Source of the DNA: Clostridiales bacterium
GTDB taxonomy: Bacteria; Bacillota; Clostridia; Christensenellales; Borkfalkiaceae
Assembly (NCBI GenBank): GCA_015055805.1
Contig: SVHN01000012.1
Coordinates: 1-52,141 of the forward strand
Direction of reading: 5' to 3'
Length of the DNA: 52,141 nucleotides
Numbering within the stretch: position 1 is the first letter of the stretch; every line of letters starts with the position of its first letter. The notes below the pieces were generated by a model that had not been told where the DNA came from, ran no database searches, and saw nothing but the letters and a program-made list of their open reading frames with translations. The position numbers were made by a program, and so were the translations under genes. Shown here one piece after another: positions 1 to 52,141 of the stretch.

Positions 1-127
1 TAACAAACCAGTTCTGTTCACTTTCTTGCTTCGGGGGATTATTGTTGTTAAGCGAAGTTTGGGCGTTGGTATCAACGCCGTGTATATTTAACTGCGCTTT
101 TCTTTGTAATTCTTGTGGATTATACAT
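1..127 (-). CDS. Partial phage-type protein, N-terminus only
   Basis: An open frame starts at the ATG complementary to 125-127 and runs off the left edge without a stop. It begins MYNPQELQRKAQLNIHGVDT and is rich in Asn and Gln. A purine-rich AGAGAG stretch sits just upstream, and the gene follows the 143-1471 gene by about 15 bases, so the two are probably co-transcribed. I do not recognise a family. Its place beside a structural-looking protein suggests a late prophage gene, but that is inference only. Confidence 0.5.
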   Translation of the reverse strand, partial: MYNPQELQRKAQLNIHGVDTNAQTSLNNNNPPKQESEQNWFV

Positions 128-142
128 TATTCACTCTCTTTT

Positions 143-1471
143 TTATTTGCCAGATGCAACTTTAATGTAGGCACTAACTGCATCATTTATATTGCTATTA
201 TCAGACATCATTTGTCGCCAAGTTCCACCGTGGTCAACTATAAACAAATGACCGTCATAAACTGCAGTCGTTTTCGGAGATTTAGACTTGCCTTGTTTAG
301 CAAGAAGATTGTCAAGAATATCCGAATACTCTTTTTTTGCAGGATTGCCCATTCTTAAATCGTATTCAGTGCCACCTATTGAAACGTCAATATCGTTATT
401 TTGTCTATCGGTAGAACCAAAGCCTTGAATGTTAACTTTTCCATAAGTGTTATCTGCCCCACGATAGCCTTCTTGTGTTTCCATAGAAAGAACTGGGTTT
501 TCGTGTTTATCAATATAATCATTAAGAGCAGAATTTTCACCGTCAGCACCAGAATTATACGCTTCAAGCCATTCACTAAATCCTTCTTGGCTTTCAAGAT
601 ACGCCATAGTGCTTTCTGGAACGTTTTCGCCATAAATACGTGTTATGTAATCCCAAGTCTTTTGGGCCGTTTCGTTGGTGATGCTACCGTCAGTATTGAA
701 CGCACCATCTTCTGCAAGCATACCAGAAACTTCGGAAACTACATTTGTTTCTTTCTCGTCTTGATATTGTTGTTCTTGCATATCCAACTGTCTATCAGTT
801 TGCTCTAATTGACGGTCTGTCGCTTCTTTGTTATCCTTTGCTTGTTGTAATTCTGTCATTTTGGTTAAATAATATGAATACAACTCGTTATTTGCAGAAT
901 TTGCATCAGAATAAGACTTATTTACGCTATTTCTATAAGCGTTGTAGGCATCAATAGAAGTGTCGCCAGCATAACCAGTATCAGCCTTTCCGTTAGCCTT
1001 GTTGATTTCCCCAACGTTTCTATTTACCCCTTGAAGTTCGCCACCATTTATAATAAATTCTTTTATGGCGGTTTTATCTGGCTCTCTTTTGATTCTCATT
1101 AAAATATCGGGTAAAATAGCCCCTTCTTCAATTTCTAACGATTGTGACTTTCTAAACGACAACTTAACTTTGACACTCTCGTATTTATCTATTTCGTTGC
1201 TAATCATAAAGTCTTGTAAAGCCTTTTTTAATCTTTCCATTGCGTTTTTCTTTTTGTCTGCAATATCTTTAATTCTTTTAATTTCAGCATCACATTCGTC
1301 TATTTCCGATTTCATTTCACGTATAATTACACCATAACCTTCCAACTTGTCATTTTTAGCAAGTTCAAGTTCGTTAAGTGCTTGCATATCTTCTTCTGTT
1401 ATCTCACCGTCCTGCTCTGCTATCTTCGTCCATAATGCTCTTAAATTCGCATCTATCTCATATAATCTCAT
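143..1471 (-). CDS. Chimeric prophage protein: Gp157-like N-terminus joined to an unrelated C-terminus
   Basis: The 442-residue product has two unlike parts. Residues 1-149 match the Siphovirus Gp157 pattern: MRLYEIDANL start, a long charged coiled coil, then a basic segment ending GGELQGV. Gp157 proteins are early phage proteins of about 150-190 residues and normally stop near here. Residues 150-442 are Asn/Gln/Asp-rich and end in a small beta-rich domain, which looks more like a virion or tail-associated protein. The start at 1471 was preferred to 1504 because an AGGGGG ribosome site precedes it and the ATG overlaps the upstream TGA. The in-frame join suggests a deletion linking early and late genes in a decaying prophage. 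A true two-domain protein is the alternative. Confidence 0.7.
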   Translation of the reverse strand: MRLYEIDANLRALWTKIAEQDGEITEEDMQALNELELAKNDKLEGYGVIIREMKSEIDECDAEIKRIKDIADKKKNAMERLKKALQDFMISNEIDKYESVKVKLSFRKSQSLEIEEGAILPDILMRIKREPDKTAIKEFIINGGELQGVNRNVGEINKANGKADTGYAGDTSIDAYNAYRNSVNKSYSDANSANNELYSYYLTKMTELQQAKDNKEATDRQLEQTDRQLDMQEQQYQDEKETNVVSEVSGMLAEDGAFNTDGSITNETAQKTWDYITRIYGENVPESTMAYLESQEGFSEWLEAYNSGADGENSALNDYIDKHENPVLSMETQEGYRGADNTYGKVNIQGFGSTDRQNNDIDVSIGGTEYDLRMGNPAKKEYSDILDNLLAKQGKSKSPKTTAVYDGHLFIVDHGGTWRQMMSDNSNINDAVSAYIKVASGK

Positions 1472-1725
1472 ACTTGTTCCCCCTTTGGTTGCTCTTTTTC
1501 GCATTCTTCTTGGTATCTCTTTGAGTTGGTTTTATATTCGTCCCTAACGTCTTGAACCACGTCAGCCATATCAAGTAAATCTTGAATAAGTTGTTCTTTT
1601 TCGGCTTCGTTGTCGGTTTCGGTAAGTTTTAAGCCGATTTCTTTGGCTTTAATTTCAAAGCCCGGAACGAGCAATTTAAGTTGTTTTTCTGCTTTATCTG
1701 CACTTTTCTTGTAATAATTTTTCAT
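1468..1725 (-). CDS. Small charged prophage protein, unknown function
   Basis: The 85-residue product is highly charged and mostly helical (MKNYYKKSADKAEKQLKLL start) with no cysteines or membrane segment. Its stop overlaps the start of the Gp157-like gene by four bases (ATGA), so the two are translationally coupled. In phage early regions, genes beside Gp157 often encode such short helical proteins. No family was recognised. A ribosome site (AAGGAG type) precedes the ATG. Confidence 0.6.
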   Translation of the reverse strand: MKNYYKKSADKAEKQLKLLVPGFEIKAKEIGLKLTETDNEAEKEQLIQDLLDMADVVQDVRDEYKTNSKRYQEECEKEQPKGEQV

Positions 1726-1800
1726 AATGTTTAATTTCTCCTTGACTTTTAATTTTTAATTTGATAAAATAATAATGTTAAAAATGCTTTGGTTGGCGTT

Positions 1801-2223
1801 TTAACAATCTGGCTTTTCGCTATTGCGGAGAGCCTTTTCCTTTTCTTTGGCTTCAATTATTTCAAATTGCTTTTGTAGCCTTGCATAGCAACGAAGAATC
1901 CAGTCGGTTATATCTTTATAACCGCACTTCTTCAATGCTTTCTTTAAGAACGCTTGTGCTTCTTTCGGAAGACTGACAGTAAGTTTATACTTGTCGGTCT
2001 CTTTTTTTGTTTTCTGCTTGGTTGGCTTATAATATAGTTCTTTGTTTGTGTAAATATCTTCTGGTATGCAGTTCAATACTTGACACATCACTTTTAGCAT
2101 TTCTGGTATCGGTAAACACTTATAATGAGTAAACCTACTTACCATTGGCGCATCAGTTCCGATTAGTTCGGCAAAATCCTTACTGGATATTCCTGCTTTT
2201 GTAATTTGTTGTTGCAGTTGCAT
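1801..2223 (-). CDS. Prophage HTH protein with basic C-terminal region
   Basis: The 140-residue product starts with a Cro/CI-type helix-turn-helix in about residues 1-60 (ITKAGISSKDFAELIGTDAP then MVSRF). This is followed by a lysine-rich linker and a helical tail of about 60 residues. The tail includes YKLTVSLPKEAQAFLKKALK, which looks like a small ribbon-helix-helix or oligomerisation segment. A strong AAAAGGGGG ribosome site precedes the ATG. The start lies 61 bases inside the end of the previous gene. It probably acts as a regulator in the early operon; the target is unknown. Confidence 0.6.
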   Translation of the reverse strand: MQLQQQITKAGISSKDFAELIGTDAPMVSRFTHYKCLPIPEMLKVMCQVLNCIPEDIYTNKELYYKPTKQKTKKETDKYKLTVSLPKEAQAFLKKALKKCGYKDITDWILRCYARLQKQFEIIEAKEKEKALRNSEKPDC

Positions 2224-2375
2224 TGTTCCACCCCCTTTTTAGATTTTATATATTGATAACGCTCTGTGTGAGTCGCCATATATAACAAGTAATAACTTTC
2301 TTCTTGCTGGGACAGTGTTAGCCCAAGTTTAACCTTACATCTGATTTCGTGTTCTCTGGTTTGAGTGTCTATCAT
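2163..2375 (-). CDS. Small prophage early protein, unknown
   Basis: The 70-residue product begins MIDTQTREHEIRCKVKLGLT and has the LTLSQQEESYYLLYMA pattern seen in short uncharacterised proteins of Firmicute phages. A very good ribosome site (AAGGAG) precedes the ATG, which overlaps the upstream stop by four bases (ATGA). The last 20 codons overlap the next gene in another frame. That long overlap is unusual, but both starts have strong ribosome sites. Function unknown. Confidence 0.55.
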   Translation of the reverse strand: MIDTQTREHEIRCKVKLGLTLSQQEESYYLLYMATHTERYQYIKSKKGVEQCNCNNKLQKQEYPVRILPN

Positions 2376-2593
2376 AAATTCTCCTTAACATAACGTTGTT
2401 TGTCAGTGATGTTGTAATATTCAAAATAATCTTCTGTGTGAAGTTTCCCTTGAATACCAAGTCTGTCAAACTTAAATTTGATTTCTCTCATTTTCCTTGC
2501 CGCAACTTGATATGTAAGTCCTAATAGTTGTTGCAAGTCTTGAATTGTTAAATAATCTTTTGAAAAGATTTTTTCACGTTCTGCGAATGACAT
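2372..2593 (-). CDS. Small HTH protein of the prophage early operon
   Basis: The 73-residue product contains a helix-turn-helix of the excisionase or MerR-like winged kind: KDYLTIQDLQQLLGLTYQVA followed by ARKMREIK. A short basic C-terminus follows. It is the first gene downstream of the operator at 2605-2620 and could be an excisionase or an early regulator. Size, placement and fold suit either; the sequence does not decide between them. Confidence 0.6.
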   Translation of the reverse strand: MSFAEREKIFSKDYLTIQDLQQLLGLTYQVAARKMREIKFKFDRLGIQGKLHTEDYFEYYNITDKQRYVKENL

Positions 2594-2604
2594 AATCTAC
2601 CTAT

Positions 2605-2620
2605 GGTGCATTTCTGCAAC
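2605..2620. promoter_or_regulatory. Operator copy, identical 16-mer
   Basis: The 16 bases GGTGCATTTCTGCAAC occur here and again at 2847-2862 without a mismatch. The core TGCA-TTTC-TGCA is a dyad, as expected for a Cro/CI site. This copy lies between the Cro-like gene and the next HTH gene, just before that gene's start. Confidence 0.6.
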
Positions 2621-2824
2621 TTATTGAGCAAAAAAAATTTCAGTCGTTTCTTCTGGGGTTAACTGTAATTCTTTTGCAATAGCATCAACTTCGTTTACAA
2701 AAAAAGAATTGTTCTTCATTTTTCTGTGAAAAGTTGACTTGTCTATACCCATTTTTTGGGAAACTTCTTCAATAGACATTTCTTTTTCAATGATTTTTGC
2801 TTTTAGTTTGTTTACCTTCAACAT
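2621..2824 (-). CDS. Cro-like repressor
   Basis: The 67-residue product is almost entirely an HTH_3-type helix-turn-helix: LKAKIIEKEMSIEEVSQKMG, then IDKSTFHRKMK. The start at 2824 was chosen because GGAGAAACAAA precedes the ATG; the longer reading frame has no ribosome site. It is the first gene leftward from the divergent promoter region facing the CI-like gene, the classic place of Cro. It probably binds the TGCA dyads at 2605, 2847 and nearby and favours the lytic direction. Confidence 0.75.
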   Translation of the reverse strand: MLKVNKLKAKIIEKEMSIEEVSQKMGIDKSTFHRKMKNNSFFVNEVDAIAKELQLTPEETTEIFFAQ

Positions 2825-2846
2825 TTTGTTTCTCCTTGTTTTATTT

Positions 2847-2862
2847 GGTGCATTTCTGCAAC
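2847..2862. promoter_or_regulatory. Operator at the leftward early promoter
   Basis: This is a second perfect copy of GGTGCATTTCTGCAAC. It covers the expected transcription start of the leftward promoter at 2870-2898. Related half or full sites (GCATTTTTGCAAC at 2899-2911, GTTGCATTTTTG at 2937-2948) lie at the -35 boxes of the leftward and rightward promoters, so one repressor could control both directions. Confidence 0.65.
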
Positions 2863-2869
2863 TGTCTAT

Positions 2870-2898
2870 AATATAGCATAGCAAAAACCCCTTGTCAA
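2870..2898 (-). promoter_or_regulatory. Leftward early prophage promoter (Cro side)
   Basis: TTGACA at 2898-2893 and TATATT at 2875-2870 on the minus strand are separated by 17 bases. The start point falls in the operator at 2847-2862. It would drive the Cro-like gene and the small early genes downstream. Confidence 0.75.
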
Positions 2899-2937
2899 GC
2901 ATTTTTGCAACTTTTTTTGAAAATTATTAAAATTTTG

Positions 2938-2966
2938 TTGCATTTTTGAAAATAATCCTTTATAAT
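2938..2966 (+). promoter_or_regulatory. Rightward promoter of the CI-like repressor
   Basis: TTGCAT at 2938-2943 and TATAAT at 2961-2966 are 17 bases apart. The -35 box is embedded in a TTGCATTTTTG motif related to the operators. This arrangement fits a lysogeny-maintenance promoter under autoregulation. Confidence 0.7.
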
Positions 2967-2970
2967 GACA

Positions 2971-3000
2971 ATACAGTAAAACACAGTAAACTATGGTAAA
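2971..3000 (+). repeat. Three 10-bp direct repeats in the repressor leader
   Basis: Three consecutive 10-mers read ATACAGTAAA, ACACAGTAAA and CTATGGTAAA. Exactly one helical turn apart, they sit between the -10 box and the CI-like start codon. They may be binding sites for a second regulator or for the repressor itself. Confidence 0.6.
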
Positions 3001-3012
3001 AGGAAAAACAAA

Positions 3013-3636
3013 ATGAATATTATTGCATTGAGAATTAAAGAAAGACGTGAACAACTTGGGCTATCGGCAGAACAACTTGCAGAAAAAATCGGCAAGGCAA
3101 AAACAACTATATATAGATATGAGAGTGGTTTTATTGAAAAAATGCCTTCGAGTGTTCTTTCTGATATCGCAAAAGCGTTAAATGTTTCACCCACTTATTT
3201 AATGGGGTTAGAAGACAGCGCTTTAATTACAGACCAAATACGCCCTATTCGATTAAAGAAATTCCGTATGCTTGGCGAAATTGCTTGCGGTGAACCTATT
3301 TTCGCAAACGAAGACCACGAAACCTACATAGATGCTTCTGCAGAAATAAAAGCAGACTTTTGTCTAACTGCCAAAGGCGACTCTATGACTGGCGCAAGGA
3401 TTTTTGACGGTGATATAGTTTTTATTAGAGAACAAGCCATTGTTGAAAACGGTCAAATCGCTGCAGTTGTTATTGGTGAAGAAGTCACACTTAAACGCTG
3501 GTATTACTACCCGGAACAAAAGAAACTTGTTTTGCAGGCTGAAAATCCCAGATATGAACCTTTTGTTTTTATCGGGGAAGAATTAAACAACATACGCTGT
3601 CTTGGTCGTGCAGTGTCTTTTATGAGCAATTTATAA
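3013..3636 (+). CDS. CI/LexA-like phage repressor with S24 peptidase domain
   Basis: The 207-residue protein has an N-terminal HTH_3 domain (about 1-65; LSAEQLAEKIGKAKTTIYRY) and a C-terminal LexA/CI-type self-cleaving domain (about 85-205). The catalytic serine is S124 in KGDSMTG, and the general-base lysine is K161 in VTLKRW. The likely cleavage site is C92-G93 in IACGEP, a Cys-Gly pair as in UmuD rather than the commoner Ala-Gly. Activated RecA would therefore trigger autocleavage and prophage induction. The gene stands opposite the Cro-like gene with shared operators. A purine-rich AAAAGGAAAA leader precedes the ATG. Confidence 0.9.
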   Translation: MNIIALRIKERREQLGLSAEQLAEKIGKAKTTIYRYESGFIEKMPSSVLSDIAKALNVSPTYLMGLEDSALITDQIRPIRLKKFRMLGEIACGEPIFANEDHETYIDASAEIKADFCLTAKGDSMTGARIFDGDIVFIREQAIVENGQIAAVVIGEEVTLKRWYYYPEQKKLVLQAENPRYEPFVFIGEELNNIRCLGRAVSFMSNL

Positions 3637-3646
3637 GGATTTAATT

Positions 3647-4723
3647 ATGTATCACACATATCACATAATAAGAAAATCTTGCCCGAATTGTGGTAAGGTG
3701 TTAAAAACTGAAAATGAATTATCTTACATTTTACTAACTATCATAACAGCATTTACATATCTTATCTGGCTTTGGGGTACTTCTATATTAGAAAAAATAT
3801 TCAAATATGACCTTGTAAAAATGGGTAGTCCTATCAAGCCTTGTCCCAAATGTGGTGTGTTAGTTAATATGCAAGACAAAAAAGAGTGGGAAGAACTAAC
3901 TTTACTTCAAAAGAAGTCTTGGGCTTTTCGTAGATATCTTGCAACAAGTAAAGTTTTAACTTTTTTTGCTCTTTTATGCGCTGTTTTTGTAGTGACAATT
4001 TTCTTCGCACCAATATTTATATTACCTATTTACTTTATTTACCGTAAGTGGCAAAAACATTTAAATTCAAACGAAATAATAATTTCTATTTCAGACTATT
4101 CTTTAATTGAAGAATCTTGTAAAAGACTGCAGATAAATAATCCAATAACAGAAACAAGCAAAATAAGAATAAAAGAAACTGGCGAGATTATAACCGACTT
4201 TCAATGTTCCCTTGAAGACTTGATACGGAAAGCCTTTCCCCTTCTATCTTCACAATCAGTTGAAATGTTATATAATATTATATCTAACACTGTAAATAAG
4301 TATAATTTAGACAATGGGACTAACCATAAAAAAACAAATGTTGCAGAAGTATTTTTTTATAACTTTGGCAATGAAATAAACAACTATATTACTTCTGATA
4401 ATCTTCAAAACGGTTGTTTTGGAATTATTACTATTCTTGTTGTTTGTTGTATGATGCTTTCAGATAAAGCCTATTCACGACTAAAAAAATCGCAAACACT
4501 ATGGAACGATGCCAAATCGTGTTTTCAAGACAATATCTCTGATAATCTTAAAAATTCGTTTCTAAAAACTATGGATTATTGTTATTTAATGTGGCATTTG
4601 GATAAAATTTCAAGCGGAGAAACCATTGAAGAACTTAATAATCAACTTGATGGCGAAGTGTTGTTTGGAAGTAGTGTTGTCACATTTGCAAAAGAAAAAA
4701 ATTTATCTCTAAAAAGTCTTTAA
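3647..4723 (+). CDS. Zinc-ribbon membrane protein of unknown function
   Basis: The 358-residue protein starts 10 bases after the repressor stop and is probably co-transcribed with it, so it should be made in the lysogen. The N-terminus has paired knuckles CPNC (residues 12-15) and CPKC (about 66-69), split by a hydrophobic segment. Another hydrophobic segment follows at about residues 104-130. A mostly helical soluble region of about 220 residues contains one more hydrophobic stretch (NGCFGIITILVVCCMML). I recognise no family. Genes in this position often give superinfection exclusion or other lysogenic conversion traits, which is inference here. Confidence 0.7.
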   Translation: MYHTYHIIRKSCPNCGKVLKTENELSYILLTIITAFTYLIWLWGTSILEKIFKYDLVKMGSPIKPCPKCGVLVNMQDKKEWEELTLLQKKSWAFRRYLATSKVLTFFALLCAVFVVTIFFAPIFILPIYFIYRKWQKHLNSNEIIISISDYSLIEESCKRLQINNPITETSKIRIKETGEIITDFQCSLEDLIRKAFPLLSSQSVEMLYNIISNTVNKYNLDNGTNHKKTNVAEVFFYNFGNEINNYITSDNLQNGCFGIITILVVCCMMLSDKAYSRLKKSQTLWNDAKSCFQDNISDNLKNSFLKTMDYCYLMWHLDKISSGETIEELNNQLDGEVLFGSSVVTFAKEKNLSLKSL

Positions 4724-4754
4724 AAACCAACAAAAAATAACCCTATTTTTCTTT

Positions 4755-4795
4755 GGTTGCCAACTTGGCAACCATTGGTATACCAAACGGCAACC
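4755..4795. repeat. Cluster of palindromes before the integrase
   Basis: GGTTGCCAA-C-TTGGCAACC (4755-4773) is a perfect inverted repeat with 9-base arms. It is followed at once by the perfect 12-base palindrome TTGGTATACCAA (4775-4786) and a further GGCAACC (4789-4795). The heptamer GGCAACC thus occurs three times within 41 bases. The sites could be integrase arm sites or operators; no T-run follows, so a terminator is unlikely. Confidence 0.6.
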
Positions 4796-4796
4796 C

Positions 4797-4826
4797 AGTA
4801 TAGTATAGGTTAGTATAGTATAGATT
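4797..4826. repeat. 15-bp tandem repeat
   Basis: Two adjacent units, AGTATAGTATAGGTT and AGTATAGTATAGATT, differ by one base and are themselves built from AGTAT steps. A GAAA microsatellite (about 4836-4851) and an AT-rich stretch follow. These lie in the 184-base space between the membrane protein and the integrase. Confidence 0.65.
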
Positions 4827-4877
4827 AGTTTAAAAAGAAAGAAAGAAAGAATAATAAATATATTTAAAAAAATATAA

Positions 4878-4895
4878 CACGTGCGTGCGCACGTG
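4878..4895. promoter_or_regulatory. GC-rich inverted repeat at the integrase start
   Basis: CACGTGCG-TG-CGCACGTG is a perfect inverted repeat with 8-base arms in otherwise AT-rich DNA. It ends 12 bases before the chosen integrase ATG, so a hairpin here would sit beside the ribosome site. It could be a repressor site or an RNA element that limits integrase translation. Confidence 0.55.
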
Positions 4896-4907
4896 CGTGA
4901 GAGATTT

Positions 4908-6047
4908 ATGGCAGAGTTTTTTATATCTTCAAATAAATATTCATTGAGTGAACGACAAACAAAACGTGGAAAAGTTTATGATATACGTTTTCGTATTGTC
5001 ACGCCCGACGGTATTGAAAAACAAAAAAGGCTTGCTGGATATGCGAATAAAACGTTAGCAAAACAAGCCTACATTGATTTTATAACGGAAAAATGCGAAC
5101 TTATAAAAAACAATCCTATTATACGTCAAAAAAAAGCCGAAAAAGGTCAAGAAATATTAACCATTAAAGATTTAGTTAACACCTACTTAAAATCAATAAG
5201 AAACCAAATTAAAGATGCAACAATCTATGAAAAGGAAAAAATATTTAATTTAATAATCTTGCCACGCTTTGGCGACTGCCAGTTAAAACATCTTACAAGG
5301 CAAGAATTATACCTTTGGCAAGACGAACTGTGGTCAAACAAAAATCCAAAAACCAACGATTATTATTCCTATAAATACCTTTCTAAAATCAGAACATATT
5401 TTTCAGCATTTTTGACTTGGTGTGCTGATAGAAACGACGGATTTACTAACTACCTATTGACAATTAAAAAGCCCAAACGCAGAACACCAAAAAAGGAAAT
5501 GCAATTCTGGACCAGAAAAGAGTTTGAAACTTTTATCAAAGTTGTAGATAACCAAATGTATAGAACGTTATTTTCAATGCTATTTTATACTGGAAGACGT
5601 AAAGGCGAAGTTTTGTCACTTTCACCCGACGACATAAAACCTAACGGAATAAGATTTAACAAGTCGATAACCAGAAAAACGCTTGACGACAGTGCATATA
5701 AAATTACTTCGACTAAAACCGAAAAGGTCGCCACGACACCTATCTGCAAACCATTAAAAGCCGAACTTCAAAATTACACAGTCCCAAACGGTCCTTTTTA
5801 CTTTGGTGGCGATACACCTTTGACCGACAATACTATTAGACGTGTTTTTAATAAATACGCAGACATTGCTGGGGTCAAACAAATTAGAATCCACGACTTG
5901 CGACATTCGTTTGTTTCTATGCTCATACATTTAGGCGCAAACTTAACTGTTGTGGCTGACTTAATCGGTGACACTTTGGCACAAGTCACGAAGACTTACG
6001 CCCACTTATACGAAGAAGATAAAAAGAAAATTATTGACAAAATTTAA
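4908..6047 (+). CDS. int: Phage tyrosine recombinase (integrase)
   Basis: The 379-residue protein has an N-terminal arm-binding region (about 1-65), a SAM-like core-binding domain (about 84-180) and a C-terminal catalytic domain. Visible catalytic residues are R231 (TGRRKGE), K270 (TSTKTEK), H329 and R332 (HDLRH), and the nucleophile Y364 (KTYAHL). The usual histidine of the LGH motif is replaced by D355 (LIGDTLAQV). The ATG at 4908 was preferred over the in-frame GTG at 4881 because a GAGAG ribosome site precedes it and the GTG lies inside an inverted repeat. It would catalyse integration and, with a helper, excision. Confidence 0.92.
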   Translation: MAEFFISSNKYSLSERQTKRGKVYDIRFRIVTPDGIEKQKRLAGYANKTLAKQAYIDFITEKCELIKNNPIIRQKKAEKGQEILTIKDLVNTYLKSIRNQIKDATIYEKEKIFNLIILPRFGDCQLKHLTRQELYLWQDELWSNKNPKTNDYYSYKYLSKIRTYFSAFLTWCADRNDGFTNYLLTIKKPKRRTPKKEMQFWTRKEFETFIKVVDNQMYRTLFSMLFYTGRRKGEVLSLSPDDIKPNGIRFNKSITRKTLDDSAYKITSTKTEKVATTPICKPLKAELQNYTVPNGPFYFGGDTPLTDNTIRRVFNKYADIAGVKQIRIHDLRHSFVSMLIHLGANLTVVADLIGDTLAQVTKTYAHLYEEDKKKIIDKI

Positions 6048-6079
6048 TCAAAATGTGACTAAATTGTGACACAAAAGAA

Positions 6080-6103
6080 AAAACCACAATATATAGTGGT
6101 TTT
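6080..6103 (+). terminator. Terminator after the integrase
   Basis: AAAACCAC and GTGGTTTT form an 8-base stem with an 8-base loop just downstream of the integrase stop. Confidence 0.6.
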
Positions 6104-6140
6104 AATCTTGAATTTAAGCATATATTTGGTGTTTAGAGTT

Positions 6141-6196
6141 TCGCGTCTCCCCTGCCAAATCTCAATCACAATATGTGGTTGGGATTTTTTATTTTT
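6141..6196. repeat. 56-bp direct repeat, copy 1 (possible attachment site; contains a terminator)
   Basis: This segment recurs 125 bases downstream at 6266-6321 with 54 of 56 bases identical; the two differences lie in the hairpin loop. It begins TCGCGTCTCCCCTGCC and continues into AATCTCAATCACA, which pairs (with G-U pairs) with TGTGGTTGGGATT, followed by a T-rich run. It therefore also works as a rho-independent terminator. Its place just beyond the integrase suggests a prophage attachment core. Confidence 0.6.
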
Positions 6197-6265
6197 AAAC
6201 AATCACGCAACCGTCTCCGCCGATTGCTGACTGCTCCGTTTCACTACGCAGGGCTTCCGCCCGAG

Positions 6266-6321
6266 TCGCGTCTCCCCTGCCAAATCTCAATCACAACAAG
6301 TGGTTGGGATTTTTTATTTTT
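6266..6321. repeat. 56-bp direct repeat, copy 2
   Basis: This copy has the same 56-base unit as 6141-6196, again with a terminator-like stem and T-run. Between the copies (6197-6265) lies a GC-rich stretch, unlike its surroundings, with a GGGC-TTCC-GCCC hairpin. It holds no coding frame I would trust. It resembles a dispersed intergenic element or the edge of an RNA gene, but no tRNA T-loop is visible. Confidence 0.6.
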
Positions 6322-6390
6322 TTTAACACATAAATTTATTACTTTAATTATAAATTATTTTGCGATAATTATCAAGTAATTTCTAATCAA

Positions 6391-6429
6391 TAAAAAAAAT
6401 AGCGCATTATCTAATTACGCGCTATTTTT
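6391..6429 (-). terminator. Terminator of the glm operon
   Basis: Arms AAAAATAGCGC (6395-6405) and GCGCTATTTTT (6419-6429) form an 11-base stem, with a run of Ts on the minus strand. It could also stop rightward transcription. Confidence 0.8.
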
Positions 6430-6506
6430 GTCAATCAACACAATTAACATTAATTATTTTAAGATTATTCAAATCGTTTTAGTTATCAATAAACATTTCG
6501 TTTGAT

Positions 6507-8288
6507 TTATTCAACAGTTACACTCTTTGCTAAATTGCGAGGTTTGTCTGGATTTATCCCTTTAAATATTGAAGTATAGTATGCGATTATTTGCCAAGGT
6601 ACAATATTTAAAATTGATTGTAAAGGTCCGTTTGCGTTTTTCACCTTTATTACGTAATGAAAATTATCAAGCTCGTGTGGCTTAAAATCAAAACACGTCA
6701 AAAGTATTAATTTCGCGCCCCTCGCCCGCGCTTCTTCAGCGTTACTTATAGTTTTTGATAAGACCTTTTTATCCGTAGCGAACACGATTACGTAAGTATC
6801 GTTTTCAATCAACGCTAAAAAACCGTGTTTAAGCTCCCCTGCATAATACGTATCGGAATTTATATATGACGTTTCCTTGATTTTAAGGCTTGCTTCTAAC
6901 GCGCTATAATAATCCACACCCCTACCTATCATAAAAATTCTATCGTTATATTTTAATGCGTCGGCAAGTAATTTAAACTCAGTAACGTTGCCGTACTCAA
7001 AGTTTTTCGATAAATTTTCCAGGTCATCAAGATTAAACGAGCCAAGCCCCATCTTCTCATAAATTATTTGCGAAAAAATGTACAGCACGGCAAGTTGAGC
7101 ACAATAAGCTTTTGTCGATGCAACACCAACTTCAACACCTGCTTTAATAGGCAGGTAACAATCTGCGCATTTTGCGAGTGTACTATATTCAACGTTAACG
7201 ATGGCTACTGTATACGCACCTTTTTGCCTTGCAAGTTCAAGCGCCGCAAGTGTATCTGCAGTTTCGCCGCTTTGGCTAACCAAAACCACAAGCGTATCTT
7301 CACCTATTTTGGGGTTTGAATATCTAAATTCACTTGCCACATAAGCGTTACACTCAACATTTGTTTTCTCTTCCAGCATGTCGCTGCCAACAAGACAAGC
7401 GTGATACGCTGTTCCACAACCTACAAACTTAAACTTTTTTATCTTTGAAAAATCTATTTTGTCAAATTGTTTTCTATTATTTTTTAGCGAATAATGTTCT
7501 AAAATATTTTTTATTGAAGGGGCAGTTTCATAAATTTCTTTTAACATAAAGTGTTTAAAAGTTGTTTCACTTTCAAACTCACACAAATCCAGCTCTGAAG
7601 TAGATAACTGCACCTCGCCTAGTTTATCAAAAAACTTTACGTTATTACTATCCGCAAAACCATAATAACCATCAGGTATATTATAATACTCTTCAGAAAA
7701 CCCCTTAAAACATACAACGTCACTTGCAACCATAACATTATCGGCGTTCTTTGCTACATATAATGGACTTCTATTTTTCACAAAAAACAAATGATTGTCA
7801 TCTTTATGTAAAATACACAGAGCAAAACTTCCGTTTAATTTATTAACCGTATTTTTTATAGCATCAAGCGTAGAACCGCTTTTACTATAATACTCTAAAA
7901 GCTTAGCAATTATTTCGGTATCAGTTTCACTATAAAAGTTATATCCGTCATTAACCAGCTTATCTTTTAGCGTCAAGTAATTCTCTATAATGCCGTTATG
8001 GACTACAATCCATTTACCGTCAGAAGAAAGATGTGGGTGCGCGTTAATTTCATCAGGTTTTCCGTGCGTTGCCCAACGCGTATGACCTATACCAAGGCAA
8101 GCATTTTCCGTCGTTTTTATAATATTTTCTAAGTTTTTAATTTCACCTTTGGACTTAAAAATATTAACTTTATTTTGACTTTTTACCGCAACTCCAGCCG
8201 AATCGTAACCTCTATATTCAAGCTTTTTTAGTCTATCGATTAATATTTTTTCAGGATTATCCCCTAAAAAACCTACTATACCACACAT
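6507..8288 (-). CDS. glmS: Glutamine--fructose-6-phosphate aminotransferase (isomerizing)
   Basis: GlmS makes glucosamine-6-phosphate from fructose-6-phosphate and glutamine, the entry to cell-wall amino sugars. The 593-residue protein has the class-II glutamine amidotransferase domain (about 1-215; nucleophile C2 in MCGIVGFLGD, HTRWATHG at 69-76). Two SIS sugar-isomerase domains follow (CGTAYHA near 291, SQSGET at 338-343), and the conserved C-terminus ends AKSVTVE. Length is near the usual 600. It is the last gene of a tight operon, three bases after glmM. No glmS ribozyme leader is visible, as the gene lacks its own 5' region. Confidence 0.97.
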   Translation of the reverse strand: MCGIVGFLGDNPEKILIDRLKKLEYRGYDSAGVAVKSQNKVNIFKSKGEIKNLENIIKTTENACLGIGHTRWATHGKPDEINAHPHLSSDGKWIVVHNGIIENYLTLKDKLVNDGYNFYSETDTEIIAKLLEYYSKSGSTLDAIKNTVNKLNGSFALCILHKDDNHLFFVKNRSPLYVAKNADNVMVASDVVCFKGFSEEYYNIPDGYYGFADSNNVKFFDKLGEVQLSTSELDLCEFESETTFKHFMLKEIYETAPSIKNILEHYSLKNNRKQFDKIDFSKIKKFKFVGCGTAYHACLVGSDMLEEKTNVECNAYVASEFRYSNPKIGEDTLVVLVSQSGETADTLAALELARQKGAYTVAIVNVEYSTLAKCADCYLPIKAGVEVGVASTKAYCAQLAVLYIFSQIIYEKMGLGSFNLDDLENLSKNFEYGNVTEFKLLADALKYNDRIFMIGRGVDYYSALEASLKIKETSYINSDTYYAGELKHGFLALIENDTYVIVFATDKKVLSKTISNAEEARARGAKLILLTCFDFKPHELDNFHYVIKVKNANGPLQSILNIVPWQIIAYYTSIFKGINPDKPRNLAKSVTVE

Positions 8289-8291
8289 ATA

Positions 8292-9611
8292 TTAAACCTC
8301 TGCGTTTATTCTTTTAATCGTAGTAACCATTGCGTTTGCTATTCTATCATTTTCTTGGCTATCCCGACTTTCAACCATAACCCTAATTTTGGGCTCTGTC
8401 CCTGACGCACGAATCATCAACCGCCCCTTACCGTCTAGTTCAGCATTGTATTTTGTTATAGCTTTAAGAAGTTCTTCACTATTCATAATACGGAATTTAT
8501 CGTCAACTATAACGTTTTTATTTGTTTGCGGATAAAGTTCGATATTAAGAGCCTCTGACATTGTAGTTTTTTCATTTATAAGCATATTTGCAACAATTAT
8601 AGCAGTTAAAATTCCGTCGCCAGTAGTAGCTAAATCCTTAATTATTACGTGTCCGCTCTGCTCACCGCCAACCGACAAATCCTTTTCTAAAAGCTTTGCA
8701 AGTACGTATTTGTCACCTATATCTGTGCGAATAAAATCAATGCCACATTTTTTAAGTTCTTCTTCAATAGCCATATTCGTGTGACTAGTTCCTACTGCAG
8801 TATCCTTTTTAAGTCGTCCTAGTTTTTTAAGATATTTAGCGATACCACAGATAATTTTATCCCCGTCGATAATGCCGCCTTTTTCGTCTACGGCAATCAA
8901 CCTATCCGCATCACCGTCGAAAGCAAATCCCATATCCGCTTTATACCTAAAAACTCTCTTAACCAAATTCTCAGGGTAAAGCGCGCCGCAGTTGTCGTTT
9001 ATTTTTAGTCCATCGTTCACGCAGTTCGCAGCAACAACGTTTGCGCCAAGCCTACGGAAAACTTCGGGCGCAATTCTATGCGCCGCGCCAAACGCGCCGT
9101 CTAGCACGATTGTTTTTCCTTCTAGAGTATTCTCACTTGCGCTAATAAGAAATTTCCTATAAAGTTTTATAAGCGTAAAGTCCTGTTCGTAAGTGCCTAT
9201 ATCAGGAAAAGCGTTGACTTTTTCACGAATAAAGCAACGTTCAATTCTCTCTTCTTCTTTATCAGATAATTTATATCCCTCGCTATTAAATACTTTAATA
9301 CCGTTATATTCTCCGCTATTATGCGACGCACTTATGACTATACCAAAATCAGCCTTAAATGTTTTAGTTATATATGCAATCCCGGCGGTAGGTACAACAC
9401 CAACGTCAATCACTCTTGCCCCGCCACTCATTGCTCCGTTTGCAACGCTAAGCGTTAAATAACTATTTGAGATTCTCGTATCAGAACCTATGATAATTGT
9501 TGGTCTATCTTTAAGTATAGATAGCGCGTTACCTATTTTATAAGCAATGTTTTGTGTTAAATCTTCGTTTACACGTCCCCTCAATCCGTCAGTACCAAAA
9601 AATAATCCCAT
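8292..9611 (-). CDS. glmM: Phosphoglucosamine mutase
   Basis: GlmM converts glucosamine-6-phosphate to glucosamine-1-phosphate. The 439-residue protein shows the family motifs in order: GTDGLRG near the start, the phosphoserine loop ISASHN with S96, the Mg2+ loop FDGDADR, and the substrate loop RASGTEPKIR near the C-terminus. It lies between the acetyltransferase (one base upstream) and glmS (three bases downstream), so the three steps share one transcript. Confidence 0.97.
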   Translation of the reverse strand: MGLFFGTDGLRGRVNEDLTQNIAYKIGNALSILKDRPTIIIGSDTRISNSYLTLSVANGAMSGGARVIDVGVVPTAGIAYITKTFKADFGIVISASHNSGEYNGIKVFNSEGYKLSDKEEERIERCFIREKVNAFPDIGTYEQDFTLIKLYRKFLISASENTLEGKTIVLDGAFGAAHRIAPEVFRRLGANVVAANCVNDGLKINDNCGALYPENLVKRVFRYKADMGFAFDGDADRLIAVDEKGGIIDGDKIICGIAKYLKKLGRLKKDTAVGTSHTNMAIEEELKKCGIDFIRTDIGDKYVLAKLLEKDLSVGGEQSGHVIIKDLATTGDGILTAIIVANMLINEKTTMSEALNIELYPQTNKNVIVDDKFRIMNSEELLKAITKYNAELDGKGRLMIRASGTEPKIRVMVESRDSQENDRIANAMVTTIKRINAEV

Positions 9612-9612
9612 A

Positions 9613-10263
9613 TTATTCTCCTTTATGTTCTTTCAAGTATTCGTGAGCACGGTTTTCTTTAACTTCTTGCCTTACTCTACCTATTACAAAATCGTCGGTT
9701 TTCACGTCGTTGGTAACCGTAGTCCCAGCGCAAATATATGATTTACTTTCTATATTTAGCGGTGCAATAAGATTGCAGTTACTGCCTATAAAACACTCGT
9801 CACCAACTATGGTTTTACTTTTTGTTTTTCCATTATAATTAACAAAAATTGCACCGCAACCTATATTGCAATTTTTGCCAACAACCGCGTCACCAACGTA
9901 CGCAAGGTGGCTCACTTTGCTGCCTTTTCCTATCTTTGCATTTTTTATCTCAACAAAGTTTCCTATTTTGACGTCGCTTTCAAGTTCAGCATTTGGTCTT
10001 AACCTAGCAAAAGGTCCGACAGAACAATTATCACCAATAATTGCTTTTTCTGCTTGACTATGATTAACAGTTGAACCGGTGCCAACGAAAGTATCAACTA
10101 TATAGCAACCGGGAAGAATAACAGCACCGTCAGAAATTACTGATAAACCTTCTATCCTATTATTCTCATAAATAGTTACGTTGTTTCCAATTTTAACGCT
10201 TTTATCAATAAAAACAGATCTTTTATCTTTGACAACAAGATTTTTCACCTTTTTACTTTTCAT
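9613..10263 (-). CDS. GlmU-type glucosamine-1-phosphate acetyltransferase domain (left-handed beta helix) without the uridylyltransferase domain
   Basis: The 216-residue protein is made almost wholly of left-handed beta-helix hexapeptide repeats and matches the C-terminal half of GlmU. Active-site residues of that domain are visible: GPFARLRP (Arg), GNFVEIKNA (Lys), VSHLAYVGDA (His, Tyr) and NYNGK (Asn, Lys). The N-terminal UDP-GlcNAc pyrophosphorylase domain of normal GlmU (about 230 residues, LAAGxGTRM motif) is absent. It would acetylate GlcN-1-P, leaving uridylylation to another protein. A strong AAGGAG ribosome site supports this start as genuine, not a truncation product. Confidence 0.88.
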   Translation of the reverse strand: MKSKKVKNLVVKDKRSVFIDKSVKIGNNVTIYENNRIEGLSVISDGAVILPGCYIVDTFVGTGSTVNHSQAEKAIIGDNCSVGPFARLRPNAELESDVKIGNFVEIKNAKIGKGSKVSHLAYVGDAVVGKNCNIGCGAIFVNYNGKTKSKTIVGDECFIGSNCNLIAPLNIESKSYICAGTTVTNDVKTDDFVIGRVRQEVKENRAHEYLKEHKGE

Positions 10264-10315
10264 AATTTCTCCTTAAATATTTTTGTTAAAAGTATCCTTT
10301 TATACACATTTTCAT

Positions 10316-10344
10316 ATTTTAGGGGTTTTAATACGCCTTGTCAA
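10316..10344 (-). promoter_or_regulatory. Promoter of the glm operon
   Basis: TTGACA (10344-10339) and TAAAAT (10321-10316) on the minus strand are 17 bases apart, about 50 bases before the acetyltransferase start. The -35 is preceded by GC, giving GCTTGACA. Confidence 0.7.
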
Positions 10345-10596
10345 GCAAAATTTTGCCATTATTTTTCACATAAATTTCAAAAACTGTTAAAATTCAACCT
10401 CTTTTTATCTTTCACGATTTTAAAATTACGGGGTAAATTTTAAGCAAAACTGATAAATAACATTTTTAAGGTCATAATTTTAAAATCTTGTATAACGTAA
10501 AATCAAAAAAATCAGGCAAAAAAATTATTGAAAATTTTTTTTGCTTTCGCATTAATCTTACTTAATCTTATATATATTATTATCATTGTTTTAAAT

Positions 10597-10625
10597 TTGA
10601 CACTAAAATTTATTTATGTTATAAT
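10597..10625 (+). promoter_or_regulatory. Promoter of the nucleosidase gene
   Basis: TTGACA (10597-10602) and TATAAT (10620-10625) are separated by 17 bases. An AAGGTGAG ribosome site and the ATG follow at about 30 bases. Confidence 0.8.
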
Positions 10626-10654
10626 CATTTTATATTGTTTTAAGGTGAGTTTTA

Positions 10655-11317
10655 ATGATAGGCATAATTGTTGCATTAAAGTCTGAATCAGAAGAATTAT
10701 TAAAAAAAGCAGAAAACGTTAAAGAGTTTAAAGTCTTAGATAAAAAAGCTTATTCTGGAAAAATAGAAAACAAAGACTTCATATTAGTTATAAGTGGAAT
10801 CGGCAAGGTTAGCGCAGCCTTGACAACTCAAGTGGTTATAGATAAATTCCGCCCCGAATATGTTTTAAATTTCGGAACTTGCGGTGGCATGAATAACGAC
10901 GTTAAAGTTTTAAATTATTACGTAATAGAAAAATGTTGCCAATACGATTTTGATCTTACTGATTTAGAAGACGTTCCGCTTGGTTATATTCAAGAATACG
11001 ACACGGTATTCTTCCCTTCCAGCACTAGCGGTCTAGATTTCTTAGAGAAGAGCACACTAGCCAGCGCAGATAAATTCACTAGCAAGGAAAAAGACGTTTT
11101 AACCATCAACTCGTTAGGTTGCAGTATTTGCGATATGGAGGGCGCGGCAATTGCCCAAGTTTGCCTTTCAAACAAAATGCCGTTAGTAATAATTAAAGGT
11201 ATTTCAGACGTATATGGTAGTGGTGTTGAAAGCGAACAGTTTTTTAGAAACCTTAAAACCGTAGGTCAAGGTTTTCCGTCTATAATCAAAAAAGTTATCA
11301 ACAATATAAAGTTTTAA
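10655..11317 (+). CDS. mtnN: 5'-methylthioadenosine/S-adenosylhomocysteine nucleosidase
   Basis: MtnN (Pfs) hydrolyses MTA and SAH, feeding methionine recycling and the LuxS route. The 220-residue protein has the phosphorylase/nucleosidase fold: N-terminal IGIIVALKSESEEL with the catalytic glutamate region, SGIGKVSAA, NFGTCGG, then CDMEGAAIAQV (substrate-contacting Met-Glu) and KGISDVYG with the catalytic aspartate. The glutamate/aspartate pattern suits a nucleosidase. It has its own promoter and runs opposite to the glm operon. A membrane protein gene follows after 12 bases. Confidence 0.88.
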   Translation: MIGIIVALKSESEELLKKAENVKEFKVLDKKAYSGKIENKDFILVISGIGKVSAALTTQVVIDKFRPEYVLNFGTCGGMNNDVKVLNYYVIEKCCQYDFDLTDLEDVPLGYIQEYDTVFFPSSTSGLDFLEKSTLASADKFTSKEKDVLTINSLGCSICDMEGAAIAQVCLSNKMPLVIIKGISDVYGSGVESEQFFRNLKTVGQGFPSIIKKVINNIKF

Positions 11318-11329
11318 CTAGGAGATAAA

Positions 11330-11869
11330 ATGCAAGAAGAATACATTGAAACAGTATCAATAGGTAGTTGTTTCGCTACGATTTTATTTTCAGCAATCGC
11401 ACTTTGCGTATTGCTTATCCCCATATCAGGCGTTGCGGCTTACACGTTAATGCCTATTATCGGTGATGGAAACATAGCCTATTTTAACGAAATTATGCTT
11501 TGGGCATTCGTCGATTTTATAAAAATTTCTGAAAACGTAACGCAATACATCTCTTTAGCGTTAGAATATACGCCCTATGCGTATATGTTCATACCTGCGG
11601 CAGATATAGTTTTTGCAATGTTATTAATACTGACTAGAGCAGAATTTTTAAGAAAATTGTTTAGATTTTTATCCGTCTTATTCGGTTTAGCAATGACAAT
11701 AGTAATGCTAGCTCAACTTGTAATTTTAATCGGCCTCATAGGTCAATTAGCAAGCGATCTTTCAGGAATAACTGAATTTGACTTTAAGATTATGATATTT
11801 CCTTTCGCAATGCTAATCGGTTCAAGTATTATGTCTAGAAAACAATTCAAATGGTTTAGAGCAGAGTAA
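11330..11869 (+). CDS. Four-helix membrane protein, unknown
   Basis: The 179-residue protein has about four hydrophobic segments (near 12-38, 80-100, 107-138 and 148-168) and no recognisable motif. It starts 12 bases after the nucleosidase with an AGGAG ribosome site, so the two are probably co-transcribed, and a strong terminator follows. Family and function were not recognised. Confidence 0.7.
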   Translation: MQEEYIETVSIGSCFATILFSAIALCVLLIPISGVAAYTLMPIIGDGNIAYFNEIMLWAFVDFIKISENVTQYISLALEYTPYAYMFIPAADIVFAMLLILTRAEFLRKLFRFLSVLFGLAMTIVMLAQLVILIGLIGQLASDLSGITEFDFKIMIFPFAMLIGSSIMSRKQFKWFRAE

Positions 11870-11891
11870 TTGTATTGAAATAGAAAAAATT

Positions 11892-11921
11892 AGCCCCGTT
11901 TACTTGTCAGTAAACGGGGCT
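11892..11921. terminator. Bidirectional terminator between convergent genes
   Basis: AGCCCCGTTTAC (11892-11903) and GTAAACGGGGCT (11910-11921) form a perfect 12-base stem with a 6-base loop. A and T runs on the two sides allow it to serve both the membrane protein gene and the flavoprotein gene. Confidence 0.9.
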
Positions 11922-11928
11922 TTCGATA

Positions 11929-12546
11929 TTATCTAACAAAATTTGTTTTAACGTGATTTTCAGGATCTGGTGGGTTTATGCCGTTATTCTTACCGCATTC
12001 AATACATTTCAATAACCACGCCATATTTTTTCCCAGTATACGCATGGTTTGCATACCTTCTTCGTCCTGCTCAACCTGTTCGGCATTACTGCCAAACGCC
12101 ATATTCCAATACTGAGTAGAAACGACGGGCATGCAGTTTATGGTAAAATACTTATTTATTGCATCAACGGTAGAAGTCGTTCCAGCGCGCCTTGCAACAG
12201 CAATCGCGGCTGCTGGCTTATTTGCGAAGCATGATTTACCAAAGAATACTCTATCAAGCAAAGATTTCAAAGTTCCGTTCATTGAAGAATAATAAACGGG
12301 ACTGCCAACTATTAATCCGTCTGCATTAATTAATTTTTCAATAATTTCGTTTACACAGTCGTTTGTAACACATTTACCCGTTTTTGAGCAACCGCCACAA
12401 GCACGACACCCCACTATCGATTTATTACCTACCGTAACAATCTCTGTTTCTATTCCGCTCTCATTAAGTTCTTTTGCCACCTCATCAAGCGCACGACGAG
12501 TTGTTCCATACTCGTGCGGACTACCATTTATTATTAAAACTTTCAT
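11929..12546 (-). CDS. NAD(P)H-dependent FMN reductase-type flavoprotein
   Basis: The 205-residue protein begins MKVLIINGSPHEYGTTRRAL, the FMN phosphate-binding loop of the flavodoxin/NADPH-dependent FMN reductase family. SPVYYSSMNGTLKSLLDR follows, typical of this group. Cysteine clusters at about residues 46-65 (CRACGGCSKTGKC) resemble those of iron-sulfur flavoproteins, so it may carry a 4Fe-4S centre. The ATG at 12546 was chosen over the one 18 bases upstream because AAGGAG sits right before it. Substrate unknown; a role in redox or stress handling is likely. Confidence 0.82.
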   Translation of the reverse strand: MKVLIINGSPHEYGTTRRALDEVAKELNESGIETEIVTVGNKSIVGCRACGGCSKTGKCVTNDCVNEIIEKLINADGLIVGSPVYYSSMNGTLKSLLDRVFFGKSCFANKPAAAIAVARRAGTTSTVDAINKYFTINCMPVVSTQYWNMAFGSNAEQVEQDEEGMQTMRILGKNMAWLLKCIECGKNNGINPPDPENHVKTNFVR

Positions 12547-12594
12547 AATATACTCCTTAAACAAGAACAGACGCCTAAACGTCTGCCCATGAAA

Positions 12595-13359
12595 TTATTT
12601 TTTCTTCTTTTCAACGTATCCTTCCATTTCAAGATAACGTCCGTTTTGTATGTAATCAAAAAACAAACCGTTTACTTTATCACAGAAAAATCTTGCTATT
12701 TGGTTTCTATCCATGCCTTGTTTTACAAGATCTTGCATATAAACCGCCTCACCGATTACCATAACGCGTTTTGTTATATGATAATAAACCGGATAAATCG
12801 GAAGGTCTTCCCCTGTTGCGCGATAATATTTTTCAGAAAGAATAACAAACCCTGGGAAAAAATCCGTTAAAACTTCCTTATATCCGTCGTTAGAATCTTC
12901 AGGGAACACCATAATCGTCTTGTTTGCATCTAGAACTTTCATGCTGTCACGAATCGTTTTAGCAATTCTAACGTCAGGATAGGTGGGTATCATTTTCATT
13001 CCCTTGTATACAAACTGCGATACAGTTGCCATTAGCGTACTTGCAATAACTGCTTTGGTTCGCGATTTTTTGCATTTTTTAATATAGAGAACGTCACGCA
13101 AATAAGCTTTTCTACTCGCGTAATTTCCAAACATTTGATACGCGCCCCATTTAACGTTAAATCTCGGATAGTACATATCAAGACATGGCGGACCGCTCTT
13201 ATTTGAGTGGTTAGCAAGAACAATTGATTTTTCAGCCAACTCGCCTGCAAGGTTAATAATTTTGGGACGTTTAAAAAAGCATTTTATTATTAACTTAAAT
13301 ACACTGTATACAGGCTGTCTTGTGCTAGGTACTTTATATTCCTTTTCTTTTTTAGCCAC
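12595..13359 (-). CDS. PlsC-like acyltransferase (divergent)
   Basis: The 254-residue protein resembles 1-acylglycerol-3-phosphate acyltransferases. The catalytic HX(n)D block is an altered NHSNKSGPPCLD (H51, D61; spacing longer than the usual HX4D), and the later FPEG block is changed to FPEDSNDG near residue 152. The start codon is GTG with AGGTGAA in front. The basic N-terminus and hydrophobic stretches suggest membrane association. It lies downstream of the FakA-like gene, which fits lipid metabolism, but the acyl acceptor is unknown. Confidence 0.65.
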   Translation of the reverse strand: MAKKEKEYKVPSTRQPVYSVFKLIIKCFFKRPKIINLAGELAEKSIVLANHSNKSGPPCLDMYYPRFNVKWGAYQMFGNYASRKAYLRDVLYIKKCKKSRTKAVIASTLMATVSQFVYKGMKMIPTYPDVRIAKTIRDSMKVLDANKTIMVFPEDSNDGYKEVLTDFFPGFVILSEKYYRATGEDLPIYPVYYHITKRVMVIGEAVYMQDLVKQGMDRNQIARFFCDKVNGLFFDYIQNGRYLEMEGYVEKKKK

Positions 13360-13372
13360 ACTTCACCTATTG

Positions 13373-13391
13373 TACAATTTTGAAAATTGTA
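13373..13391. promoter_or_regulatory. Palindrome in front of the acyltransferase
   Basis: TACAATTTT-G-AAAATTGTA is a perfect inverted repeat with 9-base arms about 13 bases before the GTG start. There is no T-run, so an operator is more likely than a terminator. Placed between two lipid-related genes, it could bind a fatty-acid regulator. Confidence 0.45.
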
Positions 13392-13452
13392 TATTATTTA
13401 ATATGTTTCAGCACGCTTTTATATCTGACATAAAAGTGTTTTTAATATAAAA

Positions 13453-15117
13453 TTATTCTGTAATCAAGATATAATCGTATACGTCTTGACCACCGTTAGT
13501 TAAATAAACCTCAATATTTGGATACTTGCTGTTAGCATATCTTTCAATCTCTAAAGCCTGTTCTTCACTAGTTCCAGCACCGTATATTACGATTAAAAAA
13601 CTCTTATCTTGGCAAATTTTATCAACCAACTCTTTTATTGCAATACATTTATCTGCATTAGCAACAAGCATCACGTGATCGGTAAACCCGATATAATCGC
13701 CTTTTTTAATACTTAATCCGTTTACGGTAGTTGTCCTAATAGCCGTAGTTAGCATACCCGTCGTTACGCCTTGCATATCGGATATAAACTGTTCTTTAAT
13801 CTTTTCAACGTCATCAACAGAATAATCAAGCATTGAAAGCGCAGAATAACCCTGCCCTATATTTTTACTCTCAATTACTATTACTTTGGAATCGGTATAT
13901 ATGCTAGCAGCTTGTTTTGCTGTTAAAACAATGTTTCCATTGTTGGGAAGAACAAAGATATTGTCCGCATTAACTTCGTCAAAAGCCTCGATAAAATCCT
14001 CTGACGACGGGTTGTTAGTTTGCCCACCATTAATAACGTAATCCGCACCGAGTTCTTTAAACATTTCAACTAGTCCGTCGCCCGACGCAACGGTAACGAG
14101 CGCATATTTACGTCTAGCGCGTTTTATTTTCTTTTTCGGTTCTTCCTTTTCCTTAACACTTTCATTGTGTTGAAGCGTCATATTTTCAATCTTAACAGAA
14201 AGATATTCCCCAAACCTCTGGCAAAATTCAAGAACTTTCCATGGTGTCATAGTATGTACGTGCATTTTTATAATAGAACCAGTCTTAAACGCCACTATTG
14301 AATCGCCCAAAGTATTAAGATAATCTATTATAGTTTGAACGGAAAATTCATCAACGTCCACTTTAGAATTTTGTAGTTGTAACAAGAGTTCAGTACAATA
14401 CCCAAATTCCATTTCACTATCAGCGGTAAATTTTGAAAAATCAAGAGTAGATTTTGTCGTGTCAACGGTTGCCGCCGTTTCACTTACAACGTCTTCGCCC
14501 ATAATCGCCTTATAAAATCCTTCAACTATATACACCAAGCCTGCGCCACCACTATCAATAACACCCGACTCTTTTAAAGATGCCAAAAGTTCTGGCGTGT
14601 TATCCAGCGATATTTTCATTTCGGTCAAAAAATCCTTAAAAAATCCATCTAGATTCATTTCAGGATTAATTTTTTCGCAAGATTTTTCAACAGCCTCCCT
14701 CGCAACGGTAAGTATCGTTCCTTCGACAGGGTGAACAACTGAAGAATAAGCCCTTTTTACACCACAGCCCATTGCCTTTGCAAATTCACCGAGCGTAGCA
14801 ACAGTTTTTCCCTTCAAGCCTTCTGCAAGTCCAAAAAACAGTTGTGATAATATAACGCCCGAATTACCCCTTGCGTTTAACAACATCCCTTCTGCAAGCG
14901 CACTTGCTTTATCGGTAACAGTAGTAGCCTTTTCCTGAACCATTTTGTCTACGCCACCCTTGATGGTCATATACATGTTTTCACCTGTATCTCCGTCAGG
15001 TATCGGGAATACGTTTAGTTCGTTTACTTCGTCAACTTTAGATTCAAGTTTTGCTGCACCACTTAGCAACAATCTTTCAAAAAGTTCGCCGTCTATTTCC
15101 TTCTTTAAGTAAACCAT
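13453..15117 (-). CDS. fakA: Fatty acid kinase subunit A-like (DAK2-DegV family, YloV)
   Basis: FakA phosphorylates fatty acids bound to a FakB partner so that they can enter phospholipids. The 554-residue protein has an N-terminal DAK2/DhaL nucleotide-binding domain (about 10-200; NVFPIPDGDTGENM with the metal-binding aspartates D41 and D43). A linker and a DegV-like C-terminal half (about 300-554) follow. Length matches YloV/FakA (about 550). The FakB partner is not in this window. An acyltransferase follows about 90 bases downstream. Confidence 0.88.
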   Translation of the reverse strand: MVYLKKEIDGELFERLLLSGAAKLESKVDEVNELNVFPIPDGDTGENMYMTIKGGVDKMVQEKATTVTDKASALAEGMLLNARGNSGVILSQLFFGLAEGLKGKTVATLGEFAKAMGCGVKRAYSSVVHPVEGTILTVAREAVEKSCEKINPEMNLDGFFKDFLTEMKISLDNTPELLASLKESGVIDSGGAGLVYIVEGFYKAIMGEDVVSETAATVDTTKSTLDFSKFTADSEMEFGYCTELLLQLQNSKVDVDEFSVQTIIDYLNTLGDSIVAFKTGSIIKMHVHTMTPWKVLEFCQRFGEYLSVKIENMTLQHNESVKEKEEPKKKIKRARRKYALVTVASGDGLVEMFKELGADYVINGGQTNNPSSEDFIEAFDEVNADNIFVLPNNGNIVLTAKQAASIYTDSKVIVIESKNIGQGYSALSMLDYSVDDVEKIKEQFISDMQGVTTGMLTTAIRTTTVNGLSIKKGDYIGFTDHVMLVANADKCIAIKELVDKICQDKSFLIVIYGAGTSEEQALEIERYANSKYPNIEVYLTNGGQDVYDYILITE

Positions 15118-15213
15118 ATACTTTCTCCTATGGCATTATCTTATTTATTATATCACTATTACAACAACTAAATCTCAAATAAACTTCAATTTTTGTTGAG
15201 AAAACGTTTGGGA

Positions 15214-16236
15214 TTAAAGCTCAACTGTGAACTCAGCCCCACCTTCTTCACGATTTTTTGCATAAACGGAGCCGTCGTTGATTGCCACTATCCTTAAAAC
15301 CAAAGAAAGTCCCAAACCGTTTCCTTCTTCCTTATGCGCACTATCGCCTTGATAAAATTTATCGAATATATGTTTCATTGCGTCATCACTAATACCTTGT
15401 CCACAATCAGCAACTTTAAATATAATTTTATCGTTAATTTTCTTTAATGAAATTGATAATTTCGCATCATTAGGACTAAATTTAATAGCGTTGCCAATAA
15501 GGTTATTCCAAATATGAATAGTTAATTCTTCCGTTCCGTAATATTGAACGTTATCAAGCTCTACGTCTAAATCCAAATTTTTATCCGTCCAAGCCATTTC
15601 AAACAGCATTATTGACTGGCGAATCTGTTCGTCCAACCAAAAGGTCTTCTTGTTTGCTTGTATTGATTGATTATCAAGTTTCGCAAGCAACAATATATTT
15701 CCAACAAGGCTAGATAATCTTTTGACGTTAAACAAGATTTTATTAACGTAAAGTTCTTGTTCTTCACTAACGTTATCCGCACCTTGCAGCAGCATTGAAT
15801 ATCCTTCAATCGCGCTTAAAGGCGTCTTAAATTCGTGCGAAACGTTTGAAACAAAGTCGGATTGTATGGTTTCAAGAGATCCGAGATCGTTTACCATTGT
15901 GTTAAAGTTTTTATAGATATTATCTATTTCTTTTATCCTAGTTTTCTCTTCTAGCCTTACCGTAAAATCACCTTTTGCAACAAGTGCCATTTTATCATTA
16001 ATTCTTCTCATAGGCGCAAGAAAAAACTTATTAGATAAAAGCGCAAGTATCGTTCCTAAAACAAGACTAAACAAAAAAACTAAAAGTTCAGGCGCAATTT
16101 CAAAACTTTCACCGGCAATCGAACTGATTATTGAAACTGATGCAGTTGATATACCAACAGCCAACAAGTTTTCAACAAATAACAATACCGTGAACCAAAG
16201 CGTTAAACTAAGCCTTGGTCTTCTAGTGTTTTTCAT
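15214..16236 (-). CDS. Sensor histidine kinase with minimal extracellular loop
   Basis: The 340-residue kinase has two membrane segments (about 11-42 and 49-75) separated by only a few residues. A HAMP domain (about 70-122), HisKA with H134 in SHEFKTPLSAIEGY, and a HATPase_c domain follow (N box WNNLIGNAIKFS, G boxes DCGQGIS and GNGLGLS). It lacks a real sensor domain, which is typical of kinases that sense through the membrane, such as cell-envelope stress kinases. Its ATG overlaps the regulator stop by four bases. Confidence 0.9.
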   Translation of the reverse strand: MKNTRRPRLSLTLWFTVLLFVENLLAVGISTASVSIISSIAGESFEIAPELLVFLFSLVLGTILALLSNKFFLAPMRRINDKMALVAKGDFTVRLEEKTRIKEIDNIYKNFNTMVNDLGSLETIQSDFVSNVSHEFKTPLSAIEGYSMLLQGADNVSEEQELYVNKILFNVKRLSSLVGNILLLAKLDNQSIQANKKTFWLDEQIRQSIMLFEMAWTDKNLDLDVELDNVQYYGTEELTIHIWNNLIGNAIKFSPNDAKLSISLKKINDKIIFKVADCGQGISDDAMKHIFDKFYQGDSAHKEEGNGLGLSLVLRIVAINDGSVYAKNREEGGAEFTVEL

Positions 16237-16904
16237 AATTTTACCACCTTATAACCAACACCACGTATAGTAACTATCTTAAAATCAGTATTGTCGCGAA
16301 AACGCTCTCTTAATTTACCTATATGAACTTCAACCGTATGCTCGTCAGATTCACTTTCATAACCCCAAATATCGTCCATTAGTTGTCTACGCGTAAAAAT
16401 TCTTCCCGGATATGACGACATTTTATAAAGCAACATAAATTCTTTCTGCGGTAATACAATTCTTTCACCGTTACTAACCACAGTCAGAGAATCCCATTCC
16501 ATTAAAGTCGTGCCTACAACTTGTTTTCTGTCGTTTATCATTTGCGCACGCCTTAAAAGCGCGTTTACCCTTAATACCATTTCATTGATATTTATAGGTT
16601 TCACCATATAATCGTCAGTTCCCGAGTGAAAACCTAGATACATATCGTTAAACGCATCTTTTGCAGTAATCATAAGCACGGGCGTTTTCACGCCTTTTGA
16701 GCGCAATTCTCTAACCAACGTGTATCCGTCCATATTTGGCATCATAATATCTGAAATTATAACGTCAAAACTTTCCGCATCTAAGGCCTGCATTGCCTCA
16801 CAGCCATCCGACACGCCTTTTACAAAAAATCCGTTTTGAATTAGAACCTGTTGAAACAGTTGCCTTAATTCGGTATCGTCTTCCGCAATTAGTATCTTAT
16901 TCAT
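16233..16904 (-). CDS. OmpR-family response regulator
   Basis: The 223-residue protein has a receiver domain (about 1-118; acidic pocket AEDD, phospho-acceptor D52 in DVIISDIMMP, then T in MITAKDA and the conserved K in VKPI). A winged-helix Trans_reg_C domain follows (about 128-222; RRQLMDDIWGYESESDEHTV). It pairs with the kinase encoded downstream with a 4-base overlap. No target gene is obvious nearby. The promoter at 16958-16986 should drive both. Confidence 0.93.
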   Translation of the reverse strand: MNKILIAEDDTELRQLFQQVLIQNGFFVKGVSDGCEAMQALDAESFDVIISDIMMPNMDGYTLVRELRSKGVKTPVLMITAKDAFNDMYLGFHSGTDDYMVKPININEMVLRVNALLRRAQMINDRKQVVGTTLMEWDSLTVVSNGERIVLPQKEFMLLYKMSSYPGRIFTRRQLMDDIWGYESESDEHTVEVHIGKLRERFRDNTDFKIVTIRGVGYKVVKL

Positions 16905-16957
16905 CTTAACTCCCTGATCGTTTTCGATTTTGATAATAAATAAAAAATTACAGAACT

Positions 16958-16986
16958 ATTATATTACTAATACGAAAATTTTACAA
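16958..16986 (-). promoter_or_regulatory. Promoter of the two-component operon
   Basis: TTGTAA (16986-16981) and TATAAT (16963-16958) on the minus strand have a 17-base spacer and GC directly before the -35 box. Confidence 0.75.
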
Positions 16987-17013
16987 GCATTTTAAAGTAT
17001 TAATTAAGTAATG

Positions 17014-17039
17014 AAAAAGCCCTTGGATAACCAAGGGCT
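17014..17039 (-). terminator. Terminator after tRNA-Thr
   Basis: AGCCCTTGG (17019-17027) and CCAAGGGCT (17031-17039) form a 9-base stem with a 4-base loop and five Ts on the minus strand, directly after the tRNA. Confidence 0.85.
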
Positions 17040-17040
17040 A

Positions 17041-17116
17041 TGGAGCTGATAACCGGAATCGAACCGGTGACCTCATCCTTACCAAGGATGTGCTCTACCA
17101 TCTGAGCCATATCAGC
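17041..17116 (-). tRNA. tRNA-Thr (anticodon GGT)
   Basis: The 76-base minus-strand gene folds as a cloverleaf. The acceptor stem GCTGATA pairs with TATCAGC, with discriminator T and an encoded CCA. The D-arm contains GGCTCAGATGGTAGAGC, the anticodon stem-loop ATCCTTGGTAAGGAT carries GGT, and the T-arm has CCGGTTCGATTCCGG. It stands alone with its own promoter and terminator. Confidence 0.97.
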
Positions 17117-17148
17117 AATTAACGTATTCACATATCAAATGCTCATTT

Positions 17149-17177
17149 ATTATATACGATTAAAATCGTTTTGTCAA
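17149..17177 (-). promoter_or_regulatory. Promoter of tRNA-Thr
   Basis: TTGACA (17177-17172) and TATAAT (17154-17149) are 17 bases apart on the minus strand. The spacer contains the palindrome ACGATT-AA-AATCGT (17157-17170). Confidence 0.8.
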
Positions 17178-17237
17178 TACAAAACAGCTTGTAAAACCAA
17201 AATTTTTAATAATTTTTATTTTTCTTTTTAAAAACAA

Positions 17238-17261
17238 TCGGGCGGTCAATTAACCGCCCGA
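17238..17261 (-). terminator. Terminator of gyrA
   Basis: TCGGGCGGT (17238-17246) and ACCGCCCGA (17253-17261) form a GC-rich 9-base stem with T-rich sequence beyond it on the minus strand, about 25 bases after the gyrA stop. Confidence 0.85.
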
Positions 17262-17286
17262 CACGTTTATTTATTCATAACCAAAA

Positions 17287-19791
17287 TCACTCTTCAACAA
17301 TATCCTCTTCAACAACTGATTCTTCGTCTTCCTTAGGCGTCAACGCTATCTTAGAAACCGTAGAATCTTCAATACGCATTATTCTGACGCCAAGCGTATC
17401 TCTACCTATCTTACTGATATCGTCAGACGCTACCCTGATAATTGTACCGTTATTAGTAATAATCATTATATCTTCGCTTTCAGAAACGAGTTTAAGACTA
17501 GCAAGTTTACCAGTTTTCTGATTGAACACGCCCGCTTTAACACCCTTTCCACCGCGATTTTGCAATCTATAATCGTCTAAACCAGAACGCTTACCAAAGC
17601 CATTTTCAGTCATTGTAATAACTTCGCAGTCTTCTTTAATAACCGCCATATCAACAACGTAATCCCCGTCGTTTAAGAGCATACTTCTTACACCTTGAGT
17701 ATCTCTGCCCATTGCCCTAACGTCGTTTTCGCTAAATCTTATACATTTACCGTCGTGAGATGCAATGATAATTTCACTTTCACCAGTCGTCAACTGTACA
17801 GAGATAAGTTCATCACCGTCAACTATGCTTATAGCAATTTTACCGACCTTTCTGATGCTTGCAAACTCACTAAGCGCAGTCTTTTTGATAAGACCGTTTC
17901 TAGTCGCCATTGCAATATAACCTTCCGTGCCGACTTTAAGCGGTATCATTGCACGAACTTTTTCATTGTCAGCCAACTGTAACAAGTTAACGATTGCTCT
18001 GCCTCTTGCCGTTCTTTGCCCTTCTGGTATCATATACCCTTTTAAGCTATAAACTCTGCCCTTATCAGTAAAGAACAGTATGTCGTCGTGTGTAGATGCA
18101 ACGAACATATTGTCAACAAAGTCTTCTTCCTTAGGCTTATGCGCTGTAACGCCTTTTCCGCCACGACGCTGGGTTCTATACTCAGTAGTAGGAACTCTCT
18201 TAACGTATCCAAAATGCGTTAAACTTATGACAACGTCTTCAACGGGTATAAGGTCAGCTTCTTCAATATTTGAGTAGTCGTAAGAAACTTCGGTTTTTCT
18301 AGGCGACGGATATTTTTCTTTAATTTCTTCCATATCGTTTCTAATGATTGCTTTTACTCTTGCCTCATTAGAAAGGATATCTTTCAAATCAAGAATAGTG
18401 TTGTTAAGTTCAACGAGTTCTTCGTTTAATCTTTCAACCTCCATACTTGTCAAACGTTGCAATCTCATTTCAAGAATAGCGTTTGCTTGCTTTTCTGAAA
18501 GTTCAAACTCAGCAACCAAAGCTGCATTTGCCGTGTTTTTATCGCTTGACTGACGAATAATCTCAATAACTCTATCAATATTTGCAAGCGCAATAACAAG
18601 ACCTTTAACAATATGTTCACGCTCTTCAGTCTTGGCAAGATCATACTGTGTACGCCTAATTATTACAGATTCTTGATGCTTAATGTAATGTTCAAGAATT
18701 TCTTTTAGTCCTAAAACCTTTGGTTCACCGTCTACTAGCGCAAGCAAAATAATGCCGTCTTTAACTTGCAAGTTGGTATGCTTATACAAGGTATTTAATA
18801 CGACCTGAGCGTTTGCATCTTTTTTAAGATCGATAACCATACGCATACCGTGTCTATCAGATTCGTCTTTGATATCGCTTATGCCTTCAATTCTCTTATC
18901 TTTTACCATATCTGCAATTGCTTTAATAAGCATTGCTTTATTGACCTGATAAGGAAGTTCGGTAACGACTATTCTTTCACGAGTACCGTTATTAAACTCT
19001 TCAATCTCACACTTAGCACGAAGGACAAAGCCACCTCTACCCGTTCTGTAAGCCTGTTTGATACCTGCTCTACCCATCAAAACGCCACCTGTTGGATAAT
19101 CGGGCGCAGGTATATATTCCATAAGTTCTTCGACGGAAATATCGGGATTGTCCATAAGCGCAATACAGCCGTTAAGACATTCTTCTAGGTTGTGCGGCGG
19201 AATATTTGTAGCCATACCAACCGCAATGCCGTCTGCACCGTTGACAAGAATATTAGGTATTCTTGACGGAAGAACTACCGGTTGCATTTCCGTATCGTCA
19301 AAGTTCGGATAGAAATCAACCGTATCTTTATCTATTTCACGAAGCATTTCATTAGCAAGTTTAGAAAGTCTTGCCTCAGTATATCTATAAGCAGCCGCAG
19401 GGTCACCGTCAACAGAGCCGAAGTTTCCGTGCCCATCAACGAGCGGGAAGTTAATTGAAAAGTTCTGCGCTAAACGAACCAACGCATCATAAACGGAACT
19501 ATCTCCGTGTGGGTGGTATTTACCTAAAACTTCACCGACGATTTTAGCGCATTTTTTAAAGCCTTTGTCGCAAGTTAACCCCATATCGTGCATTGCGTAA
19601 AGAATACGCCTATGAACGGGTTTCATACCGTCGCGAACGTCAGGTATAGCACGTGAAACGTTAACCGCCATTGCATAAGCAATAAACGATTTTTTAACTT
19701 CGTTGTTTACTTCAACGTTTATTAATTTAGTTTTTTCAAGGGTAGATTTAAATTCAGCGGAAAGCTCCGCGCTTATTTCTTTCTTAGACAT
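17287..19791 (-). CDS. gyrA: DNA gyrase subunit A
   Basis: GyrA breaks and rejoins DNA and, with GyrB, adds negative supercoils. The 834-residue protein shows [20 protein letters not shown], the [23 protein letters not shown], and the catalytic Y137 in YRYTEA. The C-terminal beta-pinwheel carries the GyrA-box type sequence QRRGGKG. QRDR positions equivalent to E. coli S83 and D87 are S98 and D102, so no common quinolone-resistance change is visible. The N-terminus is about 15 residues longer than in E. coli. It follows gyrB by 24 bases. Confidence 0.98.
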
Positions 19792-19815
19792 AATTTTTCT
19801 CCTTTGATTTACTAA

Positions 19816-21791
<1,976 letters not shown>

Positions 21792-21924
21792 GTAAAAACG
21801 GCAATATTAAAACTATTTATAGTTTTAAATAGAAAAATTTTTCATATTTTACACGTTTTTATGCTTAGTGAATAGATTTTTGTTAAATTACACATAATTT
21901 CATTGTAAAAAGGAGCAGAAATTA

Positions 21925-22077
21925 ATGGAAAACAAATGTAAAAATTGTAACTTAGACATATCTTCAACGTATAAACTATCGTGCCCTAATTGCGGCACAT
22001 CTTTGTGTGAAATCTGTGCAACAAAATCTTTAAGAATTTGCCCAAACTGTTATCACGATTTAGAACTAAAACAATGA
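21925..22077 (+). CDS. 50-residue zinc-ribbon protein
   Basis: This very short gene on the plus strand encodes a 50-residue protein carrying four CxxC pairs (CKNC, CPNC, CEIC, CPNC), eight cysteines in all. That is enough for two zinc sites, as in double zinc ribbons or RING-like folds. A strong AAAAAGGAG ribosome site lies 9-10 bases before the ATG, and a terminator stem follows the stop, so it is very probably expressed. There is no other domain. It stands alone between gyrB (divergent) and the M50 gene (convergent). Function unknown. Confidence 0.78.
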   Translation: MENKCKNCNLDISSTYKLSCPNCGTSLCEICATKSLRICPNCYHDLELKQ

Positions 22078-22091
22078 TTAAACACCAAAAA

Positions 22092-22129
22092 AAACGCATA
22101 CAAAAAGCCCATGCTTTCTGTATGCGTTT
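22092..22129. terminator. Bidirectional terminator
   Basis: AAACGCATACA (22092-22102) and TGTATGCGTTT (22119-22129) form an 11-base stem between the convergent zinc-ribbon and M50 genes, with A and T runs on the two sides. Confidence 0.8.
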
Positions 22130-22148
22130 ATAAATTTACAAAACCATT

Positions 22149-23258
22149 TTATTCACTTACTTGAACAAAATCATCTTTTAACTTATCTATGAGTTTCTTT
22201 TCAAAACGCCCTAAGCCTGAAATTTGACATCTGTTAGCCTCTTTTACGCCCTTCTTGTAAAAGATATCAAGCGCGTCGCTTTCGCCTTTTATATTGAGTA
22301 AATACGCCAACTTCGCCCTAACCGTAGACGAGTTGTTTACGTTATTAAGATACTTTTCAAGTTCATAAGTCAAATCGTCCGCAATCTCTTCGTTTTTGTC
22401 AAAAGTACACGCATTGTACAAAGCATCAGTCTTAATGACGTACGCGTAAGCCTTTGGCAAATCGTCTGCAAGCCCCATTAGCCTTGCGGTAACTTTTTTT
22501 GCATTGTCATAGTCTTCTTTATCTAGATAATAGTTGTATCTAGCATTAAGTAGTACCACAAAATTTAGGTCGTCTTCAGGAAGTTGCGGCAAATCAAAAT
22601 ACAACGCTTCGTCTATTTCGCTAGGCGTTTTTCCATTGTACATTTCAGCTTGAATTGCAAGAACGTTTAGAGAAACCTTTATAGAATCCTCTTTCTTCTT
22701 TATACCGTAAAGCACTGCACCGTCGTTTCTTACGCCTTCGTTGGTCATCGGCAACACGCTACCAAAAAAGAAGTAAACACCAACAGGCAAAAATACCGAC
22801 CAAATACAATAAATCCACAAAGACAAACTTTTAATGAAAAGCGGCGGAATACCTATTAACATCATAACAAATGATGCAATTATCGCGCCACGCGTCATTT
22901 TTGCAAGCCTTCGATCAAGATTTTCGGTTGATTTGGGAATCATTTCGGTGTAACCAGCCTCGTCGCCCATCATTACAAAATCAAAACGGATTTTCTTACC
23001 AACCCTAGCCCACTTAAAAAACCATATACATATAGCCGAAAAAGCAAAACCATTTCTTTTTCCAGCAATTAAGTGCCCAAGTTCATGAACAACTGTATTT
23101 AGTAACCCCGCAAGAATTGCCCCAACCAAAAATCTTAATACTACCTGAAAAATTTCTGTGGTATAACGCTCGTTACAAACCATTATTATACCAAACAGCG
23201 CACCCATAGTAAGTGCCATATATATTACGTTGTTAATAATATTCGTTCTTCTCGTCAT
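22149..23258 (-). CDS. M50-like membrane zinc metalloprotease
   Basis: The 369-residue protein has N-terminal membrane segments and the zinc motif HELGH (H58, E59, H62) inside VVHELGHLIAGKRNG, as in site-2-protease/SpoIVFB-type or M50-like enzymes. More membrane segments run to about residue 170. A soluble C-terminal region of about 190 residues has TPR-like helices. It is the last gene of the yabP-yabQ-divIC-ppx run and overlaps ppx by four bases. The substrate is unknown; the sporulation context is suggestive but not proof. Confidence 0.72.
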   Translation of the reverse strand: MTRRTNIINNVIYMALTMGALFGIIMVCNERYTTEIFQVVLRFLVGAILAGLLNTVVHELGHLIAGKRNGFAFSAICIWFFKWARVGKKIRFDFVMMGDEAGYTEMIPKSTENLDRRLAKMTRGAIIASFVMMLIGIPPLFIKSLSLWIYCIWSVFLPVGVYFFFGSVLPMTNEGVRNDGAVLYGIKKKEDSIKVSLNVLAIQAEMYNGKTPSEIDEALYFDLPQLPEDDLNFVVLLNARYNYYLDKEDYDNAKKVTARLMGLADDLPKAYAYVIKTDALYNACTFDKNEEIADDLTYELEKYLNNVNNSSTVRAKLAYLLNIKGESDALDIFYKKGVKEANRCQISGLGRFEKKLIDKLKDDFVQVSE

Positions 23259-24115
23259 ACTTTCTCCAGTTTAAGTTTCAAATACCCTTCAAGATTGTCT
23301 TTTTCGCTAACCGTTATTTCGTTTATATTAAATTTGCTCATTAATGAAAGCAATATATTAACTCCGTTAGCAATAACTTTCGCCCTTTCGGGCTGTAAGC
23401 CTTTCAGTTTTTCTCTTTCTTCAACGGAAAGCAAATACAGTCTTTGTTTGAGATCATTCAGTTGATCAATGGAAACGGTATATCCGTCAACCTTGTTTGG
23501 ATCATACGGTTCCAATTCTTGCAACATTGCAGCAATACTGGTTGCCGTCCCACCTATAGAATAAAATTTAGAACCTGGAACTTTTCCATATTCTAATATT
23601 TTTTCATTGACAAAGCAATCCGCTTTAAGCATATCCTGGCCACATTTATCAGTTAAACTCACTGCGCCAAGTTCGATACTTTTAGTATAAATCGAACATC
23701 CACCGTCAACAACGGTAATCTCTGTACTTGCACCGCCGACGTCAATAATTCCGCCGTCACAACCGCCAAGCGCACCAACGTATCCTAGCCTAGCCTCAAC
23801 TTCACCCGACACAACGTCAACGTCGTAACCGCAAGCGTTTTTTATAGCCAATAAAAATTTATTACGGTTTTCAGCTTTTCTAGTAGCGGCGGTTGCAAAG
23901 ATATAAATGCCGTCAACATCTTCTTCTTTAGCCCTATCAACAAAAAAAGAAACGGCGGAAACCGTTCTTTTAATCGCATCCGCTGTAAGTATATTGCTAT
24001 CAAGCATGCCTTCCGCAAGCCTCGTGGTCTTAACTAACTTATAAAAGGTTGTATTGCCATCCCCAAGCATCAATCTTACTGAATTTGACCCTATGTCTAT
24101 AACAGCGTACTTCAT
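23255..24115 (-). CDS. Ppx/GppA-family exopolyphosphatase-like protein
   Basis: The 286-residue protein has the ASKHA-fold motifs of this family: MKYAVIDIGSNSVRLMLGD at the N-terminus, FATAATRKAENR, GGIIDVGGASTEI and FYSIGGTATS. It is shorter than the two-domain enzymes of about 500 residues and so is the single-domain type. The likely substrate is polyphosphate or pppGpp. Its start overlaps the divIC stop by one base, and its stop overlaps the next start by four. Close linkage to divIC is common in Clostridia. Confidence 0.88.
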   Translation of the reverse strand: MKYAVIDIGSNSVRLMLGDGNTTFYKLVKTTRLAEGMLDSNILTADAIKRTVSAVSFFVDRAKEEDVDGIYIFATAATRKAENRNKFLLAIKNACGYDVDVVSGEVEARLGYVGALGGCDGGIIDVGGASTEITVVDGGCSIYTKSIELGAVSLTDKCGQDMLKADCFVNEKILEYGKVPGSKFYSIGGTATSIAAMLQELEPYDPNKVDGYTVSIDQLNDLKQRLYLLSVEEREKLKGLQPERAKVIANGVNILLSLMSKFNINEITVSEKDNLEGYLKLKLEKV

Positions 24116-24390
24116 TATGGATTATGACTTTTGTCCCCTTCGTAAACGTAACCAAGTTCCCTTGCCTCACGCTCAATCCACCAAAGCATTGAACGAGTTT
24201 CTTTGGTTTGTTCGCCTTCTTCAATGAGTTGTTCATACTCGGCTATTTTAGCATCAAGTTCATCAATGCGCTTTTTTTGCACCGACATTGAAATTATCTG
24301 GTACAACATTACTGATATTAATATCACAATGAGCAGCACCGCACCCACCGTGCACGCAACTATTAATCTTTTTAACTTTGACTCGGTCAT
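24115..24390 (-). CDS. divIC: Septum formation protein DivIC/FtsB-like
   Basis: The 91-residue single-pass protein has a short basic N-terminus, a membrane helix (about 8-33), a coiled coil (MSVQKKRIDELDAKIAEYEQ) and the characteristic end EREARELGYVYEGDK. With FtsL and DivIB it forms the divisome scaffold complex. It lies after yabQ as in Bacillus and Clostridium. Its start lies 128 bases inside the apparent yabQ reading frame. Confidence 0.88.
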   Translation of the reverse strand: MTESKLKRLIVACTVGAVLLIVILISVMLYQIISMSVQKKRIDELDAKIAEYEQLIEEGEQTKETRSMLWWIEREARELGYVYEGDKSHNP

Positions 24391-24721
24391 ATCTTACCTT
24401 CAAAACTTTCTTACGTATTATATTATAAAGCTTTTTTAAACATTTTGCAAGTAATATATGAAAACTTTTAAAATACCCTATTATTCCAACGAAAACCCCA
24501 ACAATCATATACGCTCTTAAATTCGGAAAGCCAAACGAATACGCTAAAAAGACGTACGCCACCGACAAAGCAACAAAAACAAATATATCGGGTATTATTC
24601 TAAAACATTTGCTTTTAACACCTGATTTTAATAACGCCGACAAACTAAAAAATATGCCCGACAAGCAACCGATTGCAACACACACGATAAAAACGTATAT
24701 CTGCCCCTTGGATACAAACAT
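24263..24721 (-). CDS. yabQ: Spore cortex biosynthesis protein YabQ
   Basis: The 152-residue protein has about four hydrophobic segments in its first 100 residues, followed by a basic segment (KKLYNIIRKKVLKVRYDRVK). It stands between yabP and divIC, the conserved gene order in spore formers. YabQ is a mother-cell membrane protein needed for the spore cortex. The last 42 codons overlap divIC, and this tail (NSCVHGGCGAAHCDINIS and on) looks like out-of-frame reading. Either the overlap is real or a small indel has removed the original stop. Confidence 0.75.
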   Translation of the reverse strand: MFVSKGQIYVFIVCVAIGCLSGIFFSLSALLKSGVKSKCFRIIPDIFVFVALSVAYVFLAYSFGFPNLRAYMIVGVFVGIIGYFKSFHILLAKCLKKLYNIIRKKVLKVRYDRVKVKKINSCVHGGCGAAHCDINISNVVPDNFNVGAKKAH

Positions 24722-24987
24722 TATTTAAATAGCCTTTTCATTAACGATCCCTTCTTCTGCACATACTTGATTTCCGTAAAATTTCCTTCAGCGTTAAATT
24801 GTCCTTTATCCTTGTCGTAAGAAGTAATTTTAATATTCTCACCAACAATTATGACTTTATTCGCCGAAACGGTTAGTTTTAACATTTGATCAGAAAAAGA
24901 GTCCACAGTCTCAACACCACTCATTGACAACCTTTTTCTGCCGTCAAGACATAGTTTATCAAGTTCAGAAACACTTTGTTGTTGCAT
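24721..24987 (-). CDS. yabP: Sporulation protein YabP
   Basis: The 88-residue protein matches YabP/YqfC: DGRKRLSMSGVETVDSFSDQ followed by beta strands and a short basic tail. In Bacillus it is a sigma-E-dependent spore-coat or cortex protein. The start at 24987 was chosen because a GGGGGCG stretch precedes it; the longer frame from 24999 has no ribosome site. It heads the yabP-yabQ-divIC-ppx-M50 run. A CATAATT box upstream is a weak candidate for a sigma-E -10 element. Confidence 0.82.
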   Translation of the reverse strand: MQQQSVSELDKLCLDGRKRLSMSGVETVDSFSDQMLKLTVSANKVIIVGENIKITSYDKDKGQFNAEGNFTEIKYVQKKGSLMKRLFK

Positions 24988-25050
24988 ACGCGCCCCCATA
25001 GTTTTATTTTATAATTATGCCTGTTTTAGCAAAATTAAAACCGACAAATA

Positions 25051-25080
25051 AAAAAAGACAGATAATAATCCGTCTTTTTA
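25051..25080 (-). terminator. Terminator of the PTS-type transporter gene
   Basis: AAAAAGACAGAT and ATCCGTCTTTTT pair over 12 bases with one mismatch, and the minus strand ends in a T-run. Confidence 0.75.
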
Positions 25081-25091
25081 CACGCTTTTTA

Positions 25092-26234
25092 CTAATCTGG
25101 CAATTTCATATCGCCGTCTTTAATCCAGCCTTTCTTTCTCATAAACTCACTTATAACTATATTAAGTATAGCTGGAAGTATAATCATTAGCAAGAAAATA
25201 CCTATAACGCCAAGCGCGCCGCTAGTATAATTAAACAAGTCAAACACACCAACCAAACCACTAGTCCCCATGCCACCGCCAGAAGAACCACACATAAGTT
25301 TAAATAAGCACGTTGAAAGCGGACCTAATATTGCGCTAGATATAATCATAGGCAACATTATTATAGGCTTTTTCATTATGTTAGGTATTTGTAACATACT
25401 TGTTCCGATACCCTGTGATATAAGACCGCCTACTTTATTTTCTCTAAAACTTGCTACTGCAAAACCAACCATATGGCAAGCGCAGCCAACAGTCGCCGCA
25501 CCACCAGCCAAAAGCATGGCGTTTATTTGCGCATCAGTTGCCGTACCGCCAGTTAGCACAGGCGTTGAAACGGCAATCCAAATAGCGGCTGACGAAGTTG
25601 GCATCGTGAGTAATATCCCCATAACAACGGCAATAACCACTCCCATAACGAAAGGCGTCGCGTCAGTCGCAATAGCAATAAGAACACCCAACTGATTGAC
25701 AAGCCAAATAAACGGATACGAAACAAACACACCGCCAAAAGATAGAATAAGCGACCCTAACGGTATGAGCAATATATCAAGTTTGGTTTTACCAGCGTAG
25801 AGTTCAACTATTTCCACAACGAGCATAGTAACAACGTACGCACCGATAGGATTACCGGGCGCACCAAGTCCCAAAGTTGTAAACGGGGTTTCAACCCCAA
25901 CTATAAGTTTATCAGCAAACGCGCCAACCATACCGGCAACGGCGGCGGAAAATACTAAAAGTTTATTCTTTCCTAGGGAATAAGCAATGCCTATACCGAT
26001 ACCAGCACCCATTAAAGACTTGGCAACGTTTGCAATATATTTTAAGGTATTACCGATATAGTTATCACCTATCCAACTGGCAATCTGAGCCAAAATAGTG
26101 CCTGCGATAAGAGTAACGAAAAGACCTTGCGCCATACCCGAAAACGCAGTTATAAAATAACGTTTAGGCAAAGTTTTTAAATATTGTTTTGCCTTTTGCC
26201 CAAAAGCAACCTTTTCTTTGATTTTTTCAGTCAT
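25092..26234 (-). CDS. PTS EIIC-type membrane transporter (PTS_EIIC_2 type)
   Basis: The 380-residue protein is a polytopic membrane protein with many glycine-rich helices (GAGIGIGIAYSLGKNKLLVF, GAPGNPIGAYVVTMLVVEIV, MPTSSAAIWIAVSTP). This pattern matches the stand-alone EIIC family. No EIIA, EIIB or HPr domain is present or nearby, so it may not be a phosphotransferase in the usual sense. Its ATG overlaps the phosphoesterase stop by four bases. The substrate is unknown. Confidence 0.8.
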   Translation of the reverse strand: MTEKIKEKVAFGQKAKQYLKTLPKRYFITAFSGMAQGLFVTLIAGTILAQIASWIGDNYIGNTLKYIANVAKSLMGAGIGIGIAYSLGKNKLLVFSAAVAGMVGAFADKLIVGVETPFTTLGLGAPGNPIGAYVVTMLVVEIVELYAGKTKLDILLIPLGSLILSFGGVFVSYPFIWLVNQLGVLIAIATDATPFVMGVVIAVVMGILLTMPTSSAAIWIAVSTPVLTGGTATDAQINAMLLAGGAATVGCACHMVGFAVASFRENKVGGLISQGIGTSMLQIPNIMKKPIIMLPMIISSAILGPLSTCLFKLMCGSSGGGMGTSGLVGVFDLFNYTSGALGVIGIFLLMIILPAILNIVISEFMRKKGWIKDGDMKLPD

Positions 26235-26929
26235 AACAGTATCTCCGTTAATTTGTTATCGACTTGATCACACGACGTAAGGTAATATTTTACGCCGTTT
26301 TTATTAACAATTTTATCCGAACGTACGCTTTTACCATGCAAATGCCCGTACACAACTGCATCAACACCAAATTCTTCAAACAATTTTGTAAAATTACTGT
26401 CTTCGCGATGAACGTTAAACGGTGGAAAATGCACTAGCGCAATCAACTTGTCCCCTTCTTCTTTAATTTTTAGTGCAGAAGACAAAGACAACCTTAGTCT
26501 TTCGGTTTCACGCATATATATCTTCATATCTTGCTCTGCAAAATCTGGGCTTCCAGGAACACTCCAACACCTTGATCCACAAATAATCACGTTACCGCAC
26601 TTAAAACAGTCGTTTTGAAGGGCGTAAAAGCCTTCAGGAAGGATATCCCTAACCTTACCTATTCCACTCCACCAGTAGTCGTGATTTCCCTTTATCATTA
26701 TTTTTTTGCCTTTAAGATGTGAAAAGGTTTTAATATCTTTTTCCGCATCGGAAATATCCATTGCCCAGCTTATATCCCCACCGATAAGCACTAAATCTCC
26801 ATCAGAAACCTTTTCTTCCCAGTCGGCTTGTATTTTTTCAATATAGCCAACCCAGTTCCCTCCAAATACGTCCATAGGCTTATTCGTGTTTGTTGATATA
26901 TGCAAGTCGCTTATAGCATAAATTTTCAT
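26231..26929 (-). CDS. Calcineurin-like metallophosphoesterase, apparently leaderless
   Basis: The 232-residue protein has the metal motifs in order: SDLHIS (D, H), GGDISWAMD, KGNHDYWW, VHFPPF and YGHLHGKS. It belongs to the cytosolic phosphoesterase group of unknown substrate. The start at MKIYAISD was chosen. No Shine-Dalgarno site precedes it, but the TATAAT box lies exactly 6 bases upstream, which would place transcription start at the ATG. It is coupled to the PTS-type gene by a 4-base overlap. Confidence 0.82.
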   Translation of the reverse strand: MKIYAISDLHISTNTNKPMDVFGGNWVGYIEKIQADWEEKVSDGDLVLIGGDISWAMDISDAEKDIKTFSHLKGKKIMIKGNHDYWWSGIGKVRDILPEGFYALQNDCFKCGNVIICGSRCWSVPGSPDFAEQDMKIYMRETERLRLSLSSALKIKEEGDKLIALVHFPPFNVHREDSNFTKLFEEFGVDAVVYGHLHGKSVRSDKIVNKNGVKYYLTSCDQVDNKLTEILL

Positions 26930-26935
26930 AAATAA

Positions 26936-26964
26936 ATTATAACACAACCAACACCATTTTACAA
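26936..26964 (-). promoter_or_regulatory. Promoter giving a leaderless mRNA
   Basis: TTGTAA (26964-26959) and TATAAT (26941-26936) have a 17-base spacer on the minus strand. Six bases separate the -10 box from the ATG at 26929, so the transcript should begin at or within one base of the start codon. Confidence 0.65.
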
Positions 26965-26978
26965 GCATATAAAAAAGA

Positions 26979-27004
26979 AAAAGCGCAAGAAAATCTCACG
27001 CTTT
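26979..27004 (-). terminator. Terminator of the Cys-rich protein gene
   Basis: AAAGCG pairs with CGCTTT and AGA with TCT around a small internal loop, followed by a T-run on the minus strand. Confidence 0.6.
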
Positions 27005-27025
27005 AACAGTATATAATTGTTTATA

Positions 27026-27658
27026 TTATTCTGGATATATCGGCAATTCAAAGAACCCTGCACAAACTTCTTGCGTGTATTCTTGACACGGCGGTATCGC
27101 CGCATAGCCGTACGACGGAATAAGAAGTTCAACTTCCATAACGATTTTTAGTATTATTGATACGCATGCATCAATAGTAAATTGATTTTCACCCGTATAA
27201 GTACCTTGCGTTGAAACGAGAGATACTATTGCCTCAACTTGGTACGGCATAATCGATGCCGACGGAATATTTAATATTACGTCTTTGGTCACCGTTATAC
27301 TTGACGTAGCCGCACCCTCAACACCGTTAGCGTCGACGTATGCAACGGAAACGGGTATCGTTACGTCCGCTTTTACCCTTGCAGAATTTGGGCGTTCTGG
27401 CAAAGGGTCAACAATTAAGTTTGATATAACTCCTTCCGAGTCAAGACTCTTTGCACTCACAAACGTTAGCGGATATGTAGGATTTGCGGGAGTTAAATTT
27501 GTAATATCAAGCACTATACCGTTAAGTTGGCTTTGTTGCATGCAAGCGTCAAAAACCTTTTTTGCTTGAACACATACCTTTTCACACAAACCGTTAAGCG
27601 GATTTCCGTTTATTTGTCCAGGACATCTGTCCGACTGAAAATTACAGAAAAACGACAT
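27026..27658 (-). CDS. Conserved-looking Cys-rich protein, unknown function
   Basis: The 210-residue protein starts MSFFCNFQSDRCPGQINGNP, then CEKVCVQAKKVFDACMQQ, and later has beta-rich segments with alternating Thr/Val (about 60-150). A second Cys-containing end follows (CVSIILKIVMEVELLIPSYG, then PPCQEYTQEVCAGFFELP). There is no signal peptide. The paired cysteines at both ends and the beta-rich middle resemble a self-assembling coat protein, perhaps of the spore surface, but that is inference from composition. It is a single-gene unit with its own terminator. Confidence 0.65.
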   Translation of the reverse strand: MSFFCNFQSDRCPGQINGNPLNGLCEKVCVQAKKVFDACMQQSQLNGIVLDITNLTPANPTYPLTFVSAKSLDSEGVISNLIVDPLPERPNSARVKADVTIPVSVAYVDANGVEGAATSSITVTKDVILNIPSASIMPYQVEAIVSLVSTQGTYTGENQFTIDACVSIILKIVMEVELLIPSYGYAAIPPCQEYTQEVCAGFFELPIYPE

Positions 27659-27726
27659 TATAATCCTCCTTTTATAGCTTTCTATTTCAATATATGCTGC
27701 AAAAGGTTGGTTATGCTACAAAAAAT

Positions 27727-27750
27727 AAAGCGACTCAAAAGAATCGCTTT
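27727..27750 (-). terminator. Terminator of the oxidoreductase operon
   Basis: AAAGCGA-C-TC and GA-A-TCGCTTT pair around an AAAA loop, with a T-run on the minus strand. It closes the operon that begins at the T-box. Confidence 0.75.
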
Positions 27751-27766
27751 ACTAATACAGTTAATA

Positions 27767-28303
27767 TTAATAGTTATAACCAAGTTCCATCGCCTTAATA
27801 TTTCTCTCTAACAATTCCGCCTTTTTAGCAGGAATCATCTGCGCCAAACTGCTTTTAATCTGAGCTAAAGTTAGAACGTCGGTTTCCTTTATTACCTTGC
27901 CTAAAATAATCATATTAGCAAGACCGTCAAGCCCATTATCACTTGCAAGTTTCGTTGCAGGAATTCCAAAGATTGAAACGCCGTCTCTAGCGCATTCTTT
28001 GTTTATAAGTGAACTGTCATAAACAATGTATCCACCCTGCTCGGTTTCATTGAGATATTTTTCAAGTGAAGGCAAGTTCATTGCAATAAGAACGTCAGGC
28101 TTATCAACTATAGGCGAACCGATAGGTTCGCTGCTAAGCGTTACGCTACAGTTTGCAGTACCACCACGCATTTCAGGGCCATACGACGGAAGCCAACTAA
28201 CTTCAAGACCTACTTTAAGTCCTGTATACGCCATAGCTTTACCTGTAAATAGGATACCCTGTCCGCCAAAACCAGCTATAAGGATTTTAGTCGTTTTACT
28301 CAT
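27767..28303 (-). CDS. 2-oxoacid:ferredoxin oxidoreductase, gamma subunit
   Basis: The 178-residue protein has the gamma domain of the pyruvate/ketoisovalerate ferredoxin oxidoreductase family: [36 protein letters not shown] and [15 protein letters not shown]. This subunit contributes to CoA and subunit contacts. It is the last gene of the four-subunit set delta-alpha-beta-gamma and lies at once after the beta gene. Branched-chain specificity is inferred from the operon. Confidence 0.9.
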
Positions 28304-29050
28304 TTACTTTTCCTCCCTATATTTATCTTTATAAACGCCGAGCGGATAATAAGTTTCCATATTATCATCAAGCCATTTTAGCGCGTCCTTAGGTGTCAAA
28401 CCCCAGTTTGTGGGGCAAGTTGAAAGAACTTCAACGAGTGAAAAACCTTTACCCTCAATTTGGTTCTTGAACGCGTGTAAAATCGCCTGTTTAGCTTTCT
28501 TTATGTTTTTAACGTTGTTTACCGCTACCCTTTCAAGATATGACGCGCCGTCAATCTGTGAAAGCATTTCACAAACCTTAACGGGATAACCTACGACGGT
28601 GACGTCTCTTCCGTAAGGCGAAGTTTGTGTAATTTGGTTAGGAAGAGTGGTCGGTGCCATTTGTCCGCCAGTCATGCCGTAAATAGCGTTGTTTACGAAA
28701 ATAACGGTAATATTTTCGTTTCTAGCAGCAGAATGTACGGTTTCAGCAGTACCTATTGCAGCCAAGTCACCGTCACCTTGATAGGTAAACACAACGTTAT
28801 CAGGGTTTGCGCGTTTTGCACCAGTAGCAACAGCAGGCGCTCTTCCGTGAGCAGCTTGAATCATATCACAGTTAAAATAGTTATACGAGAATACCGAACA
28901 CCCAACGGATGCGATACCTATGGTTTTATTAGTTACACCAAGTTCCTCAAGTGCTTCAGCAACGAGGCGGTGTATAATTCCGTGCGTACAGCCCGGGCAA
29001 TAATGCAATTGATTATCAGTAAGACCTTTGGTCTTTTCAAATACTACCAT
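28304..29050 (-). CDS. 2-oxoacid:ferredoxin oxidoreductase, beta (TPP-binding) subunit
   Basis: The 248-residue protein binds thiamine pyrophosphate: CPGCTHG near the start and the TPP motif [20 protein letters not shown], ending [12 protein letters not shown]. The cysteines of this subunit help bind an iron-sulfur cluster. It overlaps the alpha gene by seven bases and is followed directly by gamma. The family interconverts 2-oxoacid + CoA + oxidised ferredoxin with acyl-CoA + CO2 + reduced ferredoxin, and can run either way. Confidence 0.93.
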
Positions 29051-30114
29051 TGTTTTGCCTCTCCTTTTTCTATCTCTGTAAGTTTATTTACTATTTCTTC
29101 CGGACTCATAAGCACGCCGCCAGTCCTTCCATAGAAATAAACGGGTTTTGAGCAGTTGATTGCAAGTTTAACGTCGTCAACCATCTGTCCCATATTAAGT
29201 TCTACCGACAAGAAAGATTTAACCTTTCCAGCAGCCTTTTTAAGAACTTCCTTCGGGAACGGCCACAAGGTTATAGGTCTAATCATTCCCACCTTAATAC
29301 CGCGTTTTCTTGCTTCCATAATAGCATTTTTAGATATACGAGCAGCTATACCGAACGCAACAATACAGATATCCGCGTCGTCCATCATAAACTCTTCGTA
29401 CATTACTTCGGTTTCTTCAATGGTTTTATAGCGTTCGTATCTTGAAATATTCCACTCTTCAAGCTGAGCAGGACTTAAAGATAATGAGTTGATAATATTT
29501 CTTCCTTCGTGCGTACCAGTACCCGTAGTTGCCCAAGGTTTAGCGTATTCTTTAATCTCGCCAAGATCAAGGCTAACAGGCTCCATCATTTGACCGAGCG
29601 TACCGTCTGCGAGTATCATACTTGGCATTCTATACTTATCAGCAAGGTCAAACCCCTTAAAAGTTAAGGTAACCATTTCTTGAACTGATGCAGGCGCAAG
29701 TACTATAAGATGATAATCTCCGTGTCCACCGCCCTTTATTGCTTGAAAATAGTCAGACTGCGAAGGCTGAATACCGCCAAGACCGGGGCCGCCACGCTGA
29801 ACGTTTACTATAAGCGCAGGTAATTCGCAACCTGCAAGATAGCTTATCCCTTCGCTTTTAAGCGAAATTCCTGGACTTGAACTACTAGTCATAACCCTTT
29901 TTCCGCAAGCAGCAACACCGATTACCATATTGATTGCAGCAATCTCAGATTCAGCCTGCAAAAACGTTCCGCCGATTTTAGGCATACGCTTACTCATATA
30001 AGCAGCAACTTCCGTCTGCGGCGTTATGGGATAACCAAAATAATGTTTACAACCAGACATTATTGCGGCTTCCGCTAAAGCTTCGTTTCCTTTCATTAAA
30101 ACTTTTTCTGCCAT
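29044..30114 (-). CDS. vorB: 2-oxoacid:ferredoxin oxidoreductase, alpha subunit (VorB type)
   Basis: The 356-residue protein has the pyrimidine-binding domain of the family: MSGCKHYFGYPITPQTEVAA, FLQAESEIAAINMVIGVAAC, TSSSSPGISLKSEGISYL and QRGGPGLGG. The overall pattern is close to annotated 3-methyl-2-oxobutanoate (ketoisovalerate) dehydrogenase VorB, although 2-oxoglutarate enzymes are similar. The neighbours (IlvE, Leu T-box) favour branched-chain 2-oxoacids. It lies ten bases after the ferredoxin gene. Confidence 0.88.
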   Translation of the reverse strand: MAEKVLMKGNEALAEAAIMSGCKHYFGYPITPQTEVAAYMSKRMPKIGGTFLQAESEIAAINMVIGVAACGKRVMTSSSSPGISLKSEGISYLAGCELPALIVNVQRGGPGLGGIQPSQSDYFQAIKGGGHGDYHLIVLAPASVQEMVTLTFKGFDLADKYRMPSMILADGTLGQMMEPVSLDLGEIKEYAKPWATTGTGTHEGRNIINSLSLSPAQLEEWNISRYERYKTIEETEVMYEEFMMDDADICIVAFGIAARISKNAIMEARKRGIKVGMIRPITLWPFPKEVLKKAAGKVKSFLSVELNMGQMVDDVKLAINCSKPVYFYGRTGGVLMSPEEIVNKLTEIEKGEAKQW

Positions 30115-30124
30115 AATTTCACCT

Positions 30125-30331
30125 CTATTTTTCTACCGTAATGACGGTATCGGGACACATAGTCGCACAGAAAGCGCAGCCTATGCATTTGTCTTGTTCT
30201 GTAACAACTGCAGGGTGATAACCCTTTGCGTTAATCTTATCCTTTGCGAGCGCAATAATGTGCTTTGGGCAAACCGTTTCGCACAGTCCGCAACCTTTAC
30301 AACGCTCAACGTCAAAAGTAACTTTTGCCAT
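30125..30331 (-). CDS. Ferredoxin-type delta subunit, two 4Fe-4S clusters
   Basis: The 68-residue protein has two CxxCxxCxxxCP motifs (CKGCGLCETVCP and CIGCAFCATMCP), enough for two 4Fe-4S clusters. It is the delta subunit that passes electrons between the TPP site and free ferredoxin. It lies first in the four-subunit set. A strong AAGGAG ribosome site precedes it. Confidence 0.93.
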   Translation of the reverse strand: MAKVTFDVERCKGCGLCETVCPKHIIALAKDKINAKGYHPAVVTEQDKCIGCAFCATMCPDTVITVEK

Positions 30332-30341
30332 AATTTCTCCT

Positions 30342-31010
30342 TTATAGCCAATCGCCGTATTTTATTGGATCGATAGGCAATATTTGTTTTAAGTTTTTAA
30401 GTTCTTCAGTTATTAAATCTCGTCTTACCGCAGAAAACTTTAGCGGCAAGCTCGCGGCGTTCGACAATTCTTTTACAAAATCAACGCCATTTAGTATAGT
30501 TTCAATTGTCGTTTCATTTCCTAAATTTGCATTGTTTACTATACCGGTAAACTTTAATCTTGACGAATACTCAATCTCTTCTTTAATCCTTAAAGCTGAC
30601 TCAATATCTCTTGTTTCGGGGCGAAGATTATTGACAACCCATAAAACGTCGTAATTGTTTTCTTCTTTAATTTTATCGGAAAACCGCCCTAATGCCAACG
30701 CGCCCCTATCGTCACCGCCGACGTCAACCACAGCGAATCTAGTTAAATCGTCAACCATTTTATACGACTTTGCGTTCATTGCAGGAATATCGACGTTCGT
30801 TTCTGCGAAGGGCGAAACAACAAGTTCCACTCCGCGCGACGTTAGAAGTTTTTCCGCGTCAACCGTTCTAAAATATGGATTTACAATATCAAGGTCGTAA
30901 ATGCTTACGTTTTTTTTCAAAGCACTTAGCGCAAGGGCGTAATTTACGGCAACAAAAGTTTTTCCACTACCGTAATGCCCCATAAAAAGCGTTATTCGTT
31001 TGTCAAACAT
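30342..31010 (-). CDS. P-loop ATPase of the MinD/ParA/CobQ-like class
   Basis: The 222-residue protein has a Walker A motif GHYGSGKT (residues 11-18), DLDIVNPYFRTVDAE (a Walker A'-like aspartate) and VVDVGGDDRGALALG (Walker B). It starts at the ATG at 31010, overlapping the ilvE stop as TAATG; the longer frame lacks a ribosome site. It lies between ilvE and the ferredoxin gene. Its job is unknown. Cluster loading or regulation of the oxidoreductase is a reasonable guess, since similar ATPases sit beside such operons in Clostridia. Confidence 0.75.
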   Translation of the reverse strand: MFDKRITLFMGHYGSGKTFVAVNYALALSALKKNVSIYDLDIVNPYFRTVDAEKLLTSRGVELVVSPFAETNVDIPAMNAKSYKMVDDLTRFAVVDVGGDDRGALALGRFSDKIKEENNYDVLWVVNNLRPETRDIESALRIKEEIEYSSRLKFTGIVNNANLGNETTIETILNGVDFVKELSNAASLPLKFSAVRRDLITEELKNLKQILPIDPIKYGDWL

Positions 31011-32077
31011 TAAACTTTCACCTTGTAGCACCAACCGCGAGTATCGGGTTTATTACCCCATTGTATACCCGTGAGTTCGTCATAAAGCTTTTGCGTCAAT
31101 TCACCGATTTCGTTGTTTGAAACGGTATAGTCAACGTCTTTATAGAAAAGATGCCCTATCGGCGACACTACCGCAGCCGTACCCGTTCCCCAAGCCTCTT
31201 CAAGTTTTCCACTCTGAGCAGCGGCTAATAGTTCGTCGACCGATATCAATCTTTCAGAAACTTTATATCCCCACTCTTTAAGAATTTCCAAACACGACTT
31301 CCTAGTTATACCCGGAAGAACGGAACCTGTAAGTTTAGGGGTTGCAATTTCGCCGTCGATTTTGAACATAACGTTCATTGCGCCAACTTCTTCGATATAT
31401 TTTCTTTCAACACCGTCAAGCCAAAGAACTTGAGTAAAGCCTTTTTCAGCAGCGCGCTTGCCTGCTCTTAAACTTGCAGCATAGTTACCACCGCATTTAG
31501 CATAACCAGTACCACCGCGAACGGCTCTAACGTCTTCGCTTTCAATGCTGATTTTTACAGGATTAATTCCCTCGGCATAATAACTACCAACAGGCGAAAG
31601 AATTATAACGAAAGTTGCGTTATGTACGGCGTGAACACCAAGCGATTCGTCGTTACCAAACATAAACGGTCTAATGTATAGCGACGTGCCGACCTTATCC
31701 GGAATCCAGTCGTAATCAAGCGTAATAAGTTCGGTAAGTGCTTTAAGGGTAAACTCTTCGTCCAAAAGCGGCAAGCAAAGTCTTTCCGCCGAAGCGTTCA
31801 TTCTTCTAATGTTTTCAATAGGACGGAACATTTGGTAACCGTCAGCCGTTCTGTACGCCTTCATACCCTCAAATATTTCCGCGCCGTAATGTAAAACGGT
31901 TGAAGCTGGATGAATAGGAATATAATCAAAGGGAACGATTCTTGCGTCGTGCCAACCGTCTTTGTCGTTATATTCCATAACAAACATGTGATCGGTAAAG
32001 TATTTGCCAAAGCCGAGATTGTTAAAATCAGGCTTTGCTTTTAATTTTTCTGATTTGAAAATTTTAATTTCCTGCAT
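31010..32077 (-). CDS. ilvE: Branched-chain amino acid aminotransferase
   Basis: IlvE interconverts Leu/Ile/Val and their 2-oxoacids with glutamate as partner. The 355-residue PLP fold-type IV enzyme shows IHPASTVLHYGAEIFEGMKA, GYAKCGGNYAASLRAGK with the PLP lysine, EEVGAMNVMF and SVLPGITRKSCLEI. Size is that of the larger BCAT type. It lies 33 bases after the acyl-CoA-synthetase fusion and overlaps the ATPase gene by one base. It links the 2-oxoacid made or used by the oxidoreductase to the amino acid. Confidence 0.96.
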   Translation of the reverse strand: MQEIKIFKSEKLKAKPDFNNLGFGKYFTDHMFVMEYNDKDGWHDARIVPFDYIPIHPASTVLHYGAEIFEGMKAYRTADGYQMFRPIENIRRMNASAERLCLPLLDEEFTLKALTELITLDYDWIPDKVGTSLYIRPFMFGNDESLGVHAVHNATFVIILSPVGSYYAEGINPVKISIESEDVRAVRGGTGYAKCGGNYAASLRAGKRAAEKGFTQVLWLDGVERKYIEEVGAMNVMFKIDGEIATPKLTGSVLPGITRKSCLEILKEWGYKVSERLISVDELLAAAQSGKLEEAWGTGTAAVVSPIGHLFYKDVDYTVSNNEIGELTQKLYDELTGIQWGNKPDTRGWCYKVKV

Positions 32078-32110
32078 AGTAAACCTCTCTATTATAATTA
32101 AAAATTATAC

Positions 32111-34549
32111 TTACATATTTTTGATTTTCTCAATAGCGTCTTCTCTCATTTTATATTTGAGAATTTTGCCTGCGGCGTTCATTGGGAACTCTTTAACGAA
32201 TATAAAATATCTTGGAACTTTATGTTTTGCCATATGCGCGTTTCCATACTCACGCATCTCGTTCTCGTCAGAAGTTGCGCCGTTATTAAGGATAATATAA
32301 GCGCAAGCCTCTTCACCGTAACGCTCGTCAGGCACACCGACCACTTGAACGTCGCTAACCTTACCGTTGGTCAAATAAAACTCTTCAATTTCGCGTGGAT
32401 AAAGATTTTCACCGCCACGGATAATCATATCTTTCAGCCTACCAGTAACTTTATAGTAGCCGTCTGGCGTTCTGCAACAGATATCACCGCTATGCAACCA
32501 ACCGTCAGCATCAATGGTCTGTTCGGTTGCTTTTGGCATTTTATAGTAACCTTTCATTATGTTATAACCACGCGCAACAAATTCACCATTTTGCCCATCG
32601 GGAAGTTCTTCGCCCGTTTCAGGGTCTATTATTTTACACTCAACACCTGGAAACGCACTACCAACCGTTTCAACACGGTGATCTATATCTTCGTTTACTT
32701 CACCCATAGTACAACCTGGCGACGCCTCAGTCTGCCCGTAAACACTTATGATTTCTTTCATATTCATTTCGTCAGCAGCCCTTCTCATAAGTTCAGGCGG
32801 ACAGTTCGCGCCAGCCATAATACCAGTACGCATGTGCGAAAAATCAGTCTTTGCAAAATCCGGGTGACCAAACATTGCTATAAACATTGTCGGCACACCA
32901 TTAAAACAAGTTATTTTTTCGTCGTTGATACAAGCAAGCGAAGATTTTGGTGAGAAGTACGGCATCGGACAAATGGTTCCGCCGTGCGTCATCATATTAG
33001 TCATTGAAAGCACCATGCCAAAGCAATGGAACATCGGGACTTGAATCATCATTTTATCGGCTGTAGACATATCCATTCTGTCGCCGATAATTTTTCCGTT
33101 ATTGACGATGTTTGTGTGCGTTAGCATTACGCCCTTAGGAAACCCGGTAGTACCAGAGGTGTATTGCATATTACAAACGTCGTCAGCCTTAGTCATTGAC
33201 GCCCTACGACGAACTTCTTCTAGCGGCACGAGCGACGAACGCTTTGCAAAATCTTTCCACTCCAAGCAGCCGTCCATATCAAAGCCAACGGTTATAACGT
33301 TTCTCAAAAATGGAAGTTTTTTAGAATACAACGGCTGACCGGGCGTAATTGTTTTAAGCTCCGGACAAAGTTCTTCAATAATAGCCCTGTAGTCCGAATC
33401 CTTACAACTATCGATCATAACCAAAGTGTGCGTATCAGATTGACGTAAAAGATATTCCGCCTCGTGAATTTTATACGCAGTATTCACGGTAACCAAAACC
33501 GCTCCGATCTTCACGGTCGCCCAAAAGGTTAAAAACCATTGCGGAACGTTAGTTGCCCAAATCGCTACGTGATGCCCTGCCTCAACGCCCAGCGATATAA
33601 GTGCTGCGGCAATCCTATCAACGTCGTCACGGAACTGCGAATACGTTCTCGTATAATCCAAAGTCGTATACTTAAACGCATACTGATCGGGATACCTTGC
33701 AACCATTTCGTCAAGCACTTCTGAAAAAGTAAGATCCAAAACGTCGTATTTTTTCCAAGGGTGCGTTCCCGTTTTTGAACGGTTATAATATATTTCATTG
33801 CGTGGTTCTGCGCCCGAATTAGCTTTAAGATAACTCTTAAAATGCGTTAAAACGATATCAGCGTTAGAAATATCACCTGAATCCATAACTGCAACGTATC
33901 CGTCGTAGTTGAGCGACCTTAAAGCGTTCATAAAGTCTTTTACAGGCAAATCACCTTCACCAACCAAAACGTCTTCACCATCTTTTTTATCGCCCAAACG
34001 GACGTAACCTATATACGCACCGAGAGTTTGAATAGTTTTGTCAGCCGACTCGTTTGCAGTAAAATACGTTTCTCTAATATTCCAACAAACCTTTACTGCC
34101 GCACTGCCGAAAAAGTTAATTACATCCAAAACCTTTTCCGTGTCAACAAGCGCGCCGCAAGTTTCAAAAAGAATAGACACGCCGTTTTCTTCCGCCTCCC
34201 GAATAGCCGTAGAAAATATGGTCTTTAAAGTTTCATAATCGGGTAATTCGTCAAACTTTACCACGACACCATTTACCGAGGCAAGAGCTGCATATTCAAC
34301 GTATTTTAGCACGGTTTCACTATCACAACTGTTCGGGCAAGTTAAAACGGGTATTGATATATGTCTATTGACAAGTTTTCTTTTTGCATCAACCGTTACC
34401 GAAGAACGGAAGATACTGTCTTCATGCGCTGCTTTTTCCGCAGCGACGTCTGTAATTTCAACACCGTCAAAGCCATAGTCCTGCACAAAATTGCACAGTT
34501 CGATAAAACTTTTGGCCTTAACGTATTTATCAGAAAAGGAAAATTTCAT
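32111..34549 (-). CDS. Fusion of a TIM-barrel (sugar isomerase/AP endonuclease 2 type) domain and an acyl-CoA synthetase
   Basis: The 812-residue protein has two domains. Residues 1-245 match the xylose-isomerase-like TIM barrel (FVQDYGFDGVEITDV, ISILFETCG, VGEGDLPVKDFMNALRSLNY), with some usual metal ligands changed. Residues 270-812 are a full AMP-forming acyl-CoA synthetase: YTSGTTGFPKG (463-473), YGQTE (604-608), DGWLHSGD, GRLKDMIIRGGENLYPREIE, and the lysine K795 in NAAGKILK. The synthetase half should be active. It starts one base after the LeuA-like gene. Given its neighbours, its substrate may be isovalerate, isobutyrate or 2-methylbutyrate; the role of the barrel is unknown. Confidence 0.85.
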   Translation of the reverse strand: MKFSFSDKYVKAKSFIELCNFVQDYGFDGVEITDVAAEKAAHEDSIFRSSVTVDAKRKLVNRHISIPVLTCPNSCDSETVLKYVEYAALASVNGVVVKFDELPDYETLKTIFSTAIREAEENGVSILFETCGALVDTEKVLDVINFFGSAAVKVCWNIRETYFTANESADKTIQTLGAYIGYVRLGDKKDGEDVLVGEGDLPVKDFMNALRSLNYDGYVAVMDSGDISNADIVLTHFKSYLKANSGAEPRNEIYYNRSKTGTHPWKKYDVLDLTFSEVLDEMVARYPDQYAFKYTTLDYTRTYSQFRDDVDRIAAALISLGVEAGHHVAIWATNVPQWFLTFWATVKIGAVLVTVNTAYKIHEAEYLLRQSDTHTLVMIDSCKDSDYRAIIEELCPELKTITPGQPLYSKKLPFLRNVITVGFDMDGCLEWKDFAKRSSLVPLEEVRRRASMTKADDVCNMQYTSGTTGFPKGVMLTHTNIVNNGKIIGDRMDMSTADKMMIQVPMFHCFGMVLSMTNMMTHGGTICPMPYFSPKSSLACINDEKITCFNGVPTMFIAMFGHPDFAKTDFSHMRTGIMAGANCPPELMRRAADEMNMKEIISVYGQTEASPGCTMGEVNEDIDHRVETVGSAFPGVECKIIDPETGEELPDGQNGEFVARGYNIMKGYYKMPKATEQTIDADGWLHSGDICCRTPDGYYKVTGRLKDMIIRGGENLYPREIEEFYLTNGKVSDVQVVGVPDERYGEEACAYIILNNGATSDENEMREYGNAHMAKHKVPRYFIFVKEFPMNAAGKILKYKMREDAIEKIKNM

Positions 34550-34550
34550 A

Positions 34551-35921
34551 TTAGTTTTCCTCGTACACTATTTTATTGAGAGCGTTGATGTAAGCTCTGA
34601 TACAAGCACCGACGATATCAGTAGAAACGCCGTTGCCAGGATACAGTTTACCATTAGCGCGTAAGCGGATAATAGACGAACCGACAGCCCCCCTACCTTT
34701 GGTTACTGCGTGAACTTGGAAATCGTCAAGTTCGTAATGGTGCCCTATTATCTGCTCAATAGCGTGAAACGCTGCATCAATCGGACCGTCACCAGTCGAA
34801 ACGCCCGTAAACTTTTCGCCGTCTTTTTCAAGGGTAACGTTTGCCGTTGCAGGAATAATATTACCGCTGTTTACAACGTAGTTAACCAAATGATAGGTTG
34901 ACGGAACTTGCATTGCCGTACTAGCAATAACGGCTTCTAATTCTTTAGTATCAATCAATTCTTTCTTTGCGGAAAGTTTTTTCAACTCTTCATAAACCTT
35001 ACCAACGTCGTCGTCCGAAAGTTCATAACCAAGTTGAGCAACAGCGGTAGCAACGTCCTTAATAGACGCGTTAGCATCAAGCGTAAAATGCTCCCCGTCT
35101 TTTTCCTGTTCGGAAACAATATCCGTAACACCACCTATCGCGGAAGTTAAATATTTAACGTTGGTAACGTCGATATTGCAATCTGCATCTAAAACAAACT
35201 TCTTTGCCCTAATAACGTCTGCCACTACTGCCATATCGAGATAATCGCCCGTAACAGAAGTAACCACACCGTCTGCACCTACACTAATAGCGGAAACAGC
35301 GCAAGCAGCCGACATTTTTAATGCGTCCGACGGATTAACTATAATCTTTGCGCCACAAACACCTTTAATCTTTTTAACGATATCTGCGTAATCTTCAGGG
35401 AAAGCCTCGCCAGCATCATCACAAACAACGATAGACTCAGCACCAGCAGCAAAAGCTGTGCTAGCGCAAGATTCTATAAAACCCGCTTCTGCCCTAAACG
35501 CGTCGTATGCCACGAACTCAACGGACTTAGACAAGGTTTTTGCCGCCTTAACTAATTCTTCAATCTTTTTGAGCATTGCCGGTGCTTTTAAGTGATAAAA
35601 ATATTCCATCTGTGCCGTAGAAACGGGCATTGCAACCTGCAAGCAAAATTTATCAGCATCTTTAACGCAATCGTATGCATTATTCAAACTATTATCGTCG
35701 ACCCCAACGGGAATCTTAACAATTGCGTTCTTTATGCTTTTTGCAATTGTTTTATAAACTATTTTGTCTTCCTTTGATGACGAAAGTAGCGGTAGTTCAA
35801 TATAATCAACGCCTGACGCGTCTAGTTTTTCTGCAATAGCAAGTCTTTCTCTAAACGTTAACGACAACTCTTGTTGTTCAGCTGCTTTTAGCGTAATGTC
35901 TGAAACAGTAATCTTTCTCAT
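34551..35921 (-). CDS. LeuA-like protein with lost catalytic motifs and intact allosteric domain
   Basis: The 456-residue protein is related to 2-isopropylmalate synthase. The C-terminal LeuA dimer domain (about 330-456) is well kept (GDGPIDAAFHAIEQIIG, GVSTDIVGACIRAYINALNK). In the catalytic barrel the hallmark DTTLRDGEQ reads DITLKAAEQ (residues 8-15), the metal-binding HxH is replaced by N196-P-S198 (IIVNPSDALK), and the GERAGN loop is gone. It should therefore not make isopropylmalate. The start at 35921 follows AAAGGAG. It is the first gene after a leucine T-box and may be a leucine-sensing regulatory partner; that is inference. Confidence 0.8.
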   Translation of the reverse strand: MRKITVSDITLKAAEQQELSLTFRERLAIAEKLDASGVDYIELPLLSSSKEDKIVYKTIAKSIKNAIVKIPVGVDDNSLNNAYDCVKDADKFCLQVAMPVSTAQMEYFYHLKAPAMLKKIEELVKAAKTLSKSVEFVAYDAFRAEAGFIESCASTAFAAGAESIVVCDDAGEAFPEDYADIVKKIKGVCGAKIIVNPSDALKMSAACAVSAISVGADGVVTSVTGDYLDMAVVADVIRAKKFVLDADCNIDVTNVKYLTSAIGGVTDIVSEQEKDGEHFTLDANASIKDVATAVAQLGYELSDDDVGKVYEELKKLSAKKELIDTKELEAVIASTAMQVPSTYHLVNYVVNSGNIIPATANVTLEKDGEKFTGVSTGDGPIDAAFHAIEQIIGHHYELDDFQVHAVTKGRGAVGSSIIRLRANGKLYPGNGVSTDIVGACIRAYINALNKIVYEEN

Positions 35922-35944
35922 AATGAACTCCTTTAATAAAAACA

Positions 35945-36087
35945 AATCCCCGACCGAAATTCAGTCAGGGACGATTGTAACCGTGGTACCACCCAAATTA
36001 TTGCAAATTCACCTTGCAATCACTCTTTAAGCTTATAACGGTAGCAACCCGAAAACGACTACTGAATTCACCGACAATGTTTATTCA
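35945..36087 (-). ncRNA. T-box expression platform lacking Stem I (proximal copy)
   Basis: On the minus strand the T-box consensus GGGTGGTACCACGG (35994-35981) lies before a terminator stem (CCCTGAC with GTCGGGG, about 35946-35972) and T-run, then the LeuA-like gene. Upstream sequence from CGGTGAATTCAGTAGTCG to AAAGAGTGATTGC aligns with the middle and 3' part of the distal T-box. The Stem I features (AGAGAG, GGTTGGTG, specifier loop) are missing, and the predicted start of transcription falls just before the conserved part. Confidence 0.75.
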
Positions 36088-36092
36088 TAAAC

Positions 36093-36121
36093 ATTATACA
36101 ATGCGTACTATTAATTGTCAA
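36093..36121 (-). promoter_or_regulatory. Promoter of the proximal T-box leader
   Basis: TTGACA (36121-36116) and TATAAT (36098-36093) are separated by 17 bases on the minus strand, with GC before the -35. Transcription would begin near 36086. Confidence 0.75.
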
Positions 36122-36171
36122 GCAAAAGAGTTGCATTTTTACGACGATTAGCCGCTTTGCCTATAAAAAAA

Positions 36172-36403
36172 TAAAACCCCGACTGAAATTCAGTCAGGGA
36201 CGATTTTTTCACCGCGGTACCACCCGATATTGTTGCCAAGCAACCACTCTTTTGCTTTTAACGGGGCAAGCCGTAAACGATTAATCTGTTCGCCGTTTCC
36301 GCTCCGGAATGAGTAACGCCCCGCCCCGCATTGACTTGCACCAACCGTCAACTCTCTTAATTACGACGTTTCGTCTGTTTCCATCTAAGCGTTTTATAAA
36401 ATT
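36172..36403 (-). ncRNA. Complete T-box riboswitch, leucine specifier CTC
   Basis: The minus-strand leader has AGAGAG (36357-36352) and GGTTGGTGCAA (36346-36336), the Stem I distal motifs. Its specifier loop reads ACTCA between paired GGCGTT and TTCCG, giving CTC (36313-36311) for tRNA-Leu(GAG). The T-box sequence GGGTGGTACCGCGG (36225-36212) precedes a terminator stem (36201-36176) and T-run. Uncharged tRNA-Leu should stabilise the antiterminator and turn on the operon. Confidence 0.88.
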
Positions 36404-36409
36404 GTCAAA

Positions 36410-36438
36410 ATTATAGCACCGTAAAATGTCTTTGTCAA
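36410..36438 (-). promoter_or_regulatory. Promoter of the complete T-box leader
   Basis: TTGACA (36438-36433) and TATAAT (36415-36410) on the minus strand have a 17-base spacer, again preceded by GC. Confidence 0.8.
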
Positions 36439-36457
36439 GCAGATTTACACTCAAACA

Positions 36458-37249
36458 CTAAACTTTTAGAAGTTTTTTTATATTTTCAGAAAGTATAGCC
36501 TTTCTATCGCCATCACTAAGCGGAATAGCCATAAATCTTTTAAGTTCGTTAGTCGCGTCCCACATAGGGAAATCAGTCGCAAAAAAGAATCTTTCCGCGC
36601 CTAGCATATCGATAATTTCCTTAGCTTTTTCCGCCGATATAAACGGTAACGACGAACAAGTGTCAAAGTATACGTTTTTAAGTCCTTTATATAGATGAGC
36701 GTCTTCCCAACAACGATACCCGCCAAAATGCGCGGCAATAAAGTTTACGTTAGGATATTTTTTTGCCATTTTTACAAGCCGTTCAGGCTTAGAAAATTCA
36801 AAGCGATCGTCACCGACGTGAAACAGTATCGGCAGCTTATCACCTATAATCTTATAAAACTTCTCAGCATCTTCTCCATCAATATAAAACTTTTGAAAAT
36901 CTGGGTGCAACTTAACGCCCTTAAATCCGTTTTCAATACACCAGCCGACTTCAGCCTTAATTTCTTCTTCAGACAAATCTTGATGCAAGGTCATAAACCC
37001 TATAAACTCGCCGTGTTCAGTTATTTCACGCTTAATAAACTCGTTTATTGATCTTACTTGATGTGCGGTTGTAGCGACAGAGTGCACAACGTATCTAGTC
37101 ACCCCCGCGCTACCGCCTTCCTCAATAAGCCTATCAGCCGTACCCGCTGGCATTTCCATTTTTATATCGTAAAAAACGCCTATAGTATCCGTTGCTTTTT
37201 GCGCTATTTTTTCAGGATAAATGTGGGCGTGCGCATCAATTATTTCCAT
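36458..37249 (-). CDS. Amidohydrolase family 2 (metal-dependent hydrolase)
   Basis: The 263-residue protein begins MEIIDAHAHIYPEK, the metal HxH motif. It continues with FKGVKLHPDFQKF, LPILFHVGD, FIAAHFGGYRCWED and FFATDFPMWD, the pattern of the ACMSD/amidohydrolase-2 group of TIM-barrel hydrolases and decarboxylases. The ATG at 37249 was chosen because GGAGAAAAAAG precedes it. It overlaps the transporter gene by 14 bases, so the two probably act on the same imported compound. Substrate unknown. Confidence 0.85.
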   Translation of the reverse strand: MEIIDAHAHIYPEKIAQKATDTIGVFYDIKMEMPAGTADRLIEEGGSAGVTRYVVHSVATTAHQVRSINEFIKREITEHGEFIGFMTLHQDLSEEEIKAEVGWCIENGFKGVKLHPDFQKFYIDGEDAEKFYKIIGDKLPILFHVGDDRFEFSKPERLVKMAKKYPNVNFIAAHFGGYRCWEDAHLYKGLKNVYFDTCSSLPFISAEKAKEIIDMLGAERFFFATDFPMWDATNELKRFMAIPLSDGDRKAILSENIKKLLKV

Positions 37250-38588
37250 CTTTTTTCTCCTGTTCGACATCACTTTCCAAGACTTGACAGTCATTAACTT
37301 CAATGCTACTTAGTATTTTTATCTTTTCTTTTTTCGCAACCGAAATCAAAATTTGAAGACCAACAACTACAAACGCCATTATCCCTGCACAAATATAGAA
37401 CGCCACGTTATAACTTCCACTAATGTCGAAACAAAGGTTTACAAGCGGTGCACCTACTGCATACCCTGCAACGTTTGCCGCAACCACGACGCCTAAAATT
37501 TTCGCATAAGACTTTTCACCAAACAAGTCGCTTGCATAAATAGGCAAAACTATGGTTTCTAACGGCAACGCAAATGAAGACAGTATTCCATACGCAACAG
37601 CAATAACCATACCTGTCGTAGTATTAGTTATTAAGGATAAAGCAATCATAACGATGGAAGCAAGCGCAGCACACATAGTAACGGTAGTTCTTAGACCGAA
37701 CTTATCGTAAATAAAACCAGTCAAAAATTTTGCGCATGCTAATGCAATTGAATGTATACTTAAAACGGTAGCAACAAACGCGCCGTCAATTCCGACATCT
37801 TTCATATGCGCAGCCGATACCCCCGTTACACCTTGCAAGCACATTCCTGTCAAGAAAATAATAAACAACGAAAGGTAAAACCACCATTTTTTTACAACGT
37901 CGGACCAACCTATACCGACCCAACTGTCACCCCTAGATTTCTTTTTTGTGGTAGAATTATCAGTGTTTTGCGCCATAATATTTTCGGTGTTTTTGGGTTT
38001 GTTTTTGAAAAATACTGCAATTAACGCAAACAGCACTACGAGTATTATGGCAATTAAAAAATACGCTCTTTTATATCCTACGGGACCACTCTCAATGATC
38101 GGTGAAACTATCTGCATAGCAATAGCGCCACCAATACCGTTAGACGCCAAAATCGCGCCCATTATGGTGCCTTTATTTTTCTTACACCATACGTTTACAA
38201 CATAACCAACCATTGCCGTTCCAGTCCAAGAAAAACCAACACCAAGTAGCGTCCCACCCAAATAAAAAACTAGAACGTTTTCTGCAACAGAATATAACAC
38301 CATTGCCCCAACAAGACAGATTGTTCCAGCCAAAATCAAATTTTTAGGCCCAAATTTTGCGATCATACTACCGAAAAACAAATTAACGATAGCCGTTGCA
38401 ATATACCTAAAACTATTGTTTAATGAAAACGCACTCCGTTCAATTTCCAAATGTTCAGTTACCGGACTTAAAAACAAACTGGTGGTTGAACTACAAAATC
38501 CTAAACTTACACAGACCAACAAAAAAGAAAGCCCGACTATAACCCAGCTGTAATCAAACCTTTTCTTTCCTAGTTTTTCATTTGACAT
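37236..38588 (-). CDS. MFS transporter
   Basis: The 450-residue protein has about 12 membrane helices. The N-half contains an MFS loop (FFGSMIAKFGPKNLI) and the C-half a matching one (FLTGFIYDKFGLRTT). The pattern resembles oxalate/formate-antiporter-like or monocarboxylate-type MFS carriers. The start at 38588 has an AGGTG ribosome site; an in-frame ATG further upstream lies inside the promoter. It is the first gene of a two-gene operon with the amidohydrolase. Confidence 0.87.
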   Translation of the reverse strand: MSNEKLGKKRFDYSWVIVGLSFLLVCVSLGFCSSTTSLFLSPVTEHLEIERSAFSLNNSFRYIATAIVNLFFGSMIAKFGPKNLILAGTICLVGAMVLYSVAENVLVFYLGGTLLGVGFSWTGTAMVGYVVNVWCKKNKGTIMGAILASNGIGGAIAMQIVSPIIESGPVGYKRAYFLIAIILVVLFALIAVFFKNKPKNTENIMAQNTDNSTTKKKSRGDSWVGIGWSDVVKKWWFYLSLFIIFLTGMCLQGVTGVSAAHMKDVGIDGAFVATVLSIHSIALACAKFLTGFIYDKFGLRTTVTMCAALASIVMIALSLITNTTTGMVIAVAYGILSSFALPLETIVLPIYASDLFGEKSYAKILGVVVAANVAGYAVGAPLVNLCFDISGSYNVAFYICAGIMAFVVVGLQILISVAKKEKIKILSSIEVNDCQVLESDVEQEKKDGNN

Positions 38589-38629
38589 TTTAGCACCTCG
38601 CGCGAATTTTCTTACAACAATTAAGGTAT

Positions 38630-38659
38630 ATTGTACTCTCATAAAATATGAAAAGTCAA
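38630..38659 (-). promoter_or_regulatory. Promoter of the MFS-amidohydrolase operon
   Basis: TTGACT (38659-38654) and TACAAT (38635-38630) on the minus strand are 18 bases apart. Confidence 0.6.
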
Positions 38660-38704
38660 CTTAATTTTATAAGGGCAGAACTAATTTTTTATAAATTTAT
38701 AGCA

Positions 38705-39145
38705 CTAATCTTTTGCAAAACGTTTTAAGTATGATAAATCAAGTAGCCACTCAGATACTTGATTGTTTTTTTGATGTTCTTCGTTTGCTATCCCCATTGC
38801 CTTTCTCATTTCAACGTATGAACAATTATTTACTTTCATAAAATGATCTTCGGCACGCTCGGCATCACCCATTAATTGCGTGCGTTCCATATGAATAACA
38901 CTATGACAATCTTTGCAAACAGCCAAAATATCTTCAAGTTTTTGCATGCGATTTTCTCTATCGTAACTCCACTTTTCGTGAGCGTCAAGTTTATCGGTTT
39001 TTTTGCCGCAAATCATACATTTTCCATTTGCTCGGCGCTTTGCGTCGGCTTTTAAAAAATCCCATTGTTTTCTTGACAATATCGTGCGCAAATTAGAGTA
39101 CCAACACCCATCGGGAACAAGCTCAATCATCAACTTATACCGCAT
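38705..39145 (-). CDS. HNH-type zinc-binding nuclease-like protein
   Basis: The 146-residue protein has a Cys4/HNH-like core: CMICGKK, then LDAHEKWSYDRENRMQKLED, then CKDCHSVIHMER. This is the pattern of a widespread HNH-type family (AHExW and CxxCHxxxH). The start at 39145 has AGGAG 9 bases upstream, and it overlaps the SbcC-like stop by 11 bases. It is therefore translated with the SbcD/SbcC-like pair and may act on the same DNA ends. Nuclease activity itself is not shown. Confidence 0.7.
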   Translation of the reverse strand: MRYKLMIELVPDGCWYSNLRTILSRKQWDFLKADAKRRANGKCMICGKKTDKLDAHEKWSYDRENRMQKLEDILAVCKDCHSVIHMERTQLMGDAERAEDHFMKVNNCSYVEMRKAMGIANEEHQKNNQVSEWLLDLSYLKRFAKD

Positions 39146-41150
39146 TATCGGGTCTCCTACTTTCATGGCAAATAAAATACAGTATTTGATATTCCTCAGA
39201 AAGTTTTTCAATCAAAGTAACGGCAGATTTAACCTTTTTGTCGTCTAGATTAAAAAACGGGTCGTCCAAAATTATAAACGGCTTTTCACCTGTAAACAAT
39301 ACGTCGGTTAAAGCAAAACGCTTACAGATTTCAAATAGGTTTTGATATCCCTTACTATAATAATCAGTGTGCTTTTCACCGCATTTTTCTTCAATAGTAA
39401 CATTTAAATCAATATCAATAATCGCACTAATTTCACCACCAGCAATTAGCTTTAAATATTTATTCAAACTGTCTTGAAGTGGCGCACGGTACTTGACTTT
39501 AAGATTTTCATCTGCTTTTTTCAAAAATTCGGCGGTTTTTATAAGTGTATCGTGCTCCACTTTATATTGTTCCAACTTTTCTTCCAACTCTAATTTTTTA
39601 CTCTCTAACTCAAACTGCTTATCCGCAAGTTCTTCGTACGCCTTAACGCTAGCGAGTTTCGACGCTAAAATGCCTGCCTTTTTTGTATACGTATTTTGCA
39701 CGTCAAACAATTGCGCCTTCAACTTCATAACATCGCCAACACCTACGCTGTTTTCATTTATGGTCGGGTCACCATTAAACGCGTCGATCATTTTCTCAAC
39801 AGATTGTAATTTTTCCGTTAATTCAATATACTTATCAGCCGCGCTTTTAACGTACAAGACTGACGAGCGGTAATCAAGACCCACAGGTATACTATACGAA
39901 GACAAAAAAGCGTTTAGTTTGGATATATAATCGTTTTCCAATTCACGATATTCGTTAAGCCGAGTTTTTCTCATTTCAGCAAGTTGCGCAAACTCATTGT
40001 TTGGTTTGACTGATGATTTGCTAGAAAAAGCGACCAAGATCAAAACGGCAGTTATAAGAAATAATGCAAATCCAACAATCCCTAATACAAGGTTGAACCA
40101 TATCGTGCTTATACCTTCAATAAAAAACAGTAGACAAATAGCAATTGACGCAATCGTTTGTCTTTTTGAAAAGCCTTTATTCGTCGGTGTTTCTTTCCCC
40201 TGCATAACTGAAAGTTCGTCAGAGATAAGTTTAGCATTAGAAGAAACCTTTACAAGCTCGTCTGCAAAACCGGTATAAGCCGTAATTTCGCTATCGGTCG
40301 GCAATTTACCGTTAAGAACGCTATCAACGTTTAATTTTTCTTTAATAAGCGCATCTTTTTCTTTAAGCAACTCGTTAAGCCTTGCCCTTTTTACGGCAAC
40401 AGCCTCAGCGCGCCCTGCTGCCGCAACTTGTTCAGCCAACTCGCTTGATTGTTTTTTCAATTCTTCCACTTCGCCAGAGATTTCCGCGACTTCGTTTTTA
40501 AGAATTTTTGCGGTGTTTGATGCGTGTCCCGCCCTTTCAATTTCTTCACTAACAGACCGCAACTCTCTTTTACAATCGTTTATAAGCCCACGATCGCCAC
40601 TATATTTATAAGTTTTAGCCTTTTGCGTTATTTTTGAAAGTGCCAAATCAAACGAATCAGCGTCGTCAGCTTCACACAACGAATTAAACTTTGCAGTAAT
40701 GCTGGTGTTACTCTTAATTTCAAAATCTTTTTGAGAAAAATAAGTGGTTGACAAAAATCCTTCTTCGTCAATTTCAAAAATACGCTTACCGAGATCTTCG
40801 GTGTTTGTAAAACTTTTTCCGGTTTTAACGTCGTAAAGTCTTAGCGTGTCGTCAGTTTCTTTATTCCCAAAAAATCTTTCTATCTTAAACTCTTTTCCGC
40901 CCCATTCAAAATTAATTGAACCGCCGAACGTCTCCGTTGAGTTCCAAGGTTTATATTTCTTTCTTTCGTTTTCTGAAATGGTTCGTTTTGCGCTACCGTC
41001 AAGACCATAGAACATCGCCTTTATAAAAGTCGCTAGCGTACTTTTACCCCAACCGTTATCTTCTTTTACCGTATTTAGTCCACCTGTAAAGTCATAACTA
41101 AAATCTTTGAGTTTGCCAAAAGAAGAAACGTAACAAGAAACTAGCTTCAT
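39135..41150 (-). CDS. SbcC/RecN-like coiled-coil ATPase (YhaN type, with membrane hairpin)
   Basis: The 671-residue protein has a Walker A motif in NGWGKSTLATF (G33-T38), two coiled-coil arms, and a Walker B near the C-terminus in FIILDDPFFNLDD. In place of the zinc hook it has two hydrophobic helices at mid-length (IASIAICLLFFIEGIS and FNLVLGIVGFALFLITAVLI), the YhaN-like layout. It lies one base after the SbcD-like gene. Such pairs are thought to process DNA ends or repair intermediates, here probably near the membrane. Confidence 0.85.
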   Translation of the reverse strand: MKLVSCYVSSFGKLKDFSYDFTGGLNTVKEDNGWGKSTLATFIKAMFYGLDGSAKRTISENERKKYKPWNSTETFGGSINFEWGGKEFKIERFFGNKETDDTLRLYDVKTGKSFTNTEDLGKRIFEIDEEGFLSTTYFSQKDFEIKSNTSITAKFNSLCEADDADSFDLALSKITQKAKTYKYSGDRGLINDCKRELRSVSEEIERAGHASNTAKILKNEVAEISGEVEELKKQSSELAEQVAAAGRAEAVAVKRARLNELLKEKDALIKEKLNVDSVLNGKLPTDSEITAYTGFADELVKVSSNAKLISDELSVMQGKETPTNKGFSKRQTIASIAICLLFFIEGISTIWFNLVLGIVGFALFLITAVLILVAFSSKSSVKPNNEFAQLAEMRKTRLNEYRELENDYISKLNAFLSSYSIPVGLDYRSSVLYVKSAADKYIELTEKLQSVEKMIDAFNGDPTINENSVGVGDVMKLKAQLFDVQNTYTKKAGILASKLASVKAYEELADKQFELESKKLELEEKLEQYKVEHDTLIKTAEFLKKADENLKVKYRAPLQDSLNKYLKLIAGGEISAIIDIDLNVTIEEKCGEKHTDYYSKGYQNLFEICKRFALTDVLFTGEKPFIILDDPFFNLDDKKVKSAVTLIEKLSEEYQILYFICHESRRPDNAV

Positions 41151-41151
41151 A

Positions 41152-42228
41152 TTATATTTCCTCCCCCTTTAATGCGTTTATGCCACACATAATCACCCTG
41201 CTTTTCTCTTCATTAGATAAGTCAGATTCCCAAACAGCACGAACGAATTCACCACGCACGGATTTGTCGAGCGCAAAATCTTCGACATTAACTTTCAACT
41301 CGGTTTTATCATAAACTTTAGCGAAGAAAAATTCTTCATTTAGCCTTGAAGATAATCCTTCTTTGTCTATGTCAAAGTCGGGAGCATGTTCCCCTTTTAA
41401 TATAACTTTGATCAGGCTATTTTTGTCATAATTAGATTTTAGATTTTGAATTATTTCTTCCCTTAATTTAAACCAGTCGTCATAACCGCTAACGACAAAT
41501 TCAACGTCGTAAAAATTCCTTGACGAAAAATTTACAAACTCATATTTTGCCTTAGAATTTTCGTCAACGTCAACTAAAATAAATCCTTTATTGCCCGTTT
41601 CATCAAACCCTCTACCATCCAAGCAACCAGAATAGGCGTAAACACCGCGCTCGTCAATTCTACCGCTAGAATAACCGTGGATATGTCCAAGCGCAAGATA
41701 GTCGACGTTTTTATCCTTTAATTTAGGAATACTTATAACTTCCGCGTCTTCTTTACTCTTATATCCTGCAACTTGACCGTGCATGGTTACTATATTAAAC
41801 TTGTTTTGCGGCAAATTCAACGTATCAAACGCCGAAGAAGAATTGTTTTTATTTAGTTTAATTCCACTTACAAGAACGTTCCCGTAGTTAAACTCTGTCC
41901 ATTCATCACCAAAAAACTTTAAATTACTTGGGACGTTATCGCTATCAAGCATAAATTCTTCATCGTGATTGCCTGAAAGGTATAAAAAATCAACGTTCTC
42001 GTTTGATTTTATTGCATTAAATATGCGCAGTTTCGTTTTGTTAGACACTTTAGACGTGTCAAACATATCTCCTGCAATTATTACCGCGCTCACGCTGTTA
42101 TCCCCTGCAAAATCAGAAAGGCGTTCAAAAGTTCGTAAAATTTCCTCTCTGCGTATTTTTGTTTTTTCGCTAGGCAACGTTTCGATTTTAGAATCCAAGT
42201 GCAAATCAGCACAATGTATAAACTTCAT
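41152..42228 (-). CDS. SbcD/Mre11-like metallophosphoesterase (YhaO type)
   Basis: The 358-residue protein has the full nuclease motif series: CADLHLDSK, AGDMFD, SGNHDEE, MHGQVAG and LGHIHGY. A C-terminal capping region of about 140 residues follows. It is the first gene of the operon and is directly followed by the SbcC-like ATPase, the standard Mre11-Rad50 arrangement. The expected activity is Mn2+-dependent exo- or endonuclease action on DNA ends. Confidence 0.87.
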   Translation of the reverse strand: MKFIHCADLHLDSKIETLPSEKTKIRREEILRTFERLSDFAGDNSVSAVIIAGDMFDTSKVSNKTKLRIFNAIKSNENVDFLYLSGNHDEEFMLDSDNVPSNLKFFGDEWTEFNYGNVLVSGIKLNKNNSSSAFDTLNLPQNKFNIVTMHGQVAGYKSKEDAEVISIPKLKDKNVDYLALGHIHGYSSGRIDERGVYAYSGCLDGRGFDETGNKGFILVDVDENSKAKYEFVNFSSRNFYDVEFVVSGYDDWFKLREEIIQNLKSNYDKNSLIKVILKGEHAPDFDIDKEGLSSRLNEEFFFAKVYDKTELKVNVEDFALDKSVRGEFVRAVWESDLSNEEKSRVIMCGINALKGEEI

Positions 42229-42256
42229 TTTAACTCCAACAAGTTTTTATTTAATA

Positions 42257-42285
42257 ATTATATACCAAAATATCAAATATGTAAA
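42257..42285 (-). promoter_or_regulatory. Promoter of the SbcD/SbcC/HNH operon
   Basis: TTTACA (42285-42280) and TATAAT (42262-42257) on the minus strand have a 17-base spacer, about 30 bases before the start codon. Confidence 0.65.
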
Positions 42286-42297
42286 GTTATAAAAAAC

Positions 42298-42325
42298 GCC
42301 CAAACGCAAATTTTTGCGTTTGGGC
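42298..42325 (-). terminator. Terminator of the glycosyltransferase operon
   Basis: GCCCAAACGCAAA (42298-42310) and TTTGCGTTTGGGC (42313-42325) form a perfect 13-base stem with a 2-base nominal loop. Six Ts follow on the minus strand. Confidence 0.88.
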
Positions 42326-42335
42326 AGACATTTTA

Positions 42336-42929
42336 TTAATTTTTAACGACCAATCTTTTTTGTCTTTTTATATTAAATTCTCTAAGCGCGTGAAGTTTTG
42401 GCAAATTATATCTTAAAACCATCATCGGCAACAAATTCAACACCGCGTTAACAAGCGCAACTGGTACACCAAAGCACAAAAAATATTCTAGTGGATAAAT
42501 AAAAATGATTAAAAACCCGAATATTATATCTGCGACATGGACTATAATTCCGTAATTAGCTTCTAGAATATACCTCTCAACGTATTCGTTATCATTAGGT
42601 TTTAGGACGTGATTTTTTCTAAATCCTGATAGCGCGCCAAGTTCTAAAATCTTATCTTTCCATTTTTTTATTCCTAGTTTCTCGTAAAACACTCGTTCTT
42701 TTTTGCTAGCATTATAACAAGTCTTATCTACGGCAAACCATTTTTCCGGCAATGCACGCCTCACGATAAGAGCAAAAATTAAATCAACTATTATTACTGA
42801 AATGGTAGATAAAATTACAGCCAAAATTACGTACCAAACACCAAATCCAAAGATAGGAACAGTAAAAATTATATTTATTGTCGCTATTATTGCCATACAA
42901 GTAAGTATCGACACTATATAGAAAACCAT
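42336..42929 (-). CDS. Membrane protein resembling CrtO-type glycosyl-carotenoid acyltransferases
   Basis: The 197-residue protein has four to five hydrophobic segments and a central YEKLGIKKWKDKI motif. That motif matches the conserved block of glycosyl-4,4'-diaponeurosporenoate acyltransferase (CrtO of staphyloxanthin synthesis) and its relatives. It is the last gene after a GT8 glycosyltransferase and a PlsC-like acyltransferase, so it may acylate a sugar. No carotenoid genes are visible here, so the actual acceptor is probably a glycolipid. Family call moderate. Confidence 0.6.
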   Translation of the reverse strand: MVFYIVSILTCMAIIATINIIFTVPIFGFGVWYVILAVILSTISVIIVDLIFALIVRRALPEKWFAVDKTCYNASKKERVFYEKLGIKKWKDKILELGALSGFRKNHVLKPNDNEYVERYILEANYGIIVHVADIIFGFLIIFIYPLEYFLCFGVPVALVNAVLNLLPMMVLRYNLPKLHALREFNIKRQKRLVVKN

Positions 42930-42935
42930 AATTAT

Positions 42936-43754
42936 TTACTCTCCTATATCAAGCGGTATCCCGTAAACCTTTTCATAAGTTTCCTTCCAAGCCTTATAAT
43001 TTTTTATGCGCATATTTTCTGCGTTTTCTTTATATGATAAATTTTCATCGGGATAAATAGGCGGTAAAAACCATAGTGTATACGCTTGAATATTGTACCC
43101 TTCTGCGTCCAGCTTTTCCGTATCTTCCATTGTAATAAATACGGGGATTACAGGCACGCTATTTTTTGCGGCAAAATTAAACGCGCCAACTTTTAGCGGT
43201 CTTGGTTTTTTATAGTTCCACCACATAGCCTGCTCTGGGTATATTAAAATCTTTTCGCCACGGGTCAAAAGTGTCTTTACCGCATGTAGAAACTTTTTCA
43301 TTGTCTGAGTGTTGCTACTTAATGGCAAAGTATTACAATGTCTAAAAAAGAACCCGTAAAGTCCTTTAAAATTAGTATAATTTCCTTCCCTTATAACTTT
43401 GTAAAGATAATGTCCTTTTGGAAGTTCGTCGCGTATCGCTCTATACACGGCATAGTTATCGTAAACACTAAAATGATTACACGTTATCATCGCGCCGCCT
43501 TTTACACTTCTAAAATTTTCTAAGCCTACAATATCTTTTATAACCATATTGCCACGTTTAATTTCTCCTTCGTAAAACTGAACGGCTTTTCTATTGGCAA
43601 TTTTTGTAAATACTCGCGTAGAAAACTTTTCTGCAAGATAATCAACCTTGTCGGGTAAAAGTTCTATCGTTGGCGGATCGTCTTCTACGTCAACGTCAAA
43701 CTTCTTTAACATTTCATACTCTTTAATTTTATCAAGTACGGCTTGTCTTGACAT
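42936..43754 (-). CDS. PlsC-like acyltransferase
   Basis: The 272-residue protein has the HX4D motif in NHFSVYD (H94, D99) and a glycerol-phosphate-pocket motif YPEQAMWW, as in 1-acylglycerol-3-phosphate acyltransferases. No clear membrane helix is present. GGTGGAGAG precedes the ATG, which lies 23 bases inside the GT8 gene, so translation is coupled. Its product may feed or modify the same lipid as the glycosyltransferase. Confidence 0.78.
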   Translation of the reverse strand: MSRQAVLDKIKEYEMLKKFDVDVEDDPPTIELLPDKVDYLAEKFSTRVFTKIANRKAVQFYEGEIKRGNMVIKDIVGLENFRSVKGGAMITCNHFSVYDNYAVYRAIRDELPKGHYLYKVIREGNYTNFKGLYGFFFRHCNTLPLSSNTQTMKKFLHAVKTLLTRGEKILIYPEQAMWWNYKKPRPLKVGAFNFAAKNSVPVIPVFITMEDTEKLDAEGYNIQAYTLWFLPPIYPDENLSYKENAENMRIKNYKAWKETYEKVYGIPLDIGE

Positions 43755-44700
43755 CTCTCCACCTCATATAAAGTTTATTTACAAACCTATCAACCCTATC
43801 CGATTCGTTTTGAGCGATTTCCGCTAGCCTATCACAAGAAAGCTTATCATTACTTCTCTTTTCATCAGTATATCTGTTTAAGCCTTCTAAAATCTCTTCG
43901 TAAACAACCGTCTTTTTAGCGTATTCCCAAAAATATTCTTTCAACCTGCAATCTGGATAATGCCAAGGTTTTGACACCATAATATAATGTAAAATCTTAA
44001 TATCCTTTTTTGCTACGGGAATATCGCCATACACTTCGGTGTTCCAGCCTTGGTGTAGCCAGTAAACTTTATTATGACAAAGCACGTTCAAATAATCTTG
44101 GTCCTGCGTAACAACAAAATTATACACACCTAAAAGTCCGATAAACTTGTCAAGTATTTGCTTTTCCCTAAACGCTGTACAATTAATCAACAATATGCCC
44201 GCGTTAAAATAATTATTTCTTTTTATTCCTAAAACCTTTTCAACGTAATTACCAAATACGTCCGTCTGAACCATAACCTGCTCATGACAAGCCGCAACGT
44301 AATTATCCTTTATATCTGTGTCGTATAGTTTAGAAACGTCACCCAAGAACACCGTGTCGCTATCAACGTACAACGCCTTATCGTATTCTGGATACATTTC
44401 CGCAATGAACAATCTAAAATAAGTAGTTTTCGTATAATAATCTCTTATCGGTAACTTATTACTTATTTTTTCCAAATAACCCCTTACGTCAACAAACGAT
44501 ATTTTAACGTTTTCCGTCTCTAACGCCTTGGTCTTATTTATCATAGCATCACTTATTCCAGTATTTAAGACGTATAACTGATATTGTCTTTTACTGTTTG
44601 CATTATCAATTAGTGAACGCATCGACACTATTGTAAACTTTACAAAATTATCGTCACACGCATAAAAAATTGGCACTAGATTACCCTTTTTACTTTTCAT
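43732..44700 (-). CDS. Family 8 glycosyltransferase
   Basis: The 322-residue protein shows the GT8 pattern: VPIFYACDDNF start, the DxD metal site in LYVDSDTVFLG (D113-D115), YFNAGILLINC, DQDYLN, and HYIMVSKPWHYP near the C-terminus. GT8 enzymes transfer glucose or galactose, with retention, to lipopolysaccharide or other acceptors. It is the first gene of a three-gene operon with two acyltransferase-type genes. An AAGGAG ribosome site precedes the ATG. Confidence 0.9.
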   Translation of the reverse strand: MKSKKGNLVPIFYACDDNFVKFTIVSMRSLIDNANSKRQYQLYVLNTGISDAMINKTKALETENVKISFVDVRGYLEKISNKLPIRDYYTKTTYFRLFIAEMYPEYDKALYVDSDTVFLGDVSKLYDTDIKDNYVAACHEQVMVQTDVFGNYVEKVLGIKRNNYFNAGILLINCTAFREKQILDKFIGLLGVYNFVVTQDQDYLNVLCHNKVYWLHQGWNTEVYGDIPVAKKDIKILHYIMVSKPWHYPDCRLKEYFWEYAKKTVVYEEILEGLNRYTDEKRSNDKLSCDRLAEIAQNESDRVDRFVNKLYMRWRDVKTSRT

Positions 44701-44726
44701 TTTTATTCTCCTTTATAGCATTTTTA

Positions 44727-44751
44727 ATATACTATATATTACATAGTATAT
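44727..44751. promoter_or_regulatory. Operator-like palindrome before the GT8 operon
   Basis: ATATACTAT-ATATTAC-ATAGTATAT is a perfect inverted repeat with 9-base arms. It lies 27 bases before the GT8 start and downstream of a TTGACA box (44779-44774). Position and symmetry fit a GntR/YtrA- or PadR-type repressor site; no such regulator is in the window. Confidence 0.6.
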
Positions 44752-44986
44752 CGTAACACGATGTATATATCAATGTCAAGCATTTTCAACGATTACATTA
44801 TATTCATTAACTTTCAACAATACAAGAGAATAAAGTATACGCTTTTTTGAGATACTAGTAGCGAACTAGAATACGCAAATCTATTCTTAGTCTAATAAAT
44901 TATTGATACTCTACCATAAGTAGAATTAAAGAAATCAACGCCATCAACAGTAGAATTTTATTAAAAATCGCAATTATTTTACAAAA

Positions 44987-45022
44987 AAAGCAGCAAATGC
45001 TAAACAAAACAATTGCTGCTTT
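44987..45022 (-). terminator. Terminator of the rhamnosidase gene
   Basis: AAAGCAGCAA (44987-44996) and TTGCTGCTTT (45013-45022) form a 10-base stem followed by seven Ts on the minus strand. Confidence 0.8.
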
Positions 45023-45044
45023 TATATAGATATAGATATTTAAT

Positions 45045-47288
45045 TTAGTCTTCTAAAATAAATTCATAATTGACCATGTCACCCATTTCAGTTTTAGTGT
45101 TAGACAACACAACGTTGTTAAAAGAAAATTCAGGAACGACGTTCTTGTTGAACGAAATAGTGTATTTGATTTTATCATTGTCATATTCAAATTTTGCGCT
45201 TATTTTACCACTAACACTATCGTAAGAACCTTTTGCAGATTGTATACGTTTATCAAAGTACGGACTAATTTTTATCTTATTATAACCTATGCCAAATTCT
45301 GAGTTTTTAAACCCTAACATGTATTCAAATAACCAGTATCCTGTTGAACCAAAAACAAAATGATTATATGAATTCATTTTGTTTACGTGCGCACCGTCTT
45401 TTGTAAACCCGTCCCAACGTTCCCAAATCGTCGTGCCACCACTTACGACGGAATATCCCCAAGAAGGCAAATCTTTATTCGTTAGGACTTGATATGCAAC
45501 GTCTTTCAAACCGACGTCACAAAGTGTTTGCAGCGCATATTTTGCACCGTGAAAACCTGCAACCAAATGGTTGTCATACTGTTCAAATTTTCTTTTCAGA
45601 TGCGGTCTAACCTGATCGGCAGACATAACACCAAACATATACGCAAGTATATACACGCATTGCGTATCGCTCTTAATCACGCCGTTTTCATCGACAAAAT
45701 TTTCTTTGAACGCCCTTTTAATATTTAAGAGCATTTTTAGATAATAACCTTCATCTCTATCACCTAGTATGCTACATATTTTAGTCATAAGATCGGCAGA
45801 GTACGCAAAGTATAAGGTGGAAAACACCGTTTTATCGGTTGTTTCATAAACAGACAACCAATCACCGTGCGAATTTGAATCTATAGGAATATAACCGTCT
45901 GAAACTTTAAGCATATAGTCCATATGCTTTTTCATTAACGGTAAGCACTCCGCTAAAATCGTACGATTACCGTAAACCTTATATAGCCTATAAGGAATCG
46001 TAATTACACTTTCAGAATATCCAGTATAGTTTATGTGTAATTTATCGTAAGTAACGTAATCAAACAAATACGGCAAAACTACGGGAATATCCCCCTTTCC
46101 ATCAGTCATTGAATCTTGTGCGTCATGCATAAATTTACAAAAAAATTCGTTACAATTCATATTGTATAACGCCGTATCGCAAAACAACTGTGCGTCACCC
46201 GTCCAACCAAGCCTTTCATCTCTCTGCGGACAGTCCGTAGGAATAGACATAAAGTTACTTTTCTGTCCCCAAAGTATATTGTTATACAACTTTTCCACGA
46301 CGCTATCCGAGCACGAAAATTCAGACGTTCTTATTAAATCAGTATAAAAAGGAATACCCTGTACATCGTAAACGCTAACAGTTTTTGGGTGAACAACCTC
46401 AACAAACCTAAAACCGTGATAGGTAAATTCCGGATAGAATTCTTCTTCGTCATTTCCGGCAAGATATAAAGTATCGGTCGCCTTTGCCGACCTCAGGTTA
46501 TCGGTGTAAATTTTATCATCTAATAAAATCTCCGAGTATCTAAATACGATTTTATCCCCACTACCACCTGTAAGTCTCGCCTTAATTACACCGCCAAAGT
46601 TTTGGCAACAGTCATAAATTTCAGTAACCAAACCTTCTTTTTCAACAGTAGAAATCAATTTCGCGACAAGAGGTTGATGTGGCCTTATCGGTTCAAAACT
46701 TGCTTTTCTAGGTTTAAGTCCTTCACAAATAGTAGCTTTATGCCATTTTGAATCGTCGTACTCAGGCAAAGAAAACTCGCCTAAATCAAGTCTTAAATCG
46801 ATAATCTGTCCGTTTTGATTATCGCTTGCGACAATCGAGCCAACGCTAGCTTTTTCGCTGCCGTCGATAACTATTCTTTCCGTCGTACCGTCAAGATACG
46901 CTACGCTTATTTCATACCAAAATTTCAGCGGGTATTCACCAAAAACAAATCTGCCAACGTCAGAAAGATGACTTGCATACCAGCCGTCACCCATTGTAAC
47001 GCCGAGAGCGTTTTTACCAACGTTTATATATTGCGTAATGTCATACGCACGATAGTATACCGTATAGTGATAATCACTCCAGCCCGGTGCAAACACTTCG
47101 CTATCGCATCTAACACCATTAACTTTAAACGTATAAATACCGTATGCTGACGCCCTAAGAGTTACCCTTTTTACGCTTTTAGAAATATTAAAAACCCTTC
47201 TAAAATATGGACTTGGCGCACCGTAAGGCTGATATCTATCGGTTTGGTTGTATTCTTTATCAGTAACAAATGAAATGTATTTAACCAT
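45045..47288 (-). CDS. Glycoside hydrolase family 78, alpha-L-rhamnosidase
   Basis: The 747-residue protein has N-terminal beta domains with the carbohydrate-binding pattern RRVFNISKSVKRVTLRASAY and GWYASHL. An (alpha/alpha)6 catalytic domain follows with PTDCPQRDERLGWTGDAQ; E358 is the likely general acid in DERLGW. GGTTIWERWDG near residue 630 supplies the second catalytic glutamate. It has no signal peptide, so it is cytoplasmic and should act on imported rhamnosides. It is somewhat shorter than typical GH78 proteins. It lies six bases after the broken lipoprotein gene. Confidence 0.92.
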   Translation of the reverse strand: MVKYISFVTDKEYNQTDRYQPYGAPSPYFRRVFNISKSVKRVTLRASAYGIYTFKVNGVRCDSEVFAPGWSDYHYTVYYRAYDITQYINVGKNALGVTMGDGWYASHLSDVGRFVFGEYPLKFWYEISVAYLDGTTERIVIDGSEKASVGSIVASDNQNGQIIDLRLDLGEFSLPEYDDSKWHKATICEGLKPRKASFEPIRPHQPLVAKLISTVEKEGLVTEIYDCCQNFGGVIKARLTGGSGDKIVFRYSEILLDDKIYTDNLRSAKATDTLYLAGNDEEEFYPEFTYHGFRFVEVVHPKTVSVYDVQGIPFYTDLIRTSEFSCSDSVVEKLYNNILWGQKSNFMSIPTDCPQRDERLGWTGDAQLFCDTALYNMNCNEFFCKFMHDAQDSMTDGKGDIPVVLPYLFDYVTYDKLHINYTGYSESVITIPYRLYKVYGNRTILAECLPLMKKHMDYMLKVSDGYIPIDSNSHGDWLSVYETTDKTVFSTLYFAYSADLMTKICSILGDRDEGYYLKMLLNIKRAFKENFVDENGVIKSDTQCVYILAYMFGVMSADQVRPHLKRKFEQYDNHLVAGFHGAKYALQTLCDVGLKDVAYQVLTNKDLPSWGYSVVSGGTTIWERWDGFTKDGAHVNKMNSYNHFVFGSTGYWLFEYMLGFKNSEFGIGYNKIKISPYFDKRIQSAKGSYDSVSGKISAKFEYDNDKIKYTISFNKNVVPEFSFNNVVLSNTKTEMGDMVNYEFILED

Positions 47289-47293
47289 TATAA

Positions 47294-48225
47294 TTATTCA
47301 ATCGGTATAATAAAAACACCGTCTCCGCAAGAAATATTTAAGTCAAGCACACCATCTTTTAACGGTGCAAAAATCGGATTGCCGTCAACGTAAACTATTG
47401 CCTTGGTTTTTCCGCTCAACTCTAATTTTACAACGTTATTTAGTTTACGCGCTGTATCTGATGCATTTACCAGCATAAAACCTTCAACGTTACGATTATA
47501 ATCGTATAACCTATTTATAAGTAACGGCTCGGCTGCGGTCACGTTTTTAATAGTGTCGAAATCCGTTTTAACAAGTTTTTCAAACAAGTCTGCATCTTTT
47601 TCTTCGCATGCAAAATTAGTTCCTGCGTAACGGAAATTTTCTGTTACTTTATAAACTTTTTGCGCAATAGCGTTTACAGATTGTGTTTCGTACTATTATT
47701 TGAAGTATGTGCAATTATCGGTTGAGCATCTTTACCTTCTTCTTTAATTATGCTTTGCTCTACTGTGGTAAGTTGATGCACTCTATCATCAAAAACAATA
47801 GTTTTAAGATCTATCTCATTACAGATATCAAGCGTAACGTTTAATCTATTCTTTTCATAGTACTCTGTTTCCGCAGCAATTAAATCATCTTTGTTTTCAT
47901 CTGTTACCACGATAAACCTATCGCTCCCTGCATATAAGTCTGCGTTTCCTAATAGTAACAACACATCAAAACCGCAGTCCTTATATTCTTGATAACGTTC
48001 TTTTGTTCTGTTATCTTCACCGACAACCGTTGTACCGTTTGCAGTAACATAAGTACCGCTAGTTGGTCCTAAAAAGGCGTACATATTGAGTTTTTTATCG
48101 CTATTTGAATAATCCGGCGCACCGACTTTTGAGGCCTCCATGTTCGCACTACTGCTTTGATCCCTGCACGAAACACAAGCAAATGCAGCTACAACAGCAA
48201 GTATTAAAGCTAAAATTCTTTTCAT
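47294..48225 (-). pseudogene. Broken secreted lipoprotein gene (probable glycoside-hydrolase type)
   Basis: Two frames make one apparent gene. The first (48225-47674) encodes a lipoprotein signal (MKRILALILAVVAAFACVSC) and the start of a barrel-like domain (KERYQEYKDCGFDVLLLLGN), then stops at HTSNNSTKHNL. The second, shifted frame is open from 47692 to 47294 with no start codon. It encodes NAIAQKVYKVTENFRYAGTN and a beta-rich end (GFMLVNASDTARKLNNVVKL) like the C-terminal domain of glycosidases. The frames meet at 47674-47692. The total is far too short for a complete enzyme, so an internal deletion with frameshift is likely. Confidence 0.72.
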
Positions 48226-51017
48226 TACTCCGCACTCCTTTTAGATTTTTTAACAATAATTAACTTAAATACAACAATCGCCGTAGCGACAATAACTACA
48301 CCCCCAACGACAACCCAGAGCCAGATATTATTTAATCGCCAAAAACTCTCGTCATCAATTTCGGCGTCAGCATCTACAATAGAGCGAGCTGCCGTTAAAA
48401 CGTCTACGTTATCCACGTAAACTCTCGCAGACGCGTCGAGTGCCATATACATTTCATACGCTTGATTGACCACTTCTGCATTAGGCGCAGTTTTGATCAA
48501 GTCAATCTTCTCCATAACGGGTTGAGCCGCTAATTTGTAATTAAGCGTTGTTAGAACGTTATAATTTGACACATTAGTTTTTTGGTCGTCATTTAACGCA
48601 TTATACTTTTCGATTATTTCATCGACATCAGCTTTTGTCAATTTTCTTACGGAAACAGCATCTGCGTTTTTAATAAGAAGTTCAACAGCACTAACCGATA
48701 TGGTCAATTTCATATCGTCAAGCTTAGTTGTATCGACGTACGATTTTTCAATATCGCTTAAAGTCTCATAAGTTTTAACGCAAGCATTGTACCCCTCAAC
48801 GTCAGAAGTATCCAACACTCTAATTATTTCATTTGTAAACTGAATCTTTTTTATAGAATCCGCAGGCAACTTCGCTTTAAGAGAATTGATTTTAGCAACG
48901 TTTTGACTTGAAATGTCACTCGAACCTAACTTATCAAACATACTGTACGCTGACAATATCGCATCAAAATCTTGCGCGGTAACGCTTCCATCACTTGGCA
49001 AATCTTCTATTCTTCCGTTCAACGTTTCAGCGTCTGCTTTCAATACGCAATAGGTATCCCATAAATATGTTTCACCAGTACTTGCTTTAACGTTGTATAC
49101 GTTACACTTCATGGTATCCGTACCTATCTCAACGTTTACGTACTGCATATAGTTCATGATAAAGCCGGTATCGTCGTCTTTTGAGCCGCCGTTCATAACC
49201 TTCCCGTTTATCGGGTTGGTTGCGTACAAACACTCTTCAGGTGAACTTTGCCAAGACATGTTTTGGTAATATACGTTATAGTTAGTCGACTTTGCCGTAA
49301 CGTACATCGTTCCTTTTGGATTTACCGTATATATAGTTCCGTCTGAAAGATCTGTATAGGTAACTAGATTGCTTTCTGGTATAACACTATTCTTTATGTT
49401 TGCAATAGTAGTTGCCTGATCTGCGCCTACCAATGCATCAGAATGACCATACACAGCACTTCTGAAATATTTGTGCGTATGCCCGTCAAGAACAAGGTCT
49501 ACTTCATTTTTAGCAAAGATAGGCATAAATTTTTCACGGACATTGACCGCAAACCACTCGCTAGATGACGTAATCGGTGGGAAATGCATTGCAACTATTT
49601 TCCAAGTTTTATTGCTGTTTGCTAAATCATTATCAAGCCAAGCAAGTTGCTCGTCACGAGAAATTGAATATTCATTAACAGTATTTCCAGATCCTGCATG
49701 ATAAACGTCGTTAGTATTTAACACAACAAAGTGCGCATTACCATAATCAAAAGAATAATACGCGCCGTTGTCCCCGAAAGACTGATACTTTATATTAAAA
49801 TGTTTTGCAAACGCATAAGCAGAATACTCGTGGTTACCTGCAACTGGAACGATAGGTGTTGAAGTAATGGTACTTTCAAGCGCGTTAAAACCTTCTCTCC
49901 ATTGTTCAGGTACAAGTCCTTCAACGCTAACGCTACTTTCAACGATATCACCGCCGTGCATCAAAAAGTCTGCATCATGTCCGTTGTCACTAATATACCC
50001 CATGAGCGTTTGCCAAATTGAAAATTCCCAAGCATTACTTGACTGCGTGTCGGTAAGGAAGTTAAACGAAAACTTTCCGTTTACGTCGTTTGAACTTTTA
50101 GTTTCAAAAGTAAAAGTTTTACTCCAAGCGTCAAGAACTTTTGAACCGAGTTGGTATTCGTATTCCGTACCTTCAGAAAGTCCTGTGAGCGCAGCCGTAT
50201 GATAGCGTCTTCCATACCAAGTTTCACCTTCGCTACTAACAAACGTCCAGTCAGCATCACCAACTTTACGATAACGAGCATCGGCACTACCGAGAGAAAT
50301 GCCCGTGTAGTATGCTATACCACGCGTGGTCATCGGATCGTCGTAATAAGTTAACGCAACTGTATCGGGCATATCCGAAGATTCAACTTCAAAATCCGAA
50401 ACCCCCGTAATTTTCATGTCGAAATACGCGTCGTTACCTTCTAAAAAGTCTTGAACGAGTATAACGGTTATAACGTTATTACCCTGTTTAAGATAAGACG
50501 TAACGAGATTGAAAGAAATTTCACTAGCTGTTCCGATAGACGTTCCTACCTTATTGCCAAACATAACCTTAGAAAAGTTATAACCTACTATATTGTTTCT
50601 ATAAACTTCGTTTCCGTTAATATAAACAGCGATTGCGTCGTCTGCCAATATCTGAAATCTTAATGCATTAGGCACTTCCGTAACGCTCAACGTAGTCGTA
50701 AAGTTATAATATTGATGACTTCCTGCAAGCGGCGTACCCGCACTTGTATCGTATTGATCGTACTTAGCATATACGAACGGTGCCGTTCCCGTCGTGTAAC
50801 TATCACTTACAACGCTTGAACCACTTAAATCAACGGTATGGTAATCTTCTACGTAATCGTAAGAAAACTTCCAGTCAGAGCCGTATTCAAGCAAAACAGT
50901 ATCCGTATTTGTTGCTTGTGCTTTTTTATCAGCAAACAAAAGTGCACCACCCAAAAGCACGCAAATCGCCGCAAAGACTGCAAGCAAGATTTTTATACTA
51001 GTTTTTACCTTTTGCAT
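48225..51017 (-). CDS. Secreted, membrane-anchored purple-acid-phosphatase-like metallophosphoesterase
   Basis: The 930-residue protein has a signal peptide (about 1-35). A beta-rich domain (about 40-210) follows, then a fibronectin-like domain typical of purple acid phosphatases (about 215-310). The metallophosphoesterase domain has GGDIV, GNHEYS, HFPPITSS and DGHTHKYF. Helical repeat segments (YNALNDDQKTNVSNYNVL and MALDASARVYVDNVDVL) and a C-terminal membrane helix with a KKSKR tail complete it. It is therefore displayed outside the cell, tethered at its C-terminus. It shares a one-base junction with the broken lipoprotein gene and faces a divergent AraC-type regulator. Confidence 0.87.
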   Translation of the reverse strand: MQKVKTSIKILLAVFAAICVLLGGALLFADKKAQATNTDTVLLEYGSDWKFSYDYVEDYHTVDLSGSSVVSDSYTTGTAPFVYAKYDQYDTSAGTPLAGSHQYYNFTTTLSVTEVPNALRFQILADDAIAVYINGNEVYRNNIVGYNFSKVMFGNKVGTSIGTASEISFNLVTSYLKQGNNVITVILVQDFLEGNDAYFDMKITGVSDFEVESSDMPDTVALTYYDDPMTTRGIAYYTGISLGSADARYRKVGDADWTFVSSEGETWYGRRYHTAALTGLSEGTEYEYQLGSKVLDAWSKTFTFETKSSNDVNGKFSFNFLTDTQSSNAWEFSIWQTLMGYISDNGHDADFLMHGGDIVESSVSVEGLVPEQWREGFNALESTITSTPIVPVAGNHEYSAYAFAKHFNIKYQSFGDNGAYYSFDYGNAHFVVLNTNDVYHAGSGNTVNEYSISRDEQLAWLDNDLANSNKTWKIVAMHFPPITSSSEWFAVNVREKFMPIFAKNEVDLVLDGHTHKYFRSAVYGHSDALVGADQATTIANIKNSVIPESNLVTYTDLSDGTIYTVNPKGTMYVTAKSTNYNVYYQNMSWQSSPEECLYATNPINGKVMNGGSKDDDTGFIMNYMQYVNVEIGTDTMKCNVYNVKASTGETYLWDTYCVLKADAETLNGRIEDLPSDGSVTAQDFDAILSAYSMFDKLGSSDISSQNVAKINSLKAKLPADSIKKIQFTNEIIRVLDTSDVEGYNACVKTYETLSDIEKSYVDTTKLDDMKLTISVSAVELLIKNADAVSVRKLTKADVDEIIEKYNALNDDQKTNVSNYNVLTTLNYKLAAQPVMEKIDLIKTAPNAEVVNQAYEMYMALDASARVYVDNVDVLTAARSIVDADAEIDDESFWRLNNIWLWVVVGGVVIVATAIVVFKLIIVKKSKRSAE

Positions 51018-51082
51018 TTAGTAACCTCCAATGCCAATAATCTGTTAATGGGCAGACTTCTCCCCATAATTTCCTATTCTCA

Positions 51083-51147
51083 ATTATAAACAGCCTTGCG
51101 TACTATTTATAGGATAAGATGCTTTAATTTTTGTACGAAAGTACGCA
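51083..51147. promoter_or_regulatory. Control region between the AraC regulator and the phosphoesterase
   Basis: The leftward promoter has TATAAT (51088-51083, minus strand) but no recognisable -35. TGCGTAC (51097-51103) and its inverse GTACGCA (51141-51147) flank 37 bases, the first half-site lying just upstream of the -10 box. This suits a promoter that needs an activator. Confidence 0.5.
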
Positions 51148-51161
51148 CATTATTAAATTTG

Positions 51162-51190
51162 TTGACTTTAAAATAAAAAATATATATAAT
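51162..51190 (+). promoter_or_regulatory. Promoter of the AraC-type gene, near-leaderless
   Basis: TTGACT (51162-51167) and TATAAT (51185-51190) are 17 bases apart. Only seven bases lie between the -10 box and the ATG at 51198, so transcription should begin at or next to the start codon. Confidence 0.7.
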
Positions 51191-51197
51191 TGTACAC

Positions 51198-52141
51198 ATG
51201 AGAACGCAAGAATTTAGAGGAAGTAACTATACTTGGAAGTACGAAGACGTATATGAAATCGACCACCACGGCAGTTCGTATACTATTTTTTCCAAAGCGT
51301 ATTTACATGAAAACGTAACGACCGACCTTCACGCTCACGAATTTTATGAAATAAACATTGTTGCTGACGGCACGGGATACCATACTATAAACGGCAAGCG
51401 TTTACAAACCGGTAAAGGTTACGTTTACGTCATAACTCCAGGCGTTAAGCATATACTTACTTCCAGCAAAAACCTTAACGTTTTTCATATACTTTTAAAC
51501 AATTATTTTTTAGCCAAATACAAGTCGGAACTTGAAGTTTTACCTGGCTTTTATTCCCTATTCAACCAAAACTTTTCAAAGCCAGAACAAACGTCTTTTA
51601 TAAGACTTGACGACGAGCAATTAAATTCTATTATGAATTACTGTAATCTACTCGTCAACGAACAACAAGCAGATAACTCGCATAGCGGCGTTATTTGTAA
51701 CAATCTCGTTATAACTATAATTGCAAAATTGTCACGCATTATTAGCGAAATAAACAAAGTGCGCACACCCGACAATAAGGAATTGTCTATCGTACGCGTA
51801 ATGGATTATATAAACACACACTATGCCGACGATATAGACATAAAGACACTCACCACACTTAGTTTGTACTCAAAAACGTGTTTTATGAAATATTTTAAAA
51901 TGTATTGCGGCGAAACACCGCTAAAATATCTTTACTCGGTCAGAGCTAAAAAAGCAAAAGAAAAAATCGAGAACGGATTATACGATATCGCCTTCGTCGC
52001 AAACGAATGTGGGTTCTTCGATTCCTCTCATTTAAATAAGCATTTTAAACTAAATTTTGGAATCACACCTAAGCAATATATAAACGAGATAAAACGCCAA
52101 AATCGCGAGTTAAAATCTGATAAATATACCCCCCCCCGGTA
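51198..52141 (+). CDS. AraC-family transcriptional regulator (3' end at window edge)
   Basis: The reading frame starts MRTQEFRGSNYTWKYEDVYE and stays open for 314 codons to the edge, where only TA of the next codon is present. A cupin-type sensing domain (about 40-110; DLHAHEFYEINIVADGTGYH, TPGVKH) precedes two helix-turn-helices (about 195-290). The second is strongly typical: YDIAFVANECGFFDSSHLNK, then HFKLNFGITPKQYI. It points away from the phosphoesterase/rhamnosidase genes and probably activates them in response to a sugar. The end is followed by a run of nine C residues, so the last few residues are uncertain. Confidence 0.88.
   Translation, partial: MRTQEFRGSNYTWKYEDVYEIDHHGSSYTIFSKAYLHENVTTDLHAHEFYEINIVADGTGYHTINGKRLQTGKGYVYVITPGVKHILTSSKNLNVFHILLNNYFLAKYKSELEVLPGFYSLFNQNFSKPEQTSFIRLDDEQLNSIMNYCNLLVNEQQADNSHSGVICNNLVITIIAKLSRIISEINKVRTPDNKELSIVRVMDYINTHYADDIDIKTLTTLSLYSKTCFMKYFKMYCGETPLKYLYSVRAKKAKEKIENGLYDIAFVANECGFFDSSHLNKHFKLNFGITPKQYINEIKRQNRELKSDKYTPPR

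Follow-up and report, generated by a model that had tools for sequence, protein, structure and literature searches.

The window (the whole 52,141-nt stretch of DNA analyzed, from Clostridiales bacterium contig SVHN01000012.1) carries an operon that, judging by its genes and leaders, very probably encodes the leucine arm and the shared enzymes of a route that starts from external branched short-chain acids and ends in leucine, isoleucine, and valine. Eight minus-strand open reading frames are packed tightly downstream of a leucine T-box, with intergenic gaps of at most 33 nt (Table 1). The original prediction had described eight close-packed genes with a full branched-chain 2-oxoacid:ferredoxin oxidoreductase (Vor), and this gene content was borne out, the frames being in place and their families assigned by profile searches.

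Table 1. Features of the leucine T-box operon (positions in the window)
Feature	Position	Strand	Evidence
Promoter P1, TTGACA-17-TATAAT	36410..36438	-	12/12 consensus match
T-box 1, specifier CUC (Leu)	36193..36396	-	RF00230 93.6 bits, gathering 93, E 2.8e-19
T-box 1 terminator	36177-36199	-	terminator-like site
Promoter P2, TTGACA-17-TATAAT, between both T-boxes	36093..36121	-	12/12 match
T-box 2 without Stem I: IIA/B, Stem III, antiterminator	35964..36097	-	RF00230 64.9 bits, below gathering
T-box 2 terminator	35946-35972	-	terminator-like site
LeuA-like protein, probably catalytically inactive, with LeuA_dimer	34551..35921	-	PF08502 106.3 bits, cut 24.9; PF00682 93.9 bits
TIM barrel (AP_endonuc_2) + AMP-forming acyl-CoA synthetase fusion	32111..34549	-	PF01261, PF00501, PF13193
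IlvE branched-chain aminotransferase	31010..32077	-	NF009897 469.4 bits, cut 307
P-loop ATPase (CbiA/ParA-like)	30342..31010	-	PF01656 26.2 bits, cut 25.4
VorD, ferredoxin-like delta subunit	30125..30331	-	PF12838 50.8 bits; NF042987 49.1, below cut 125
Vor alpha subunit (VorB in NCBIfam)	29044..30114	-	NF005507 551.5 bits, cut 399
Vor beta subunit, thiamine diphosphate domain	28304..29050	-	PF02775 76.2 bits
Vor gamma subunit	27767..28303	-	PF01558 134.1 bits
Operon-ending terminator-like hairpin, just past Vor gamma gene	27724..27753	-	terminator scan

All four Vor subunits are present, with a VorB-type catalytic subunit; the alpha subunit is recognized by NCBIfam and the gamma, beta, and delta subunits by Pfam, these three passing no NCBIfam cut. 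Vor is reversible, which counts against fixing its direction from sequence. A search of a plasmid collection returned two weak aminotransferase matches and nothing else.

In the RF00230 alignment, the T-box 1 specifier CUC is followed by 6 nt and GAG and thus reads leucine, in agreement with the CTC reading on which the original prediction was built. The same element scored 105 to 124.6 bits against RF00230 in 12 relatives, and a leucine specifier was found in 40 of the 41 loci of a first set of relatives (window included) and in 58/80 loci of a second, the two sets overlapping in that L076 and L078 share sequence. Thirty-one readings in the first set were made by rule and nine by eye, the latter from clade 2 leaders that the automatic rule misread, most of them with a changed GAG anchor; at the one other locus (L062), no leucine specifier was found. 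The second set comprised 55 readings by rule, 3 by eye (L101, L109, and L115), 19 loci without a readable T-box, and 3 loci that were too short. A GCA reading at L155, lying 655 nt upstream, was unconvincing and was dropped, which places this locus among those without a readable T-box, and a second T-box at L100 (7444-7688) could be UCC or UUC, with no confident reading. The arrangement of a leucine T-box before the LeuA-like and TIM-barrel/synthetase genes recurs in relatives, where the original prediction had proposed to look for it. A chance T-box was ruled out by this recurrence together with an RF00230 score above gathering.

Promoter-like matches were found upstream of T-box 1, and again at the place equivalent to P2, in 14/14 tandem loci. 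The end given in the original prediction (36438) coincides with the initial base of the P1 −35 element, and P2 and T-box 2, both kept in relatives, had been overlooked. A transcription break between the T-box and the vor genes would have spoken against the predicted unit; in the scan of the minus strand from the T-boxes to the end of the Vor gamma gene, the only terminator-like sites were those of T-box 1 and T-box 2 plus a weak match of 5 pairs at 35822-35808, which falls within the LeuA-like gene. An 11/12 promoter-like match lies upstream of ilvE (32133-32104), and vor expression could as a consequence be independent of the T-box. No strong promoter before ilvE was seen in the 21 relatives checked, where the best match was 9/12.

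The alignment of T-box 2 skips the Stem I positions of RF00230, so that a Stem I with a specifier loop is absent, and the antiterminator with its T-box bulge, Stem III, and the terminator are all present. The equivalent element scored 53.4 to 73.7 bits in 12 relatives, and L043 alone has a full Stem I there (specifier AUC, 128.5 bits). Across 14 loci, 98.8% of cells were paired, with double changes at 8 of 18 pairs; this covariation was reached by 0/500 shuffles, and the count of pair types was ordinary (151/500). The terminator was 92.9% paired, with weaker covariation (5/500 shuffles). Folding of this shortened leader revealed no specific signal (z −3.2 when the terminator was included and −0.5 when it was left out).

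We found that the window genome also carries an isoleucine T-box (AUC) and a valine T-box (GUA), each ~50 nt before an acyl-CoA synthetase with the domain order HTH-cupin-AMP-binding. For the first of these synthetases (28 loci), the specifier was ATC in all 27 readable leaders (25 by rule and 2 by eye), the leader of L180 being lost to a contig end; for the second, all 20 leaders fetched had a T-box, with GTA as the specifier in every one (18 by rule and 2 by eye). Rfam was run on 4 of 7 divergent loci (L086, L144, L149, and L150), and in all four every one of the three T-boxes is paired with a separate synthetase. An ACT-domain protein adjoins the isoleucine synthetase. Taken together, the specifiers indicate that the leucine operon is one third of a larger predicted regulon.

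Our analysis suggests that the TIM-barrel/synthetase fusion is the isovaleryl-CoA synthetase of the proposed route. All three of what we take to be the P-loop, A8, and A10 lysine motifs were found in 91/91 complete fusion homologues, and the predicted model of the fusion has a mean pLDDT of 81.6; the best match of its TIM barrel among PDB sequences was partial, at E 1e-4 only. A single synthetase had originally been credited with three acids. Isovalerate stands as its proposed substrate, whereas the further synthetases with their own isoleucine and valine T-boxes suggest that isobutyrate and 2-methylbutyrate are handled elsewhere. The nearest NCBIfam model of both cupin synthetases is MbcS (452.8 and 429.3 bits, below the 850 cut), which likewise stands for ATP-dependent activation of branched short-chain acids; unlike MbcS, the cupin synthetases fall below the equivalog cut and carry N-terminal HTH and cupin domains. 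Staphylococcus aureus MbcS is described as preferring 2-methylbutyrate and isobutyrate and using isovalerate poorly (PMC10026030), a preference that fits the pairing of the cupin synthetases with isoleucine and valine and a separate synthetase for leucine.

The LeuA-like protein, already suspected to be a sensor in the original prediction, is probably a leucine sensor, and the case for this role was strengthened by sequence comparison, in which the catalytic motifs are lost and the leucine domain is the conserved half. It resembles LeuA in having barrel and LeuA_dimer domains and differs in having no RDGEQ or HxH motif, and Foldseek with its predicted model matched LeuA structures (PDB 3fig, 1sr9, 3rmj, and 3ewb). 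The model barrel fits 3ewb at 1.6 Å over 273 columns, and the whole chain fits leucine-bound 3fig loosely (TM 0.53, rmsd 20), implying that the domains may be arranged differently or that their arrangement is poorly predicted. An active isopropylmalate synthase was dismissed because RDGEQ and HxH are lost: in a pattern search, neither RDGEQ nor HxH[ND] occurred in any of 121 LeuA-like homologues, and histidine is absent from both HxH positions in 40/40 proteins. The protein might instead still be an enzyme with another reaction, and the barrel retained in the model, the active-site residues D8, D140, and R143 kept in 40/40 proteins, and the R of RDGEQ kept in 8/40 are consistent with that. We consider this unlikely given the missing motifs and the distribution of change: the 26 residues that never vary among 16 canonical LeuA proteins are mostly lost in the LeuA-like barrel and none in the C-terminal domain, and mean identity is 0.40 in the barrel versus 0.66 in the C-terminal domain, the opposite of canonical LeuA (0.58 versus 0.42).

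The original prediction had asked whether leuB, leuC, leuD, and a normal leuA are missing. In the window genome (a 20-contig assembly, 95.7% complete), no match to IlvB, IlvC, or IlvD was found, and the sole aconitase-family match is a 731-aa frame, which is not LeuC-sized. A dehydrogenase gene on C8 might be LeuB, scoring 266.5 with the leuB model (below the 353.2 cut) and passing both a 3-isopropylmalate dehydrogenase model (403.6, cut 393) and a tartrate dehydrogenase model (503.6, cut 470.4). Both IlvC and IlvD were found in 4/45 relatives bearing the LeuA-like gene versus 15/36 others (Fisher p 0.001, relatedness ignored); G037, one of the four, has only a fragment of IlvC. The system is thus not only a replacement. 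In a class sample, IlvC was found in 4/20 carriers of the LeuA-like gene versus 109/176, again with relatedness ignored by the Fisher test. Neither IlvC nor IlvD was found in 15/36 relatives without the LeuA-like gene, so that simple auxotrophs exist and the absence is not special to carriers. A cupin synthetase was also matched in 16 of these 36, and in three carriers (G002, G004, and G025) the match covers the synthetase half only.

In the route that we infer, with its substrates and the direction of Vor, uncharged tRNA-Leu would let T-box 1 permit readthrough, and the fusion would convert isovalerate to isovaleryl-CoA, spending ATP (to AMP). Vor would then combine isovaleryl-CoA with CO2 and reduced ferredoxin to give 4-methyl-2-oxopentanoate, from which IlvE would make leucine by transamination; valine and isoleucine would share this Vor and IlvE, with the HTH-cupin synthetases elsewhere in the genome under valine and isoleucine T-boxes. 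We also infer that the LeuA-like protein, presumably no longer making isopropylmalate, binds leucine through LeuA_dimer and feeds back on its partner synthetase. The direction from isovalerate to leucine, as first predicted, appears well supported by the lack of IlvB, IlvC, and IlvD matches and by the isoleucine and valine T-boxes before further synthetases, which recur in relatives. A more elaborate reading, which we regard as rather unlikely, is that each of the three synthetases is tied to a sensor (the retired LeuA for leucine, the ACT-domain protein for isoleucine, and the HTH-cupin domains on two synthetases) and gated by its cognate T-box, with one shared Vor and IlvE and, in the window's clade, P2 and an anticodon-blind T-box 2. 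The Stem I-less T-box 2 would then respond to whichever uncharged tRNA ends in ACCA, and Vor could, if this is true, respond to shortage of valine and isoleucine besides leucine.

Vor enzymes are commonly placed in the fermentation of amino acids, and by that usual assignment IlvE and Vor would oxidize leucine to isovaleryl-CoA for energy. This seems extremely improbable here: a leucine T-box, kept in nearly all loci of the first set and most of the second, would switch on expression under leucine shortage, which argues against breakdown; the AMP-forming synthetases spend ATP, and a Pfam scan of the eight proteins gave no kinase or ADP-forming ligase to harvest it. The missing IlvB, IlvC, and IlvD argue against breakdown too, as they do against a supply of fatty acid primers, in which the synthetases and Vor would provide branched acyl-CoA primers for iso and anteiso fatty acids of the membrane and the T-boxes would only reflect branched-chain amino acid shortage starving that route. 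The demonstrated role of MbcS, the nearest model of the cupin synthetases, is fatty acid priming in S. aureus (PMC10026030), and its end product is a fatty acid, whereas the proposed end product here is an amino acid. Primer supply is nevertheless very unlikely to explain the operon, since IlvE and Vor are needed to reach an amino acid and not to turn an acid into a primer, and since three T-box specificities are each paired with one synthetase. Primer supply and amino-acid synthesis could coexist.

The carboxylation of isovalerate to leucine in rumen bacteria was reportedly described in physiological work by Allison, Bryant, and Doetsch in 1962 (cited in PMC7356843). The overall conversion proposed here is the same; what differs here is a set of candidate genes, a separate synthetase for each acid, and regulation by T-boxes. 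The chemistry has long been known, as the original prediction had noted in principle. Searches of the open-licence literature turned up neither Vor nor acyl-CoA synthetases controlled by branched-chain amino acid T-boxes, and these genes and how they are regulated were not described in what was found. Bacillus subtilis ilv-leu has a tRNA-Leu T-box, and tandem T-boxes on branched-chain amino acid genes are reported in Bacillota (both in passages of PMC12452182). The present operon shares with these a leucine T-box before leucine synthesis genes and tandem T-boxes, but here Vor, IlvE, and acyl-CoA synthetases are controlled, not ilvBNCD/leuABCD, and the second T-box is without Stem I.

Because ilvB, ilvC, and ilvD are missing, carriers look like branched-chain amino acid auxotrophs; if the proposed route is correct, they would depend on acids from neighbors fermenting amino acids. 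The T-box specifiers label each synthetase with one acid, which makes the substrate assignments directly testable. Forty of the 80 relatives in the second set are RGIG records titled as ruminant-gut samples, a count that has no baseline for the collection, and isoacids serve as a ruminant feed additive (PMC12272956). The putative conversion of LeuA into a sensor and the T-box without Stem I are both unusual parts, of interest in themselves.

The operon itself was found as originally predicted. Eight closely set minus-strand genes lie downstream of a T-box with a CUC specifier. Their products are a LeuA-like protein, a protein in which a TIM barrel is fused to an acyl-CoA synthetase (the fusion), IlvE, a P-loop ATPase, and the delta, alpha, beta, and gamma subunits of Vor (branched-chain 2-oxoacid:ferredoxin oxidoreductase). 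The unit begins with a perfect promoter match (36438) and is closed by a terminator-like hairpin (27753-27724). Because this content and these limits were recovered through the T-box match, the gene families, and a scan for promoters and terminators, the first observation was right, coordinates included. The score of T-box 1 (93.6) is barely above the Rfam gathering score of 93, and the NCBIfam model closest to the fusion, NF009233 (fatty acid CoA ligases), scored 671.6, below its cut-off of 832. Just upstream of ilvE is a promoter-like match of 11/12 (at best 9/12 among 21 relatives). The P-loop ATPase gene precedes that for VorD in many loci, and its product is a candidate, possibly, for an assembly or iron-sulfur factor of Vor. 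Immediately upstream of promoter P1 is an amidohydrolase gene (PF04909), which adjoins in many relatives, at times on the opposite side of the LeuA-like/fusion pair.

The leader had been described as carrying a single T-box. T-box 1 was confirmed, but a second promoter and a second T-box had been overlooked. Tandem T-boxes are present at 14 loci, including the window, and in every one a promoter-like match lies upstream of each T-box. In 12 relatives T-box 1 scored 105 to 124.6 bits and T-box 2 just 53.4 to 73.7 bits; the exception is locus L043, in which T-box 2 is full-length (128.5 bits) with the specifier AUC (isoleucine). The 3' half of T-box 2 is structurally conserved: 98.8% of cells are paired across the 14 tandem loci, and Stem III has double changes at 7/7 pairs. 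The covariation of the 3' half was matched by 0/500 shuffles, with an ordinary count of pair types, and the covariation evidence for the T-box 2 terminator was weaker than that for the 3' half. We read the tandem as an ancestral pair of Leu and Ile T-boxes, the second of which would have shed its Stem I.

Features of the window and of other loci discussed in the text
Feature	Sequence	Position	Strand	Remark
Second promoter	window	36121-36093	-	perfect match; between T-box 1 and first gene
T-box 2	window	35964-36097	-	Rfam alignment skips Stem I model positions
Promoter-like match	window	32133-32104	-	
P-loop ATPase gene	window	30342-31010	-	
Amidohydrolase gene	window	36458-37261	-	
Recombinase-like gene	window	4881-6047	+	left end
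TrpB-like gene	L175	6696-8075	-	
ACT/metallo-beta-lactamase gene	L173	4084-5514	-	window genome
ACT/metallo-beta-lactamase gene	L054	9620-11068		
Third POR_N match	G000, contig C15	94986-95543		

Seven T-box matches were found in the window genome, with specificities that we read from the alignments: Trp, Phe, Ile, Leu, Val, and Thr, plus the window's T-box 2. The Ile and Val T-boxes lie ~50 nt upstream of proteins of 755 and 764 amino acids that share one build of HTH, cupin, and AMP-binding domains (cupin synthetases a and b), and the Leu T-box precedes the operon whose second gene encodes the fusion. Therefore, each of the three branched-chain T-boxes has an acyl-CoA synthetase downstream. 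By eye, the Phe and Thr T-boxes precede pheST-like and thrS-like genes.

This pairing recurs in relatives. The leaders of cupin synthetase a carry ATC in 27/28 loci, including the window genome (25 by rule; L190 and L204 by eye), the leader of the remaining locus, L180, being truncated at a contig end. All 20 fetched leaders of cupin synthetase b contain an Rfam T-box, with the specifier GTA in 20/20 (L225 and L227 read by eye, the other 18 by rule). For the LeuA-like gene, a Leu specifier was read in 40/41 leaders of one set (31 by rule and 9 by eye, most of the latter with an altered GAG anchor; none in L062) and in 58/80 of a second set made up of named loci, the 80 best among at least 580 relatives (a rule gave 55 of these readings, inspection by eye the other 3), in which 19 leaders had no readable T-box and 3 were too short; the sets overlap, as in L076 and L078, which share sequence. 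The fusion comes immediately after the LeuA-like gene in 117/121 loci (91 complete, 26 cut at a contig end). Outside this count are L125 and L132, where frames of 675 and 798 amino acids come next but were missed by our start rule, and L076 and L078, where the contig ends within the LeuA-like gene. In the four of seven divergent loci that were run against Rfam (L086, L144, L149, and L150), the LeuA-like gene and fusion lie behind a Leu T-box, and cupin synthetase a lies behind an Ile T-box; cupin synthetase b, with the P-loop, Vor, and IlvE genes after it, has a Val T-box (GUA or GUC) upstream.

Among 121 homologues of the LeuA-like protein, neither RDGEQ nor HxH[ND] was present in any. No more than one in ten family members retains any given one of 26 barrel residues that are invariant in canonical LeuA (16 proteins from related genomes), a degree of loss that none of the invariant C-terminal-domain residues shows. 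Mean identity within the LeuA-like family is 0.40 in the barrel versus 0.66 in the C-terminal domain, and within canonical LeuA it is 0.58 versus 0.42. The predicted structure (mean pLDDT, 86.4) matches LeuA structures, with a close fit of the barrel to 3ewb (1.6 Å) and only a loose fit of the full chain to 3fig (TM, 0.53). All three synthetase motifs are present in 91/91 complete fusions. The simplest reading is that the LeuA-like protein is a putative leucine sensor that would act on the neighbouring synthetase.

The original prediction had also raised the question of whether leucine-pathway genes are missing. The sole aconitase-family frame found in the window genome has the size of an aconitase, not of LeuC, and a LeuB/tartrate dehydrogenase-like gene is present that is ambiguous between the two. 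IlvC, IlvD, and IlvB had no match in the window genome. The LeuA-like gene was found in 45 of 81 genomes (by our reading, 41 as a single near-full match and 4 in pieces). IlvC and IlvD were both present in 4/45 carriers versus 15/36 others (Fisher P = 0.001, kinship ignored); 41/45 carriers had neither, and the remaining noncarriers had one (6 genomes) or neither (15 genomes). Among genomes at least 90% complete, the figures were 3/22 versus 13/26 (P = 0.013, kinship ignored). In a class sample of 196 genomes, 20 had the LeuA-like gene, and IlvC was present in 4/20 carriers versus 109/176 noncarriers (P = 0.0005, kinship ignored); two genomes of this sample (G124 and G125) had the LeuA-like gene and no IlvC match, yet gave IlvD-family matches at 354 to 384 bits. 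A cupin-synthetase match (E value of 1e-100 or better) occurred in 45/45 carriers, spanning the synthetase half only in G002, G004, and G025, and also in 16/36 genomes lacking the LeuA-like gene.

The model closest to cupin synthetases a and b is MbcS, with scores under its cut-off. MbcS is described in PMC10026030 as preferring 2-methylbutyrate and isobutyrate and using isovalerate poorly. This preference is what Ile and Val T-boxes on the cupin synthetases would call for, and the poor use of isovalerate would explain a separate synthetase for Leu. Passages of two other sources treat as established the formation of leucine from isovalerate by carboxylation in the rumen (PMC7356843, citing Allison and colleagues, 1962) and leucine and tandem T-boxes on branched-chain amino acid operons (PMC12452182). 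We found no report of the gene set or its T-box regulon in searches of an open-licence library; the chemistry is known, and the genes, sensors, and regulation are apparently undescribed.

Several further observations were made. Directly after the Ile T-box synthetase of the window genome is a gene for an ACT-domain and metallo-beta-lactamase protein, and a similar one follows a cupin synthetase in L054; by analogy, this protein is a possible candidate isoleucine sensor, the counterpart of the LeuA-like protein. The Trp T-box (UGG) precedes a gene for a TrpB-like PLP enzyme (NF009057, 666.6 bits), which fits the production of tryptophan from scavenged indole. A third POR_N match lies in a 583-amino-acid frame resembling in size the indolepyruvate oxidoreductase alpha subunit, and aromatic acids might be assimilated in like manner. 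At the left end of the window, a tyrosine recombinase-like gene lies close to phage-like open reading frames, as judged by eye. The best 80 named relatives are, by title, uncultured-bacterium assemblies; most are Clostridia, and ruminant gut samples account for 40. They include two Eggerthellales/Eggerthellaceae: L154 (Eggerthellales) and the Eggerthellaceae contig L156, which has two LeuA-like genes, at 10001 and 15910. The LeuA-like/fusion pair is therefore present outside Clostridia as well, perhaps through transfer.
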